Part shown: one piece after another, positions 1-64,000 of the stretch | Position numbering within the stretch: the stretch's first letter is position 1 | Layout of the letters: each line of letters starts with the position of its first letter | Origin: Desulfuromonadales bacterium | Lineage (GTDB): Bacteria > Desulfobacterota > Desulfuromonadia > Geobacterales > Pseudopelobacteraceae | DNA: 64,000 nt | Direction of reading: 5' to 3' | NCBI GenBank assembly: GCA_013349325.1 | Contig: DUZX01000009.1 | Coordinates: 40,723 to 104,722 of the forward strand | Program-made: the position numbers and the translations under genes | The notes under the pieces: model-generated | Told to the model about the DNA's origin: nothing | Databases searched by the model: none | The model's input: the letters and a program-made list of their open reading frames with translations, nothing else

Positions 1-2034
1 CTGCTTGCCATGCATGGTCGCGTACTCGTGTGGTTGAAACGTTATGAAGAAGGTTATCGCCGACTTCAAAAAGCATATTCACTGCAGAGCTCTGCATCTT
101 TGCTGGCCGAGATAGAGCGGGTAGAAGCATTACGAGACGTTGCGGCTGCCAACACGCTTCTGGTAGAGGGAAACCTGGCTGAAGGCGAAGCACTGCTGAA
201 AAAGGTCTACCTGCACGGGAAAGTTCGCTACGAATCCGGAATATTACTGGCACGCTCTACGTTTGAGCGTGGCGCTTTTCCGGAAGCAGCGGAAATTTTG
301 GCCGATCTGGTTGTCAGATACCCGCAGGAAAAGGATCTTCGTCCGCGCTATGTCCAGGCACTTGTCAATACCGGCAACGACTGGCAGGCTCTTACGTTTA
401 TTGACTCACTCCCCGAAAGGGAACTTGATGCCGAGCTTCTCACGATCCGGGGAAGACTCCTTTTTAAGGCCGGTGATGCTGCGGGGGCTATTCGCTCACT
501 GCGGACGTCCACAAATCCGCAACAAGCCCAAGAGATCGCCGTTGAACAGAAAAAAATTGCAGTGGCACAGGCACTTCAAAAAGCGGACCTGCTGCTGGCA
601 GCCGGGGACAATCAGCGGGCGGATGCTTTTTTTGCCGAACTTTGCAATAACCAGCAGACCCGCTACGAAGGGTGCCGTAAACGTGCCGCCCTGGCCTCAC
701 AAACCGGAAATCATGATCGGGCTGCCGCACTTTACACCCAGCTATCCGCCTTATATCCGTTGGAACCCGATTTTATGCTGCTTCAGGCGCAGGAGCTGGT
801 ACATCTTCAAAAACTGCAGGACGCATCAAACGTGCTGGACGTGTATCCCGATCAGAACAACAGCACCTTGTTATCGCTGCGCGGCAGCATCGCCCTGAAT
901 CGAAAAAATCTTGACGAGGCCATTGCATTTTACAGCCGCGCAGTCCCAACCTCAAAAGATCCGGAAACCAGCCGTAAGCTTAATTTAATACGCACAACCA
1001 AAGCACTTGAAACCGCCGAAGGTCATCTGGTGCAGAAAGAGTTTGCTGCTGCAGAGTCACTGCTCCACGACCTCTACAGGAACAGCTCGGATCAGTACAC
1101 TTCCGGACTCCTGCTCGGACGCACTCTGCTGGCACAGAAGAAAAATCGTGAAGCGGCACTGCTCTACCGCGAGCTGGAACTACGCTACCCCAAGGAGCCT
1201 GACCTGACTGCGCTGCGCGTGGAGTCGCATCTCCTGGCGCGGGAATATGCGGAAGCCGTTGCGGTGCTGCGCGAGACACCGCTAGCCGTGAAGGAGTATC
1301 TGGCACGGGAGCGCGAAGATTTGCTCTATCGGAGTACGGACAACTGGATGAAGCTTTCGGGCGGTGCTTATGGACAGTCCGGCTCTGCGTATTCCACCAC
1401 GGAGACGAACCTGACGCTGTCTGGTTCTCAACGGGTCAAACAGTTTTCGCTGACCGGCTGGACAGGGACCACGTCAAAATTTTCACAAACAGATAGTCAG
1501 ATCGGTTTGGGAATTGCCGGCGGCAAAGGTGAAAAATCACCATGTACATGGGAGGTTAATTTTTCTGCTTCACCTGAAGCCCGGATAGTACCACGTACCA
1601 CGATAGGATTTGAGCTGACACGCGGCTTCAAGAGCTTCGAAGCATCGCTTGGATATACCCGGATGGACTTTACTGATAGTAGCGCCAACATCTTGATTCC
1701 GGGAATTTTGTGGTATATCCCCGGCACGACATTTACGTTGTCGGAGCGCCTTTACTTCGTACCCGACAACGGTGGCTCTACGTTCCTCACGACACTGCAT
1801 CATGAACCCAGTCACCGCCTGCGCTGGTACGTAAGTCTTGGAGCAGGCACCGGCGCCGAGCGCATTGACGCTCATGACCATTACCTGCGCTCACAAACAG
1901 TATCAGCGAGAATCGGCAGCGAATATCGCTACACCCCGCACTACAGTATCGGTGCCGAGGGTTCGTTTGAAACCCGAGACCAGCTCTACGATCGCTCCGG
2001 CGCGTCCCTGTTCATGAGGTACTGGTGGCAATGA
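1..2034 (+). CDS. TPR-repeat protein with C-terminal outer-membrane beta-barrel (YaiO/PgaA/BcsC-like), 5'-truncated by window edge
   Basis: No stop codon in frame upstream of the ATG at 10; TPR-like repeats aa 1-430, then alternating beta-strand pattern ending ...GASLFMRYWWQ (terminal aromatic, typical of OM barrels). Confidence 0.75.
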   Translation: MLAMHGRVLVWLKRYEEGYRRLQKAYSLQSSASLLAEIERVEALRDVAAANTLLVEGNLAEGEALLKKVYLHGKVRYESGILLARSTFERGAFPEAAEILADLVVRYPQEKDLRPRYVQALVNTGNDWQALTFIDSLPERELDAELLTIRGRLLFKAGDAAGAIRSLRTSTNPQQAQEIAVEQKKIAVAQALQKADLLLAAGDNQRADAFFAELCNNQQTRYEGCRKRAALASQTGNHDRAAALYTQLSALYPLEPDFMLLQAQELVHLQKLQDASNVLDVYPDQNNSTLLSLRGSIALNRKNLDEAIAFYSRAVPTSKDPETSRKLNLIRTTKALETAEGHLVQKEFAAAESLLHDLYRNSSDQYTSGLLLGRTLLAQKKNREAALLYRELELRYPKEPDLTALRVESHLLAREYAEAVAVLRETPLAVKEYLAREREDLLYRSTDNWMKLSGGAYGQSGSAYSTTETNLTLSGSQRVKQFSLTGWTGTTSKFSQTDSQIGLGIAGGKGEKSPCTWEVNFSASPEARIVPRTTIGFELTRGFKSFEASLGYTRMDFTDSSANILIPGILWYIPGTTFTLSERLYFVPDNGGSTFLTTLHHEPSHRLRWYVSLGAGTGAERIDAHDHYLRSQTVSARIGSEYRYTPHYSIGAEGSFETRDQLYDRSGASLFMRYWWQ

Positions 2035-3218
2035 AACTGATCTATAGCTACTTCATTGATTTTCCGTTGTACCTGCGGGATACACTCATATTCTTTATCT
2101 GCCTCTTCTTCACCATGTCCGTTCTGCAACTGGTTTTTCTGATACTGCATAAAATGGTACTCGAACGCCGTGAAAAACGCTTTAAATTAAAAAAAGTGAT
2201 GTATTTTTCCAGCCTGACCAGAAATTTCGTCGATCCGGATCATCCTATCTATGCGCCGGTAGACGACCTTGAAACTCACGCTTTTATTGATGTCTGCGTG
2301 GATATAATGTCCGGAGTAAGTCGCCAGAACATGACCATAATCCATAAAGCCGTGCGAGAATTCGGAATCCCTGCTTTCCTGGTACGCAACTACAAAAAAA
2401 GCAGCCAATGGATCACGCACTATCAGATAGTTGAAACGCTCGGTTTTTTGAAACTTCCCGAACTCGCCCGGCTTTTTCGCGAAATCATTTCACAGGAAAT
2501 CGCACTTCTCGAAAAAAACAGGGCGCAGACAGAACAAAAGAAGCAGGGCTGGCTCTCTGATGTTCATAATCCGACAGCACGACATCTGCACCTGATTTCC
2601 AAAGCGCTCTGGGCACTGAGCCATATCTGCAACGATACTGATTTCCGTAACATCATCAGCGTGCTGCATACCCCCGGTTTTATGTCCGGCAAGTTCAATG
2701 AGTATATTTTTTGTAATATTATTGAAGCCTACCGACGGCGTGAACAAACCGGCGTGCTGTTGGATAAAATAGAAGAGCTCTTTGCAGATGATACCGTTTC
2801 ATTGCTCATAAAGCGTGATTTCATTCAGTCCTGCGGAATAGCGCACTTTACTCAAAGCCACACCCTGGTAGCGAACTGTACCGATATGTTCTTAACGTCA
2901 CCCGAAATAAAAATGGCCTGTATTCGCACGCTGGCCCAGATTGGAGACACACGGCTTGAGGAATTGACCTGCCTGTATCTTGAAGACAGTGACTGGCGCG
3001 TAAGGACTGTTGCGGCCAAAGATGCACACCTCTGTTCGGACGGCATTATTCCTGCCCTGCGCAAGGTTCTCTGCGACCGCAGCTATTATGTACGCCTGAA
3101 TGCAGCGCTGTCCCTGGCTCGCAAAGGTGAGGCGGGAAAAGCGGTCCTGCGGAGCTGTGCCGGCAGTAAAGATACGTACGAACATGACATGGCGCTGTAC
3201 GCCTTGAAACAGGGTTAG
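2025..3218 (+). CDS. membrane-anchored HEAT-repeat protein
   Basis: N-terminal TM (LIFFICLFFTMSVLQLVFLIL); HEAT-like repeats (DSDWRVRTVAAKDAHL, DRSYYVRLNAALSLARKGE); overlaps upstream CDS by 10 nt. Confidence 0.7.
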   Translation: MAMKLIYSYFIDFPLYLRDTLIFFICLFFTMSVLQLVFLILHKMVLERREKRFKLKKVMYFSSLTRNFVDPDHPIYAPVDDLETHAFIDVCVDIMSGVSRQNMTIIHKAVREFGIPAFLVRNYKKSSQWITHYQIVETLGFLKLPELARLFREIISQEIALLEKNRAQTEQKKQGWLSDVHNPTARHLHLISKALWALSHICNDTDFRNIISVLHTPGFMSGKFNEYIFCNIIEAYRRREQTGVLLDKIEELFADDTVSLLIKRDFIQSCGIAHFTQSHTLVANCTDMFLTSPEIKMACIRTLAQIGDTRLEELTCLYLEDSDWRVRTVAAKDAHLCSDGIIPALRKVLCDRSYYVRLNAALSLARKGEAGKAVLRSCAGSKDTYEHDMALYALKQG

Positions 3219-3221
3219 CCA

Positions 3222-4646
3222 ATGTCTGCATCCACCATAGTAACTCTGATACTACTTCTGCAGCTCGCCATCTTCATCTATTTCATACTCATAAATTCCC
3301 TCTACTCAATTTCCAATATCATCGCCTTTCTGGATATCCGCAGCCAGCTGGCAATATCGTCACGCCAGCATATCCGCAGCCTCGTTGCCGGCATCTACTA
3401 TCGCCCGATATCAATACTCGTACCGGCGTACAATGAAGCTGAAGTCGTGGCCACAAGTGTCAGGTTTCTCCTGAATCTACAGTTTCCGGAATACGAAGTC
3501 GTTGTCATTAACGACGGTTCAAGTGACGCAACACTTGAGATACTGGTCAACGAGTTCAGGATGGTCAAGGTCGAAAAGCCTTTCAAAAAGACGGTGCCAC
3601 ACGAACCGATCTACGGAATATATATCTCACCCGATCATCCGCACCTGCTGGTGCTTGACAAGGAAAACGGCGGCAAGGCCGATGCCTTGAATGCCGGGAT
3701 AAATGTATCGCAATACCCCCTTTTTTGTACCGTTGATGCCGACTCTCTTCTTGATGCAGACGCATTGATGCGGGCGGCGAAACTGTTTGTCGAAGATCGT
3801 GAAGTTGTAGCGACAGGTGGAATGGTCCGGGTGCTGAATGGCTGCCGGATAGTCAACGGAAAGATTGCAGAAATCTATGCACCTGACAGAGCACTTGAAA
3901 CCTTCCAATCGGTTGAGTATGTACGCGGCTTTCTGACCGGAAGAACAGCCTGGAATTTCACTAACAGTCTGATGGTTATTTCGGGTGCCTTCGGCATTTT
4001 TCGCAAGGACATTGCACTGGCTATTAACGGATACCGCAAATCCATGGGCGAAGATATGGACATCGTCGTGAGAATTCATCGGCACTGCCTTGAACAGAAG
4101 TTGAAATATAAAATCGTCTTTGTTCCGGATCCGGTGTGCTGGACCCAGGTACCAAGCGACTGGGCATCACTGCTGCGGCAGCGTAATCGTTGGCACCGGG
4201 GACTTATAGATTGCCTCTGGCACAACAAGGTAATGTTATTCAACCCTCGCTACAAAGCGGTCGGGCTCTTTGCCTTTCCCTATTTCCTGATTGTTGAAGC
4301 GCTGGGCCCTGCCATCGAATTTACGGGATATCTGGCATTCATTATTCTGGCGTTGTTTGGAATGTTGAACCGCGATATGGCTCTGCTCTTTATTATGCTT
4401 GCCATTGTGTGGGGCATGTCACTTAATCTTGGCGCAATTCTGCTTGACAACTTAATTTTTCGCCGCTACGAACGCGTTCGCGATCTGAGCAAGCTCTCAC
4501 TGTTTGCAGTTTTGGAATATCTGGGCTACCGGCAGCTGATTGTTGTCGAACGACTCTTTGCCACCGTAATGTCATTTCGAAAAGGTGAGTGGGGTAAACA
4601 AAATCGTAAGGAAATCATAAATGAACAACAAAAGCGGACTCGGTAA
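3222..4646 (+). CDS. processive family 2 glycosyltransferase (cellulose/chitin/PNAG synthase-like)
   Basis: INDGSSD, VDADS, GED and QRNRW (QxxRW) motifs plus multiple TM segments. Confidence 0.88.
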   Translation: MSASTIVTLILLLQLAIFIYFILINSLYSISNIIAFLDIRSQLAISSRQHIRSLVAGIYYRPISILVPAYNEAEVVATSVRFLLNLQFPEYEVVVINDGSSDATLEILVNEFRMVKVEKPFKKTVPHEPIYGIYISPDHPHLLVLDKENGGKADALNAGINVSQYPLFCTVDADSLLDADALMRAAKLFVEDREVVATGGMVRVLNGCRIVNGKIAEIYAPDRALETFQSVEYVRGFLTGRTAWNFTNSLMVISGAFGIFRKDIALAINGYRKSMGEDMDIVVRIHRHCLEQKLKYKIVFVPDPVCWTQVPSDWASLLRQRNRWHRGLIDCLWHNKVMLFNPRYKAVGLFAFPYFLIVEALGPAIEFTGYLAFIILALFGMLNRDMALLFIMLAIVWGMSLNLGAILLDNLIFRRYERVRDLSKLSLFAVLEYLGYRQLIVVERLFATVMSFRKGEWGKQNRKEIINEQQKRTR

Positions 4647-5130
4647 GTTTCTCTATTTTTTCCCCCGGTTGCTGTTAGTGGCCATTTTCCTCGGTTTTGT
4701 TGCGCTTACCGCACTCAGCAATTTTGACGTCATCGAGCCTTTACTCTTCCCGCTGCACGCGGCACAGGGAAAAATTCGGGAGGTTTCTCCCACTATCGTT
4801 ATTGGTCACTATCCGCATGGCAGCAAAGTAAGGGATTTAAAAAAGCAGGGTATCGTTGTTGATATTTGCCTGTTGAATCCGGCACTGCCTCAGGAGCGGG
4901 CGTTGATAGAACAGTTGCAGCGCTTTGCAGCAAGAGAGGGTATAGAAGTCAAAAACTTCCCGTTGAGTTATCTGAATCTGGGTAGTGCCGAGAACCGTAA
5001 GTCTGTAGCGCAGATCGTCGAGTTCATTCGACAGAATCCGGGGAAGAAAATGTACATCCACTGCTATCTGGGAAGACACCGGGTAAAGGTTGTGGAGGAT
5101 GAGTTGCGCCGCCTGGGAGTTATCCGCTGA
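4621..5130 (+). CDS. membrane-anchored dual-specificity/tyrosine phosphatase-like protein
   Basis: N-terminal TM and CX5R signature HCYLGRHR; overlaps GT2 by 26 nt. Confidence 0.7.
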   Translation: MNNKSGLGKFLYFFPRLLLVAIFLGFVALTALSNFDVIEPLLFPLHAAQGKIREVSPTIVIGHYPHGSKVRDLKKQGIVVDICLLNPALPQERALIEQLQRFAAREGIEVKNFPLSYLNLGSAENRKSVAQIVEFIRQNPGKKMYIHCYLGRHRVKVVEDELRRLGVIR

Positions 5131-5293
5131 TTTTTGCACATATGGTTAATATGGTTCTCTTGTCAGAAAAATTGTGATACTGTCGCCGTCTGTTTTCCTG
5201 GATAATCTCGCTGTAAAATCCCGAGCAGATACATTCTATTCCTAACTTTATTTCTCATCCCAGCGGTGAGAACAGAACTGATACGAGGTTGCA

Positions 5294-7849
5294 ATGCAGA
5301 ATTCAACGCAGAATCCGAATGATAAAATTTCGGTAAATATTGAAGATGAAATGAAGCGTTCCTACATGGATTACGCCATGTCGGTTATCATCGGCCGGGC
5401 TCTGCCGGATGTGCGTGACGGCCTCAAACCGGTGCATCGCCGCTGCCTGTATGCCATGTATGACATGGGCAACGATTACAACAAACCGTATAAGAAATCG
5501 GCCCGTGTGGTCGGTGATGTTATCGGTAAGTATCATCCGCACGGCGATACTGCCGCCTACGATACCATCGTTCGTATGGCTCAGGATTTCTCCTTGCGCT
5601 ACATGCTGGTTGATGGTCAGGGTAACTTTGGTTCGGTGGACGGCGACCGTCCGGCGGCCATGCGTTACACCGAGATTCGTCTGCGTCAGCTGACCCATGA
5701 GCTTTTGGCCGATATTGATAAAGAAACCGTCAACATGGCACCCAACTACAATGACGAGATGGACGAACCGACCGTACTGCCGGCCAAATTCCCCAATCTG
5801 CTGGTGAACGGCTCAACCGGTATTGCCGTCGGCATGGCAACCAACATCCCGCCCCACAATCTGGTGGAAGTGTCCAACGCCATCATCGCCGTCATACAGA
5901 ACCCCGAAGTTACCTTTGAAGAGTTGCTGGCCTTGGTACCCGGCCCCGATTTTCCTACCGGCGCTACCATCTATGGCCGTCAGGGTATCCGCGATGCCTA
6001 CGCTACCGGACGCGGCATCATTCAGATCCGCGCCAAGGCGCATGTCGAGGCTTCCAAGCGCTCGGAGCGTCAGGCCATTGTTGTCACCGAGCTCCCCTAT
6101 CAGGTCAACAAGGCGCGTCTGATCGAGAAGATTGCCGAACTGGTCAAGGAGAAACGGGTTGAAGGGATTACCGAAATCCGCGATGAATCCGACCGTCAGG
6201 GGATGCGCATCGTCATCGAGGTCAAGCGCGACGAAAACGCCGAAGTGCTGCTGAATCAGCTCTACAAACAGAGCCAGCTGCAGGTTTCGTTCGGTATCAT
6301 CATGCTCGCGATTGTCCACAACCGCCCGCGCGTACTGAATCTGCGCGAGATGATAGACTGTTTTGTCGAACACCGCTGCGAAGTTGTCACTCGCCGCACC
6401 AACTTTGAGTTAAAGAAAGCGTTGGCCCGCGCTCACATTCTGGAAGGCCTCAAGATCGCTTTGGACTGGCTGGATGCTGTTATCGAAATGATCCGCGAAT
6501 CAAAAACACCACCTGAAGCTAAATTGGGACTGATGGAAGGCAAGTTCGCCGATCCGGAATTTTTAACGCGCCTCAACCTGCCGCGCCCGGACGGTTTTGA
6601 AGAAGCGGTCCATCTGACCGAAATACAGGCTCAGGCCATTCTGGAAATGCGTCTGCAGCGCCTGACTGGACTGGAACGGGACAAGATTATTGCCGAGTTC
6701 GAAGAAGTCATGAGACTTATCGCCCGTCTGCGCGAAATTCTGGCTTCCGATACCGAAATTCTCAAGATCATCGTTGGCGAGTTGACCGAAATCCGCGACA
6801 AGTTCGGCGACAAGCGCCGCTCCGAGATCGCCGACCAGAGTGCCGATATCTCGCGCGAAGACACCATCGAAGATGAGGAGATGGTCGTCACGATTTCACA
6901 CACCGGCTACATCAAGCGCAGTGCCGTTGACCTGTACCGTTCGCAACGGCGCGGCGGCAAAGGCAAGACCGGCATGAAGACCAAAGATGAGGATTTCGTC
7001 GAACAGCTCTTCATCGCTTCGACCAAGGACTTCCTGCTCTGCTTTACCGATGCCGGCCGCATGTACTGGCTCAAGGTCTATGAAATTCCGGAAGGAAGCC
7101 GCACCACCAAAGGAAAAGCGGTCGTCAACCTGGTCAATGTTTCGGATGGTGAAAAAATCACTACTATCCTGCCGGTCAAGGAGTTCAGCGAGAACACGTT
7201 CCTCTTTATGGCCACCCAGAACGGAGTCGTCAAAAAGACGCCGCTGGTAGACTACTCCAACGTACGCGTTGGCGGCATCATCGCCGTCAATCTGGATGAT
7301 GGCGACAAGTTGATATCGGTGGCCCTGACCGATGGCAGTAAGGACATCTTCCTGGCATCACGCGGCGGCAAAGCGATTCGCTTCAATGAAGAAGACGTCC
7401 GTCCGATGGGGCGCGTTACACGTGGTGTGCGTGGCATGAACCTCTCCGCAGACGACCGCGTAATCGGCATGGAGATCGTCGACAATACCGCCGTTGGCTC
7501 CACCATCTTCACCGTCTGTGAAAACGGCTTTGGCAAGCGTACCGACCTGGACGAGTATCGCGACCAGTCGCGCGGCGGCAAGGGCATTATCACGATCAAA
7601 ACCACCGAGCGCAACGGCGCCGTCGTTAACGTCATGCAGGTGGCTGATGATCACGACCTGATGGTGATCACCGACCAGGGCAAGATCCTGCGGGTGCCGG
7701 TTTCCGGCTTTTCGGTTATCGGTCGAAATACTCAGGGTGTGACTCTCATGAATACCGAAGATAACGAGAAGGTCGTAGCTGTAGCACGTCTGGCTGAAAA
7801 GGATGAAGATGAACTTGACGGAGGAGCCGAAGAAGAAGCAGAGGTGTAG
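5294..7849 (+). CDS. gyrA: DNA gyrase subunit A
   Basis: [43 protein letters not shown]; full-length 851 aa with C-terminal beta-pinwheel repeats. Confidence 0.98.
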
Positions 7850-7850
7850 T

Positions 7851-10070
7851 TTACGCTATTTCGAGGCCGGCAAATCTGACGAGCAGTTTTTTTAAACCGA
7901 CAGAATTAAAGGTGATGATCACTTTTTGGTCATCACCTTCGCCTTCAATTTTATTGAGCGTTCCGACGCCAAACTTGGCGTGACGCAGTTTCATGCCGAG
8001 ACGCAGGCTACCATGAGACTCTTGAGGTTCCGGAATCACTTCAATCTCGTTGGACGCCAATTCGGATAATCCGGCCAGATTGTGAGATTTCGTATCCGGA
8101 ATCGTTTCTGAATAATAGATTTTAGATCTGCTTGCTGGATCCGAATGACCAAAACCCACCGACCATGCCTCATCCCGCCACTGTTCGATGCACTCGGACG
8201 GAATTTCTTCAAGGAAACGGGACGACGGGTTTCTCGTCCAGGAACCGTACTGGATCCTACTCCTGGCGTGCGTTATGTAGAGTCGCTCCTTGGCCCTGGT
8301 AATCGAGACATAACACAGGCGCCGTTCCTCTTCCATTTCGCTGCGACTCCCCAATGAACGACTGTGCGGAAAGATCCCCTCCTCGGCACCAACGATAAAA
8401 CAGACACCAAACTCAAGCCCCTTGGCCGAATGCATCGTCAACAGCGTTACCCGATCTCCTCTTTGTTCATCATCCATGCTGGACACCAGCGCAGCCTTTT
8501 CAAGAAACGCTTCCAGCGTATGTTCCTGCGCATTTTCATCAAAATCTGTGGCAACAGAAATCAGTTCCTTGATGTTTTCAAGCTGGGTAAGCGCCTTTTC
8601 CGTACCCTCCTCCATCAAAACGCTTTCGTAACCCGATTCAATAATGACGCTCTCCACAAGCTGAGCCAGCGGAACCGTGGTAACCATGCCCTGCAGTTTC
8701 GTCATAATATGAGCGAAAACCGCTACTTTCGGCGATTTTTTTTCTTCATGGTTCAGCACCGCCGCAAACAGAGATGTACCCTGGGAGGCCGCCTTTTCAG
8801 CCAGCTTATCGATGGTCTGCTTGCCGATGCCACGAGCCGGCACGTTGATGATGCGACGCAGCGCCATATCATCGGACGTGTTGCTTAAAAGCCGCAGATA
8901 CGCCAGAACATCCTTGATTTCAAGCCGGTCATAGAAGCGTAAACCGCCGACGATGGCGTACGGAATACCGGCCCGCATGAGTGCTTCCTCGATGCTCCTG
9001 GACTGGGCATTCATCCGGTATAACACCGCCTGATCAGAGTAGCTGAATCCGCTTTTTATCCCCTTATGAATCTGCTCAGCAACGTATTTTCCCTCTTCGC
9101 GTTGATCCTCCAGCTCGGCGACCACAATTTTGTGATCGTGACTGTTCTCCGTAAACAACGTCTTGCTTTTTCGGCGTTGATTATTGGCAATCACAGCATT
9201 GGCTGCTTGCAGAATGCGCTGACCGCAACGGTAGTTCTGTTCCAGCTTTATTATTTTTGCATCAGGAAAATCTTTTTCAAAGTCGAGAATATTGCGAATA
9301 TCGGCACCACGCCAACTGTAGACAGACTGATCGGCATCCCCGATAACACACAGATTGCCTGTTCTGGCGGCCAACAGGCGCGCTATCTGATACTGGACAT
9401 GGTTGGTATCCTGATATTCGTCAATCTGAATGTAGTCGAAGTGTTCCTGCCAGCGCCTTAGAACCTCCTCGTTCTTTTGAAACAGCTGCAGCGTCAACGT
9501 CAACAGGTCGCCGAAATCGACCGTATTCATGTTCCGTAAATGTTCCTGGTAATGCGTGTAGATACGGAGGTATTTGTCATGATCGCAGGGTGCATTCACG
9601 GTTACTTTTCCCGGCAGTTCACCCCTGTTTTTACACTCATCGATAAAATGTCCGACAAAAGCAGGCTTGAAGCGCGTGCTGTCAAGGTTACAGGCTGCCG
9701 TTGATTCGGTGATCGCTTTACGCACATCATCCATATCAAGGATCGTAAATTTTGAATTATAGGAGGGATCGAGCAGGTGAATGTCCTGGCGTAAAATCCG
9801 TGAGCAAAAGCTGTGAAAGGTGCTGACAACCGGTCGTTCACCCTTGATAAGCCGGGTAACCCGTTCTGACATTTCCCGGGCAGCCTTATTTGTGAAGGTC
9901 ATGGAGAGTATTTTATAGACCGGTACGCCGTCTTTAACCAGCCGCGCAATACGGTGGGTAATGACGCGCGTTTTACCGGAACCGGCCCCCGCCAGAATCA
10001 GCATCGGTCCGTCCGTATGCAGGATTGCCTCGCGTTGCGGGTCGTTAAACAGTGTCAGGTCATCTGTCAT
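7851..10070 (-). CDS. UvrD/PcrA-type superfamily I DNA helicase
   Basis: LAGAGSGKTRVITHRIA, DEYQDTN, SWRGADI, LLTMHSAKGLEF motifs; start at internal Met MTDDLTLFN (10070) because the ORF start at 10217 overlaps flgL. Confidence 0.95.
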   Translation of the reverse strand: MTDDLTLFNDPQREAILHTDGPMLILAGAGSGKTRVITHRIARLVKDGVPVYKILSMTFTNKAAREMSERVTRLIKGERPVVSTFHSFCSRILRQDIHLLDPSYNSKFTILDMDDVRKAITESTAACNLDSTRFKPAFVGHFIDECKNRGELPGKVTVNAPCDHDKYLRIYTHYQEHLRNMNTVDFGDLLTLTLQLFQKNEEVLRRWQEHFDYIQIDEYQDTNHVQYQIARLLAARTGNLCVIGDADQSVYSWRGADIRNILDFEKDFPDAKIIKLEQNYRCGQRILQAANAVIANNQRRKSKTLFTENSHDHKIVVAELEDQREEGKYVAEQIHKGIKSGFSYSDQAVLYRMNAQSRSIEEALMRAGIPYAIVGGLRFYDRLEIKDVLAYLRLLSNTSDDMALRRIINVPARGIGKQTIDKLAEKAASQGTSLFAAVLNHEEKKSPKVAVFAHIMTKLQGMVTTVPLAQLVESVIIESGYESVLMEEGTEKALTQLENIKELISVATDFDENAQEHTLEAFLEKAALVSSMDDEQRGDRVTLLTMHSAKGLEFGVCFIVGAEEGIFPHSRSLGSRSEMEEERRLCYVSITRAKERLYITHARSRIQYGSWTRNPSSRFLEEIPSECIEQWRDEAWSVGFGHSDPASRSKIYYSETIPDTKSHNLAGLSELASNEIEVIPEPQESHGSLRLGMKLRHAKFGVGTLNKIEGEGDDQKVIITFNSVGLKKLLVRFAGLEIA

Positions 10071-10089
10071 GAAGTCGGAAATCGGGGCG

Positions 10090-11019
10090 TTACAAATAAT
10101 TAAGCAGAGAGAGTTGTGAAATCTTGGCCGTAGTGGAGAGTGATGCTTGATAGGCGGTCGTCTGACTACTGAGTTCGACTCCCAGCTGGGCAAGATCGAC
10201 ATTCTGAATTTTGTCAAGCATGCTCTGCAGCATGTTTTTATTGGTATCGTTCAGTGTACTGATCGTGTCAAGTCGTGTCATACGGGTAATATTATCACCG
10301 ACGGCGTTGGTTATCTGGACAAATCCGGCCTGCAGATCCGTTGCTCCTTGCGCGAGATCGGTAGCATTAGATGCTATGTTCCTGTCACCCACGGCGGTGA
10401 TCAGATTGTCAAAGGTCTCTAAAATATTGGTTTCACCGTATGACGGCGGCGGTGCTGTAACCGATCCTAAGAGCAGTCGATCACCGGTTATACTGACCGC
10501 CTGATCGGTTCCCCTGGCAATTTCAATTGTCAACTGGGTGCTGTTGGGATCCGCTGCACCAGCATACGCATTGTCGGTGTTAGTAAACGGTGGAACATTA
10601 CTCTTGCCGCCGCTAAATATGTACTGATCCCCGATTTGGGTATTTGCCATGTCCACCATCTGCTTTTTGAGGTCAACCAGTTGATCATGGGCACTCTGCC
10701 TTATCGATGGATCAGATGTTCCGGAACTGATGCTGCTGACCAACTTCTTGGCCTGTGCCATGATATCGGTCATGCCGGTCAGAGCGGTATTGGTAAAGCT
10801 TACCCAGGTATTAGCCTTGGTGATTGAGGTTGCATACTGGTCGAGCGCTTTCAGGCGGTCGCCGATATCCATCAGCACGCCGCTTGATGTCGGATCATCG
10901 CTCGGGCGGTTGACCTTTTGCTGTGTTGCAATCGATTCCTGCAATGCATCCAGTTTTATACGCCCTTGCTGAAGGTTGTAAATGGTATTGCTTGCGATTG
11001 AATTTTGCGTAACTCGCAT
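10090..11019 (-). CDS. flgL: flagellar hook-associated protein 3
   Basis: MRVTQNSIASNTIYNLQQGRIKLDALQESIATQQKVNRPSDDP; follows flgK. Confidence 0.95.
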   Translation of the reverse strand: MRVTQNSIASNTIYNLQQGRIKLDALQESIATQQKVNRPSDDPTSSGVLMDIGDRLKALDQYATSITKANTWVSFTNTALTGMTDIMAQAKKLVSSISSGTSDPSIRQSAHDQLVDLKKQMVDMANTQIGDQYIFSGGKSNVPPFTNTDNAYAGAADPNSTQLTIEIARGTDQAVSITGDRLLLGSVTAPPPSYGETNILETFDNLITAVGDRNIASNATDLAQGATDLQAGFVQITNAVGDNITRMTRLDTISTLNDTNKNMLQSMLDKIQNVDLAQLGVELSSQTTAYQASLSTTAKISQLSLLNYL

Positions 11020-11028
11020 GACCGGCTC

Positions 11029-12468
11029 CTATCGAATCATGGCAAGCGTTATATCCAGCATATCGCTTACCGTTGTAATTACCTTGGCCGACGCCTGATA
11101 TGAACGTTGATATTTTAACAGATTGGTCAATTCCTCATCCAGTGAAACTCCGGAATTTGAATCACGCAGTGCCGTCAACTGTTTCATATAAGCATCATCC
11201 TGTGCAACAATTGCTTTACTGGATTGAACATCCATGCCGAAGGAGCTGACAAAACTGCTGTAAAAACTGCTAAAAGTAGCAGTCGGCGTCGCAGCAGGGG
11301 TCGTCTGACCGTTAGCCAGTTTCGCAATTTTCAGTGCGTTGGAATTGTCGCCGGGAAGCTGGTCAGATGAAGAAGCAGCTATTGTACTTGAGGTCAGTCC
11401 GAGGTCCAGCTTAAAGTTGGCCGCCGCCCCTGTTCCCGCCCAGGTTGCGAAAAAATCCTGCCCTGTAGCTCCTGTCGGGCTAAATCCGGCACTATGCAGC
11501 GCATTTACCGATGTGCTGATCGACTCGGCCAGCGTATCAATCTGAGTCAGATAACCGGGGATAATTTTATCACGCAGCTGCAGGGTGCCCCACAACTGGC
11601 CGCCATCCGGAGCGCTGTACAACGGAGTCGTGGCTTTCGGGTCAACCGAAAGCAAGACAGTACCGGCCGGATCATTGATCGTCACGGTGGACGCAGGCGG
11701 TGTACCTCCGGTGGTCAGGCTCCCGCTTACGGTTCCCTGCACCAGATAGATATTGGTATTACTGACGCTGTCATACACATATACGTCGGTCGTGCCGTCC
11801 CGGTTATCGGTGAATTTAACCCCCATTTGCTGAGACAGATCTCGAATCAGCTGATCGCGCTGATCACGTGACCCGTTATCGTTACCGTTCAACATATCAG
11901 TATTTTTTATCTCCGCATTAAGCCGGGCGATACCCTGTAGATTGATGTTAATACTGTTAGTCAAAGGAGCCAGAGCAGCATCCTGAGCCGAGATGGTATT
12001 GGTGAGGGTCTGGCTGACGGAATGAAAGTTATCGGCCAGCCCCTGAGCCCGGCTGATAACGGCCTGACGCTCAAAATAGCCGGCCGGATTTGTCGTGAGA
12101 TCCTGCCAGGAAGCAAAGAATTTAGACACCGCCGCACCGAGGCCATCCGTATTCGTCTCATTAAAACTCGGCTCTATCTGCTGCAAGACCTGCGATTTGG
12201 TCGTGTCATAGCTTTGCGTGCTCCCGGAACTGACCATCTGCTGCTGGAGCAGACCGTCGTAGACCCGCTCTACATTTGCTATTCTGACACCGCTCTCAAG
12301 CGGATAGCCTTTTACCGCTGTAGAGGTCGGACCGCTCTCAAGCACAACTTTCTGTCGTGAGTAACCGGGCGTATTGACATTGGCAATATTCTGGGAGGTC
12401 ACCTCATTGGCGGTCTGGAAGATCATGAGGGCATTTCTGCCGATATCCATGGCTGTATTCAGTCCCAT
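11029..12468 (-). CDS. flgK: flagellar hook-associated protein 1
   Basis: TANEVTSQNIANVNTPGYSRQKV; C-terminal LTNLLKYQRSYQASAKVI. Confidence 0.96.
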   Translation of the reverse strand: MGLNTAMDIGRNALMIFQTANEVTSQNIANVNTPGYSRQKVVLESGPTSTAVKGYPLESGVRIANVERVYDGLLQQQMVSSGSTQSYDTTKSQVLQQIEPSFNETNTDGLGAAVSKFFASWQDLTTNPAGYFERQAVISRAQGLADNFHSVSQTLTNTISAQDAALAPLTNSININLQGIARLNAEIKNTDMLNGNDNGSRDQRDQLIRDLSQQMGVKFTDNRDGTTDVYVYDSVSNTNIYLVQGTVSGSLTTGGTPPASTVTINDPAGTVLLSVDPKATTPLYSAPDGGQLWGTLQLRDKIIPGYLTQIDTLAESISTSVNALHSAGFSPTGATGQDFFATWAGTGAAANFKLDLGLTSSTIAASSSDQLPGDNSNALKIAKLANGQTTPAATPTATFSSFYSSFVSSFGMDVQSSKAIVAQDDAYMKQLTALRDSNSGVSLDEELTNLLKYQRSYQASAKVITTVSDMLDITLAMIR

Positions 12469-12470
12469 AA

Positions 12471-12962
12471 TCAGGCCTCCCGGTTGATCATCACGGCTGT
12501 GGCCGACCTCTGCAGGTAGCCGCCTGAAGCGCCGTACACATTGGACTGATTGATCAGACGTGTCATCAGACTGAGTGAATCTGCAACCATGGATGTAAAT
12601 CGCTCTGCAATTTCGCGGTTCAAAGATGTCGCACGGCGAACTCGTTCGGCTAATCCGAGCAACTGCTGCTGCTGGATTCGCAATTCACGCCCCCCTTTTT
12701 TAGCAATATGCTCAGCTAGTTTTCCAAGTGACGTTGACGCCGGAAGTCCTTCGCGAGCGGTAAGAGCAGAGACAGCCTGCTGAAAGAGCGGCGTGTGTGC
12801 CGAAATTCTGGCCGTCAGCTCTTCCTTGGTCAGGTTTGACAGGCTCATGGCGTTGATGTTGACAGCCCCCATCTCGTTCGTTTCGCGTTCAAGAACTTGC
12901 AACAGTTCACTCAACAGGCCGCTCTGGATCGCTATCGCTTCAATTACTCTTTTAAGTTCCAT
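12471..12962 (-). CDS. flgN: FlgN-family flagellar chaperone
   Basis: Coiled-coil ~164 aa protein between flgJ and flgK; start MELKRVIEAIA at 12962. Confidence 0.75.
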   Translation of the reverse strand: MELKRVIEAIAIQSGLLSELLQVLERETNEMGAVNINAMSLSNLTKEELTARISAHTPLFQQAVSALTAREGLPASTSLGKLAEHIAKKGGRELRIQQQQLLGLAERVRRATSLNREIAERFTSMVADSLSLMTRLINQSNVYGASGGYLQRSATAVMINREA

Positions 12963-12976
12963 GGTTCCGCTCCGCA

Positions 12977-13351
12977 CTACTCGCGATGATCTATTCTGCT
13001 CGTAACCTTGCGGCTCTCCTGACGGATGATGTCTTTTTCAATAATCTTGGCCAACCCCAAACCGCCCCCGCGCTTTACGGAAGCGGCTGCATACTCCTGA
13101 TCCAGCATCGAGCGGAAGACCTCTTCACCATGTCCCCCACCGGTGAGGGTATCCTTGCCGACGGTGGTTCGCATCGTCTTAATCATCATGTTCACCATCA
13201 GGGCTTCAAAATCCTGCGAAACCTTTTTGGCCTGCTGGCGCTGCTTCTCAGTCACACCGGAGCCGCTTTTGGACTGCTGCTGGAGTTGGCGTGCTTTGGC
13301 AATCGGTGCGCCCGATATGTCCGGAAGAGTTGTGGCGTTTGTGATGTCCAT
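12977..13351 (-). CDS. flgJ: rod-binding protein FlgJ (N-terminal domain only)
   Basis: KVSQDFEALMVNMMIKTMR, GEEVFRSMLDQEYA. Confidence 0.85.
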   Translation of the reverse strand: MDITNATTLPDISGAPIAKARQLQQQSKSGSGVTEKQRQQAKKVSQDFEALMVNMMIKTMRTTVGKDTLTGGGHGEEVFRSMLDQEYAAASVKRGGGLGLAKIIEKDIIRQESRKVTSRIDHRE

Positions 13352-13389
13352 ATTACCCTGATCGTCCTCAGGCGCGCTGAGATTGAGTT

Positions 13390-14523
13390 TTAAATGATCG
13401 AGAGGTCGGCCTGCAGCGCACCGGCGGCTTTGACCGCCTGCAGGATACTGATCAAATCGCGCGGCGTAACCCCCAGCAGGTTGAGCGCCCGCACGACATC
13501 ACCGATGCTGGCCCCTTCGGGCATCACCATCAGCCGACGGTTTTCTTCCGTCACTTTTGCGTCCGAACGTGGCACAACTTTCGTTTCACCGGTTTTACTT
13601 AGAGCGGACGGCTGGGAAACCTGAGGTGTTTCCTTGATTACCAGTGACAGGCTGCCTTGGGTGATTGCTACTGTTGAAATGCGGACATTTTCGCCCATGA
13701 CGACCGTACCGGTTCGCTCATTGAGTACCACCTTGGCCGCGATGTCCGGCCTGACTTCAAGTGTTTCAAGAGCCGCGACAAATTCAACCGCACGATTGCT
13801 GTACGCTTCGGGAATCGTCAGAGTGATGGAACCGGGATCACTGCTGACCGCCACAGCTGATTTGAATTTGTTGTTTATTACCGCGACAACCCGTGACGCG
13901 GTCGTAAAATCGGCCGTATTCAGATTGAGATGCAGTGTTGATTTTCCGCTCAGCGTGTTGGGGAGTTCCCGCTCAACCAAGGCGCCGTTCGGCACGCGCC
14001 CCGCAGTTGGATGGTTCTTTTGTGCGCTGGCCCCCTGACCGGCAAATGCAAACGAGTTGGTCAGAACAGAACCCTGTCCGACAGCATACACCTGACCGTC
14101 GGCACCTTTGAGCGGAGTCATGATCAAGGTACCGCCGGCAATACTTTTGGCGTCACCCAGCGAGGAAACCAGTATATCCAGTCGATTGCCCTGCTTGGCA
14201 AAAGGGGGCAAAGTTGCGGTAACCATGACAGCGGCAACGTTCTTGATTTTGATATCAGCGATAGTCGTGCTGATCCCCATCCGCTCGAGCATGTTGACAA
14301 CTGACTGGATCTGGATTTTCGTTTGATCGCTGTCGCCGCTGCCATTCAGACCGACAACCAGACCATACCCGACCAGCTGATTGTCCCGTACACCGGCAAA
14401 CGAAGCGATATCCTTGATGCGCATGGCGTCAGCCGTGCCTGTCCAGCTGAGGAGTACCGCAAAGAGTATCAGAAGCGCATGGTTTTTCATGAGTATACCT
14501 TTTGAAATACTTAGAACGGCCAC
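13390..14523 (-). CDS. flgI: flagellar P-ring protein
   Basis: MRIKDIASFAGVRDNQLVGYGLVVGLNGSGD. Confidence 0.97.
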   Translation of the reverse strand: MAVLSISKGILMKNHALLILFAVLLSWTGTADAMRIKDIASFAGVRDNQLVGYGLVVGLNGSGDSDQTKIQIQSVVNMLERMGISTTIADIKIKNVAAVMVTATLPPFAKQGNRLDILVSSLGDAKSIAGGTLIMTPLKGADGQVYAVGQGSVLTNSFAFAGQGASAQKNHPTAGRVPNGALVERELPNTLSGKSTLHLNLNTADFTTASRVVAVINNKFKSAVAVSSDPGSITLTIPEAYSNRAVEFVAALETLEVRPDIAAKVVLNERTGTVVMGENVRISTVAITQGSLSLVIKETPQVSQPSALSKTGETKVVPRSDAKVTEENRRLMVMPEGASIGDVVRALNLLGVTPRDLISILQAVKAAGALQADLSII

Positions 14524-15185
14524 AGTTTATCGACGACATTCATCAGCCAGCCGGGACTCTGTCGATCTGATAAAATCCCGCGTCCGGAATAGCTGATGCG
14601 TGCATCAGCTACGTAGATGGAATTGATGGTATTGTTTTGGCCGATATCCCGGGGACGAATAGTACCTTCAAGCAGGATTTCCTGGTCTTCGTAGTTAACC
14701 TTGATGTTGCGGCGCCCCTCGATCTGCAGATTGCCGTTGGGAAGCACATCGATGACCCGCGCCGTAATGGTGGCGCTCAGATTTTCCTGGCGCGACGTCG
14801 ATCCGGAACCCTTGTAAGAGGAATCGACACTGGCGTTGATCAGCTTGGAAAGATCGGCAAAATTGTTTTTCAGAATGCCGAGACTTTCAAGCCCCAAAAA
14901 ATTGGGAATACCTGCATTAACTGCTGACCCTCGTGAAGTATCTGTTTTGGCAGCCTTTGATGCACTGGCGGTTTCGGTAATAACGATCGTGACTATATCG
15001 CCACGTCGGCGTGCTTTGAAATCCTCCGTCATACTACCGGAAGCCGCCTGCCAGATCGACCCGCTTGAATAGTCAGCTGTCGGCTTCGCCTGAGGCTCAT
15101 CATAGCCGGTCGTCTTGATGTCGGTTTTTTGTACGGCGCACCCGCTCAGAGCGAACACAAAAAGCAGGAAATAGATTCGTTTCAT
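14511..15185 (-). CDS. flgH: flagellar L-ring lipoprotein
   Basis: Lipobox FALSGCAVQ; SLWQ-like SIWQA, FKARRRGDIVTIVITETASASK; start chosen at lipoprotein signal (15185). Confidence 0.95.
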   Translation of the reverse strand: MKRIYFLLFVFALSGCAVQKTDIKTTGYDEPQAKPTADYSSGSIWQAASGSMTEDFKARRRGDIVTIVITETASASKAAKTDTSRGSAVNAGIPNFLGLESLGILKNNFADLSKLINASVDSSYKGSGSTSRQENLSATITARVIDVLPNGNLQIEGRRNIKVNYEDQEILLEGTIRPRDIGQNNTINSIYVADARISYSGRGILSDRQSPGWLMNVVDKLWPF

Positions 15186-15210
15186 AGCTGTTCCTTCAAA
15201 CCGGTTCCGT

Positions 15211-15924
15211 TCAAAATGCAACCTGAACCGTGGTCGCATTAATAACTATGGCCGGTATTTCCTTGAGCGAGGTCAGATTCTGCACGCGAATGCTGTCCCC
15301 CTCTGCACCGGAACTGCGGGCTTTTCCCGCAACGGTTACTTTCATGACATCATTCTCCGCGATTATCGTAACCATCTGTCCTGACTTGATTAACGGCTGC
15401 CGCTCCAGTTGATCGGCACGGATCGGCTGGTTAGCCCTGAAAGTACTGCGGGCTTTTTTTCCGACCACATCGTCGATCGTCCGGGCCGACAGATGCGAGC
15501 TCTGTGCAATTTCACGTTTCTGAAGCGCCACATCAGTCGCAGATATCAGGGTATCACGTTCAATCTGATGCAGCGCTACGACCATATCCGTCAACGCTTC
15601 TACTTCGACCCGTACCGGGATGTTCCGCACCACGCGCTCTTTTTGGCGGGCTACAACCGCCAGCGCGACACTGCCCCACCCCTCCCACTGCTGCGGCGCA
15701 ATAATTTCATAGTCAATGGCACCTTCCGGTAGTTTGAGCGCATCACTTATCGTAATCCGGCGAATGTGAACGTCCCACCCCAGGCCGGAAGTACGGGATG
15801 TTACAAACGCGGTGACCAGTTCGCGAACCTGCTGCTCCCGATTAACAGCAGCAGGTACAGAAACCGGGCTGAAAAACGTCAGGAGCAGGTACATCACCAG
15901 GCTATATGAGATATATCGTTTCAT
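15211..15924 (-). CDS. flgA: flagellar basal-body P-ring formation protein
   Basis: SAF-domain features DVVGKKARSTFRANQPIRADQLE...GQMVTIIAENDVMKVTVAGKA. Confidence 0.92.
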   Translation of the reverse strand: MKRYISYSLVMYLLLTFFSPVSVPAAVNREQQVRELVTAFVTSRTSGLGWDVHIRRITISDALKLPEGAIDYEIIAPQQWEGWGSVALAVVARQKERVVRNIPVRVEVEALTDMVVALHQIERDTLISATDVALQKREIAQSSHLSARTIDDVVGKKARSTFRANQPIRADQLERQPLIKSGQMVTIIAENDVMKVTVAGKARSSGAEGDSIRVQNLTSLKEIPAIVINATTVQVAF

Positions 15925-15942
15925 GGTGGTTCTGATCCGCCG

Positions 15943-16731
15943 TTATCGTTTCAGGTTATTAGCCGTCTGCAGCATTTCATCGGATGCCGTGACCGCCTTG
16001 GAGTTAATCTCGTAGGCCCGCTGGCCGACAATCATGTTGACCATCTCTTCCGCCACATTGACGTTACTCATCTCCAGCATCCCCTGTGCTATCGTACCGA
16101 CACCGTTTTGTCCCGGCGTACCGGCTGTAGCCGTTCCGGAGGCGTCCGTGGGCAGATAGATGTTTTTTCCCTGACTGGAAAGACCGGATGGGTTGGCAAA
16201 GGTTGAGAGCTGGATATTGCCGACCGTCGTTGATGCACTCTGTCCGGCGACCTGAATCGAGACCGTTCCGTCACTGCCGACGTTTATTTTCGTGGCATTG
16301 GTAGGTATGGTAATCGAGGGTGACAGCGGATTGCCATCAGGCGTGACAATCTGACCGGTGCTGTCGCGCTTTAAAGCTCCCGCCCGGGAATAACCGGTGT
16401 TACCGTCAGGCAGCGTAATCGGGAAAAAGCCATCCCCTTCAATAGCAAGATCAAGCTCGTTGCCGGTCTGGGTAAAATCTCCCGCCGTAAAAATTTTCGT
16501 TACCGCCGCCAGACGACTCCCCAGTCCGATCTGGATTCCGGTTGGTACCTGGGTGGCACTGGTGGCCGGAGAACCGGTTGATTTCAGATTCTGGTACATC
16601 AGATCCTGAAAGTCAGGTCGGCTGCGTTTAAAACCGGTTGTATTAACGTTGGCCAGGTTATTGGCTACGACATCAATGCTTTTCTGCTGTCCCTGCATGC
16701 CGGAGGCCGCCGTCCAGAGTGCTCGCATCAT
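15943..16731 (-). CDS. flgG: flagellar distal rod protein
   Basis: [47 protein letters not shown]. Confidence 0.96.
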
Positions 16732-16761
16732 GGTGTAACTCCTTGTTCAGATGAGTAATGG

Positions 16762-17499
16762 CTACAGCTTGCCGATTTCGTTGGCTGCTTTTATCGTCAT
16801 ATCTTCATACCCTTTTATTACCTTTGAACACGCCTCAAAATAGCGGCTGTTTTCGATCAGCTGGACCATCTCCGAAATGCTTTCAACATTCGATCCCTCA
16901 AGATGCCCCTGCTGCACCCTGGCAGCTGCCGCCTGTGGAACAGCCTGAGGATCAGACGGCTTCAACAGCGCGCTGCCGGTTTTGGTCATGCTGTACGGTT
17001 TCTCGAAATCAACCAGCGCCAGAGCCCCGACCGCTGCTCCATCCACCAGAATTTGACCTTTGGCATCAACCTCGATATGGCTCCCCTGAATGTTTATATT
17101 GACGCCCCCCTGCCCCTGGAGCGGATATCCGTCAGAAGTCACCAGATTGCCTTCTGATGAAAGCCGGAAGGTTCCCTGCCGCGTGTAGGCGGTCCCTTCC
17201 GGTGTCGTAACCGCAAAAAAACCTTCCCCGTCAAGTGCCAGATCGAGCGGATTTCCGGTCTGACTGACAGGACCGCTGGCGTAATCGATAAAGATATTTT
17301 CCTTCTGTAGAATCGGATCAGCGGTCATGCTCTGCGGAACAGCCGGCGGGTCCGTAACGCTTGCCAAAAGACCCTCGAACGTCATTTTATCTTTTTTGAA
17401 ACCGGAGGTATTTATATTTGCCAGGTTATTGGTGATGACATCCATTCGTCGCATGGCGGCCAGGTTTCCTGACAGTGCTGCATACATTCCGCTGTTCAT
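16762..17499 (-). CDS. flgF: flagellar proximal rod protein
   Basis: MNSGMYAALSGNLAAMRRMDVITNNLANINTSGFKKDKMTFE; adjacent to flgG. Confidence 0.9.
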   Translation of the reverse strand: MNSGMYAALSGNLAAMRRMDVITNNLANINTSGFKKDKMTFEGLLASVTDPPAVPQSMTADPILQKENIFIDYASGPVSQTGNPLDLALDGEGFFAVTTPEGTAYTRQGTFRLSSEGNLVTSDGYPLQGQGGVNINIQGSHIEVDAKGQILVDGAAVGALALVDFEKPYSMTKTGSALLKPSDPQAVPQAAAARVQQGHLEGSNVESISEMVQLIENSRYFEACSKVIKGYEDMTIKAANEIGKL

Positions 17500-17509
17500 G
17501 TCTCTCCTC

Positions 17510-18256
17510 CTAGTTCCTGTGCAGCTTGAGGCGGCCGCGCAACCTGACCATGGCCTGACTGATCAGCTGTGAAATCCGGGATTCCGTCAGTCCGAGCGTT
17601 TCACCGATCTCTTTCAGGTTCAAATCTTCACTGTAGTAGAGCGTAACTGCCAGGCGTTCCTTTTCGGGCAGAGTGTCGATTGCCACTCCCAGCGCCTCAG
17701 CCAGCTGCATCCCCATAACCTGCTGCTGCGGGCTCTTGGCTCCCGGTTCACTCAAAACATCCGCCAGACAGAGCGGGCTGCCGTCATCACCTTCCCAACT
17801 GTCATCGAGGCTGATAAAGGTAAAGACGTGCACGTCATCCAACAGCTCATAATAGGCGTCCAGGCTTATTTCCAGCGCAGCAGCAACCTCTTCACTTGTC
17901 GGGTGCCGTCCAAAGTGATGTTCAAGCCGACGCAGCTCCCGTTCCAGTCGTTTGTACTTGTCCCGCATCGAGCGGCTGAGCACATCATACGAACGCAACT
18001 CATCGAGAATGGTCCCGCGGATATGCTGCTCGGCAAACGTTTTAAAAAGAACACCTCGGGCTGGGTCGAAACGATCTGCTGCATGGATCAGGCCAATCAT
18101 GGCGGCGCTGGTAATATCCTGTAGGTCAAGGTGCGATGGCAGCTGCGCAGTCAACCTGCCGACCAGATAGCTGACCAGCGGGATATGAGTGACAATGAGC
18201 CGTTCACGCTCAACCTGCTGCGTGTCAATCTGCATCTGAAGTCCCTGGGTATCCAT
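17510..18256 (-). CDS. fliA: RNA polymerase sigma-28 factor
   Basis: LVGRLTAQLPSHLDLQDITSAAMIGLIHAADRFDPARGVLFKTFAEQHIRGTILDELR; flagellar operon context. Confidence 0.95.
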   Translation of the reverse strand: MDTQGLQMQIDTQQVERERLIVTHIPLVSYLVGRLTAQLPSHLDLQDITSAAMIGLIHAADRFDPARGVLFKTFAEQHIRGTILDELRSYDVLSRSMRDKYKRLERELRRLEHHFGRHPTSEEVAAALEISLDAYYELLDDVHVFTFISLDDSWEGDDGSPLCLADVLSEPGAKSPQQQVMGMQLAEALGVAIDTLPEKERLAVTLYYSEDLNLKEIGETLGLTESRISQLISQAMVRLRGRLKLHRN

Positions 18257-18259
18257 ACG

Positions 18260-19183
18260 TTAGTTCCCCCCCGGATTGTCCAGCATCTGCCGAAAGAAGA
18301 ATTGGATATTCCCCTTGATCCTGCCCTGGCGCTTATTCTCTATGACCCTGCGGGCAAGCGTTGCAAAACATTGGGCCGCTTCAGATTCCGGAAAAAGTTC
18401 CATGACGGCTTTTTGACGCTTGACCGCTTCAACCACTTTTTCGTCCTTGACGACGCACCCCAGATAATCGAGAGAAATATCAAGGAAACGGCCTGCCACG
18501 TTAGCCAGCTTGCGAAACACCTCCAGAGCCTCTTCACTATCCTTGGCCATGTTGACCAGCACCTTGAAATGGTGCTCGGCATAGCGTGTTGCCAGCAGCT
18601 TGATCAACGCGTAGACATCGGTAATCGAGGTCGGTTCCGGCGTGACCACTACGAAAATCTCCTGTGCGGCAACGGTAAAATAGGTAACGTTCTCAGAGAT
18701 TCCAGCTTCGGTATCAACGATCATGACGTCGAACTGTTCTTCAAGCATATCCAGCTCATCCAGCAGTTTCAGCTTCTGGTGCTGAGCGAGACTGGTCAAT
18801 TCCTGAATACCCGAACCTGCAGGAATGATTTTGATGCCGGCCGGACCATCAATCATAATATCCATGATGGTTTTGTCGCCGTTCAGGACGTCGTTGAGGT
18901 TGTATTGCGGTGAGAGCCCCAACAGCACATCCAGATTACCCAACCCCAGGTCGGCATCAATCAGCAAAACTTTTTTGCCCTGGGCAGAAAGTGCAATGGC
19001 CAGGTTAGAGACGACGTTGCTCTTGCCGACCCCCCCCTTGCCGCTGGTAACCGAGATAACCCTGATTCCCTGAGGATCAGCCAGGCTCCCTATCGGACCT
19101 TCTTCCTGATGGATTTTCTTGGCACTCCGGGCCATCTGGCGGAGGGTGTCAGCCTGATCTCCCGTTCCGGGTACGCCACTCAT
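18260..19183 (-). CDS. flhG: MinD-like flagellar number regulator
   Basis: SVTSGKGGVGKSNVVSNLAIALSAQGKKVLLIDADLGLGNLDVLLG; next to flhF. Confidence 0.95.
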   Translation of the reverse strand: MSGVPGTGDQADTLRQMARSAKKIHQEEGPIGSLADPQGIRVISVTSGKGGVGKSNVVSNLAIALSAQGKKVLLIDADLGLGNLDVLLGLSPQYNLNDVLNGDKTIMDIMIDGPAGIKIIPAGSGIQELTSLAQHQKLKLLDELDMLEEQFDVMIVDTEAGISENVTYFTVAAQEIFVVVTPEPTSITDVYALIKLLATRYAEHHFKVLVNMAKDSEEALEVFRKLANVAGRFLDISLDYLGCVVKDEKVVEAVKRQKAVMELFPESEAAQCFATLARRVIENKRQGRIKGNIQFFFRQMLDNPGGN

Positions 19184-20523
19184 GCTGCTTCCTCCCGTAT
19201 AAACATATCAGCCAGCTTTTCGGGTGTAGCCACCTCGATATCCTCGGGTACCCGCTGGCCGGTAGTAAAATAAGCAATCGGTAAATTATCCTTCATCAAC
19301 AGGTTGACGACATTGCCGAAACTTTCACATTCATCGATTTTGGTGAACACCAGCTTGCTGATCTGGAAAATACTGAAGCGATGCAGGATCTCTTCCAATT
19401 CACGGTCTTTCGTGGTTGCCGAAAGACAAAGGTAAACATCAATCGGAATTTTGTTTTCCAGAAATGTGCGCATTTCGTCCAGCTTTTCCTTATCCTTGTG
19501 ACTGCGCCCGGCTGTATCGATAAAGATCAGATCACAATTGGAATGCTTTTCAAATGCTTTTTCGAGCTCCCGAGGCGTTGAAGCCACCTCCAGCGGGATT
19601 CCCATAATGCGTGAATATGTTTTGAGCTGTTCAACCGCCCCCACGCGGAAGATATCCATCGTGATCAGCGCTACCCGGTTTCCATGATTAAGGGCGTGCA
19701 TGGCCGCCAGCTTGGCTGTCGTCGTTGTCTTGCCGACCCCGGTCGGACCAACCAGAGCAATGACACGCGGAGTATTCTGTTTCAGCTTGAGTGTGCCGGC
19801 AAAGCTAATCAGGTGACTGAACGCATCACCAAGGCGCCCCTTGTCGGTTGTGTTGACATTCTGATTCGGCATCATCCGGATCGTATCGAGAATGGTCCCG
19901 ATCCGGGCGGAAGCAATGCCGCTGTCTGCCAGTTCCTGAGCCAACGGGGAAATCTCCGGCATCAATTTAGTGACGGTTATCTCTGTTTTACCACGACTCT
20001 CCGGCGCTGTCGGCTCCAGAGCAACCTGTTCCACCTGGTCGCCCCCCTCGCGGCTCTTTGCCAGCGTCGCCAGCAGGAGCTTTTTGATATTGTCAAGATC
20101 GGCCCGCGGGATGTTGCTGAAATTGATACCACTGCCAGGCTGTTCGGCCGTCTCCGCCTCGCGGGCCGCTTTAGCGGCAGCCCGCGACTCCTCTTCCCGC
20201 CGCGCAAGGGCATCGACCATGTCACGGAGCCCTTTCAACTCTCGGGCCAGCGGTGCCAGCATGGAATTTTCCATCTCTTCCCGCGCGGTCAGCTCACGTA
20301 CCGGCGCCTCGCGCCTTACGACCGGCGCTGCTACCGGCGCTGCAGGTCTGTGCGTTGGATCGATGGCAGCCGTAACCCGATAGACCGGCTTGCTGAACAT
20401 GCCCAGGACACCGTCGGTAGCCTCTTTTTTCGTAGACAGAATCATGGCGTCCGGGCCTAGTTCTGCTTTAACCATGCGCAATGCTTCCGCCATACTCGGC
20501 GCTTGAAAGGTTTTAACCAGCAT
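19180..20523 (-). CDS. flhF: flagellar SRP-like GTPase
   Basis: VALVGPTGVGKTTTTAKLAA, LIFIDTAGRSHKD; N-terminal MLVKTFQAPSMAEALRMVKAELGPDAMILSTK. Confidence 0.97.
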   Translation of the reverse strand: MLVKTFQAPSMAEALRMVKAELGPDAMILSTKKEATDGVLGMFSKPVYRVTAAIDPTHRPAAPVAAPVVRREAPVRELTAREEMENSMLAPLARELKGLRDMVDALARREEESRAAAKAAREAETAEQPGSGINFSNIPRADLDNIKKLLLATLAKSREGGDQVEQVALEPTAPESRGKTEITVTKLMPEISPLAQELADSGIASARIGTILDTIRMMPNQNVNTTDKGRLGDAFSHLISFAGTLKLKQNTPRVIALVGPTGVGKTTTTAKLAAMHALNHGNRVALITMDIFRVGAVEQLKTYSRIMGIPLEVASTPRELEKAFEKHSNCDLIFIDTAGRSHKDKEKLDEMRTFLENKIPIDVYLCLSATTKDRELEEILHRFSIFQISKLVFTKIDECESFGNVVNLLMKDNLPIAYFTTGQRVPEDIEVATPEKLADMFIREEAA

Positions 20524-22597
20524 GCAGAGTTACCACCCCGAGTGATTGAATTTTGACATTCTGCGGAATTTCGTTATGTGACAATACAGCCATATGCGGC
20601 ACAAAGCGTTCAATCAGCTTACGGACGTGCCGGCGAATCGACGGTGAAGCCAGCAGCAGCGGCTGGGCTCCACTGTTGCCAAACCGTTCGGACATTGTCC
20701 GGATGGCCGCGATAATCTGCTGGGCTGTGGCCGGTTCGACCGCCAGGAAACTGCCCTGATCGGAGGACTGGATCGCATCGGCAATCAGGTCTTCGATTTC
20801 TCGATCCAGCGTAATCAGAAAGAGCGTATCTTCCTCAAGCTTGTACTGATCAACGATAAAGCGCCCCAATCCCTGGCGGACAAACTCGGTCAGGACATCA
20901 GGATCCTTGGTCAAAGAGGCGTAATCGGCCAGGCTTTCAAGAATCGTACGCATATCGCGAATCGAAACACCTTCCTTCAGCAGGTTCTTGACGACTCGCA
21001 ACACCGTGCCGAGATTCAGCAGGTTCGGTATCAGCTCATCAACTACTTTCGGCGCGGTAACGGCCAGATTGTCAAGCAGCTGCTGCATCTCCTGACGCCC
21101 GATCAATTCATGCGAGTACCGTTTTATAATTTCGCTGATATGGGTCGCAACTACGGTGGTGCTATCTACAACGGTGTAGCCGTTTACCTGGGCCTGATCA
21201 CGATCCTCGCTGCGGATCCAGACCGCCGGCAGTCCGAAGACCGGCTCTTTGGTTGCCGTTCCGGGCAGGCGGAAGGTCACGCCACCGGAATCCATGGCCA
21301 GGTACTGACCGGTCAGTTCGCTTCCACCCACACGAGCGCCGCGAATCAAAAGGTTATACTCGTATGGTTTCAGCTGTAGGTTATCGTGGATATGGATCGG
21401 CGGTACGACAAAACCCATCTTCTGGGCCGTCTGTCGACGAATGGAGCGGATACGTTCCAGCAATTCACCATTCTGGGCGGCATCCACCATCGGCACCAGG
21501 CCATAGCCGACTTCCAGTTCCAGTACATCCAGCGGCCTGATGTCGGAAGCCTGATCGATCGACTCATCACCGGTACCGGCTTCGGCTTCAACCGCCTCCT
21601 CGACAACATCTTTCTTCTCACGCGCCATTTTTGAGAGCAGAAAGGTAACACCGGACAGCAGCAGGAAGGCGAAATGCGGCAATCCGGGAATCAGGGCAAA
21701 CAGGAACATGACCCCGGAAGAGACAGAAAATGCTTTGGGATAATTGAGCAATTGGCCGGTCAATTCCTGGCCGAAACTGTTTTCGTCGGCTGAACGGGTA
21801 ACGAGGATACCGGCGGCGGTCGAAATAACCAGAGCCGGGATTTGTGCTACCAGACCCTCACCGATGGTCAGCAGGGTATAGTTCGTCAGGGCGTTCATGA
21901 TCGGCATGCCCTGCTGCCAGACGCCGATGATCAGGCCTCCGAAAATATTGATCAGCACGATCAGGATACCGGCAACGGCGTCACCACGTACAAACTTGCT
22001 GGCACCGTCCATGGAACCATAAAAATCGGATTCCCGCGCGATTTTGAGGCGGCGCGCCTTGGCCTCGATATCAGTCAACAGTCCGGCTGAGAGGTCTGCA
22101 TCAATCGCCATCTGTTTACCCGGCATCGCATCCAATGTGAAACGGGCCGCGACTTCGGCCACACGCCCGGCACCCTTGGTAATGACCACAAAATTAATAA
22201 TGACCAGAATCAGGAATAACACCGCGCCAACGATGTAATTTCCACCGACCACAAACTGGCCGAACGCCTTGATGACGGCACCGGCCGATTCGGCCCCTTC
22301 GCTGCCGTGCAGCAGAATCAGGCGGGTAGATGCGATATTAAGAGCTAACCGGAAGAGCGTTGTAACCAGCAGCACCGAAGGAAACACCGAAAAATCGAGT
22401 GGTTGGACCGTATAGAGGCAGATCAGCAGTATAGACAGGGCAATAGTTATGTTGGCAGCGAGAAAGACGTCCAGTATAAAGGCGGGCAGCGGAATAATCA
22501 TCAGCGCCAGGATTCCGATCAGTCCGAGAGCAACGTAAATATCGGAATATTTACGAACACCACCCAACTCTATAGCTTCAACTGAACTGGTCGCCAT
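20513..22597 (-). CDS. flhA: flagellar export gate protein
   Basis: ILLVTTLFRLALNIASTRLILLHG..., GKQMAIDADLSAGLL...DFYGSMDGASKFVRGDA. Confidence 0.98.
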   Translation of the reverse strand: MATSSVEAIELGGVRKYSDIYVALGLIGILALMIIPLPAFILDVFLAANITIALSILLICLYTVQPLDFSVFPSVLLVTTLFRLALNIASTRLILLHGSEGAESAGAVIKAFGQFVVGGNYIVGAVLFLILVIINFVVITKGAGRVAEVAARFTLDAMPGKQMAIDADLSAGLLTDIEAKARRLKIARESDFYGSMDGASKFVRGDAVAGILIVLINIFGGLIIGVWQQGMPIMNALTNYTLLTIGEGLVAQIPALVISTAAGILVTRSADENSFGQELTGQLLNYPKAFSVSSGVMFLFALIPGLPHFAFLLLSGVTFLLSKMAREKKDVVEEAVEAEAGTGDESIDQASDIRPLDVLELEVGYGLVPMVDAAQNGELLERIRSIRRQTAQKMGFVVPPIHIHDNLQLKPYEYNLLIRGARVGGSELTGQYLAMDSGGVTFRLPGTATKEPVFGLPAVWIRSEDRDQAQVNGYTVVDSTTVVATHISEIIKRYSHELIGRQEMQQLLDNLAVTAPKVVDELIPNLLNLGTVLRVVKNLLKEGVSIRDMRTILESLADYASLTKDPDVLTEFVRQGLGRFIVDQYKLEEDTLFLITLDREIEDLIADAIQSSDQGSFLAVEPATAQQIIAAIRTMSERFGNSGAQPLLLASPSIRRHVRKLIERFVPHMAVLSHNEIPQNVKIQSLGVVTLHAG

Positions 22598-22649
22598 GAT
22601 GTTTACTATGCCCGCCCTCGTTGAAATGAGACCTTCCGGAACAGCTTAT

Positions 22650-22666
22650 TTGCACTATCCGTGCCG
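22650..22666 (-). promoter_or_regulatory. putative sigma-54 (-24/-12) promoter upstream of flhA
   Basis: Minus strand CGGCACGGATAGTGCAA: GG-N10-GC spacing, close to TGGCAC-N5-TTGC; ~50 nt upstream of flhA start. Confidence 0.5.
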
Positions 22667-22749
22667 TAATGCGGCGAATTTCCTGACTTCGCAGCAAACC
22701 ACGCGGGTAATTCACCTTTATAACCACAATGACGCTATCTATTATGTTG

Positions 22750-22782
22750 AGACCTGCGGGGTTTTAAAAACCTCGCAGGTCT
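22750..22782. repeat. 33-nt palindrome, dispersed family copy 1
   Basis: AGACCTGCGGGGTTTTAAAAACCTCGCAGGTCT. Confidence 0.85.
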
Positions 22783-22995
22783 GATTTTGTCAATTAGTTG
22801 ACTATGTCATTTTATTGACTGCAAAAGATCCTTCAAACATAGTGCCAGAAAGAGCAGTCGTGATCATAATTCCCGATTTTATCGCAGCACTCCTGAAGCT
22901 GAGAATGTTTTTCCTTACTTTGCTTTCCGTTTGACTTCACCACCATAAATTCTGCAGAATACGGTCCGGTTATAATTCCCGTTTACGGAGCCTCT

Positions 22996-23517
22996 ATGTC
23001 AAAGAGCATATATTTCCTGTTTATTATTCTGGCGTGCATAGCTTTGGCAGTTCCGGCAACTGCAATCGGCACGCGCCCTGTCGATGCCTGGAGCTACTAC
23101 CATTTCGACGGGACCGGCTTCACAAGCGGTCCATCAGCAGACAGCACCCCCTCTTTTGCCGTTCGTGAGCGGGTACGCCCGGTTCTTCTGCTGTCCCTGA
23201 CGTCGAACATATCGCCGACAGCGCTGCCGGAGGGTTCCGGCGTTGTTGCCGGCATTTGCTATATCAGGACTGCGGGGGGCAAACTGGAAGGGGGTGCTGG
23301 AAGCGGGTACGCACCTTATCCGCGCGTTCCGCTGTTGATTTCATCAGGCGGTAAATCATTTGTTACCGTTCAAACGGATGAGCAGGGATACTTCATCGTC
23401 GTACTACCGGCCGGGAAATATTCTATCGGCAGCGGGCCGACCACGGCCGAGATTGTCGTGGATCAAGGTATTACAACACTTATCCCGCTGCAGGCGGGTA
23501 AAAGGATGGTGGATTAA
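22996..23517 (+). CDS. exported protein with carboxypeptidase-regulatory-like C-terminal fold
   Basis: Signal peptide; C-terminal SGGKSFVTVQTDEQGYFIVVLPAGKYSI; stop codon abuts next ATG. Confidence 0.5.
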   Translation: MSKSIYFLFIILACIALAVPATAIGTRPVDAWSYYHFDGTGFTSGPSADSTPSFAVRERVRPVLLLSLTSNISPTALPEGSGVVAGICYIRTAGGKLEGGAGSGYAPYPRVPLLISSGGKSFVTVQTDEQGYFIVVLPAGKYSIGSGPTTAEIVVDQGITTLIPLQAGKRMVD

Positions 23518-25371
23518 ATGAGGGCTTTTTTTACGCAGCTGACGATTACGGCTATCACGCTTCTGGCAATCGCGCTACCCGGCTTTTGCGGCTCGCTTGA
23601 CGACTATTACCTTAATGCATTTTCCGAACAACCGGCTGGCAGCGCCGTGCAGAAAGCGGTTCTTTTTCAGACGGCAGCACCAGGAGAACAGGCACAGTGC
23701 GGCACCCCGCTGAAACATGGGCTCAGCCGTGACTGGAACAGGCTGGAAGCAGCCACACAGAAGGTGCTGGCCAAGCAACTGGCAGCGCCGGTCTTGAGCG
23801 GCGACAAAAAAGATGTAACGTCTCTAACGTCTCCTTCGGGGAAATTCCTGATTCATTATACAACCGCAGGTGTTGACGCCGTCCCCTCGATTAGCTGGGT
23901 GCAAACCGTGGCCCAAACCTTTGACGACGTCGCAGCGGCGTATAGCGCCCGAGGATGGCGACTGGCTCCGACTCCGTCGGTCGCACCATACGATGTCTAT
24001 CTCAGAGAACTCGCTACCCAGCGCCTTTACGGACAGACGACATCGAACCAGCAGCTGGCGTCAGCTGGTTTCGCTAACGCCTATGGCAGCTACATGGAGA
24101 TCGATAATAACTTTACTGACAGTATCTACACCGGAGCCAACGGAGGGCCGTTCAGCCCAACACAGAGCCTTCAGATTACAGCCGCCCATGAATATCATCA
24201 CGCCATTCAGTATGGTTACAATTACTACTTCGACATCTGGTATGCCGAGGCCACCTCGACCTGGATGGAAGATGAACTCTACGACAGCGTCAACCAGCTC
24301 TACAACTATCTGCCGGCCTGGTTCAGTAACAGCACCAAAGCGCTTGATCAGACAGTTGGTTCTGACGCCACATCCAGTGGTGCCGGCTACAGTCGCTGGA
24401 TATTCAATCGCTATCTGGCTGAACAACATGGCATCGACACCGTCCGTGCTGCCTGGGAAAAACTGGCCGGCCAGTCGAACAACGGCGCCGATGTTGTCAT
24501 GGCACCGGTGCTGGACAGCCTGCTGGCAACGACCTACAACAGCTCTCTCGGTAGCGAAGTCTTTGGATTTGCCAAACGTGTCTATACGGGTGCATGGGGC
24601 AGTGGTGCTGCCAGCCATCCGCAGGATTTAAACCTAATCCACCCCTATACCGCCACAGCAACCCTGAGTAACTATCCGGCAAGTTTGACCAGTACATTAA
24701 ACCACTACTCGTTTGCCTTCTATACGTTTACCCCCTCTGCGAGTGTTTCGGCACTGTCAATCGCGGTAAATAAAACCAGCGGCATTTCAACTGCGCTCTT
24801 CAAAAAAACCAGTGGAACGATAACCGAAATTGCAGCAAACAGTTCCGGAAACTACTCTGTTGCAGGTTTTAGTTCATTGAATGCTGCCAGCGATGAAGTT
24901 GTTCTTGTGGTGGTAAACAAAAGTAGCACGGACGGGCATCAGGCGGCATTCAGTACTAACGGTTCCGCAGCAGCAGTTTCCGAACCAAGCAGTACTCCCA
25001 GTACCAGTGGCGGCTCCGGTGGAGGTGGCTGCTTCATCGCTACAGCCGCCTACGGCAGCTATCTGCATCCTCAGGTGCAGCTGCTGCGTGATTTCCGTGA
25101 CCGGCAACTGCTGACGAATGCTCCCGGGCGGGCCTTTGTCGCTCTCTATTACCGTTTCAGTCCGCCGCTGGCCGATTTCATCGCGCAGCATGAGAGCGTT
25201 CGGGCAGTAACGCGAGTGGCGCTGACACCACTGCTCTTCACTGTTATCCATCCGATTGCAGCAGGTTTAATTGCGATTATGTTGCTGGGGAGTGCGTATC
25301 TTTCGGTACGGAGAAGGATTTTGGTGCAAACTGCTGTGGGTAATTTGGTCGCTATCAGAGCTAAAATGTAG
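23518..25371 (+). CDS. exported putative metalloprotease (MXAN_6640-like) with CFI-box-like C-terminal anchor
   Basis: [11 protein letters not shown] (HExxH) then [10 protein letters not shown]; Gly-rich linker and [14 protein letters not shown] followed by C-terminal TM and RRR. Confidence 0.7.
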
Positions 25372-25450
25372 GAGCGGCATAGTGCCGCGATTGCTGCAAT
25401 AACCGCTACTGTTGGCTATTGCAGCAATCGCGCCTGCAAGGCGCTCCTAC
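25368..25450. repeat. REP/BIME-like inverted pair
   Basis: GTAGGAGCGGCATAGTGCCGC...GCGCCTGCAAGGCGCTCCTAC; inner arms GCGATTGCTGCAATA/TATTGCAGCAATCGC perfectly complementary. Confidence 0.85.
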
Positions 25451-25468
25451 AAACTGGGGCGGAAAAAA

Positions 25469-25906
25469 TTACAACATAATCACCAGCACTACACCGCCCG
25501 CCAGCACTACCAGATTGCAGACCGCTGAGACGCCATGCAGGCGCGAAAACTGCTTCCGCAGCGGGTGATCTTTGGGTGTGGTTTCAAAAGAGACAATCCC
25601 GGCTTTGAGGGCGGCCGCCTTGGGAGCGACGTAGAAAGCCTGGAATGAGGTGGTTGCCAGCATGGCAATCAGTATAATTGCCGCCAGCTCCACCCGCCCC
25701 GCTTTGGCCAGCAGTCGGCAAATCAGCGCCAGCGCCCCACAGACCAGACCCCAGCGGAAATACGCCGGAAAGAATGTGCCGACGATCCTGCCGGCAACAT
25801 CACGCGCCTCGGTCTTGAACAGAAGCGGTGTCAACACAAAAGTAAACAGGGCGTTGCCCCCTACCCAGAAGGTAATTGCCAGGTGATACAGCATTTCCAC
25901 GTATTT
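25469..25906 (-). CDS. DUF4149-like integral membrane protein
   Basis: Four TM segments; FWVGGNALFTFVLTPLLF; start at internal Met MKYVEMLYHLA. Confidence 0.6.
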   Translation of the reverse strand, partial: KYVEMLYHLAITFWVGGNALFTFVLTPLLFKTEARDVAGRIVGTFFPAYFRWGLVCGALALICRLLAKAGRVELAAIILIAMLATTSFQAFYVAPKAAALKAGIVSFETTPKDHPLRKQFSRLHGVSAVCNLVVLAGGVVLVIML

Positions 25907-26016
25907 CATAACCGCCTCCTCGTTTCGTAGTAGCAAATTCTATTGCCTCTGCGTCATATTCCCTCTATGCTGTCTGCCGTTGTATCATCCCACACTGTGA
26001 AGGACACGACAAATCC

Positions 26017-26622
26017 ATGCATACCATTGTAAAAAAACTTCTGATTGCCCTGCTGTTAGCAGTGCCAACCCTGTCTGCTGCCGAGACCGCCCCGACTCTC
26101 TTGACCGCACCGGCACCTACACCCGCTGTAGCTGAGAAAAAACCTGAGGCTACAACTCTACAAACCGTCCGTATCGGCTCTGTCGACATTAACAAAATCG
26201 GGACTGACTCCGATCGTGGCAAGGCGCTCAAAGCGCTTCTGGAGGAACGTAAAGTGGGTCTCCAGGCTAAAATAGACGCCAGAAAAAAACAGATTGAAAA
26301 ATTCAAGTCATCCATTGAAGCCAAGATTTCCAAAATGTCGCCGCAGCAGCGTGAGGCCAAATCAAAAGAGTTTCAGAAGAAGCTGGAGGAGTTTCAGAAG
26401 TTTGCCCAGTCATCGGAAGAATACCTGTATTCGCTGCAAAGTAAAGAGTCACAAGCTCTGTTCGAGGATATTGAAAAGGCTGCCGTTGCATACGGTACAG
26501 CCAACAAGCTGGCAGCAGTTGTCATAAAAAAAGAACTGCTCTACGTGAGCAGCAGTGTCGAAGCGCTGGATGTTACTGCCGATCTGATTAAGGCCTTGAA
26601 TGAGGCCGGCTTGAAGCAATAG
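26017..26622 (+). CDS. OmpH/Skp-family periplasmic chaperone-like protein
   Basis: Signal peptide; RIGSVDINKIGTDSDRGKALKALLEERKVGLQAKIDARKKQIEKFK coiled coil. Confidence 0.75.
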   Translation: MHTIVKKLLIALLLAVPTLSAAETAPTLLTAPAPTPAVAEKKPEATTLQTVRIGSVDINKIGTDSDRGKALKALLEERKVGLQAKIDARKKQIEKFKSSIEAKISKMSPQQREAKSKEFQKKLEEFQKFAQSSEEYLYSLQSKESQALFEDIEKAAVAYGTANKLAAVVIKKELLYVSSSVEALDVTADLIKALNEAGLKQ

Positions 26623-26637
26623 AATCTGAACGCGCCG

Positions 26638-27384
26638 TCAGCGGAGCGACTGCCAACGCGTCCGCAGGCGGGCCAGTTCGCGGCCGTTGACGGCGTGTTC
26701 GATTCGATGTAACAGCGAACCTGTCTCGCCCGGCTCAGCTCCACAGAGTGAAACAATCGTATCCCCATAAAACGCCTCGCCCCGAAAACCGATCTCAATT
26801 TCAACAGGCAGACAACTTTCAGCAAACGTTTCGGGTGCCGCCTCTAAACCCCATCCGGCATAAACCGTATTGTTGACGTGACGGTTCATATCCAGATCGC
26901 CGCGCAACACCGGCATGGTAATGCGGATTTCCGGATTTTCCAGCACCGGCAGCGTGGCAAAACTGTCATCCAGTGCACGCTGCGGATTAAGCTGATACTC
27001 CGGCAGATTCTCGTCGATTTTGACCGGCCTTCGGCTGGTCATATCCAGCACCGCCCAAGAGGTACTGGCGGCCCCGATGTTTTCGCCTTTTCCATCCAGC
27101 AGTTCAAAATCACGCACCGTAAACAACCCTTCGCGAGAAACCGGCCAGCTGCGCAGCACCAGCTGATCCCCTCCTCGCGGATAACAGGTGACTCTCACAT
27201 GCAGTCGCGACAGCACCCAGGTCAAGCCACGTTTTTGCAGATCTCTGACAGACACCCCCAACAGCGTGGCGTGCTCGGAAGCGACACTCTGCAGATAGGC
27301 CAACAGGATAACCGGCCGCAGCCTGCCATGAGTGTTCAGTTCGTGGTGACGAATATCAAAACTACGCTCCAATCCGATGTTCAT
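26638..27384 (-). CDS. acyl-ACP thioesterase family protein
   Basis: Double hot-dog pattern: FDIRHHELNTHGRLRPVILLAYLQ...; second half DLDMNRHVNNTVYAGW. Confidence 0.8.
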   Translation of the reverse strand: MNIGLERSFDIRHHELNTHGRLRPVILLAYLQSVASEHATLLGVSVRDLQKRGLTWVLSRLHVRVTCYPRGGDQLVLRSWPVSREGLFTVRDFELLDGKGENIGAASTSWAVLDMTSRRPVKIDENLPEYQLNPQRALDDSFATLPVLENPEIRITMPVLRGDLDMNRHVNNTVYAGWGLEAAPETFAESCLPVEIEIGFRGEAFYGDTIVSLCGAEPGETGSLLHRIEHAVNGRELARLRTRWQSLR

Positions 27385-27710
27385 TCTTGCCCGCCTCCCT
27401 GACGGGAACGACGGCCAAGGAACAATTGACCGCCCAGGTCGCAGGCGACCAGGGCGGTCACCACCAGCAGCAGTTCTCTGTTGCCGTTAAAGTACCCCAG
27501 GCAGTTGAAAAACATATACAGCGACACCATTACGGTCAGCATACGCCGCACGGTCCGGATGGCCGTTTCGCGCAGTTCCGGCTCTTCTGCATCCGGCTGG
27601 CGCAGGAGGCGCGGTGCCAGGTGGTAGCCCACGGAGGCATCCACCAGCACCAGCAGGATGTTCAGAGCAAAGATGGAGTGTGCCAGAATGTCAGGTGATA
27701 CGTTGGTCAT
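27381..27710 (-). CDS. small integral membrane protein of unknown function
   Basis: Hydrophobic ORF with 4-nt overlap to thioesterase gene. Confidence 0.55.
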   Translation of the reverse strand: MTNVSPDILAHSIFALNILLVLVDASVGYHLAPRLLRQPDAEEPELRETAIRTVRRMLTVMVSLYMFFNCLGYFNGNRELLLVVTALVACDLGGQLFLGRRSRQGGGQE

Positions 27711-27725
27711 CGGATTTCTCTACTG

Positions 27726-29120
27726 TTAGTAACGGTACTGTTCAGCCTTGTAAGGTCCTTCTTTTGATACGCCAATATAAGCGGCCTGCGCATCAGTCAA
27801 TACACTCAACTGCGCGTTCAGTTTTTTGAGCTGCAGACGGGCGACTTTTTCATCCAGGTGCTTCGGCAGAACGTAGACGCCGACCGGATATTTGCCCGGA
27901 TTACAGAATATTTCGATCTGCGCGATAGTCTGGTTGGCAAAGGAGGAAGACATGACATAGCTGGGGTGGCCGGTGCCGCAGCCCAGATTGACCAGGCGTC
28001 CTTTGGCCAGAAGGATAATGCGTTTGCCGTCCGGGAAGATGATGTGGTCAACCTGCGGCTTGATTTCTTCCCACTGGTACTGCTCCAGTGCGGCAACTTC
28101 GATTTCGTTGTCGAAGTGTCCGATATTGCAGACGATAGCCTGATCCTTCATGGCAGCCATATGGTCGTGAGTAATAACGTGGTAGTTGCCGGTACAGGTT
28201 ACAAAGATATCAGCCTTATCGGCGGCATACTCCATGGTTACGACGCGGAAACCTTCCATAGCGGCCTGCAGGGCACAGATCGGATCAACTTCGGTAACCC
28301 AGACCTGGGCCGACAAGGCGCGCATGGCCTGAGCGGAACCCTTGCCGACGTCGCCATAACCGCAGATAAGAGCGACCTTGCCGGCGATCATCACGTCAGT
28401 GGCGCGTTTGATGCCATCCACCAGTGATTCGCGGCAGCCGTAGAGATTGTCGAATTTTGATTTGGTAACTGAATCGTTGACATTGATGGCCGGGAAGCGG
28501 AGTTCGCCGCGCTCATGCATCTGATAGAGACGATGTACGCCGGTCGTGGTTTCCTCGGTAACGCCTTTGATCTGAGCCAGACGAGTCGAGTACCAGCTCG
28601 GGTCGACAGCCAGTTTGGCTTTGATGGCGGCGAAGAGGATGGTCTCTTCTTCTGAACCGGGATTGGCCAGTACCGAGATATCCTTTTCAGCACGGGCACC
28701 CAGATGCAGCAGCAGGGTGGCGTCGCCGCCATCATCCAGAATCATGTTGGAGAACCCTCCGTCGCTCCACTCAAAGATGCGATGGGTGTAATCCCAGTAC
28801 TGCTCCAAAGTTTCGCCCTTAACGGCAAAGACCGGAACGCCGGAGGCGGCAATGGCTGCGGCGGCATGATCCTGAGTCGAGAAAATATTGCAGGATGCCC
28901 AACGCACCTGGGCTCCCAGGGCGGTCAGAGTATCGATCAGTACGGCGGTCTGAATGGTCATATGCAGCGAACCGGTGATGCGGGCACCCTTCAGAGGCTG
29001 TGCTGCGGCGAATTCCTCGCGGATGGCCATCAGCCCCGGCATCTCGGTTTCGGCGATTCTGATTTCTTTGCGGCCCCAATCGGCCAGGTTAAGGTCCGCT
29101 ACGATGTAATCCTGTGACAT
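27726..29120 (-). CDS. ahcY: adenosylhomocysteinase
   Basis: [45 protein letters not shown]-terminal [10 protein letters not shown]. Confidence 0.98.
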
Positions 29121-29171
29121 GTGTACTCTCCTTTGTTTGTTGTGATTATCGTTATGCTCAAACGAACTTTT

Positions 29172-30083
29172 TTACGACGCAGTGACGACGAGAACCGTTT
29201 CCTGAAGACTGCTCCCCTCAATCTGCTGACAACTGATTGTGCTGAATCCGGCTATCGTCAGCCAACCGGTCAACTCGCTTTCTTCGAACCCCAGCCACTG
29301 ATCAGCCAACTGCTCACGGGCCGCCTCACGCTCATGACGGGCCAGGTCGGCCAGCAGCAGTGTGCCGCCGGGAGACAGCACGCGCCTGATCTCCGTCAGT
29401 ACAACGCTCGGATCGGCGGCGTGGTGCAGCACCATGTTAATGACAACAGAACCAACCGATGCATCGGGCAACGGCAGGTGACTCATCTCTCCCAGGCGGA
29501 GTTCGACGTTACCAAATCCCCGGTCCGTCACCCTGCGGCGCGCCTCATCCAGCATGGCCGGAGAGTGATCAACTCCGATCAACCGCCTAGCCTGCGCTGC
29601 CAGTTCGATTAACAGTGCACCGGTTCCGACACCGATTTCCAGCACCGTGTCACATTCGGGCAGTTGCTCCAGCAGATGCTGCCGGTACTCCGGCAGCGGC
29701 AGCAGCGTACGCGCCAGATCATCCCATTGGCGGGCATGCCGGTCAAAAAACTCCTGACTGCGCTGCCGACGCTCCTCCAGAATACCCGCTACCGCTGTGA
29801 GGTCGCGACTGCGCTCGGGCAGCGCTTCAACCTCACGTTCAAAAACCGGACGAATATCGTGAAAAAACCTGTTCTCTGCGGCGATGCGGTAATAACCCCA
29901 GGTCCCCTGTCGTTTGACCGCCAGCAGACCGGCATCGGTCAGTATTTTGAGGTGGCGCGAGATGCGCGACTGCCCCATAGCCATGATGCGGGTCAATTCC
30001 TGAACCGTAAATTCACCGCTTAACAGCAGCGCTGTCAGGCGCAATCGACTGGGATCAGCTAAGGCTTTAAGAGTCTCCAACAT
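29172..30083 (-). CDS. ArsR-type HTH fused to SAM-dependent methyltransferase domain (SahR-like)
   Basis: N-terminal ArsR HTH (MLETLKALADPSRLRLTALLLSGEFTVQELTRIM) plus VLEIGVGTGALLIELA; immediately upstream of ahcY. Confidence 0.88.
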   Translation of the reverse strand: MLETLKALADPSRLRLTALLLSGEFTVQELTRIMAMGQSRISRHLKILTDAGLLAVKRQGTWGYYRIAAENRFFHDIRPVFEREVEALPERSRDLTAVAGILEERRQRSQEFFDRHARQWDDLARTLLPLPEYRQHLLEQLPECDTVLEIGVGTGALLIELAAQARRLIGVDHSPAMLDEARRRVTDRGFGNVELRLGEMSHLPLPDASVGSVVINMVLHHAADPSVVLTEIRRVLSPGGTLLLADLARHEREAAREQLADQWLGFEESELTGWLTIAGFSTISCQQIEGSSLQETVLVVTAS

Positions 30084-30104
30084 AGATCAGGTCTTTCGAT
30101 CGTT

Positions 30105-30128
30105 ATATATCAACTTTTCTTGATATAT
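30105..30128. promoter_or_regulatory. putative SahR/ArsR operator, perfect inverted repeat
   Basis: ATATATCAA-cttttc-TTGATATAT, 22 nt upstream of sahR-like ATG. Confidence 0.7.
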
Positions 30129-30152
30129 CAGATCACGTTTTACTGGTCAAGT

Positions 30153-30183
30153 AAAAAGGCCCGTCGGATTTCTCCAAAGGGCC
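30153..30183 (-). terminator. intrinsic terminator of nitronate monooxygenase-like gene
   Basis: Minus strand GGCCCTTTGGAGAAATCCGACGGGCCTTTTT. Confidence 0.75.
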
Positions 30184-30208
30184 CTCAAAACGATCTATCA
30201 GTGACGCA

Positions 30209-31294
30209 TTAAGCCGCTTCCAATAATTCCTGTTCCTCTCCGAACAGCTCATCAAAGATGGCCTGCACGGTGGTAATTTTATCAGCTTTCCAGGCATTGG
30301 TACCACAGAAGACCAGGCCGGTTTCAACGTCTCCGCGCTGAGCGCGGTCAAGAGCGGTAACAATACAGAAGCGTTCACCGGACTCTTTATAGGAGCATTT
30401 TTTCAGACACCCCAGACGGCAGGGGGTGTGCTGATCAAGATCATACTGGCGGATATTATTCTGATTGGTAAGAATGGCGCGTCCCGGAAGTCCGGCCGGG
30501 CTCATGATCAGCCCGATATCCTCCTGACGGCAGTCGATATATTTCTGTTTGAAGGCTTCCTCGGCATCACACTCCTCGGTGCAGACGAAACGACTGGCCA
30601 TCTGTACGCCATCGGCCCCTTCGGCAAGAGCGTGCTCCAGATCCGCACGGTCCCAGATACCTCCGGCGGCAATGACCGGCACATCCACGCCATATTCTGT
30701 GCGAAACAGCTCTTTGACCTGACGTACCGTTGCATACTGATCATACTCACCGGTCCCGATATTCTCCAACTTTTCGCCGAGATGACCGCCAGCGGTATCG
30801 GGATCTTCGACAACTACGGCATCCGGCAGACGATGATATGTTTTATGCCATTTTTTTGCAATCAGCTGGGCTGCACGTAGTGAGGAAACAATCGGAATCA
30901 GAGCCACATCAGGGTGGTCGGCGGTCAGCTCCGGTAGTCCCATCGGCAGTCCGGCACCACAGACGATCACCTTGGCACCGCCGTCAATGGCAGCTTTCAC
31001 TAAAAGTTCAAAATCAGACAGGGCCACCATGACATTGACGCCGATGATGCCATCCGGCGCGATTTCATACGCTTTGCGCAGCTCGGCCTTGAATGCCTCG
31101 GCATCAGCCTTAAAATAGTTTTTACCATTGTAGAGCCCGCTGTTGAGGGCGATGCCCGGCGCTGCCACCAGGCCGATACCGCCGCATTGTGCGACCGCTC
31201 CAGCCAGACGCCCCGCTGACACACGGACTCCCATGCCACCCTGAATAAGCGGGTAGCGGGCGATATAGTTTCCTATTTTAAGCGGCTGGGCCAT
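30209..31294 (-). CDS. nitronate monooxygenase (2-nitropropane dioxygenase) family protein
   Basis: YPLIQGGMGVRVSAGRLAGAVAQCGGIGLVAAPG; VIAAGGIWDRADLEHALAEGADGVQMASRF; start MAQPLKIGNY at 31294. Confidence 0.9.
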   Translation of the reverse strand: MAQPLKIGNYIARYPLIQGGMGVRVSAGRLAGAVAQCGGIGLVAAPGIALNSGLYNGKNYFKADAEAFKAELRKAYEIAPDGIIGVNVMVALSDFELLVKAAIDGGAKVIVCGAGLPMGLPELTADHPDVALIPIVSSLRAAQLIAKKWHKTYHRLPDAVVVEDPDTAGGHLGEKLENIGTGEYDQYATVRQVKELFRTEYGVDVPVIAAGGIWDRADLEHALAEGADGVQMASRFVCTEECDAEEAFKQKYIDCRQEDIGLIMSPAGLPGRAILTNQNNIRQYDLDQHTPCRLGCLKKCSYKESGERFCIVTALDRAQRGDVETGLVFCGTNAWKADKITTVQAIFDELFGEEQELLEAA

Positions 31295-31336
31295 GTGCAA
31301 CCTCCGATTCCTAGTAGGAGTGCATAATAGCAAGCT

Positions 31337-31350
31337 TAGTGTCTACACTA
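31337..31350. promoter_or_regulatory. GntR/HutC-like palindrome
   Basis: TAGTGTCTACACTA contains GT-N-TA-N-AC core, upstream of 30209-31294 gene. Confidence 0.3.
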
Positions 31351-31482
31351 TGTAATATTTTTGTAAAAGTACGGAGCGGGTGCAAATAATCGTCGACGGT
31401 GCAAAAACCGGGGGATTGCCAACAAGACACTGAACGGCTATAATCCGGTCGCTCAATTATCCCGCTACGAGGTACCCAAACC

Positions 31483-32019
31483 ATGATCCGACCATTTAAA
31501 GGCATTCACCCCAGCATCGATCCGAGCGCCTTTATCGCTGAAACTGCCGTCATTATCGGCGATATCGAGATCGGAGAACAATCCAGCATCTGGTACAACT
31601 GCGTCGCACGCGGCGACGTCAATTCGATCCGTATCGGCGCCCGCAGCAATGTCCAGGATCTCTCCATGCTGCACGTTACCCACAAGAAAAATGCCGCTGA
31701 TCCCGGTGCGCCGCTGATTATCGGTGATGACGTTACGATCGGCCACAGTGTGACCCTGCATGGCTGCACCCTGCAGAACGGCTGTTTCATCGGCATGCAG
31801 GCTATGGTCATGGATCATGCCGTCGTAGGTGAAGGGGCCTTGATCGGCGCACGGGCTCTGGTTACGGAAGGAACGATCGTCGCTCCGCATACGCTCTGGG
31901 TCGGCTCACCCGCACGCTACAAGCGCGATCTGACTCCGGCAGAGGTGGCCTGGCTGGCCAAATCGGCCGACAATTATGTCAGATATTCGCGCGAGTATCT
32001 TGCAGAAGAGCCGGGTTGA
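31483..32019 (+). CDS. gamma-class carbonic anhydrase family protein
   Basis: Left-handed beta-helix hexapeptides; [43 protein letters not shown]. Confidence 0.92.
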
Positions 32020-32527
32020 GTCGCGCTGCGGCCTCCTGATAGACCTGTTGCGCCGGAGCATTGTACTGAACAAAGATAATCCGCTGTAGCTCGGGAAACT
32101 GTTCGCGGGCCGCTTCTGCGGCAGAGAGAGCGATAACCGCCGCTTCGCGCATCGGATAGCCATAGATCCCGGCGCTGACCGCCGGAATAGCGATGCTGGT
32201 CAGTCCATGCTGATGGGCAACCTCAAAACAACGACGGTAGGCCAATTTCAGCAGCTCCGGCTCACCCTGCTTTCCATCCTTCCAGACCGGCCCGACCGTG
32301 TGAATGACATGCCGCGCCGGGAGTTTGTACCCTCCCGTAATCTTGGCATCACCGGTTTCGCACCCTCCCAGGCTTCCACATTCACCCAGCAAAGCTGGCC
32401 CGGCTGCCGTATGAATGGCACCATCCACGCCACCGCCTCCCAGCAGCGTATTATTGGCGGCGTTGACAATCGCATCCACCGCCAGCGTTGTAATATCGCC
32501 CTGAATAATTTCTATAACCGCTGCCAT
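31979..32527 (-). CDS. macro-domain protein (O-acetyl-ADP-ribose deacetylase-like)
   Basis: [48 protein letters not shown]. Confidence 0.93.
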
Positions 32528-32599
32528 ACTTCACCCCCGTTTTTTTGTTTTCGATTAACACTTCTGTAGCAGGTTTTACGTATATTGCAACGAAAACAG

Positions 32600-32648
32600 A
32601 ACGGCTCCCGGCTGCGATTGACGCAACGGGGAGCCGTTGTTGTGTAGC
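32600..32648 (-). terminator. probable terminator of ferredoxin-like gene
   Basis: AACGGCTCCC...GGGAGCCGTT inverted repeat downstream of 32666 stop, then CTGTTTT on minus strand. Confidence 0.5.
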
Positions 32649-32665
32649 GCTATTCTATCGATTCG

Positions 32666-33421
32666 TTATGCCTTGATCTGACCCTGGATGCCGATTGTGA
32701 TTTCTTTATACGGGATCTCTTTACCGCAGGCTGCAACTGCCTGGCGGGCTGCTACTGCTATGCCGCCGCAGCAGGGCACTTCCATCTTGAGTACCGTTAC
32801 GCTCCTGACATCAGATTTCGTGAAAAGCTCGGTCAACTTCTGCTGATAAAATTGATTATCATCCAGCTTGGGGCACCCCATAACAACCGCTTTTCCTTTC
32901 AAAAAATCTTCGTGGTAACCGGCATAGGCCACCGGTACGCAGTCGGCGGTGATCAAAAGATCAGCACCCTGAAAATACGGCGCGGTGGTCGAGACCAGGT
33001 GTAGCTGAACCGGCCATTGAGCCAACTGACTCTGACGAGAGCCGCCAGGAGCTGTCTCGGCAACCGCCTGCGGACGCTCAAAGCTCATGGCACGTGAACC
33101 GGGGCAACCGCCACCGCCATGCTGATGCTGGGGCGCTGCCGACTGGTGTGTCACCGGTGGATGAACGGGATGTGGCTTGCCGAGTGCAGTCAGATGTACT
33201 TCTACGGCAGCTTCATCAAATGCGTCACTTTCACGCTCCTCGATGGTGATTGCTCCCTGCGGACACTCGCCCAGGCAGGCGCCCAGACCATCACACAGAT
33301 TATCCGCCGCAAGTACGGCCTTGCCGTTAACCAGCGTAATGGCGCCTTCGGCACAGGAAGGAACGCAATCTCCGCAGCCGTTACATTTGTCCGGATCAAT
33401 TTTTACGATTTTTCTCAGCAT
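32666..33421 (-). CDS. 2[4Fe-4S] ferredoxin-domain protein with C-terminal domain (FrdX-like)
   Basis: CNGCGDCVPSC and CDGLGACLGECP clusters; C-terminal Cys-containing ADCVPVAYAGYHEDFLKGKAVVMGCPKLDD. Confidence 0.8.
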   Translation of the reverse strand: MLRKIVKIDPDKCNGCGDCVPSCAEGAITLVNGKAVLAADNLCDGLGACLGECPQGAITIEERESDAFDEAAVEVHLTALGKPHPVHPPVTHQSAAPQHQHGGGGCPGSRAMSFERPQAVAETAPGGSRQSQLAQWPVQLHLVSTTAPYFQGADLLITADCVPVAYAGYHEDFLKGKAVVMGCPKLDDNQFYQQKLTELFTKSDVRSVTVLKMEVPCCGGIAVAARQAVAACGKEIPYKEITIGIQGQIKA

Positions 33422-33486
33422 GGTATTCTCCTTGGTGTTGTGATGTGACTGGTTGGGGCGATGCGATCAACCACCCGGTTTCAGAT

Positions 33487-33873
33487 CTAAAAGAAATAGT
33501 GCCACAGATAATCAATCCGACCGCGCATGACCAACCTGCGCCCTGCATAGGACATGATCTCACGCACCTGTGCCCGCTGCGGAGCGGCATAACAGTGAAT
33601 GCGACAGTTTTTGCAGGTCGGCTTTTCCGACTCCAGCGGGCAATTCTGCCGCCGGGCAATCGCATAAGACATGAATTCACTGCAGTCGTTGCAGAGTCTG
33701 CGCTGACCAAGCTCTTCCGGCAACGAAAAATCCGATCGAAGCGCCATGCCATGTGTGCCGCTGCAGTAGACTTCCACAAACGTTCCGAGCAGCCTGATAT
33801 CCCGTCTTTGTTGCTTTGTCAGCGTTTCCATGGATGCGATCATGCCCTGGTCTGCTCCCGTCGTACATGACAC
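33487..33873 (-). CDS. nitrous oxide-stimulated promoter family protein (YgbA_NO-like)
   Basis: FVEVYCSGTHG...LCNDCSEFMSYAIARRQNCPLESEKPTCKNCRIHCYAAPQRAQVREIMSYAGRRL; start may be internal Met at 33843 or 33831. Confidence 0.75.
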   Translation of the reverse strand: MSCTTGADQGMIASMETLTKQQRRDIRLLGTFVEVYCSGTHGMALRSDFSLPEELGQRRLCNDCSEFMSYAIARRQNCPLESEKPTCKNCRIHCYAAPQRAQVREIMSYAGRRLVMRGRIDYLWHYFF

Positions 33874-33880
33874 AAGTCAA
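33867..33880 (-). promoter_or_regulatory. Crp/Fnr-superfamily (HcpR-like) operator candidate
   Basis: Minus strand TTGAC-TTGT-GTCAT: dyad with one mismatch. Confidence 0.4.
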
Positions 33881-33989
33881 TTTTTAAACGTTTCCTCGGT
33901 TGCGTAAAACTATGAAGATTTTACGGCTGTATTTCTTTCTGTTCTCCCCCGCTTGCCGCGTGCCCTCGTTATGTGCTACAACTGCCGCC

Positions 33990-35951
33990 ATGCTCCAATT
34001 ACAGAATTTATCCAAAAATTTTGCCGGCACACCACTCTTTAGTGACATCTCCTGGCACCTGAAAAAGGGTGAGCGAGTCGCCCTGGTCGGAGAAAACGGA
34101 GCCGGCAAATCGACGCTGATGAAAATCATCGCCGGCCTGATCGAATCCTCCTCCGGCGAAATCCGCTTTGCGCGCGGAGCAAAAGCCTCCTATCTGCCGC
34201 AGGACGGCATTGTCACAGCCGGGCAGTCTCTGTTTCATGAAGCTCGGGGCGCCTTGAGTGAGCTGCTCGTAATGGAGGACGAACTGCATCGCCTCGGCCT
34301 GCAATTAGAACAACTTCCGCACGATTCGTGCGACCATGAGCAGCTGCTGGAAAAATATGGCGAATTGCAGGAACAGTTCCGCCATGGCGGCGGCTACACC
34401 ATGGAAGCCGAAATCGGCACGGTACTCAAAGGGCTGGGCTTCGTGCAGTCCGACTGGATGCGCGACTGCGGTGAATTTTCAGGGGGGTGGCAGATGCGGA
34501 TCGCGCTGGCCCGCCTGCTGTTGCAGAAACCGGATGTCCTGCTGCTGGATGAACCGACCAATCACCTCGATATTGAGGCCCGTAACTGGCTGGAAGAATA
34601 TCTCTGCAATTATCCCGGTTCCGTAATCCTGGTTTCGCATGACCGCTTCTTCATGGACAGTGTCTGCAGCCGTATCGCCGAGGTCTGGAATCACACGATC
34701 GCGGATTATCACTGCCGCTATTCTACCTATCTGACGCAGCGTGACGAGCGGGTCACGGCACTGCGCAACGCCAAGCGCATTCAGGATGAGGAAATCGAAA
34801 AGACTGAGGATTTCATCCGCCGCTTTCGCTATCAGGCCAACAAAGCGTCGCAAGTCCAGTCACGTATCAAGCAGCTGGAAAAGGTGGAACGCATTGTTCT
34901 GCCGCCGGAGCGTAAAAAAATCCGCTTCCAGTTTCCGGATGCTCCCAAGAGCGGTAAAAACGTCATGGAGCTGCGAGGTTTAACACGCTCTTTTGGCGAT
35001 CACACCGTCCTCGACCGGATCGACCTGACGATTGAAAAGGGGGAGCGGGTTGCACTGGTCGGGCACAACGGTGCCGGCAAATCAACACTGATGGCGGTAC
35101 TGGCCGGAGGGGAAATTCAGGGTGGCGAGCGGATCATCGGCCACAACGTCAGCATGGATTATTTTGCCCAGGATCAGGCCAGTGTGCTCGACCCCGAGCG
35201 TTCAGCCTACGACGAGCTCTACGCCGATGCCCCCTACGTAATGGTTCCAAGACTGCGCGACATCCTGGGATCGTTTCTCTTCTCGGGCGACGATATCAAC
35301 AAGAAAGTGGCCGTCCTGTCCGGCGGCGAGCGCAACCGTCTGGCTCTGGCCAAGATGTTGCTACGCCCATCCAATCTGCTTCTGATGGATGAGCCGACCA
35401 ATCATCTGGACCTCTACAGCAAAGAGGTTCTGTTGGAGGCGCTGAAAGGGTTTGATGGCACGGTGGTTTTTGTTTCGCATGACCGCTATTTTGTTAACGC
35501 CCTGGCGACGCGCGTTGTCGAGGTTGACAACGGCGGCGTAGAAAATTATTTCGGGGATTATGAATATTACCTGAGCAAGAAAGCGGGGCAGGAACCGACG
35601 GGTAAAGGTGAAGTGTCAAAAGCCTCCGCGCAAAAAGACGATTCCGGTTCCCCTGTCTCTTCAGCTGCCGCCCCCGCGTTACTTCCTCCGCTTAACAAGG
35701 AGGTTCGCCTCAAGGATCGCGAAGAGGAAAAACGGCGCAAACGTGATGATCAAGCCCGTCAGAAACGGCTCGCTGACGTGGAATCGCAGATCTCTTCCGT
35801 AGAAAAGAGCCTGGCAGAACTGGAAGCTGAAATGAACGCGCCCGGTTTCTTTGACGATGCCGGGCGGGGCCTGCAGGGTGGCGAGCGTCATGCCGCTCTC
35901 AACCTTCAGCTGGAAGGTCTGTACGCGCAGTGGGAAGAGATCTCAGGGTAG
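33990..35951 (+). CDS. ABC-F family ATPase
   Basis: Two ABC modules (GENGAGKSTLMK, GHNGAGKSTLMA; FSGGWQMR, LSGGERNR), linker, C-terminal coiled coil; start MLQLQNLSKNF. Confidence 0.95.
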   Translation: MLQLQNLSKNFAGTPLFSDISWHLKKGERVALVGENGAGKSTLMKIIAGLIESSSGEIRFARGAKASYLPQDGIVTAGQSLFHEARGALSELLVMEDELHRLGLQLEQLPHDSCDHEQLLEKYGELQEQFRHGGGYTMEAEIGTVLKGLGFVQSDWMRDCGEFSGGWQMRIALARLLLQKPDVLLLDEPTNHLDIEARNWLEEYLCNYPGSVILVSHDRFFMDSVCSRIAEVWNHTIADYHCRYSTYLTQRDERVTALRNAKRIQDEEIEKTEDFIRRFRYQANKASQVQSRIKQLEKVERIVLPPERKKIRFQFPDAPKSGKNVMELRGLTRSFGDHTVLDRIDLTIEKGERVALVGHNGAGKSTLMAVLAGGEIQGGERIIGHNVSMDYFAQDQASVLDPERSAYDELYADAPYVMVPRLRDILGSFLFSGDDINKKVAVLSGGERNRLALAKMLLRPSNLLLMDEPTNHLDLYSKEVLLEALKGFDGTVVFVSHDRYFVNALATRVVEVDNGGVENYFGDYEYYLSKKAGQEPTGKGEVSKASAQKDDSGSPVSSAAAPALLPPLNKEVRLKDREEEKRRKRDDQARQKRLADVESQISSVEKSLAELEAEMNAPGFFDDAGRGLQGGERHAALNLQLEGLYAQWEEISG

Positions 35952-35965
35952 TCCAGCACTGATAA

Positions 35966-36005
35966 TGAAAAAGCCCGTTGACAGCAGAGTCAACGGGCTT
36001 TTTCA
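35966..36005. terminator. bidirectional intrinsic terminator
   Basis: GAAAAAGCCCGTTGAC-AGCAGA-GTCAACGGGCTTTTTC between convergent ABC-F and FKBP genes. Confidence 0.92.
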
Positions 36006-36027
36006 GGTTATTGCACCGGGGAATCAA

Positions 36028-36576
36028 TTACAGAATATCAACCAACCGGATCGTAAATGTCAGATCGCAACCGGCCAGGGGGTGATTGGCATCCAGCGTA
36101 ATGGACGTTTCCGTTACTTCAGTTACCAGAACCGGCATCGGCGAACCATCCTGCATGATAACTTCCATCTGCTGGCCCGGTTCAGGATTGATGTCTGCCG
36201 GTATCTCGCTCCGCTCAATGACAGCCATCATCTCTTCGGCCCGCTGGCCATAGGCATCGTCCGCCGGAATGGTTACCGTGACGCTCTGTCCCGGCTCCAG
36301 ACCAATGACGGCCGCTTCGAATTTCGGAATCAGGTTTCCTGCTCCGATAACGAACTCCATCGGTCCACTGGCGTTACTTGCGCAGCCGCAGTCATCGTGA
36401 TCGCAACTGCTTTTGGTTTTGGTACTGTGATCATTTCCACATCCGCATGAATCGTTCTGCCCGCAGCTATCATCTTGTGTATCAGCAGCGTCCTCCGATG
36501 AATCAAAAACGGAGCCATCTTCAAGTCTGCCGGTATAATGAACCCGGACGGTATCGCCAGTTTTAGCCTGTGCCAT
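36028..36576 (-). CDS. FKBP-type peptidyl-prolyl isomerase (SlyD-like) with Cys/His-rich insertion
   Basis: GDTVRVHYTGRLEDGSVFDSS ... PMEFVIGAGNLIPKFEAAVIGLEPGQSVTVTIPADDAYG; start MAQAKTG at 36576. Confidence 0.92.
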   Translation of the reverse strand: MAQAKTGDTVRVHYTGRLEDGSVFDSSEDAADTQDDSCGQNDSCGCGNDHSTKTKSSCDHDDCGCASNASGPMEFVIGAGNLIPKFEAAVIGLEPGQSVTVTIPADDAYGQRAEEMMAVIERSEIPADINPEPGQQMEVIMQDGSPMPVLVTEVTETSITLDANHPLAGCDLTFTIRLVDIL

Positions 36577-36649
36577 GTAATATCCTTTCGAGGTAGATTC
36601 AGCACTGTTCCCGTGACGTGCTGATGATAAATAGCTTGCGTCTGCTCTC

Positions 36650-37102
36650 TCAGAGCGCCTCATCACCGGCAAGCTGGCGACTGTAGCTGTCCAGCATCCC
36701 CTTGAGACTCATCTCAAACTGCACCTTCTGGCGGCGGACATCCTCAATGCGGGCCTTCAGTTCGCCCAGCTGACGCTCTGCATCCGCTATGATCCGCTCC
36801 CCCTTCAGCTCTGCTTCGGAGACGATCAATTCAGCCTCTTTGCGGGCATTGGCCTTCATCTCTTCAATGACCCGTTGTGCGGAGAGCAGTGTTTCACGCA
36901 GTTCACGCTCTTTTTCGGCCATATCGAGCATATCTCTGCTCTGGCGGGCCTGCTGCTCTTTCATTTCGTTGTTTTCGCGGATCAACCCTTCCATCTCACC
37001 CGCCACCGTCTGCAGGAACGCGTCTACGTCATCCGGATCGAGCCCCCGAAAGGTCTTTACCTTGAATTGCTGCTGCTGAATATCTAAAGGGGATATTCTC
37101 AT
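36650..37102 (-). CDS. divIVA: DivIVA-domain protein
   Basis: MRISPLDIQQQQFKVKTFRGLDPDDVDAFLQTVAGEME plus coiled coil. Confidence 0.88.
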   Translation of the reverse strand: MRISPLDIQQQQFKVKTFRGLDPDDVDAFLQTVAGEMEGLIRENNEMKEQQARQSRDMLDMAEKERELRETLLSAQRVIEEMKANARKEAELIVSEAELKGERIIADAERQLGELKARIEDVRRQKVQFEMSLKGMLDSYSRQLAGDEAL

Positions 37103-37108
37103 GGTAGT

Positions 37109-37435
37109 TTACCCTCTCAATTTGAGTGACATACTGAAGGTCATCAGATACTGGTATATGGTATCAAAAACGATTATCTGCAGGACATAAATGGCGGCAA
37201 ATGCCACCAGCGGCGAAAGATCGAGCATCCCCGTATCCGGCATGTGCCGCCGGATGCGGCTCAAAAGCGGTTCGGTAACGCGATACACAAAGTTGACCAG
37301 AGGATTGTAGGGATCGGCATTGACCCACGATATGACGACACTGGCGAGCAGGATGTATTTGTAGAGTGTCAGGAGGCCACTGGCCAGTTCGACTATCTTG
37401 GCCAGCGCCAGCAGTATGTTAGCAACCAGAACCAT
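37109..37435 (-). CDS. YggT family membrane protein
   Basis: VISWVNADPYNPLVNFVYRVTEPLLSRIRRHMP; next to divIVA. Confidence 0.88.
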   Translation of the reverse strand: MVLVANILLALAKIVELASGLLTLYKYILLASVVISWVNADPYNPLVNFVYRVTEPLLSRIRRHMPDTGMLDLSPLVAFAAIYVLQIIVFDTIYQYLMTFSMSLKLRG

Positions 37436-37605
37436 CGATCAGCTCCCGCACAAAGGTTATAAAATCGGCATACTATGCCTTAAAGCAGACCCAAAGTCAA
37501 AATAGAATCATGTGGATGTACCTGGCAAGATTAAACACTTGTTGCCGAACGGCATTTTTGCTATGTTGCGTGGTCAATTTTAACTGCGAAGGGGATTTAA
37601 GAACC

Positions 37606-38442
37606 ATGAAGTTTACCAAGATGCAGGGCGCCGGAAATGACTATGTCTATGTGAATTGTTTCGATGAGCAGGTAGCTGATCCACAGCAGCTTGCCATACA
37701 GGTTTCTAACCGCAATTTCGGTATCGGTTCCGACGGCCTGATCCTGATCATGCCGTCACAGCTGGCCGATGTCCGCATGCGTATGTTCAATTCGGATGGC
37801 TCCGAGTCCGAGATGTGCGGCAACGGCATTCGCTGTGTTGCCAAATACGCCTATGACCACGGTATCGTTACAAAAACTGAAATTTCTGCCGAGACCGGTG
37901 CGGGAATCCTGACGCTGCAGCTTTTTCCGGGAGCCGATGGCAAGATCGCCAAAGTGCGGGTCAAGATGGGAGCGCCGCGCCTGACACGGGCCGAGATCCC
38001 GATGACCGGCGATCCGGCTGCGCAGGTAGTCGCCGAGGAGTTGACCGTATTGGATCGTACCTTCAGAATTACCTGCGCTTCAATGGGCAACCCGCACTGT
38101 GTCATCTTTGTCGAGGACGTTGCCACTTTTCCGGTTGCCACCTACGGCCCGCTGATCGAAAACAACCCGCTCTTCCCGCGCCGCACCAACGTCGAATTTG
38201 TCCAGATTCTTTCGCGGACGGAAGCCCGTCAGCGGACCTGGGAACGGGGCGCCGGTGAAACTCTGGCCTGCGGAACCGGTTCCAGCGCCGTTACGGCCGC
38301 CTGCGTGCTGAATGGATTGACTGAGAAGCGGATCCTCAACCATCTCTCCGGCGGCGACCTGGAAATGGAATGGTCGGATGATGGCAGCATTTATATGACC
38401 GGACCGGCTGTCGAAGTATTCAGCGGGGAAATCCTGCTGTAA
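37606..38442 (+). CDS. dapF: diaminopimelate epimerase
   Basis: MKFTKMQGAGNDYVYVNCF, SEMCGNGIRCVAKYAYD, ACGTGSSAVTAA. Confidence 0.97.
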   Translation: MKFTKMQGAGNDYVYVNCFDEQVADPQQLAIQVSNRNFGIGSDGLILIMPSQLADVRMRMFNSDGSESEMCGNGIRCVAKYAYDHGIVTKTEISAETGAGILTLQLFPGADGKIAKVRVKMGAPRLTRAEIPMTGDPAAQVVAEELTVLDRTFRITCASMGNPHCVIFVEDVATFPVATYGPLIENNPLFPRRTNVEFVQILSRTEARQRTWERGAGETLACGTGSSAVTAACVLNGLTEKRILNHLSGGDLEMEWSDDGSIYMTGPAVEVFSGEILL

Positions 38443-38443
38443 C

Positions 38444-39334
38444 ATGTCCCGCTCACTCACCATCATAAATCTTCTGCTCGGCGTTGTTATCATCGCTCTG
38501 CTGGCGGGGATAACGGCAGATCGACTCTCCCTGAAACTCGGAAAGTTAGCCCCTTCCACGGGGAAAAACAGTCCAGCCCCGTCGTCGGCACAGCCTGCCC
38601 GCATCGAAGAGCTCTCCTCCTACGCCCCCATCCTGACCAGCGGCCTGTTTGGAAAAGCGACTCAGGGGCCCTTGACGCTGTTTACGAACGCACCAACCGC
38701 TTTGCAGGCGACGCAAGCCGCTCCGGCAACCGCCCCGACCGAACTGATGCTGCTCGGTACCGTGGTTGGTTCCTTCCGGGAAACCTTCGCCATGGTGCGG
38801 CACACGACAAAAAATGAAGAGCGCGTGTTCCGGTTGGGCGATATGGTTTTCGACGCCGGGCGATTGGTTGATGTCGGTAAAGAACGGGCCTCCATCGTTA
38901 TCAATAATAAAAAAGTCGAATTGCTGACCCCACTGACCCCGCCTGCCGCACCTCCTCCGGCTCAGCCGCAAGCCGCCACAGCCCGTACGAACAGCGGCGT
39001 CACCAGTACCGGAGGCGGAGGCTTTATCATCGATCAGCGGGCTCTCAATGCGGCGCTCGACAACCCTGCCCAGGCGATGACCGATGCCCGCCTGCTCCCC
39101 AGTCAGAAAGACGGTAAAGTTGAAGGTTTCCGGGCATCGGAGGTCAAACCGAACGGCGTCTTTGCGATGATCGGCATTAAAAATGGAGATGTCCTGCAGC
39201 GGCTGAATGATTTCCCGATGGATTCTCCCGACAAGGCGCTGCAATCGTTCATCGCCCTCAAAGGGCAGAACCGGCTCAAGCTGGATCTGATCCGCGATAG
39301 CCAGCCGCAGACGTTTAATTACGATATACGCTAA
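38444..39334 (+). CDS. gspC: type II secretion protein C
   Basis: N-terminal TM, HR domain (LMLLGTVVG), C-terminal PDZ (FRASEVKPNGVFAMIGIKNGDVLQRLND); precedes gspD. Confidence 0.85.
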   Translation: MSRSLTIINLLLGVVIIALLAGITADRLSLKLGKLAPSTGKNSPAPSSAQPARIEELSSYAPILTSGLFGKATQGPLTLFTNAPTALQATQAAPATAPTELMLLGTVVGSFRETFAMVRHTTKNEERVFRLGDMVFDAGRLVDVGKERASIVINNKKVELLTPLTPPAAPPPAQPQAATARTNSGVTSTGGGGFIIDQRALNAALDNPAQAMTDARLLPSQKDGKVEGFRASEVKPNGVFAMIGIKNGDVLQRLNDFPMDSPDKALQSFIALKGQNRLKLDLIRDSQPQTFNYDIR

Positions 39335-39381
39335 GCGGAGTCGAAGCCCGCTGCAGGTAAAGAAGCACTCTGGAGGCAACC

Positions 39382-41271
39382 TTGATACGATATATATTCC
39401 GCACTCTGTGCGCTTTTGTTCTGCTGGCATCACTCCTTGTTTCCACCACGTTTGCTGCGCCCGGCAAGGGTGTCGTACTGAATTTCAACGAGGTGGATAT
39501 CTCCACCATGGTGAAATTCATCAGCGACCTGACCGGTAAAAACTTCATCCTTGATGAACGCGTTAAAGGGAAGATTTCGGTCTATTCTCCCTCCAAACTC
39601 ACAAACGAAGAAGCCTACAACGTCTTCGTATCTGTGCTGGAGCTGAAGGGCTTTACGGTCGTTCAGAGCGGAAAAGTTGCCAAAATAGTCCCTTCCGGTA
39701 GCGCCCGGCAGTCCGGCTTCAAAATATTGCCGCAGGGAGACAGCCTGCCGATCAATGAGAGCTACGTCGCCCAGGTGACCAAGCTTGAAAATATCTCGGC
39801 CCAGGAGGCGCTGACGTTTCTGCAGCCGATGGTATCCAAGGATGGCCATATTTCGGCTTTTGGACCGGGCAACCTGATTCTGATGGTTGATTCCTCGATC
39901 AACGTTCGCAAGCTACAGGAGATTTTGCAAACCATCGATACCGAGCGGAGCCGAGAAGAACTTGAGATCATCTATCTGAAGAACAGCTCTGCTGAAAGTG
40001 CCGCCACAACCGTGCGCAGCTGGCTGACCGGATCTGATGGCAAACCGGCCGCGCAACCGGCCGCAGCCGGTGGCGGCAGCAGCGGGACCGTTGTTGCGGA
40101 TGTGCGACTGAACGCTCTGCTGCTGTTCGGCAACGATACTACGAAGAAAGCGGTTCGTGAACTGGTTGCCAAACTGGATGTCGCTCCGCCCGAAGCCAGC
40201 AGCAAGGTCAACGTCTATTATCTGGAAAACACCGATGCGACTGAAATGGCCAAGGTGCTCGACAGCGTGGTCAAAGGTATCAGCGCTCAGCTGCCTGGCC
40301 AGCCGGGTGCAGCTGCGGCATCACCTTTTGACAGTGGCAAGATCACCGTTACCGCTGACAAAGGTTCCAACTCGCTGGTGATCATGGCCTCCCCCAACGA
40401 CTACAGCAATCTGGCGCAGGTCATCAAAAAGCTTGATCGCCGCAGCAAGCAGGTTTTCGTCCAGGTACTGATCGCAGAAGTCTCTCTGGACAAGTCCCGC
40501 GAAGTCGGTCTGCAGGGGGGCGTCATCGGCGGCGGAGTACTCAATAATTATCTGACAGTCGCCGGCCTGTACGATCCGCTGGGGGCCTTGACATCTATCG
40601 GTACAACCCTGGCGGCGGGGGGCACGATGACCCCAACTGTTTCCGCCAGCCCCGCCAACGTGGCGGCGGTTCTCAAAGCGCTCGACAAAAATGGACTGGT
40701 CAACATCCTGTCTACGCCCAACATCCTGACATCAGACAACAAAGAAGCCGAAATCAACGTCGGCGAGAACGTTCCCTTTCAGGGATCAGCCACGCAGAGC
40801 ACGATCGGCACCACCACCTCGGTTGAACGAAAAGATATCGGCATCAATCTGAAGATAAAGCCGCAGATCAGCGAAGGCGATTACATCCGTATGGATATCA
40901 ACCAGGAGATATCGGCGGTTAAAAACGACAAGGGACAGGCTATCGACCTGGTGACAACCAAACGCTCGACCAAGACCAGCATCGTTGTCAAGGACAAGGA
41001 AACCGTTGTGATCGGCGGCCTGATTCAGGACACTGAAGACGAGAATATCCAGAAAGTGCCCTTTTTGGGCGATATTCCCGGACTGGGGTGGCTCTTCAAA
41101 ACCAAAAATAAGTCGCGTAAAAAGACCAACCTGATGATCCTCTTGACACCGCATATCGTGAAAGACGCCGCTGACCTGGCGGAAATGACCCGCATTCAGC
41201 GCAAGACGTTTGCTGATCCTGTCACCACGGTTGCACCGCTGGATGTTCAGAAAGCGATCTCCGCGCCATGA
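39382..41271 (+). CDS. gspD: type II secretion secretin
   Basis: VVLNFNEVDISTMVKFISDLTGKNFILDERVKGKISVYSP; secretin domain NVGENVPFQ...VVIGGLIQD...PFLGDIPGLGWLFK. Confidence 0.97.
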   Translation: MIRYIFRTLCAFVLLASLLVSTTFAAPGKGVVLNFNEVDISTMVKFISDLTGKNFILDERVKGKISVYSPSKLTNEEAYNVFVSVLELKGFTVVQSGKVAKIVPSGSARQSGFKILPQGDSLPINESYVAQVTKLENISAQEALTFLQPMVSKDGHISAFGPGNLILMVDSSINVRKLQEILQTIDTERSREELEIIYLKNSSAESAATTVRSWLTGSDGKPAAQPAAAGGGSSGTVVADVRLNALLLFGNDTTKKAVRELVAKLDVAPPEASSKVNVYYLENTDATEMAKVLDSVVKGISAQLPGQPGAAAASPFDSGKITVTADKGSNSLVIMASPNDYSNLAQVIKKLDRRSKQVFVQVLIAEVSLDKSREVGLQGGVIGGGVLNNYLTVAGLYDPLGALTSIGTTLAAGGTMTPTVSASPANVAAVLKALDKNGLVNILSTPNILTSDNKEAEINVGENVPFQGSATQSTIGTTTSVERKDIGINLKIKPQISEGDYIRMDINQEISAVKNDKGQAIDLVTTKRSTKTSIVVKDKETVVIGGLIQDTEDENIQKVPFLGDIPGLGWLFKTKNKSRKKTNLMILLTPHIVKDAADLAEMTRIQRKTFADPVTTVAPLDVQKAISAP

Positions 41272-42839
41272 GTGCCGTGCAAACCCCGCAGGAACTGGAA
41301 GCGCTGGCGCAGAAACTGGGTATCGCCTGCCGGGAACAGCTCGGTGCCGATGAAGTCGCAACCGGTCTGCTGCAGCATGTCCCGCTGACCTTTGCCCGCA
41401 GCAATCTGATTCTGCCGCTTTTCGAGCAGGAGGGTGTCATCACGGTCGCGATTAGCAGCGCTTCCGGACTGCTGCTGCTGGATGAACTGCGACTGGTGTT
41501 TGACAAACCGCTGCAGGCGCTTCTGCTGCCGACCGCCACACTGAGCGACCTGATCAACCATGTCTACGCCGGTGTTTCCGGCACGGCCCGCGAGGTACTG
41601 CAAGAGCTGCAGGGGGAAGACCTCTCCACCGTCGCCACCGAGTTCAACGATCCCAAGGATCTGCTGGACCTCTCCGATGAAGCTCCCGTTATCCGCCTGT
41701 TGAATTCAATCCTCTCCGAAGCGGTCAAAGAGCGCGTCAGCGACGTGCACATCGAGCCGTACGAACGCGATCTGCTGGTGCGCTTCCGCATAGACGGCAT
41801 CCTCTACGAAAAGCTCTCTCCCCCCAAAATCATTCAGGAAGCGCTGGTCTCGCGCGTCAAGATCATGGCCGGCCTCAACATCGCCGAAAAACGTCTGCCG
41901 CAGGATGGCCGCATTCGCGTGCTGGTAGCCGGGCGCGATGTTGATATCCGTGTATCGATCATCCCGACCTATTACGGCGAGCGGGCCGTACTGCGTCTTC
42001 TGGACAAGAAGAAAGGGATTTTATCGCTGGCCGATATAGGATTGGGAGAGCAGGGAGTGCGAGTCATGGAGCGCATGCTGAATCGCACCAGCGGCATCGT
42101 GCTGGTGACCGGACCGACCGGCAGCGGCAAATCGACCACCCTGTACGCCGCCCTGAATCGGGTTAATTCCAGCGAAAAGAACATTATCACCATCGAAGAC
42201 CCAATCGAGTACCAGATCCGGGGCATCGGGCAGATTCAGGTCAACTCCAAGATCGATATGACCTTTGCCAGCGGCTTGCGTTCAATCCTGCGCCAGGATC
42301 CGGACATCATCATGGTGGGGGAAATCCGCGACGCCGAAACGGCGGAAATTGCCATCCAGGCTAGTCTGACCGGGCATCTGGTGCTCTCGACGTTGCATAC
42401 CAACGATGCCGCCACTGCGGTTACACGACTTGTCGATATGGGCATTGAGCCATTTATGATCGCTTCATCCCTTTCTGCCGTGGTGGCCCAGCGTCTGGTA
42501 CGCGTGATCTGTCCGCACTGCCGCGAAGAGTATCGCCCGGTCGAGCAGTACGCCGGGATTACAGTGCCGGAGAAGCTCTATCGCGGACGCGGCTGTGACG
42601 CCTGTTTCGGCTTGGGAACGCTGGGGCGAACGGCCATCTATGAGATTATGCCGGTTGATCAGGAGCTCTGCTCGATGATCATCCGTCGCAGTCATGCCGG
42701 CGAAATCAAGGAATACGCCGTGGCACACGGCATGCGCACCCTGCGCGATGACGGCCTGCTGCGAGCCGCCGCCGGAATTACCACTATCGAAGAGGTACTG
42801 CGGGTGACTCAGGAAGATTATGCCGACGTACCGCTATAA
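41268..42839 (+). CDS. gspE: type II secretion ATPase
   Basis: VTGPTGSGKSTTLYAAL, HLVLSTLHTNDA, CPHC...CDAC zinc motif. Confidence 0.97.
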   Translation: MSAVQTPQELEALAQKLGIACREQLGADEVATGLLQHVPLTFARSNLILPLFEQEGVITVAISSASGLLLLDELRLVFDKPLQALLLPTATLSDLINHVYAGVSGTAREVLQELQGEDLSTVATEFNDPKDLLDLSDEAPVIRLLNSILSEAVKERVSDVHIEPYERDLLVRFRIDGILYEKLSPPKIIQEALVSRVKIMAGLNIAEKRLPQDGRIRVLVAGRDVDIRVSIIPTYYGERAVLRLLDKKKGILSLADIGLGEQGVRVMERMLNRTSGIVLVTGPTGSGKSTTLYAALNRVNSSEKNIITIEDPIEYQIRGIGQIQVNSKIDMTFASGLRSILRQDPDIIMVGEIRDAETAEIAIQASLTGHLVLSTLHTNDAATAVTRLVDMGIEPFMIASSLSAVVAQRLVRVICPHCREEYRPVEQYAGITVPEKLYRGRGCDACFGLGTLGRTAIYEIMPVDQELCSMIIRRSHAGEIKEYAVAHGMRTLRDDGLLRAAAGITTIEEVLRVTQEDYADVPL

Positions 42840-44031
42840 AGCCTACAGCAGCAGCGGTGCATCCGTCAGTGGCTCGCTCGAAGCTGAATCCGAGCGAATG
42901 GCCATGCAGCAGTTGAAGGGCAAAGGACTCCTGCCGCGTGAGCTGCTCGAATCCGGTGGTATTGATCAGGGTTCCTCTTCATTCTCGTTCCGTCGCGGCG
43001 TTTCAGCCGAAGATCTCTCTCTTTTTACCCGCCGCCTGGCGACACTGGTGGCTTCATCGGTACCGCTTTTCGAAGCGATGGGGTCGCTCTGCGAACAGGA
43101 AGAAAACGGTCCGCTCAGGCAGGCGCTGGTGCGGGTCAAGGAAAGAATCGCCGAAGGAATGTCGCTCTCGCGGGCTTTAGCCGGTGAACCGAAGATTTTC
43201 GGCGAAAGCTACGTCAGCATGGTGGCGGCCGGTGAAGCGGGAGGCGCACTGGATGCCGTCCTGGAGCGGCTGGCAGATTTTCTGGAGGAGCAGGAACAGG
43301 TCCGCAGCAAGGTAACCTCGGCGCTCTCGTATCCGATCCTGATGGTGCTGGTAGGTGGTGGCGTGATGGTTTTCCTGCTGACGGTCGTCATTCCCCGCAT
43401 CGTATCGATCTTTGAAGACAGCAAGGCCGCCTTGCCGTTTATCACCATCGCCTTGATCAAGGTCAGCCATTTTCTGCGCGGGTGGTGGTGGCTGCTGGCA
43501 GCCCTGATGATCGCCACCGTTCCGCTCTATAAAAAAGCCATGCTGCGCGACGATCTGCGTCTGAAGCGCGACGAATTGCTGCTGAAACTGCCGCTGGCCG
43601 GCGGCATGCTGCAACGCCTGATTCTCTCCCGTTTTGCGCGCGTACTGGGTCTTCTTCTGGCCAGCGGCGTGCCGATCATGCGCGCCCTGGATATTACCGG
43701 CGAGGTCGTTGTCAACCGTGTTTATCGCGCCTATCTGCGTGGTGTCATGGAAGAGGTTGCCCAGGGTGGCAGCCTGTCCGGAAGCCTGAAAAAAAGCCCG
43801 CTCTTTCCGCCGCTCCTGGTTCATCTGGCCGGAGTAGGTGAAAAAGGGGGCAACCTGGATCAGATGCTGGTCAAAGCCGGCGTGACCTATGAGCGCGAAT
43901 TCAGTGCCCGCCTGACCCGCCTGATGGGACTCATGGAACCACTGTTGGTGCTGGCGATGGGGCTGGCGGTCGGGATTGTCGTACTGGCCGTGCTGTTGCC
44001 GATCTTCGAGTTGAATCAGTTGATTAAATGA
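42820..44031 (+). CDS. gspF: type II secretion inner membrane platform protein
   Basis: Duplicated T2SSF domain, e.g. FTRRLATLVASSVPLFEAMGSL and FARVLGLLLASGVPIMRALDI. Confidence 0.96.
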   Translation: MPTYRYKAYSSSGASVSGSLEAESERMAMQQLKGKGLLPRELLESGGIDQGSSSFSFRRGVSAEDLSLFTRRLATLVASSVPLFEAMGSLCEQEENGPLRQALVRVKERIAEGMSLSRALAGEPKIFGESYVSMVAAGEAGGALDAVLERLADFLEEQEQVRSKVTSALSYPILMVLVGGGVMVFLLTVVIPRIVSIFEDSKAALPFITIALIKVSHFLRGWWWLLAALMIATVPLYKKAMLRDDLRLKRDELLLKLPLAGGMLQRLILSRFARVLGLLLASGVPIMRALDITGEVVVNRVYRAYLRGVMEEVAQGGSLSGSLKKSPLFPPLLVHLAGVGEKGGNLDQMLVKAGVTYEREFSARLTRLMGLMEPLLVLAMGLAVGIVVLAVLLPIFELNQLIK

Positions 44032-44133
44032 TGTGCCTCGTACAGAGGATTCTGTGAACGGTAAACACGAATGTTATCCTGACAAAGCGAGTGAGGTGTG
44101 CGACGCAGACCGTATTAATATTTTGCTCCTCAT

Positions 44134-44412
44134 TCATGAAGAATGGCCGATTAACACTTTGTGAATCGTTACAAATATATCTGGCGCATTGTCCCAACGG
44201 GAGAGGAGTGAACCTGATTTGTCCTGCCAGTGATAGGAATATTTCCGTTTACCATCGATGAAGAGGTAATCTTTAATAAAAAGAACCGAACCGTCAATGA
44301 ATCCGACCTTTGCCGAAAATGACATGGCAGAACCATAACGACGGTATTCCGTAACAGTAAAATCGGTCACTATGTCGGAAAACTGGCGGACGCTGTTATA
44401 AAACATTGCCAA
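44134..44412 (-). CDS. TumE-like (DUF6516) putative toxin
   Basis: FSAKVGFIDGSVLFIKDYLFIDGKRKYSYHWQDKSGSLLSRWDNAPD; overlaps upstream partner by 17 nt. Confidence 0.6.
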   Translation of the reverse strand: MAMFYNSVRQFSDIVTDFTVTEYRRYGSAMSFSAKVGFIDGSVLFIKDYLFIDGKRKYSYHWQDKSGSLLSRWDNAPDIFVTIHKVLIGHSS

Positions 44413-44704
44413 GATCTTTCAAGCGGTTTTGCCAGTAATCCTTCCCTTCCTGGGCAAATCGCCACGCCATGAGGTCGTCATATTTCTGGAAATTTTCTTC
44501 AGACTCCTCAAAATCATTAGCGGCCGCTTTGTACTCTTTTCCATATTTACTCTCAAAATTTGCAACTTCATCGGAGAAATCGGATATGCGTGCAAGTATC
44601 TTGGTTGCTAGAACATCCTCAATCAAGCTCTTAACACCTCCAAAATCAAGCTCTTTAGCCATTTGCTCAAGGTTTTCGCTATAGGTGTATGCCAGTGTGG
44701 CCAT
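44396..44704 (-). CDS. putative antitoxin partner of TumE-like protein
   Basis: Small ORF (102 aa) overlapping start of TumE-like gene; MAWRFAQEGKDYWQNRL. Confidence 0.45.
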   Translation of the reverse strand: MATLAYTYSENLEQMAKELDFGGVKSLIEDVLATKILARISDFSDEVANFESKYGKEYKAAANDFEESEENFQKYDDLMAWRFAQEGKDYWQNRLKDLGNVL

Positions 44705-44965
44705 AATTCCCCCTTTTTTTAACTTCAGTCAATCTTACTCAGGAGACTCTAACCAGAATAAGTAGTTATGTAAATGTGTTCAATAATCCGGTACTGTTTT
44801 CTGCGTTCAACGTATTATCCTAAAAACGGCACTTCATGAACCACAGAGCAACTGAGAAACAGCGAAATCAGGCCGTTACATCAACAACTGACATAACCAA
44901 AATGGTGAGTGATTTCTTGTCGTTTTATTCTGATTATAACTTTTATCAAGGGAAAAATTACAACA

Positions 44966-44998
44966 AGACCTCCGAGGTTTCTAAAACCTCGGAGGTCT
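44966..44998. repeat. 33-nt palindrome, dispersed family copy 2
   Basis: AGACCTCCGAGGTTTCTAAAACCTCGGAGGTCT. Confidence 0.9.
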
Positions 44999-45022
44999 GA
45001 ATGCGTTTATACAGGAATATTA

Positions 45023-45379
45023 CTATTTACCAACCAGCTTCAATAACAAGCCTGCAATAAGGACCGTCTGTAAAAAACCAGCCCCGATGATCCAGCGCAC
45101 CAGTTCAGCTTTTGTTTCAGCAAGATCACGCTTTGAATCGGCACGCAGCAACTCAATCTTGTACTCCAATTCTTTAAAGTCCTGACGAGTAACTGCCCCG
45201 GTTTGTTCTTCGCGCTCGCGCAGAGCTTCAGTAACAACCTCCACTTGTGCAGCCGCCTGCAGATCATCAAAACCGGCATCTCTGAGGCGCTTGTGTAACC
45301 GATATGTATCAATAGCGAGCGTACTCATAACCCCAACCTTTGCATCTCCGGATTTTCTAAAACTTGGAAGCTTGAACAC
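45023..45379 (-). CDS. DUF1640-like coiled-coil protein with C-terminal TM (copy A)
   Basis: DTYRLHKRLRDAGFDDLQAAAQVEVVTEAL...KAELVRWIIGAGFLQTVLIAGLLLKLVGK. Confidence 0.7.
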   Translation of the reverse strand: MFKLPSFRKSGDAKVGVMSTLAIDTYRLHKRLRDAGFDDLQAAAQVEVVTEALREREEQTGAVTRQDFKELEYKIELLRADSKRDLAETKAELVRWIIGAGFLQTVLIAGLLLKLVGK

Positions 45380-45414
45380 GTAAAACCGGAATGTTACTTT
45401 TTACCTACGCGTTG

Positions 45415-45549
45415 TTAAAAAAACTGTTTCACAAAATCAGAAACTGCTATCGCGATCAGTACACCCGTCATCAACTTAATGCCACGTAATTCGGCTTTTA
45501 TCGGAGCAGATTCCTTTTCTAATTTCATATCAAAAGTAAGAGTAGCCAT
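45415..45549 (-). CDS. 44-aa small protein, possible truncated DUF1640-like paralog
   Basis: Hand-translated MATLTFDMKLEKESAPIKAELRGIKLMTGVLIAIAVSDFVKQFF; in-frame QRVGKK* follows the stop. Confidence 0.4.
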   Translation of the reverse strand: MATLTFDMKLEKESAPIKAELRGIKLMTGVLIAIAVSDFVKQFF

Positions 45550-45562
45550 GAAATGACGGTCG

Positions 45563-45832
45563 CTATTTACCAATCAGTTTCAATAACAAGCCTGCAATAA
45601 GGGCTGTCTGCAAAAAGCCGGCACCAATAATCCAGCGAATAAGTTCAGCTTTGTTTTCAGACATGCGGGCTTCAAATTTAAGTTCACGCTCTCTGATATC
45701 GGCTCTGGTGGCAACTTCTGCTTCACCATGCGCTTCCCGGAAAGCCTCTGTGATAGCAACTGACTGAGTATCAGAAAGCCCTGAATCCTTCAGACGGGTG
45801 ACAAACTTCAACGTATCAAATGTAATTGTTGA
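45563..45832 (-). CDS. DUF1640-like coiled-coil protein with C-terminal TM (copy B)
   Basis: ITFDTLKFVTRLKDSGLSDTQSVAITEAFREA...KAELIRWIIGAGFLQTALIAGLLLKLIGK; start MSTITFDT. Confidence 0.7.
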   Translation of the reverse strand, partial: STITFDTLKFVTRLKDSGLSDTQSVAITEAFREAHGEAEVATRADIRERELKFEARMSENKAELIRWIIGAGFLQTALIAGLLLKLIGK

Positions 45833-45905
45833 CATGACGCACCTCACTTCGGGTCAAACCATAACAATCAGCAGCTACAATGTCAAATGGAACGTCGCAA
45901 CCACG

Positions 45906-46253
45906 CTACTCCTCAACCTGACTCGCTCTGCGCACTCTGCGCTTGCTTTGTGTCGGTGTAGAAGTACTGACGGGGTTAGTGTTTGGTGGCATTGATACCG
46001 TCGCGGATGGCTGCGGGAGTGCCGGTTGAACGGAAGTCGCCTCTGCTGTTTTTGGTGGTTCCTGACTACTCGAGAGCGCTGAGCGTGTGTCAGAGGGTTC
46101 CGGGTAGAGCGGTTTGGCTTTACTGCGATACCGTTCCGGGATGTCTTGTACTCGATTGGTAAAGTGTTTTGTCCCTCGGAAATCAACCCAAGTGAACACC
46201 GTTGCCGAAGCGGTTGCTGCATAAAATATCAAAAACACGATCACGTATTTCAA
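45906..46253 (-). CDS. DUF4124-like exported protein
   Basis: Signal peptide then VFTWVDFRGTKHFTNRVQDIPERYRSKAKPL. Confidence 0.65.
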   Translation of the reverse strand: MKYVIVFLIFYAATASATVFTWVDFRGTKHFTNRVQDIPERYRSKAKPLYPEPSDTRSALSSSQEPPKTAEATSVQPALPQPSATVSMPPNTNPVSTSTPTQSKRRVRRASQVEE

Positions 46254-46286
46254 AGTATGAAGACCTCAAAACGGCCGATTTCAGAA

Positions 46287-46916
46287 TCAGTAGTACGATA
46301 CCACCTCATAATCCTTGTCTGCCATTTTCTCAAAATCTTTGCTGTCAAAAATAAACTCTCGCAGCGTGACACCATTCACCACATGCTTGATCTGCTTCAA
46401 CTTGACTACCATATCCTTAACTGATTTCCCACTTTTATCGGCTGGTGCTTCGTCTTTATTACTATAACTAATTTTTATGGAATGAATATTTACAGCACTC
46501 TCAGACTTTTTTTCCTGCTCACTTTTTATAATCTCCAGTTGTGCAGACGCTGGCAGTATTTTGGTCATTTTCTTCAGATAAAAATCAATGCTGCCTGACA
46601 TTCTCAGAGCATGCTCCGTCGCAGTCCGCTCTTGAGAGGTTTGTTTGTACTTGGCAGTATTTGTCAGCTTCTCTCTACTCTCTTCAACCCTTTCAGCTGT
46701 CAGATTTGATACTTCGTACATCAGCTTTTTATCGTTATTTTGTACGCAGCCCAAAAAAGCAAGCGCGAGCTCGCCGTCATTCATTTGTCCTGGTGCTTTC
46801 TGTACCTGTGCCGCCTTTGCTGCTACTGCAGCAGGCGGGGTATTTCCCTTCTTGTTGCATCCTGAAACAGCTCCTGCCATTGCAAATACGGACAGCACAA
46901 CTATAACTCGTTTCAT
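46287..46916 (-). CDS. putative lipoprotein of unknown function
   Basis: MKRVIVVLSVFAMAGAVSGCNKKG lipobox. Confidence 0.55.
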   Translation of the reverse strand: MKRVIVVLSVFAMAGAVSGCNKKGNTPPAAVAAKAAQVQKAPGQMNDGELALAFLGCVQNNDKKLMYEVSNLTAERVEESREKLTNTAKYKQTSQERTATEHALRMSGSIDFYLKKMTKILPASAQLEIIKSEQEKKSESAVNIHSIKISYSNKDEAPADKSGKSVKDMVVKLKQIKHVVNGVTLREFIFDSKDFEKMADKDYEVVSYY

Positions 46917-46966
46917 CAAAGCTCCTTTAAAATCATGATCGCAAAACAGCATCATCGATTACGTAA

Positions 46967-47008
46967 AAACAAGGCTCCGTAACAAACTGCTGTCACAAAG
47001 CCTTGTTT
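46967..47008 (-). terminator. probable terminator of decaheme cytochrome gene
   Basis: AAACAAGGCT...AGCCTTGTTT inverted repeat; minus strand ends GCCTTGTTTTTACG. Confidence 0.6.
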
Positions 47009-47015
47009 AATGTTT

Positions 47016-47041
47016 CCGGGGTACGGTTGCCCGTACCCCGG
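47016..47041. repeat. perfect 11-bp-stem hairpin
   Basis: CCGGGGTACGG-TTGC-CCGTACCCCGG. Confidence 0.8.
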
Positions 47042-47087
47042 AGAGACAACTTTTTTCTTAACTTCTAAGCTACACTGCCATTTGTTC

Positions 47088-50000
47088 CTAGAAACGATGT
47101 GAAATGTAGATTGAAGCTGTGCCGGTTACGCCATGACAGGTTACACAAGCTTCGTTAGCCGGTACTGCAGCGCTACGAAGAACTTTAATTTGTCCACCGT
47201 TCTGTTTCATGTGCATTTTTGATGTCGCCAAATCGTGACAGCTGACACATGAAGCAGTAAATGGAGTTGTCACAAGATCCTGTGCATTTGGTAATGAGGT
47301 TCGCGCTGCTGAAACAGCAGTAACGTTGTTAGTGAGAGTAAGAACTGTACCATCTGAAGTAAGATCTGTCGTTACCTGAGCGTTCGACGGAACAGACTTG
47401 TATGCCGCGTATTTAAATGAATTCCCGCTGCCTGTATCTCCTACATGACAAGCTTCGCAGTTTTTGAGAACAGCAGGGAATTTAAATGATGCAGCACTAA
47501 AATACAGAACAACAGAACCTCTGTCGCGTACGAACTTCAGAGGAGTTGTACGACTGCTTCCGGCATGAATGCCGTGAATCATATCTTTGAAGTTGTTTGT
47601 TTCTTCAGGATATGTAGTTGGATCAAGCAGTGTAAAGCCGTCTGCTGTAAGCAACGCCTGTTCTGTAGCTGTCATACTGGCTGGGAATGTAGTAGCAGAA
47701 GCATTTGTGCCTTTACCACTGGAGCTCAAGTTAGGTACGTGGCACAGCGTACAGACCGCTTCGCCAACGGTATCCTTACCGATGTTACGGTTACCACCAT
47801 GGCCTTCAAAGACTTCATGGCAGGCACCGCATTTACCTGCATCAATGACAACACGACGGGCTGTATCACCTGTCACTGTTTTTACTACGGAGATTGTGTG
47901 ACGTCCTGAAGCAGGGCTAACCTGCGTGAAATAGCCCTGTAAAGCAACTGTACGCATTTTAGCACCAGTTGTTAAACCTGAGGCTGCTGCTGAAACAGTG
48001 GCTGTGTAGTAGCCGTTAGCATCAGGTGTCCCAAGGGTTCCAGCAGTGGCAATAGCAGTTAATGCAACAGATTTTGGTTGTGCTGCCTTTAGTCCAGCAT
48101 TGTTGTAGTCAGCTGAACTCGAAAAACTCTGGTTGGTTGCCGTTTTGCTATAAGCAAAAAGGAATGAAGGTCCACCAGTAAAGCCTGTCAAGCCACCAGC
48201 TGCGGTTAATGTAACCGGTGCCATAGCCGCACCTGTACCACCGTCACTCAGGATTCTGAACGTGATGGTTGCCACATTTGAGGCGTCTACGGCGACTGTT
48301 TTAAGGTCATACTTGAAGTTAACTAATCCAGCAGGAGTTTGTGGGTTGTTAGGTGTGGAGTAATCCGTAGCATGATTTGCAACGGTATCCTTCATTTTGC
48401 CTTCGCCATGGCAAGCCGCACAGTTTTTGTCGTCAGTCTGTCCCCCCTGATGAGTTGCAAAATCGACATTATTATGACAGGAACCACAATTTTTCTTACT
48501 TGGTTTAGTTTTCCAGGCAGCAGCTTCAGTTCCCTGATGACAAACGGTACAGTTTCTCATGTCCTGCGGAAACGCAAAAGTTCCGTATGGCACTAAAACC
48601 GCTGGTCTCGGGACAAGTTTGGTTGGGTTGGCAACATTTTCGGCAACAACTGCAACGGGGAGATTTTTACCAGCGTGAATTCTGTGAATGAACGTTACCA
48701 TTTCTGCTTCACCCGAAGTATTCGAGTTTGTATGGCAAATATCACAGAGCAACAGATTCGGGCGTGCAGTGTGCCCCAATATGCTTGCAATATTAGTGTG
48801 ACAACCGTTGCAGGCTTCTGTTGGAACTAAATTACGAGCAAAGAGCTGTTTGCCAGTGCTATCTGACAGCATGGCACCGGTAGCAGGGACAAAGTCATAG
48901 ACAACTGCAAGTCTGTTATTTGCAGCAATATTGGCATTAACTGAGCCGGTTGCTGGGTCAGTAGGGAATGTAGCAGTTACACCGGGGGCTGCAACCGTTG
49001 TAACGGTTACACCAATTCGGGTCGTTGCACTCGCGTCATACGGTGCATTGGTGTTGGAGGTAACATCAGAATAGAATGTTGCCGTATAGCTACCATCACC
49101 TTTATCAATAACAGTATAACCGGGGATTAAAACTGAGCCGATCGGGTTCTTTGTAAAATCAATACCAACAGCATTAGAGGCAACAAGTGTTTTGCCTGGA
49201 TCTGCTACAGGCTTTCCGATAGTACCGGTAACCTGTTTTTTATCAGCTGTCGTAGCGAATGCCAGAGGAGCAGGCAATGTAATTCCTCTGTCGAGATAAT
49301 TTACCCAGTAAGAGCTACTGCCATTTGTTTCTGGTACGAGTTTAGCGATATGTAGGCCAAATGTTTTCAGTCCGCTAATACCTTTTCCGGTGGCTTTGTC
49401 GGTTACCTGGAAATTGACAATCGGATTTTTGCCAGGAATAAAAGCGCTGATGATCTTGGCATCGAATTTCATGTTGTTAAGATCGGCAAAAGAAAGCGTA
49501 CTGGCATCTCTCGCAGGAAGAAGAGATGCACTGGCAACAGAACCTTTAAGCTCAAGTCCGGTTGTGTTGTACGCGAGGACCTGTCCACCATTATCTACAA
49601 CCTGCTGAGCCACGTCAGCGTATGTCTTGCCTGTAGGCAGTGTTACACCGGTATCACCTAACACACCAGTTAAGCCAAGCATTGCTGATACAGTCGTTGC
49701 AATGTTTGTTGATTCCTGGCTGATAGCAATGTTGATAGCGTTGCTGGCTGTGATTCCAGCTGCGGGTGGTACGCTCAAATCAAGAGGTACGATGCTTCTG
49801 AACACCCCTTGTGGAACAATCGCTTTGAAAACAAGAATAGTCTTTGCAGAAGGAAGGGTGAATGTGAGTCCGGAAAATTTGCCATTTGTATCAATGGCAG
49901 TTGTTCCGAGTGCGGTTCCATTCTGAGCATCATAGACTGTAACTGAATTAGCGTCGCCTGCTGCCAATGTAACGGTTTTGCCACTTGCTTTACTGGTGTC

Positions 50001-50135
50001 AACGTTACCACCGACGGTCAGCTGCACACCTTTACCTGTTGTTTGTGCTGTGCTTGTACTGCCACTGCAACCTGCCAGAGGCAACATGGTTAATGCAACC
50101 AGCGCTAACATGTACCATACGTTTCTTACTGACAT
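47088..50135 (-). CDS. OmcA/MtrC-family decaheme c-type cytochrome lipoprotein
   Basis: Lipobox LPLAGC; ten CXXCH: CNGCH, CDICH, CTVCH, CGSCH, CAACH, CGACH, CTLCH, CEACH, CVSCH, CVTCH. Confidence 0.93.
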   Translation of the reverse strand: MSVRNVWYMLALVALTMLPLAGCSGSTSTAQTTGKGVQLTVGGNVDTSKASGKTVTLAAGDANSVTVYDAQNGTALGTTAIDTNGKFSGLTFTLPSAKTILVFKAIVPQGVFRSIVPLDLSVPPAAGITASNAINIAISQESTNIATTVSAMLGLTGVLGDTGVTLPTGKTYADVAQQVVDNGGQVLAYNTTGLELKGSVASASLLPARDASTLSFADLNNMKFDAKIISAFIPGKNPIVNFQVTDKATGKGISGLKTFGLHIAKLVPETNGSSSYWVNYLDRGITLPAPLAFATTADKKQVTGTIGKPVADPGKTLVASNAVGIDFTKNPIGSVLIPGYTVIDKGDGSYTATFYSDVTSNTNAPYDASATTRIGVTVTTVAAPGVTATFPTDPATGSVNANIAANNRLAVVYDFVPATGAMLSDSTGKQLFARNLVPTEACNGCHTNIASILGHTARPNLLLCDICHTNSNTSGEAEMVTFIHRIHAGKNLPVAVVAENVANPTKLVPRPAVLVPYGTFAFPQDMRNCTVCHQGTEAAAWKTKPSKKNCGSCHNNVDFATHQGGQTDDKNCAACHGEGKMKDTVANHATDYSTPNNPQTPAGLVNFKYDLKTVAVDASNVATITFRILSDGGTGAAMAPVTLTAAGGLTGFTGGPSFLFAYSKTATNQSFSSSADYNNAGLKAAQPKSVALTAIATAGTLGTPDANGYYTATVSAAASGLTTGAKMRTVALQGYFTQVSPASGRHTISVVKTVTGDTARRVVIDAGKCGACHEVFEGHGGNRNIGKDTVGEAVCTLCHVPNLSSSGKGTNASATTFPASMTATEQALLTADGFTLLDPTTYPEETNNFKDMIHGIHAGSSRTTPLKFVRDRGSVVLYFSAASFKFPAVLKNCEACHVGDTGSGNSFKYAAYKSVPSNAQVTTDLTSDGTVLTLTNNVTAVSAARTSLPNAQDLVTTPFTASCVSCHDLATSKMHMKQNGGQIKVLRSAAVPANEACVTCHGVTGTASIYISHRF

Positions 50136-50253
50136 AGATTCCTCCTGTAAATTTTGTGCTGCGATTTGTGAAACGGCTGACATCATCCTGTTTTTTTGTT
50201 GCCGGGAAAAAGCATCCCCCCTTTCTAGTGGTTTATTACCAGCAGGTGCTTAC

Positions 50254-51756
50254 TCAGTTCGACGAAGTGTTAATTTGCCCGTCTATGGTGATATCCAGAT
50301 TTGGAGACACGGGCGTAACCGAAATGGCTGTACTGGTATCAGACAGGTTTCCAGCTGCGTCAAAAGCAACAACGGTATAGCTGTAGGCAACACCTGACTT
50401 AACTGATGGATCAGTGTACGAAGGCACTGTTGCTGAACCGATTTTGGTTCCGTTACGATACACATTATAACCCGTCACTCCGACATCATCGCTGGCTGCG
50501 CTCCACGTAAGTTTAACGGAGCTGTTTGTTGCATCAAGTGCGACAGGTGCTGCAACAAGATTGGTTGGTGCAGTTGGTTTGAATATGTCTTTTGCTTCAA
50601 GCGCAAGTACATCAGAAGTCAACTGACCGCCAACGGTGACCGACAGGTTTGGCGACACCGGCGTTGTTACGGTGATTTCTGCGCTGGCAACAGATCTATT
50701 ACCGGCGGCATCAAAGGCGATAACATAGTAATTATAGGTTGTGGATGGAACTAACGGTTTGTCTGTGTAGCTCGTTGTGGCGACTGACGCAATCAACGTA
50801 CCATCACGATAGACACTGTAGCCGGTAACCGGGTTCTTGCCCGTTGTAGTGGCGGGATTCCATGTCAGCGTTACCACGCTGGTTGTGGCTGTATCAGCGC
50901 CTGCAACTGCTTTCAAATCTGTTACGGCATGTGGTGCGGTCGTGTCAGACCAGACCGGTTCTGCTGGAGGATTGGCAGCTGTTGCGAGAATAGCATTAAC
51001 TATGCTGGCAATAGCAGGCTCTCTGAGTGAGACTTTTGTTGCTGCTGCAGTCAGAGCGGTCCGATAGATCTGGTAAGCCGGTTGAGTCACATCAGCAAAG
51101 GCCTGATTGATCATACTCATCGTCTGAATGGTAGTAGCTGCGCCCGAATCAACGATCATCTGGTCTATAAGCTTGAGGGTGGCTGAGTACGAAGGATCAC
51201 TTGCCGGATCTGCCAAAATATCACTTACATTGAACAACATTGCAATTCTTGCATTTGCAGCACTGATAATTCTCTGATCAGCCTTAGAGGTGGGGCTGTC
51301 AGTCAAAAACTTCTGCACCTGCTGGTAAGCCGCTTCAGTCAGTGGGCTGACGATGTATTTTTTGGATGTGTCAAATGCGTCAAGCGCCGCGCTAAAAGAT
51401 TCTACAGCGCCGAAAGGAACGTCACTTCCTGTTGACTCACTGGTGTACGCTGCTCCGGTTTGCCCGGTGACCTTTACAAGCAGTGGAGCGACAGCTTTAG
51501 CTTTTGGAATCTGAATTGAGTAACTGGCATCCGTGGCGGTGGTACCGTTTCCAAGCAGCTCACCAGTCGTACCGTCACTATTCAGCTTAAACACCTGAAC
51601 CAGTGCCCCTTTAATTGGGCCCTTGATTGCTTCGCCGGAGATTGTTGTGGTTTCAACTGCCGCATCTCCACCACCTCCACCGCCGCAAGCGGCAAACAAA
51701 AGAGGTAAACAGGCGAGTAACGCCAATGCCGCAGTCCTCTTGATAAATGTGTGCAT
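50254..51756 (-). CDS. lipoprotein with two fibronectin type III domains
   Basis: Lipobox LLFAACGGGGGG; Fn3 repeats VTLTWNPATTTGKNPVTGYSVYRDGTLI and VKLTWSAASDDVGVTGYNVYRNGTKI. Confidence 0.85.
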   Translation of the reverse strand: MHTFIKRTAALALLACLPLLFAACGGGGGGDAAVETTTISGEAIKGPIKGALVQVFKLNSDGTTGELLGNGTTATDASYSIQIPKAKAVAPLLVKVTGQTGAAYTSESTGSDVPFGAVESFSAALDAFDTSKKYIVSPLTEAAYQQVQKFLTDSPTSKADQRIISAANARIAMLFNVSDILADPASDPSYSATLKLIDQMIVDSGAATTIQTMSMINQAFADVTQPAYQIYRTALTAAATKVSLREPAIASIVNAILATAANPPAEPVWSDTTAPHAVTDLKAVAGADTATTSVVTLTWNPATTTGKNPVTGYSVYRDGTLIASVATTSYTDKPLVPSTTYNYYVIAFDAAGNRSVASAEITVTTPVSPNLSVTVGGQLTSDVLALEAKDIFKPTAPTNLVAAPVALDATNSSVKLTWSAASDDVGVTGYNVYRNGTKIGSATVPSYTDPSVKSGVAYSYTVVAFDAAGNLSDTSTAISVTPVSPNLDITIDGQINTSSN

Positions 51757-51781
51757 TGAACTCTCCTTCCGATTAATTTGA

Positions 51782-52384
51782 CTATGGAGCTGTTTCCAGC
51801 AGGGCAGCAGTATGGCAGCGATAGCATGTTGGACCACTCAGAAACACCCCTTTCAGGTCATCACCATGACAAGCGGCGTTTCTGCATGAACTCTTATTGT
51901 TGCTGAGTGCATTGAGGTACGCTTTGTGCGGCTGACCGTTAGTCCAGCTCGTGGGGTGGAAATTAACCGCTCCGCCGATATGGCACGTTGTTGCACAATT
52001 GGGTGCTGTACCAGCACCCTCCAGCGCTGTGCCGTGGCACGCCGCATTGGCACAGGTAGTTGATTTTGTGGGGTTGGCAGCAACTTCTGCCTTATACGTG
52101 GCTGCATGCCGTGCATATGCATAACCGTTCCAGCTTACGGGATGCTTTGAAGTGGGGCCTGCTGCGTGACACGTAAAGCAGGAACTTTTGGCAATGCCGT
52201 CGTCAAGCTTCTCGCCGTGGCACTCAATGCATGCCTCAAGGTTGGTTTTGGCGGATGATTTGTGAGTTGCGGCCCAGTCTGACGGGTGTTCTCCAATTGC
52301 TTTCGGATTTGTGTCTCCACAACCGCTCAGCGCGAGAGAGGCTGCAAGTGCAAGAACTGCTAGAGATGGTTTTATTTGTGGCAT
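51782..52384 (-). CDS. multiheme cytochrome lipoprotein with CX4CH/CX3CH motifs (Geobacter CxxxxCH/CxxCH type)
   Basis: Lipobox LALSGC; CIECH, CFTCH, CANAACH, CATTCH, CRNAACH, CYRCH. Confidence 0.85.
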   Translation of the reverse strand: MPQIKPSLAVLALAASLALSGCGDTNPKAIGEHPSDWAATHKSSAKTNLEACIECHGEKLDDGIAKSSCFTCHAAGPTSKHPVSWNGYAYARHAATYKAEVAANPTKSTTCANAACHGTALEGAGTAPNCATTCHIGGAVNFHPTSWTNGQPHKAYLNALSNNKSSCRNAACHGDDLKGVFLSGPTCYRCHTAALLETAP

Positions 52385-52806
52385 GATGCGCACCTCTCAT
52401 TATTCTGACGTCCGTGACATTTTACGCAGGAAGCCGGATTTATCTTGCCGTCAATTTTGTGCTGACTCATGTAATCGCCACGGTGCGGCAGATTGCGATC
52501 AGGCGAATCGGCAAACTTGTCAGCCGGTTTAATCTCTTCTTTGTGGGCATGGCAGTCGGAGCAGAATGATTCCTGATGACAGGAGGCACAGGTTTGACGG
52601 GAACTACCGGCATAAAAACCATGCTTTTTGAAGAAATCGGCGGACTTGTGGTTGAATAAACCCAGTGAGTCACTGTGACATTCAGAACAGTTCGGTGTAT
52701 TCGTCAATGTTTCTGGATGTATACGCGCCACACTGGTTGTATTGGCACAGGCGTACAGGACAGAGAGTACTAACGGGATAAGAACTATCAATAGCTTGTT
52801 TTTCAC
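52372..52806 (-). CDS. pentaheme c-type cytochrome lipoprotein
   Basis: Lipobox VLYAC; CSECH, CASCH, CSDCH, CVKCH, CASCH. Confidence 0.88.
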   Translation of the reverse strand: MKNKLLIVLIPLVLSVLYACANTTSVARIHPETLTNTPNCSECHSDSLGLFNHKSADFFKKHGFYAGSSRQTCASCHQESFCSDCHAHKEEIKPADKFADSPDRNLPHRGDYMSQHKIDGKINPASCVKCHGRQNNERCASCHK

Positions 52807-54134
52807 TCTTTACCCCCCTTATTCGCTTTTTTCGTGTCAAAGGCGTAGGTCAACTTCAGCAAACCTCGCACTTCATTGTCAAAATCAGGACTTTTGGAAT
52901 ATTCAAGATCCGCCCCGACTTTTAATTTTCGGCTAAACTCATACCCGGCTGAAGCGGTTGCGGCATAGCTGTTTTTAACATCATTAATTTTCTTGTCATA
53001 CCCGACATTCATAAAATCGACCGAGATGTCTGCATGCCCGATTTTTTTGGCAGCATACAAGCGGTACTCGTAGTAACGCAGACGATCACTGTTGCCCTCC
53101 ATTCTGTGACCGGAAAAACCGGCCGAATATGATCCGGGAATGGAGTACGAAATCTTGCCGCCGAAGTAGTTGGCATCTCCGGCTAACTGATACGAGTAAT
53201 TCTTGTAATCAGCCGTGATGGTAAGATTTTTGATCGGCGTGGCGGAGACAAAAACACCTGCAGTGAGAAGCTCTTCGTTACTGTTCGGATTTGGAAGCCC
53301 GAAAACAGTTGCCAGTTTCAAGGCATTGGTCGTGACGTTGTAGAAATAATCGTTGTAGTTGATGTTTGAAAAATCCGCTCCGAACTTGATATCTTCAAGA
53401 GGTGTGATACCCAGCGAATAGGCATGCTCCATCCACCCTTCCGTAATTGAGTTGTAGGAAGAACGGCCTGTCAACTCGACCTGTTTAACGGGATGCAACC
53501 AGAGGTCAATGCCCTCTTCTTCCCGGTAGCGCTGTTTATCTGAATCTTCACTCTTTAATGCGCTGATTCCGACACTGTAATATTTCGGCATACTCTGGGA
53601 AATACGGGTGCCATAGACAAAATTTCCGCCTTTGGCATCTGTTTCCGTCATGACAGCTTTTCCGAAAAAGGCCGATGCGCCAAAACCTGCGGCAAAATCG
53701 CTACGCAGATAGAGACCATCAACTTTTTCGGCAGCGACTCCTTCGGAAATAAACTGGCGACCAAAATTTACGGCCAGATTATTTTTAGCGCTGCGATAGC
53801 TCAGATAGGCATACTGCAGATCGGCGTCGGAGTATTTATCCGTTGATTTATCAGCCAGATCCAAGCGACCCCAGGTACCCAGATAAAAGGCAACCCCGGA
53901 ACCATCGTCGCGGTTGTCATTCAGGTTTAAGCGGAGATACTCGTACAGCGGGTAAATATCCTTTTTCTCAAGATTGGTTTTCATACGGAGAATGGTGCTT
54001 GATTCACCGGAAAAAGACACATCCGATGCCATCGACGGAGCGGAAAAGATGAGTGCAGCGGTAAGACATCCTCCACACAGAGTGAGGATTTTTTGTGGGG
54101 TGCAGCCTGATCTGGTGTGCTGGTGTTTTTTCAA
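52803..54134 (-). CDS. outer-membrane beta-barrel protein (candidate porin of cytochrome conduit)
   Basis: Signal peptide ending PSMASD; amphipathic beta-strand pattern throughout; 4-nt overlap with pentaheme gene. Confidence 0.75.
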   Translation of the reverse strand: MKKHQHTRSGCTPQKILTLCGGCLTAALIFSAPSMASDVSFSGESSTILRMKTNLEKKDIYPLYEYLRLNLNDNRDDGSGVAFYLGTWGRLDLADKSTDKYSDADLQYAYLSYRSAKNNLAVNFGRQFISEGVAAEKVDGLYLRSDFAAGFGASAFFGKAVMTETDAKGGNFVYGTRISQSMPKYYSVGISALKSEDSDKQRYREEEGIDLWLHPVKQVELTGRSSYNSITEGWMEHAYSLGITPLEDIKFGADFSNINYNDYFYNVTTNALKLATVFGLPNPNSNEELLTAGVFVSATPIKNLTITADYKNYSYQLAGDANYFGGKISYSIPGSYSAGFSGHRMEGNSDRLRYYEYRLYAAKKIGHADISVDFMNVGYDKKINDVKNSYAATASAGYEFSRKLKVGADLEYSKSPDFDNEVRGLLKLTYAFDTKKANKGGKE

Positions 54135-54366
54135 AATAAGCCCTCCTTTCCGGATTTGTTATTGTGTCAGGTGCGGCTTTTAACTGGCTAATACGTTAAT
54201 TGACGGTGATCTCTGTTCTTTACTCATCTCCTTTCTTTTGACTTTTTCCGTGTAACCAGACCGGATATATGAATTTTTCTCGCAAAGGCGCGTGCGGCGG
54301 GTGGTCTTATATGCATATCTAGTACCAATAAAAAAGGGTAAATCTATTTCCGTCATGCTACTGCCA

Positions 54367-54396
54367 TTGACAATCTACTGGTACGGTTAGTATAGT
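54367..54396 (+). promoter_or_regulatory. sigma-70-like promoter of FmdB-like gene
   Basis: TTGACA-N18-TATAGT, followed by AGAAGGAGA RBS at ~54420. Confidence 0.5.
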
Positions 54397-54436
54397 GACT
54401 GCCGTAAAACAGAATTTATCAGAAGGAGATACTGTC

Positions 54437-54670
54437 ATGCCGATGTACGAATATTCTTGCAAAAGTTGTAATTACCACTTTGAACTGCGCCAAAAATTTT
54501 CCGATCCCCCCGCATCTTCCTGCCCCGAATGTGGTTCCGAAGTTGAAAAGCTGATCTCCTCAACGTCATTTTCTCTTAAAGGTGATGGCTGGTTCAAATC
54601 GGAGTACTGTCCAAAGTCCGAAGCACCCAAGCCTGCAGGCTGTGCTTCCGGCGGTTGTTGCTGCGCCTGA
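54437..54670 (+). CDS. FmdB-family zinc-ribbon protein
   Basis: MPMYEYSCKSCNYHFELRQKFSDPPASSCPECG. Confidence 0.9.
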   Translation: MPMYEYSCKSCNYHFELRQKFSDPPASSCPECGSEVEKLISSTSFSLKGDGWFKSEYCPKSEAPKPAGCASGGCCCA

Positions 54671-54775
54671 AGCAGAGGAGGTATCGGAATATCCTCTTAA
54701 TGAAAGTTTGAACTATGCCACAGTTTTTTTTTATGTGCAACCCAACGTGCTAAATAAATTTTACGGGAGCTTCAG

Positions 54776-55645
54776 ATGAAGGTAAAAAAAGCCGTTTTTC
54801 CGGTTGCCGGTCTCGGCACCCGCTTTCTGCCTGCTACCAAAGCTTCACCCAAAGAGATGCTGCCGTTGATTGACAAACCACTGGTGCAGTACGTCGTCGA
54901 AGAGGCGGTTGCTGCGGGTATCGAACAGATTCTGTTCGTAACCGGTCGCGGCAAGCGTACCATTGAGGATCACTTCGATATCTCGGTTGAACTTGAAGCG
55001 CACCTGTACGACAAAGGCAAGGATGCGGAACTCTCCCGCGTGCGGGAGATTGCCGAGATGGTCGATATCTTCTACGTGCGCCAGCGTCAGGCCATGGGTC
55101 TCGGCCACGCCATTCTGTGCGCCAAGGATTTTATCGGCAATGAGCCTTTTGCCGTTCTGCTGGGTGATGACATTGTGGATAGTGAACAACCCTGCCTCGG
55201 CCAGCTGATCGATGTCTTTAATGAGCATAAAGGTTCGGTTCTGGCACTCGAACAGGTGCCGATGGAGAATATATCCTCATACGGCTGCGTTGAGGCAACG
55301 TCTCTTGGGGAGCGCACCTTCCAGGTCACCAACATGGTGGAGAAACCTCCCCGCGATGAAGCGCCTTCCGATATGGCAATTATCGGTCGCTACGTCCTGA
55401 CGCCGGCTATCTTTAAGATTCTCGAAACACAGGAACCGGGTAAAGGGGGCGAAATTCAGCTGACGGATGCCATCCTGAAATTGTCAAAGCTGGAAAAGGT
55501 ATATGGTTGTCTGTTTGAGGGATTACGGCATGACTGCGGCGACAAGCTGGGATTTCTGAAAGCCACGGTTGACATGGCCCTCAAGCGTGATGAATTCAAG
55601 GTTGAGTTTGAAACATTCCTTCGGCAGAGGTTGTGCGGGGTTTGA
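54776..55645 (+). CDS. galU: UTP-glucose-1-phosphate uridylyltransferase
   Basis: KKAVFPVAGLGTRFLPATKASPKEMLPLIDKPLVQYVVEEA. Confidence 0.98.
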   Translation: MKVKKAVFPVAGLGTRFLPATKASPKEMLPLIDKPLVQYVVEEAVAAGIEQILFVTGRGKRTIEDHFDISVELEAHLYDKGKDAELSRVREIAEMVDIFYVRQRQAMGLGHAILCAKDFIGNEPFAVLLGDDIVDSEQPCLGQLIDVFNEHKGSVLALEQVPMENISSYGCVEATSLGERTFQVTNMVEKPPRDEAPSDMAIIGRYVLTPAIFKILETQEPGKGGEIQLTDAILKLSKLEKVYGCLFEGLRHDCGDKLGFLKATVDMALKRDEFKVEFETFLRQRLCGV

Positions 55646-55668
55646 TCGTACCGTGACAGAATAAAGGG

Positions 55669-55701
55669 GAAAAGGCGGCCTGATGTCTGGGCCGCCTTTT
55701 C
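55669..55701 (+). terminator. intrinsic terminator of galU
   Basis: GAAAAGGCGGCC-tgatgtctg-GGCCGCCTTTTCTTTTT. Confidence 0.9.
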
Positions 55702-55729
55702 TTTTTGGGATAGTTTTGTATCTGTTTTC

Positions 55730-55811
55730 GTAGGGGCGCAATGCTTGCGCCCTTGCCGCAATGGCCGAAAATGTTGATATTTCCAGCAGGGCGTATGCCA
55801 TACGCCCCTAC
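55730..55811. repeat. REP/BIME-like inverted pair (second subtype)
   Basis: GTAGGGGCGCAATGCTTGCGCC ... GGGCGTATGCCATACGCCCCTAC. Confidence 0.85.
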
Positions 55812-55843
55812 AAATAAATGCTATTTTCTAAGGTCCTTGAATC

Positions 55844-56233
55844 TTATTTTTCTTCAACGGCCTTGGTAGCAGTCTCCCGCTTTGCATCCCACCCTTCCCA
55901 TACATATTTCGGATCAATCATCGGATCATAATAGCCAGGCTGCGGCACCATGAAGAAGACCGCCTCGGTGACGCCGATAAAACCCCGGTAGAGTGTCATG
56001 CCGATCCCCTTCAGCGGGCCGATCAGATAACCGGTTGTTCCCATGTCACGGACCGTCAAGACCGTCTGCTTGGGAAGTTCTGCAATGCTGGTAAACGTAT
56101 TGGCGACGCCCCGGCTGAATTTGAGCGCCATTTTTTCAACAATCATCTCCGGCTGTTGTTCGGCAGAGGCCAAGAGCGGTGCCGTCAGAGCTAAAACTGT
56201 CAGTAGCGTTAAAAACAACAGAAGCTTTTTCAT
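55844..56233 (-). CDS. exosortase system-associated TIGR04073-like protein
   Basis: Signal peptide; KFSRGVANTFTSIAELPKQ...GTTGYLIGPLKGIGMTLYRGFIGVTEAVFFMVP. Confidence 0.75.
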   Translation of the reverse strand: MKKLLLFLTLLTVLALTAPLLASAEQQPEMIVEKMALKFSRGVANTFTSIAELPKQTVLTVRDMGTTGYLIGPLKGIGMTLYRGFIGVTEAVFFMVPQPGYYDPMIDPKYVWEGWDAKRETATKAVEEK

Positions 56234-56312
56234 ACGGTCTCCTTTTTATAAGCGGGTAGCATTTCTCGTTTCTTTTTAAACTCTTACCACATCACGAAAC
56301 GACGTGCAAGCC

Positions 56313-58565
56313 TCACAGGTCGAAGAGAGTCGGCTCCTGCGGCAGGAACGCCTCAAAGCGGTCCTTCAGATGTCGCAGTTTTTCAAGATAGAAGGTCACA
56401 TTAATATCCGGATGCACGGGATCGAAGGCTTCTACCGGACGACACTGCTGATACGCAGTGACATCCCTGCCGGAACCGCTGACATAATAACTGATCTGGT
56501 CTCCGGCCCGGTATTTTCTCTCTGACGTGAGTGCAATCTCAAACGCGGCCGAACGATTACGTCCCCCCGACGCCACCTTTTCACGGTAGCTTTCAGGTGA
56601 TTCAGACAGCGTTTCCGTACGCGCTACCCAGGCGACGTCCAGGTCACGACGGCGCAAACGGGTACAGAAATCCTGGTACAAACGTTCGACTGAATCTCCC
56701 TGACCGCGTAATAATCGCTCGATAAGCTCACGCATAAATTCCCGCAGATAGGGCTTTTCACCCCGCGAACGCAGGCCGCTCCCCTTGATGATGACACGCT
56801 CATCATAGCAGAGCAAGGCGTAGTTCTTGGCCTTATAGGCAAACATGGATCGATAGCGCCCGTCCGGTTCAACCTCAATGCCATCCGGCAATACGTCTGA
56901 GATGCGTGCTATCAGATCCTGTTCTTCCGGCTCAGTCCGGCACGATTCAGGTGGTTTGAAATAAATACCGTCGGTATCGACTTCTACCGGCTGTGCTCCT
57001 GCCTCCAAAAGCAGCTGAATCATGTTTTTGATCGTCACGCGCCCCAGTCTGGTTACTTCGGCCGCTGCGACCGGATCAGAAAAATTGTGTAACGCAGCTC
57101 CCAGATAACCGTAGAATGAATTGATCAGCACCTTGAAAACCTGCTGTAGCGCATCAAAGTGGTGCCGCTGACTCTCGTCGGTTGCTTCACGGGCCAGCTG
57201 CTTGGCTGTCAGCCGGAAATTGCGCAGTTCTGAAAGCATCGGCAAAAACAGTCCCAGACTCTCTTTGGTCGGGGCCAGCTGGTAGGCCAGCATCAGCGAC
57301 GGATACAGCGAAGCCACATCGCAATGTACAATCGGGCTGATGATGCCTTGCCTGGCCAGCTCGGTATACCCCCCTTCAAATGGCACACTCCCGGTTGTGC
57401 GGGCTGGAATTGAATGACCACGATGCAGATATTCGCGCAGAAAGAGGCCGTTTATGCGCGTTGCGTTACCGCGAATGACGCAATTCTGGAAGGTAAGCGG
57501 AAAAATGCGGGCCTGCAGAAACCAGGGATACCCCAGTATGCGGAACAGCGCCAACGTTTCCCGGGTATCATCCTGATTGTAGCGATACAGGCGTTCCGGA
57601 TCATTCTGAAAGACCGCTGAAATCTCGCTGCCATCCAGATACGTGCGATCCGGCGCCGCAATCCCGAAATGGCGGGCCACCCCCTTCAGGCCATGATTTT
57701 CAAGGTTGCGCTGAGAGAGATCGTAGAGCTGAACGAGGAAATACGTGTCGATCACATTACGCCCGTAAATATCCCAGCGCGGATAATCGATGGTTTTATC
57801 GGCCAGCGTCCAGCGGGCGTGCGGCGTAATGTGCGGAGCAGCTCCATTGCGGCCCCAGTTGAGGCGGATACCATGCAGTCGGGCACGGGTAGCAATGTAA
57901 TCGAGGTCGAAGCGAAAGATGTTATGCCCGGTAATAACATCCGGATCACAGCGCTGGATCTGGCTGTTTAAAGCCATCAGCAGATCGGGCTCGGAAAGCT
58001 GATCGCCGCGCAGCACAACCTCATCGCCATGAGAATCCGTAAGTGCGATTGACAGGATCCGGTCTTCCGCTCGCTCCGGATTTGAAAACCCGTAACCGGC
58101 GGCACAATCGGTTTCGATATCCAATGCCAGACAGCGCAGCTCATCAAATTCGAGACCTTTAAACAATGTTACGCCGCTGGAAAGCAGGTATTGGTGGGAA
58201 ATATCCGACAGGAAAAGATAGGGTGAGTCAGCAGATCCGTGGTTTTTCCCCGTTTTTACCGCCAGAAAATCACGGGCGGTCAGGCAGTCGGCCCAGGAAT
58301 CAAACTTCAGCTGGAAGCGGAAAAAATCGTCCCCTTCAAGCTGGTGTACCGCACACGGTACCCGGCAGCCGGAAATCAGGGCCGGATCTTGAACTAATAT
58401 AAAAGGGTGAAAGGGCTCGTCGTGAAAGTGTACCTGGTTGCCGCTCCTGAAAAAGAGCCGCATGAAGTGCCCGACCGGCTCCACGGCCACGATGCCGGTT
58501 CGCTCGTCATGACCGAAAAGCAAGGGATTATGTTCAATGGCACTGTCATGCATCACATTATCCAA
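56313..58565 (-). CDS. family B DNA polymerase (Pol II-like)
   Basis: Exo motif LALDIETDC, DVASLYPSLMLAYQLAP, KVLINSFYGYLGA, VDTDGIYF. Confidence 0.93.
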   Translation of the reverse strand: MDNVMHDSAIEHNPLLFGHDERTGIVAVEPVGHFMRLFFRSGNQVHFHDEPFHPFILVQDPALISGCRVPCAVHQLEGDDFFRFQLKFDSWADCLTARDFLAVKTGKNHGSADSPYLFLSDISHQYLLSSGVTLFKGLEFDELRCLALDIETDCAAGYGFSNPERAEDRILSIALTDSHGDEVVLRGDQLSEPDLLMALNSQIQRCDPDVITGHNIFRFDLDYIATRARLHGIRLNWGRNGAAPHITPHARWTLADKTIDYPRWDIYGRNVIDTYFLVQLYDLSQRNLENHGLKGVARHFGIAAPDRTYLDGSEISAVFQNDPERLYRYNQDDTRETLALFRILGYPWFLQARIFPLTFQNCVIRGNATRINGLFLREYLHRGHSIPARTTGSVPFEGGYTELARQGIISPIVHCDVASLYPSLMLAYQLAPTKESLGLFLPMLSELRNFRLTAKQLAREATDESQRHHFDALQQVFKVLINSFYGYLGAALHNFSDPVAAAEVTRLGRVTIKNMIQLLLEAGAQPVEVDTDGIYFKPPESCRTEPEEQDLIARISDVLPDGIEVEPDGRYRSMFAYKAKNYALLCYDERVIIKGSGLRSRGEKPYLREFMRELIERLLRGQGDSVERLYQDFCTRLRRRDLDVAWVARTETLSESPESYREKVASGGRNRSAAFEIALTSERKYRAGDQISYYVSGSGRDVTAYQQCRPVEAFDPVHPDINVTFYLEKLRHLKDRFEAFLPQEPTLFDL

Positions 58566-58588
58566 AGTACCTTCTGCCTACGTTAAAA

Positions 58589-58618
58589 AAAGAGGGCGGT
58601 TTTTATGCCGCCCTCTTT
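58589..58618 (-). terminator. intrinsic terminator of metK
   Basis: Minus strand AAAGAGGGCGGCATAAAAACCGCCCTCTTTTTTT. Confidence 0.92.
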
Positions 58619-58631
58619 ACTGCATGAAAAT

Positions 58632-59798
58632 TTACAGTCCCGCTTTCTGTTTCAGCAGAGCGGCCTTATCGGTCCGTTCCCAGGTGAATTCCGGCAGTTC
58701 GCGGCCGAAATGTCCGTAGGCGGCTGTTTTGCGGTAGATCGGGCGCAGCAGATCAAGCTGCTCGATGATGGCACGCGGACGCATGTCGAAAACTTCGCGC
58801 ACGAGGCCGGAAAGGCATTCTTCCGGCAGTTTGCCGGTACCGAAGGTGTGCACCATGATCGAGACCGGCTGGGCGACGCCGATGGCATAGGCTACCTGTA
58901 CTTCGCAGCGGTCGCAGAGACCGGCTGCCACCAGGTTTTTGGCAACATAGCGACCCATGTAGGCAGCCGAGCGGTCAACCTTGGAAGGATCCTTGCCGGA
59001 AAATGCGCCGCCGCCGTGACGTCCCATACCACCATAGGTATCAACGATGATCTTGCGGCCGGTCAGACCGCAGTCACCCATTGGTCCCCCAACCACGAAA
59101 CGACCGGTCGGGTTGATGAAGTAGCGTGTCTCGGCATCCAGCAGCTCTGCCGGAATAACTTTTTTAACAACCTCGGCGATCACCTGCTCTTCAATCTCTT
59201 TGTGGGTGACATCCGGAGTATGCTGGGTAGAGATGACCACTGTATCGATACGGGTTGGTTTACCGTCGACATACTCAACCGAAACCTGTGATTTTGAGTC
59301 GGGGCGCAAAAATTTCAGCAGCCCTGATTTACGCACTTCGGCCAGCTTGGCAACCAGCTGGTGCGCCAACTGAATCGGCATCGGCATCAATTCAGGAGTT
59401 TCGTTGCAGGCATATCCGAACATCAAACCCTGGTCACCGGCACCCTGTTCTTTATGCAGCCCTTCACCTTCCGAGACCCCCTGGGAAATGTCCGGAGATT
59501 GCTTATCGATAGAAACCAGTACCGCGCAGGTTTCATAATCAAAACCCATGGCAGAGTCATTATAGCCGATCTCCTTAATGGTCTGCCGGACGATAGACGG
59601 CATATCGGTAGCAGCGCTGGTGGTTATTTCACCGGCGATGACGGCCATGCCGGTCGTAACAAGGGTTTCGCAGGCTACGCGTGCGGCAGGGTCCTGAGCC
59701 AGAATAGCATCAAGAATGGCATCAGAAATCTGGTCGGCTACTTTGTCGGGATGCCCTTCGGATACGGATTCGGAAGTAAAGATAAATTTTTCAGCCAT
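58632..59798 (-). CDS. metK: S-adenosylmethionine synthetase
   Basis: [62 protein letters not shown]. Confidence 0.98.
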
Positions 59799-59946
59799 GG
59801 TTACAGAACTCCTCTCGGTTTTTATAAATAGATGCGGCACAAGATATATTTGTGTGAATGTGAGAATTTATAGATAGGTAGCTGATTTGTCAAGCTAAGA
59901 GAGACATCGCCATCAACTATTCGATAAGATTCCTGCCGCAAACGGT

Positions 59947-59977
59947 AAAAGGCGCGACCAAAATGATCGCGCCTTTT
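59947..59977 (-). terminator. intrinsic terminator of peroxiredoxin gene
   Basis: AAAAGGCGCGA-ccaaaatga-TCGCGCCTTTT. Confidence 0.85.
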
Positions 59978-60017
59978 TTGAAACTACGGAAAGCCCTTGC
60001 AATGAGGCAGAATAGTT

Positions 60018-60614
60018 CTATTTCGAATGTTTTGCCAGATAGGAGGCAACACCTTCTGCGGTCGGTTTCATGGCTTCATCACCCTGTTTCCAGTTGGCCG
60101 GGCAGACATCGCCGTGCGTTTCGTGGAACTGGAGTGCATCGACCATGCGGAGCGCTTCTTCAACATTACGGCCCAGTGGCAGATCGTTGATCACGGAATG
60201 ACGTACAACGCCTTTGGTGTCGATCAGGAACAGACCACGCAGTGCGACGGAACCGCCAAAAAGGATGCCATAGGATTTGGCAATTTCTTTATTAAGGTCT
60301 TCAACCAGTGGGTACTGGATGTTGCCGATACCGCCATCTTCAATGGCTGTTTTTTTCCAGGCCAAATGAGAAAACCTGGAATCGACAGAAACGCCGATCA
60401 GTTCGCAGTTTTTGGTTTTAAATTCTTCTACTTTTTTATTAAAAGCAAGGATTTCTGAAGGACAGACAAAGGTGAAGTCCAGCGGGTAGAAAAACAGCAC
60501 TACATATTTTCCTTTCAGGGCTGAAAGGGTAATGGTACCGAAGCTGTTGTCAGGCAGTACTGCATTGGCGGTAAAGTCGGGGGCTGCCTGAGTTACGAGA
60601 GTAGTGAGACACAT
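60018..60614 (-). CDS. 2-Cys peroxiredoxin (AhpC/Prx1 type)
   Basis: YPLDFTFVCPSEILAFN and resolving VCPANW; start MCLTTLVTQ. Confidence 0.95.
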   Translation of the reverse strand: MCLTTLVTQAAPDFTANAVLPDNSFGTITLSALKGKYVVLFFYPLDFTFVCPSEILAFNKKVEEFKTKNCELIGVSVDSRFSHLAWKKTAIEDGGIGNIQYPLVEDLNKEIAKSYGILFGGSVALRGLFLIDTKGVVRHSVINDLPLGRNVEEALRMVDALQFHETHGDVCPANWKQGDEAMKPTAEGVASYLAKHSK

Positions 60615-60734
60615 AGATGAATCCTCCTTCAATTTTGGTTGGTAAATAACGATGGATACCTAATACCAGTCAAATGAACTGTTGTCAATAGGATAAAAAT
60701 AGTCTTTTAGTCTTTTTTTTATTACGGAACAATT

Positions 60735-60760
60735 GTGTCAAATGACACTATAAGTTGTCA
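60735..60760. promoter_or_regulatory. TGTCA-type operator candidate (palindrome plus third half-site)
   Basis: GTGTCA-AA-TGACAC followed by TTGTCA; TGTCA elements exactly 20 bp apart. Confidence 0.35.
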
Positions 60761-60789
60761 CTTTATAGATTATGCGCAAGCGGCTTGCT

Positions 60790-60815
60790 CCTCCGAGGTT
60801 TGAAGACCCCGGAGG
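60790..60815. repeat. dispersed palindrome family copy 3 (shorter, degenerate)
   Basis: CCTCCGAGGTTTGAAGACCCCGGAGG. Confidence 0.65.
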
Positions 60816-61057
60816 ATTGCTGATTTTATAACCTCCGCCTGCGACAACATGTACGATTTTTCCCATAAAACATATTGCCTCGATACAATGCAATTGCTAT
60901 TCTCTCTCCCATAAAAGTGCGTTTGCTCCAGTAATCAAAAGAAGAATTTTTGTGCATGCCACACCGGCATAACTTTTTTGCCATAATTCAGAACCCATCG
61001 CCGACTTCAATACTCCTTTAAACCGTTTATCGGTCACGACTGGCAAGGTGAACACAT

Positions 61058-61474
61058 ATGAAAACTTACCGTAAGGAATTATGGTTTGAGACCAGAACGC
61101 GCCGTGAATTGATCAATATCACGGCAACCGTTGCCGACTGCCTGCGCGAGAGCGGCGTTTCAGACGGCATACTGCTTTGCAACGCAATGCATATTACCGC
61201 CAGCGTCTTCATAAACGACGATGATTCCGGTTTGCATCAGGATTTTGAAACATGGCTGGAAGGGCTGGCCCCCGAAAAACCGTATTCCCGCTATCACCAC
61301 AACGGCTATGAAGATAATGCCGATGCGCATCTAAAACGGACCATCATGGGACGGGAAGTGGTTGTCGCCGTTACGAATGGCACACTCGATCTGGGACCCT
61401 GGGAGCAGATTTTTTACGGCGAGTTTGACGGCAAGCGGCGTAAACGGGTGCTGGTTAAAATTATTGGAAGTTAG
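61058..61474 (+). CDS. YjbQ/UPF0047 family protein (secondary thiamine-phosphate synthase-like)
   Basis: [55 protein letters not shown]. Confidence 0.92.
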
Positions 61475-63854
61475 CAAACTGCCGATATTCCACATCATTT
61501 ACCTGGCGGTTTTTTTATCCGGTTTCGCCTCTCTGGGATACGAACTCTGCTGGATCAGTAAAGCGGCGCTTCTGATCGGGGCAACGCCACAGGCGTTGAG
61601 CATCGTGGTGGCGGTCTTCTTTGGCGGTATGGCTGCCGGCGCCCTCCTGTTCGGTATCATTTCAAAGCGGGTGAAAAACCCGCTGCTCTGGTACGGGATT
61701 CTGGAGTGCGCTATCGGCCTGCTGGCGGCAATCACTCCGCTGCTGTTTAAACAAGCCGGAGCGCTGTACGCGCTGACCTACCACGGGAGTGTCGACAGTC
61801 AGGCGTTGCAGCTCCTGATTCGCTCCGCTCTGGTGGGGGGCCTGATTTTCCCGGCCTGTGCATTGATGGGGGGCACTCTGCCGCTGCTGTGCCAGTTTTT
61901 TATCAACACCAGTCGTGCCGATATCCGATTTTCAGCCGGAGTGCTCTACAGCGTCAATACCGCCGGCGCTTTTCTCGGCTGCCTGTTCAGCGGTATCTGG
62001 TCTATTCAATTCTGGGGCATTGATGCGACCATCCACTTCAACGCCCTGCTCAGCTGTTCCGCCGGAGCCGGCATCATGCTGTTAACACGTTCAATCGCCC
62101 CCCCGTCACCGCTTGAACTCCCCCCCTCCGTTACGCCTGTAATCACGCAGGCCGCATCACTCTCTTCGGGATTCAGGTTATACGGGCTCTTCTTTCTGGG
62201 CGGATTTGCGGCGCTGGGTTACGAACTGCTCTGGGTCCGGTTCCTGTCGCTCTTGATCTACAACACCGTCTACAGCAGCATTTTCACACTGGCAGCAGTT
62301 CTGCTCGGTATCGCTGCCGGCGGACTACTCGTCAGTCGGATACAGCTTCGTCCCGTGCAGGATCTGCTCGTATTCTCAGCAGCCAATTTCTTGATCGGTT
62401 TGAGTGTCCTTCTGCTGATGCTCCTGCCGGTGACATCGTGGGACTGGATCCGGGAATCCCGTTCCGTGCCGATGCAGGCCCTGCTCTGCCTGATCGTGAT
62501 TCTGATACCTTCCATCGCGTCAGGGGTCTCATTCCCGCTGGCATACCGTCTGATTGTAACCAGCAACATCAATTCCGGTCGGGATTTCGGATTTCTCGTC
62601 TCCGTCAATACCATCGGAGGTATCGTCGGATCACTGTTAATCGGTTTCTACCTGCTGCCGACTGCCGGTATGTATGCAACCGTACAGATCCTGACCTTCA
62701 TCAGTCTGGCCATCGGCACGACAGCCGTTTTCATGCATACCGAAAAAATGCCGTTGGTACGGAAAGAACTGCTTGTCGTTGCTGTCGCAACTCTCTGGCT
62801 GGGGATATCGCTTACCAGCGGCACCAGGCTGCCTGCGGATTTTCTGGCACCCAAACAGGCGATGATCGAGTTTGCCGAGGGGCTTTCTGCGTTTGTCGCC
62901 GTTGTAACGAAGGGTGGCAGTAAAACGCTGGAAATTGATCGTATGTGGCAGGGGATCGATGAAAAAGGGCACCAGATACTGGCCGCCCATATCCCTATGA
63001 TTCTGCATCAGGATCCGCAGCGCGTGCTGGTGATCGGCATGGGCACCGGGCAGACGGCCAGCCGTTTCCTGATGTATGGCATCAAACGGCTCGACTGTGT
63101 TGATATTGAAAAGAAACTGCCGGGTATCCTGCAGCGCCATTTCGATGCCGCCTGGCTGAATGATCCACGCACGCACATTGTGACCGATGACGGCAGAAAT
63201 TTTACGGCCTACACCAACGGAAGCTATGATGTTGTTTCAATTGAGGTGGGACAATCGTTCCGGCCGCATATCGCGGCATTTTATACGGTCGATTTTTACC
63301 GGGATGTCAAAAAGAGGCTTTCAAAAAACGGTCTGGCCTGCCAGTTCGTGCCGCTCGGTTTTTTTACGGAGCGTGAATTCCGCTCTATCGTCGCCAGTTT
63401 CCTGGAGGTGTTCCCGCAGAGTACGCTCTGGTTTAACAAATATGCCGAGTGTATTTTAATCGGCAACGCAACGCGCTCACCGCAGTTGAGTACCAAGCGA
63501 CTGGATCTGCTGCAGAGCAACAATACTGTCCGTGCTGATCTGGCTTACTCTTTTGAAGAAAGGCCCTGGCTGTTGATGAATAATCCAGACGTCTTTGCCG
63601 CAAATTATCTGATGGGGCAGCACACACTCGCCAAACTGTCAGCCGGCGCCCCCCTGTATCGTGATGATCGACCGATGCTCGAATATCAGGCCGCTCGCAC
63701 GACCTACTCCCGCAGCCGTTTTCATGATCTGATTACAAAAAATATGGATAGCCCGGACACCGTTTTTGCCCAGAAACTGCCGATAACGTCAGAACTGAAT
63801 ATTCTCCGGATTCGCCAGGAGACCGTGCACGAATCGCTGGCGGTAAAAAAGTAG
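61464..63854 (+). CDS. fused multi-TM (MFS-like) / spermidine synthase-like protein
   Basis: TM modules [21 protein letters not shown]... and [22 protein letters not shown]...; C-terminal [20 protein letters not shown]...[16 protein letters not shown] at 61362 is inside yjbQ, TTG at 61464 more plausible. Confidence 0.85.
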
Positions 63855-63894
63855 CTACTACCAAGTAACACTTAAATTAATCGTACAAAAAGCT

Positions 63895-64000
63895 CCCTCC
63901 CCCCTGGCGGGGGAGGGTTAGGGTGGGGGGGAGGTTGCCATGAAAGTACTCCGTTGCAGCTTCCCCCACCCCCTGCCCCCCTCCCGCAAGGGGAGGGGGA
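63895..64000. repeat. G/C-rich inverted interspersed repeat, reaching window edge
   Basis: CCCTCCCCC-ctggc-GGGGGAGGGTTAGGGTGGGGG ... CCCCCTCCC-gcaag-GGGAGGGGG. Confidence 0.8.

Follow-up and report, generated by a model that had tools for sequence, protein, structure and literature searches.

Results

Organization of the locus

The window, a 64,000-nucleotide stretch of Desulfuromonadales DNA (G000:C9:40723-104722), opens with the end of an operon whose product is probably an exported surface sugar polymer. The initial annotation of this DNA described a unit of four genes at 1-5130, encoding a TPR-barrel protein, a HEAT-repeat protein, a family-2 glycosyltransferase (GT2) and a phosphatase. 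The list of open reading frames (ORFs) puts all four on the plus strand and agrees with this layout and with the spacing reported, namely a 10-nt overlap between the TPR-barrel and HEAT genes, a 3-nt gap between the HEAT and GT2 genes and a 26-nt overlap between the GT2 and phosphatase genes, and the motifs described for the four proteins are present on re-examination. An ATG at 2031 in the HEAT gene overlaps the TPR-barrel stop codon as ATGA, so that the HEAT start may be 2031 and the first overlap may really be 4 nt. Extension upstream of position 1 completed the TPR-barrel gene and added a co-directional GH18-like gene, which ends on base 1 of the TPR-barrel gene, and a divergent GH5-like gene (Table 1). 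The four genes initially described are real, but the unit to which they belong comprises five co-directional genes plus the divergent GH5-like one.

Table 1. Genes of the operon, in window coordinates unless a locus (L002) or contig (G000:C9) is named
Feature	Position	Strand	Basis
GH5-like lipoprotein gene, 731 aa, divergent, upstream of window	L002:6771-8966	-	label from sequence only
GH18-like TIM-barrel gene, upstream of window	L002:9039-10526	+	AF2/Foldseek, weak assignment
TPR repeats and C-terminal YaiO-type outer-membrane beta-barrel, 743 aa	1..2034, 5' part cut by window edge	+	Pfam TPR_19, YaiO PF19413, TIGR04390
Complete TPR-barrel gene	L002:10526-12757 = G000:C9:40525-42756, start 198 bases upstream of window	+	
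Membrane-anchored HEAT-repeat protein	2025-3218 (GTG 2025) or 2031..3218 (ATG 2031)	+	HEAT_2
Family-2 glycosyltransferase, processive membrane synthase with QRNRW, 474 aa	3222..4646	+	Pfam/NCBIfam, invariant catalytic motifs
Membrane-anchored CX5R dual-specificity-type phosphatase, 169 aa	4621..5130	+	AF2 and Foldseek; topology by K/R bias

No Rfam family matched around the operon. In the interval from the phosphatase gene to its downstream neighbour, no site resembling a promoter or terminator was detected. As read from the ORFs, a gyrA-like gene (window 5294-7849) follows the operon, a UvrD/PcrA-type helicase gene (window 7851-10217) comes next on the opposite strand, and an Mla-like lipid-transport cluster lies upstream (L002:332-4322).

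Domain analysis of the encoded proteins

The first gene encodes a YaiO-type barrel, with matches to PF19413 (E 4e-13) and TIGR04390 (62 bits, cut-off 32) that exceed the cut-offs, and the combination of TPR repeats with an outer-membrane barrel known from diderm synthase-dependent secretion is present at the window's locus. The GT2 is a membrane synthase of the processive type (PF13641, E 1e-21), and its DGS, DxD, GED and Q-R-x-R-W motifs are invariant across 53 relatives. Its best NCBIfam model is that of PgaC/IcaA, on which it scores far below the threshold for a PNAG synthase (131 bits, cut-off 422); the cellulose synthase model TIGR03030 gives 36 bits against 699, and PilZ was not matched.

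The HEAT protein of the window matches HEAT_2 (E 6e-11), and Pfam HEAT repeats of this kind were found in all 69 members of its family. It has one N-terminal TM segment, and of 68 family members 67 have more K/R after this segment than before it, by which the repeats are predicted to face the cytosol. Such a topology fits a cytosolic partner of the synthase, with the barrel, the hydrolases and the phosphatase acting outside.

The phosphatase matched no Pfam family above the cut-off, and neither it nor the GH18-like protein gave a usable match to the PDB by sequence, so AF2 modelling and Foldseek were applied to both. The phosphatase model (pLDDT 85) matched dual-specificity phosphatases with a Foldseek probability of 1.00, among them plant PFA-DSP, starch/glucan phosphatases such as SEX4, and TpbA, at TM-scores of about 0.45-0.58 that leave the subfamilies unseparated. 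HCYLG..RV is invariant in seven relatives, and model, fold matches and motif together identify a dual-specificity phosphatase fold with an HCX5R loop. Its activity is uncertain: the small alignment of seven homologues shows no invariant Asp that could be the general acid, and Val follows the P-loop Arg. The catalytic domain is predicted to be periplasmic. Longer membrane phosphatases, seemingly with further phosphatase-like domains after the HCYLG one, are encoded in relatives at L054:12531-14312, L032:12491-14185 and L025:5411-6943.

The hydrolase assignments are weak. The GH18-like TIM barrel was modelled on the Geobacter argillaceus homologue, and many GH18 chitinases are among its best PDB matches; as the TM-scores are modest and some unrelated folds also appear, the label is a lead short of an assignment. 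The putative GH5-like lipoprotein matched no Pfam or NCBIfam family.

Co-occurrence of the HEAT protein and the synthase

The GT2 alignment alone was used as bait, and the best 80 loci were fetched from 85,462 species genomes. A HEAT homologue, recognized with the HEAT family profile, occurs in 79 of the 82 distinct loci, which are the best by GT2 similarity alone. Two of the remaining three (L060 and L086) have the GT2 at a contig end, and the third (L079) is a 13.7-kb Nitrospira stretch that stops soon after the barrel gene, where the related locus L076 has its HEAT gene. The HEAT gene lies directly beside the GT2 gene in at least 73 of 83 loci, usually ending at or just before the GT2 start; this is an undercount, because ORF picking dropped some HEAT genes, while the figure of 79 counts presence in the locus. 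Three Nitrospira loci (L070, L076 and L091) have a rearranged operon in which the GT2 is divergent from the GH18-like and barrel genes and the HEAT gene is near but non-adjacent.

A survey of 297 genomes of the window's phylum (GT2 threshold E below 1e-60) revealed the GT2 in 18 genomes, all unbroken copies falling below E 1e-158. One of these was left out as non-evaluable, its contig being 1.9 kb long, and all 17 others have a HEAT gene in the locus, mostly adjacent. The family profile resolved its presence; outside the order, a single-sequence HEAT search of the phylum returned only weak repeat matches. The HEAT gene also directly precedes the GT2 gene on seven named plasmids (Mesorhizobium, Salinirubellus, Deinococcus, Bacteroides, Legionella, Emticicia and Erythrobacter), the Salinirubellus copy being haloarchaeal; six of these HEAT genes are annotated as such, and the "hypothetical" one of Emticicia matches the profile with E 7e-19. 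A Bacillus mycoides plasmid encodes a longer GT2 that scores 207 bits on the family model. By genome labels, which for metagenome bins may singly be wrong, the pair stands side by side in about 17 bacterial and archaeal phyla, Bacillota included.

The partnership of HEAT protein and GT2 proposed from the window thus recurs in distant genomes. Failure of the two to co-occur elsewhere would have spoken against the initial annotation, and this check comes out clearly in its favour: the HEAT protein truly belongs to the core of the system together with the synthase. In a maximum-likelihood tree all HEAT-linked GT2s fall on one side of a branch; its support is weak (60/73; 66% of bootstrap trees), so that a single origin of these enzymes is likely, short of demonstrated.

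Conservation of the operon and its accessory genes

The synteny search found the full five-gene order in two other loci, L010 and L011, the latter on the same contig as L021 (Geobacter argillaceus). Locus L012 (G025:C63, ~6640-9000) holds fragments of GH18-like, TPR-barrel, HEAT and phosphatase genes with broken frames and no GT2 seen, and seems to be a degenerate remnant of such an operon. A HEAT match was found in 5 of 58 genomes of the order, and among nine genomes of the genus a strong one occurs in the window genome only; the operon is therefore patchily distributed, which may reflect gain by transfer or repeated loss.

The YaiO-type barrel was found in 30 of 47 diderm loci, some of the other 17 being affected by contig ends, versus 1 of 34 Bacillota loci, a distribution that suits an exporter of the outer membrane. 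The GH5-like gene is present in 6 of the diderm and 26 of the Bacillota loci, and the GH18-like gene in 13 of each. Among 16 further loci of the window's phylum, 15 have the barrel, 9 the GH5-like gene and 2 the phosphatase. The phosphatase, which the initial annotation treated as a defining part, occurs in 8 of 82 loci overall (6/47 diderm, 2/34 Bacillota); this distribution rules it out as a core component, and it is an accessory only.

In 60 of 83 loci (one genome entering twice) the operon includes a receiver-domain gene, versus 1 to 6 loci for three control positions, and 21 loci have a single-domain receiver upstream. Several of the longer receiver proteins are Hpt-REC-GGDEF-REC. Most related operons (L021-L100) thus have receiver genes, some with GGDEF, and none was found at the window's own locus in the stretch read. 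The further proposal that the HEAT protein and the phosphatase replace c-di-GMP modules fails as a general statement, because regulators of the receiver or GGDEF type are encoded within the operons of many relatives.

HexNAc-type nucleotide-sugar dehydrogenases adjoin 12 Bacillota loci, and the Legionella locus encodes TviB- and TviC-like enzymes; these sugar dehydrogenases belong to distant relatives and are absent from the window's locus. In Emticicia, an LTA synthase-like gene adjoins the HEAT-GT2 pair.

Discussion

A proposed synthase-dependent secretion class with a HEAT partner

The operon is best explained, with reasonable but incomplete confidence, as an accessory-rich form of a widespread and apparently undescribed class of synthase-dependent polysaccharide secretion systems, the core of which is the GT2 synthase with a membrane-anchored HEAT protein. 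Its synthase-dependent type, an architecture distinct from those of Pga, Bcs, Nfr and Yai and the HEAT protein as a conserved partner had all been proposed from the window and are supported. The GT2 would polymerise a nucleotide sugar, perhaps of the HexNAc or HexNAc-uronate type, and thread the chain through the inner membrane; the HexNAc-type dehydrogenases of the Bacillota loci and the TviB- and TviC-like enzymes of Legionella were counted in favour of this explanation. The cytosolic HEAT repeats in all likelihood bind the GT2 and regulate it, in many relatives possibly under a receiver-domain protein from the same operon. Carrying the chain through the periplasm and then the outer membrane would, in diderms, be the task of the TPR-YaiO barrel. 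The two hydrolase-like proteins (GH18-like and GH5-like) may trim or release the chain, and the accessory phosphatase would work beyond the cytosol, its substrate being a polymer, lipid or regulator that carries phosphate.

A broader and more speculative proposal, which we regard as doubtful, is that HEAT-GT2 is an ancient bacterial and archaeal synthase class in which the membrane HEAT protein hands a phosphorelay signal on from an operon-encoded receiver to the synthase, a mode of control other than c-di-GMP gating of the PilZ or PgaD type, and to which diderms added the YaiO barrel.

One alternative, compatible with the secretion system proposed here, concerns the phosphatase, which might regulate through a protein target in the manner of the periplasmic TpbA of Pseudomonas aeruginosa. 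The predicted periplasmic location and the presence of TpbA among the fold matches make this a possible, if tentative, reading; however, TpbA appears there alongside SEX4-like glucan phosphatases at TM-scores that do not separate the subfamilies, and the activity itself is uncertain given the Val after the P-loop Arg and the lack of an invariant Asp. The window's enzyme shares with TpbA and the glucan phosphatases the dual-specificity phosphatase fold and HCX5R loop, and differs in these two features and in its N-terminal membrane anchor.

A further alternative, in which the product of the GT2 is no exported polymer but a glycan linked to lipid or wall and the barrel serves something else, is unlikely. 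The core pair does occur without a barrel in Bacillota and archaea, and the LTA synthase-like neighbour in Emticicia would suit a linked glycan, but the processive Q-R-x-R-W motif is invariant, the barrels track diderm envelopes, and the operon contains hydrolases, as cellulose and PNAG operons do.

To our knowledge, few synthase-dependent polysaccharide systems have been characterised, namely cellulose, PNAG, alginate, Pel and Nfr. If the secretion class proposed here is real, a further one with an invariant HEAT partner extends from Bacillota to haloarchaea, and it would explain the likely matrix or capsule production in many genomes whose annotation stops at "HEAT repeat domain-containing protein" and "glycosyltransferase". 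A testable question is raised as well, namely whether HEAT proteins gate the synthase and whether they do so in response to a receiver protein. Full-text searches of the open literature, which leaves aside most subscription journals, listed no title or abstract with an earlier description of a HEAT-GT2 system. A word search of a classification of synthase-dependent operons (PMC7112194) found neither HEAT nor YaiO, and in another paper (PMC12419801) the single mention of HEAT is unrelated.

Comparison with known systems

Scored with the family model, the seven named members reach 396-633 bits and the E. coli synthases PgaC, YaiP, BcsA and NfrB 129, 50, 31 and 19, respectively. The distinction from the Pga, Bcs and Nfr loci drawn in the initial annotation holds against these scores, and, judged by them and by gene content, the operon is neither a YaiO/YaiP locus nor one of the Pga, Bcs or Nfr kind.

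That the operon is a divergent PNAG (Pga/Ica) locus, in which the GT2 is a PgaC ortholog and the HEAT and GH18-like proteins substitute for PgaD and PgaB, respectively, is quite improbable: PgaC/IcaA is the nearest NCBIfam model of the GT2, PgaC comes closest among the four E. coli synthases scored and PgaA is likewise a TPR-barrel protein, but the GT2 reaches only 131 of the 422 bits of the model cut-off, PgaC stays at 129 bits where named family members begin at 396, none of the six genes matches a deacetylase family, that of PgaB/IcaB included, in Pfam or NCBIfam, and the HEAT protein is unrelated to PgaD by profile. What the operon shares with PgaABCD/IcaADBC is a TPR-barrel outer-membrane protein, a processive GT2 and a hydrolase in the operon; it differs in its HEAT partner and in lacking the deacetylase and PgaD.

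With BcsABZC it has in common a TPR-barrel exporter, a GT2 synthase and a glycoside hydrolase, and it differs in having neither a PilZ-bearing BcsA nor BcsB and in the low score of BcsA. E. coli NfrA/NfrB/YbcH likewise pairs a TPR-type outer-membrane protein with a GT2; no HEAT protein is annotated there, NfrB is c-di-GMP-activated by annotation, and its 19 bits place it outside the family. YbcH (L168:3092-3982) matches the GH18-like family very weakly, at 11 bits; the two may be periplasmic hydrolases of one kind. E. coli YaiO/YaiP/YaiS has the same YaiO-type barrel together with a GT2; it differs in having no annotated HEAT protein, in YaiS, annotated as a deacetylase, and in YaiP, whose 50 bits set it apart from the synthases of the HEAT-linked family.

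Follow-up and report, generated by a model that had tools for sequence, protein, structure and literature searches.

In the 64,000-nt stretch of DNA analysed here (the window), five consecutive genes on the minus strand, running from position 54134 to 47088, probably encode a conduit for electrons across the outer membrane (OM) that belongs to a divergent branch of the Pcc superfamily and ends in a surface cytochrome of the OmcA/MtrC family (probability about 0.78). In order, the genes specify a porin, a pentaheme cytochrome, a cytochrome with six heme motifs, a protein with fibronectin type III (Fn3) domains and a decaheme cytochrome (Table 1). A conduit made of a porin, a 5-heme and a 6-heme cytochrome is already known; what is added by this locus is the pairing of such a core with an OmcA/MtrC tip, which is common in the order, and the Fn3 lipoprotein beside the tip. 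The initial annotation had proposed a porin-cytochrome conduit of a new type. The sequence supports the conduit, with electron transfer as its predicted function, but the newness fails, as the porin and the pentaheme are homologues of OmbB and OmaB and the arrangement has been published for Geobacter sp. M18 (PMC4245776).

Table 1. Features of the locus, with positions in the window; the starts given for the six-motif, Fn3 and OmcA/MtrC genes are corrected likely starts.
Feature	Position	Strand	Start	Basis or remark
OM porin, OmbB-related Pcc family	52803..54134	-	TTG 54134, behind GGAGG	22-strand barrel model, OmbB homology
Pentaheme OM lipoprotein, OmaB-related	52372..52806	-	GTG 52806	5 CX2CH, lipobox LYAC, OmaB profile match
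Six-motif cytochrome lipoprotein	51782..52384	-	ATG 52384	3 CX2CH, 1 CX3CH and 2 CX4CH; lipid Cys22 conserved in family alignment A6
Fn3 lipoprotein, two fibronectin type III domains	50254..51756	-	ATG 51756	PF00041 (E 1e-12), lipobox FAAC
OmcA/MtrC-family decaheme surface lipoprotein	47088..50135	-	ATG 50135	TIGR03507, PF22113, 10 CX2CH
Small non-heme lipoprotein (MKRVIVVLSVFAMAGAVSGC)	46287..46919	-		Probably separate transcript

Re-reading of the open reading frames and their translations bore out the gene order and span first annotated, together with the count of 21 heme motifs (five in the pentaheme, six in the six-motif protein and ten in the decaheme) and the presence of four lipoproteins, for which the lipoboxes LYAC, LSGC, FAAC and LAGC provide support. 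At the DNA level the CX2CH pattern occurs 26 times in the window, about five times as often as in shuffled sequences (5.2 ± 2.6), and none of 100 shuffles reached this number; 18 of the 26 are in-frame motifs of the pentaheme, six-motif and decaheme genes. The start codon of the pentaheme gene overlaps the stop codon of the porin gene, and that of the six-motif gene falls among the final heme codons of the gene before it; the pentaheme and six-motif genes are probably translationally coupled as a result. Inspection by eye showed a pair of hairpins 3´ of the mtrC-type gene, of which the second carries a T run, and the transcription unit therefore probably ends there. The small lipoprotein gene at the end of Table 1 has counterparts of 37–39% identity in L050, L107 and L108, related loci in which they likewise lie just 3´ of the MtrC-type gene.

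The relationship to OmbB-OmaB-OmcB is seen for both the porin and its pentaheme neighbour. When genomes containing few close relatives were searched with the pentaheme alignment, it matched a protein with eight hemes and about 231 aa whose gene is flanked by those of a 403-aa porin and of a lipoprotein with 9 to 12 hemes, the set often being duplicated in tandem. The ombB-omaB-omcB cluster, with its 8-heme and 12-heme cytochromes, is built in the same way (PMC4589669), and the 8-heme protein is called OmaB-type here. By BLASTP, the window porin matches the OmbB-type porin with E 2e-9 and the pentaheme matches the OmaB-type protein with E 4e-14; with hhalign, the corresponding values are 98.9% (E 1.8e-17 over 375 columns) for the porin, at a low identity of 20–25%, and 99.5% (E 3.8e-22) for the pentaheme, where it should be kept in mind that shared spacing of heme motifs alone can raise the similarity between multiheme cytochromes. 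The specificity of the OmaB profile, which has only three matches in the host genome, all of them porin-adjacent pentahemes and the one in the window the best, and the agreement of both partners argue for homology despite this effect. The same profile search revealed no canonical 8-heme OmaB in the host genome. In a separate scan of genomes, OmaB had matches in Geobacterales and Nitrospirota.

Thus, the locus encodes an OmbB-homologous porin and, beside it, an OmaB-homologous cytochrome; the 22 predicted strands and the five hemes fall within the ranges given for Pcc systems (18–22 strands for the porin and 5–14 hemes for the inner cytochrome; PMC4245776). The six-motif protein and the decaheme are the OM multiheme cytochromes of the cluster, the latter being of the OmcA/MtrC family rather than an OmcB. 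A match to a known Ext or Pcc type was named at the outset as the observation that would speak against a new conduit, and the match found is to Pcc.

The AlphaFold2 model of the porin (443 aa) is a 22-strand beta-barrel without a plug domain (pLDDT 88.1, pTM 0.79). Ideal barrel geometry gives a C-alpha radius of about 20 Å for 22 strands and about 23.5 Å for 26, and the modelled barrel, being unplugged, would in principle be wide enough to host a cytochrome, contrary to the concern that it might prove too small or closed. The best matches in a structure search are barrels whose functions are unrelated; large barrels, pilus ushers and one TonB receptor scored highest (TM-scores 0.56–0.59), and the fold search consequently backs the size of the porin and not its function. 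No Pfam or NCBIfam family, including MtrB_PioB (PF11854), matched the porin, and no significant relative of either the porin or the pentaheme came up in sequence searches of the PDB. Porin homologues are present in 53 of the 76 genomes of the host family (E ≤ 0.001), one group of them at about 49–69% identity and a second at about 30–36%. In the porin tree, the window sequence forms a clade with the tandem porins of Geomonas (support 98) and the OmbB-type porins fall outside (100).

We infer a complex in which electrons would flow outwards. Periplasmic cytochromes would reduce the lipid-anchored, OmaB-like pentaheme, probably the subunit housed in the barrel lumen. The six-motif lipoprotein (CIECH, CFTCH, CANAACH, CATTCH, CRNAACH and CYRCH) would carry the chain of hemes on to the outer face, where it is probably a relay, its predicted location being uncertain. 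From there, the decaheme, anchored on the outside and the probable terminal reductase, may reduce Fe(III) minerals, electrodes or other acceptors, with the Fn3 lipoprotein as a probable non-redox scaffold or adhesin at the surface. A similar role has been suggested for the fn3 domain in the cytochrome OetF (Murali et al., 2023; PMC10553843). The lipobox Cys20 of the pentaheme is invariant in 13 relatives; an AlphaFold2 model of this protein was discarded (pLDDT 61). Beyond the order, members of the pentaheme family turn up in scattered lineages elsewhere in the phylum, with 34 of 395 sampled genomes positive at E ≤ 1e-25, a figure that includes a few from within the order.

The two surface proteins of the original cluster are real members of it and conserved across relatives. 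The decaheme scores 328 bits against TIGR03507 (E 1.3e-97; curated cut-off 209), carries the MtrC/MtrF II-IV domain (PF22113, E 5e-41), has MtrF (3pmq) and MtrC (9eov) as relatives in the PDB and is the only OmcA/MtrC-family gene of the host genome. Orthologues of the Fn3 lipoprotein, with 47–49% identity in the N-terminal region, are encoded beside this MtrC-type gene in members of two families within the order. Clusters that combine an Fn3 protein, an OmcA/MtrC cytochrome and a porin were not found described in the literature searched, subscription journals aside, which is weak evidence.

The synteny search in Geobacterales showed that the gene order is conserved. Among the pentaheme genes of the retrieved loci, 69 of 70 have a porin gene directly upstream and 68 of 70 a cytochrome gene directly downstream, and this near-invariant order is not a matter of chance. 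The full five-gene order recurs in a genome of the same genus (G010) and in three of Geomonas type (G105, G110 and G121), and the set is present twice in tandem in G105 and G121. The surface part varies among these loci: Fn3 and OmcA/MtrC genes may follow downstream, an OmcA/MtrC gene may lie upstream, another Fn3-domain protein may be found together with a 9- or 10-heme lipoprotein, or the surface part may be missing. Hence, a constant core of porin, pentaheme and third cytochrome is combined with exchangeable surface modules.

OmcA/MtrC genes above the cut-off occur in 32 of 141 genomes of the order. Among the matches listed, 36 of 50 strong OmcA/MtrC loci, spread over 22 genomes, have a Pcc pentaheme gene at a distance of no more than about 5 kb, a count in which contig ends hide some neighbours and close species inflate the numbers. 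Two main layouts are seen, one with the MtrC-type gene directly upstream of the porin, about 1.5 kb from the pentaheme, and one with the MtrC-type gene after the six-motif and Fn3 genes, about 2.7–3.0 kb from it. A strong MtrB homologue was detected in only three of the 32 genomes with OmcA/MtrC and, taken together with the linkage, this makes the OmcA/MtrC protein appear as a terminal subunit of Pcc systems in these bacteria. On the MtrC tree the two layouts are clustered and neither is a single clade, which implies at least two changes in the position of the tip.

One possible, if rather unlikely, explanation is that the operon holds two units, namely a complete conduit of porin, pentaheme and six-motif cytochrome, and a separate surface pair of MtrC-type and Fn3 proteins that is not a stable subunit and receives electrons from the conduit or from nanowires. 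Related loci in which the three core genes stand alone or beside different surface proteins are in line with such a division, as are the placement of MtrC-type genes on either side of the core and the incomplete separation of the layouts on the MtrC tree. It is opposed by the strong linkage in two fixed layouts among the matches listed and by the tight or overlapping gene spacing, which favours co-expression. We thus prefer a single conduit with the decaheme as its tip.

Two further explanations were weighed. The porin could admit oxyanions or nutrients selectively and have a multiheme reductase attached to it, the role proposed for ExtI with selenite and tellurite, and would then be no conduit for the respiration of minerals or electrodes. 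General and substrate-specific porins are among the many barrels that the model resembles, and loss of ExtI impairs selenite and tellurite reduction (PMC5877670). We rejected this as improbable given the OmbB/OmaB homology, the membership of the decaheme in the OmcA/MtrC family of mineral reductases and the open reading frames of the window, among which no rhodanese-like lipoprotein, ExtK-type cytochrome or ext operon neighbour was recognized. That the cluster is an MtrCAB system, with the porin and the small cytochromes as degenerate MtrB and MtrA, is suggested by the family of the terminal cytochrome. Against it, MtrB_PioB (PF11854) has no match anywhere in the host genome, the porin, at 443 aa, has 22 strands where MtrB has 26, and the pentaheme matches OmaB. 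With no MtrB, membership in MtrCAB was rejected and appears highly improbable.

The closest published parallel is found in Geobacter sp. M18, where Shi et al. (2014; PMC4245776) described clusters in which a porin is accompanied by a periplasmic cytochrome with five hemes and by an OM cytochrome whose motifs are one CX2CH and five CX3-4CH. The window resembles GM18_3461–3463 and GM18_3467–3469 in having a porin, a 5-heme and an approximately 6-heme cytochrome with CX3-4CH motifs, followed two genes on by a 10-heme protein. These authors also argued that 5 + 6 hemes suffice for spanning the membrane (PMC4245776), and the idea in the initial annotation that two small cytochromes jointly do so is accordingly not new. 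The same study read GM18_3465, beside these clusters, as a porin-like cytochrome of 10 hemes and 21 strands (PMC4245776). In the homologous tandem locus L107, the order is porin, pentaheme, six-motif, Fn3, MtrC-type gene and small lipoprotein (related to the one at 46287–46919 in the window), after which the unit is repeated; this fits the published GM18 locus numbers, and the position equivalent to GM18_3465 holds an OmcA/MtrC decaheme (TIGR03507, 388 bits, E 6e-116). Gene order in this relative and the heme count suggest that GM18_3465 encodes a surface cytochrome of the OmcA/MtrC family and has an Fn3 lipoprotein gene as its neighbour, and we infer that its beta-rich domains were read as barrel strands. 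This would amount to a correction of the published reading.

More generally, we lean towards the view that OmcA/MtrC proteins of Geobacterales are mostly terminal subunits of Pcc systems, equipped with a dedicated Fn3 lipoprotein, rather than parts of Mtr systems, and that GM18_3465 is one such tip. A survey of Desulfobacterota left open whether their MtrC is associated with MtrAB (Shaw et al., 2025; PMC12133095). For this order, synteny points to a Pcc partner for MtrC, and the linkage offers a testable answer for Geobacterales, namely a connection of the MtrC family to Pcc porins.

Compared with known systems, the cluster belongs to a known kind, since the M18 clusters and the porin-pentaheme pairs of ExtABCD and ExtEFG have been described before. 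In the latter, a porin (18 and 21 predicted strands) is followed by a pentaheme OM lipoprotein, and the swapping of surface lipoproteins on a conserved core has been noted (PMC6148476). Compared by architecture only, ExtABCD and ExtEFG of G. sulfurreducens differ from the window in that their further cytochromes are 12-heme proteins. The NCBIfam Ext families had no match among the window genes tested, and a search for extEFG through NiFe-hydrogenase neighbourhoods revealed no porin-cytochrome cluster. Two other loci of the host, with a porin, a pentaheme and a cytochrome of 10 to 17 motifs, look closer to ExtEFG. With OmbB-OmaB-OmcB of G. sulfurreducens, stated in a paper citing Liu 2014 to conduct electrons across proteoliposome membranes (PMC4589669), the cluster shares a homologous porin and lumen-type cytochrome in the same gene order. 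Unlike OmaB, with eight hemes and no lipobox, the pentaheme has five hemes and a lipid anchor, and the place of the 12-heme OmcB is taken by the six-motif lipoprotein and the OmcA/MtrC decaheme. With MtrCAB/OmcA of Shewanella it has in common a surface decaheme of the OmcA/MtrC family and the same working principle, whereas its porin is not MtrB and its inner cytochrome is not the decaheme MtrA, the small cytochromes of the cluster having five and six motifs only.

The small lipoprotein encoded downstream of the MtrC-type decaheme gene carries no heme motif and may be a sixth component of the conduit, although two hairpins separate the two genes in the window; the copy in L107, a tandem locus homologous to the Geobacter sp. 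M18 pcc clusters, has no Pfam match. A conserved exported protein (60–77% identity), likewise without a Pfam match, is encoded near the porin-cytochrome clusters of many relatives (e.g., L035, L036, L038, L040, L050, L161 and L179). The two CCDC90-like proteins have near-identical C-terminal membrane segments and likely arose by tandem duplication, and the overlapping gene pair is probably a TumE-type toxin-antitoxin system (PF20126 match of the second gene, E 4e-11).

Features in the window, host genome (G000) and related loci
Feature	Coordinates	Strand	Remarks
Small non-heme lipoprotein gene	46287-46919		Conserved downstream of MtrC-type gene in L050, L107, L108
Conserved exported protein, 129 aa	55844-56233	minus	
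Two adjacent, mutually related CCDC90-like coiled-coil proteins	45023-45847	minus	PF07798
Two small overlapping genes	44134-44704	minus	Second, TumE toxin family
Window-type conduit and omcB-omaB-like gene pair	L103:5291-19001		Geomonas-type genome
Window-type conduit and omcB-omaB-like gene pair	L121:5223-19000		Geomonas-type genome
Porin-pentaheme locus L055	G000:C8:79686		Host genome, second subclass
Porin-pentaheme locus L056	G000:C30:7853		Host genome, second subclass

In the Geomonas-type loci, the window-type conduit is separated by ~5–8 kb from two adjacent genes on the opposite strand that resemble omcB-omaB. The host genome itself holds two further porin-pentaheme loci, L055 and L056, where cytochromes of 17 (15 CX2CH and two atypical) and 10 motifs are encoded downstream; the start of L056 falls within a cytochrome gene with at least 23 motifs. 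Both loci are similar in architecture to ExtEFG, a porin and pentaheme conduit of G. sulfurreducens.
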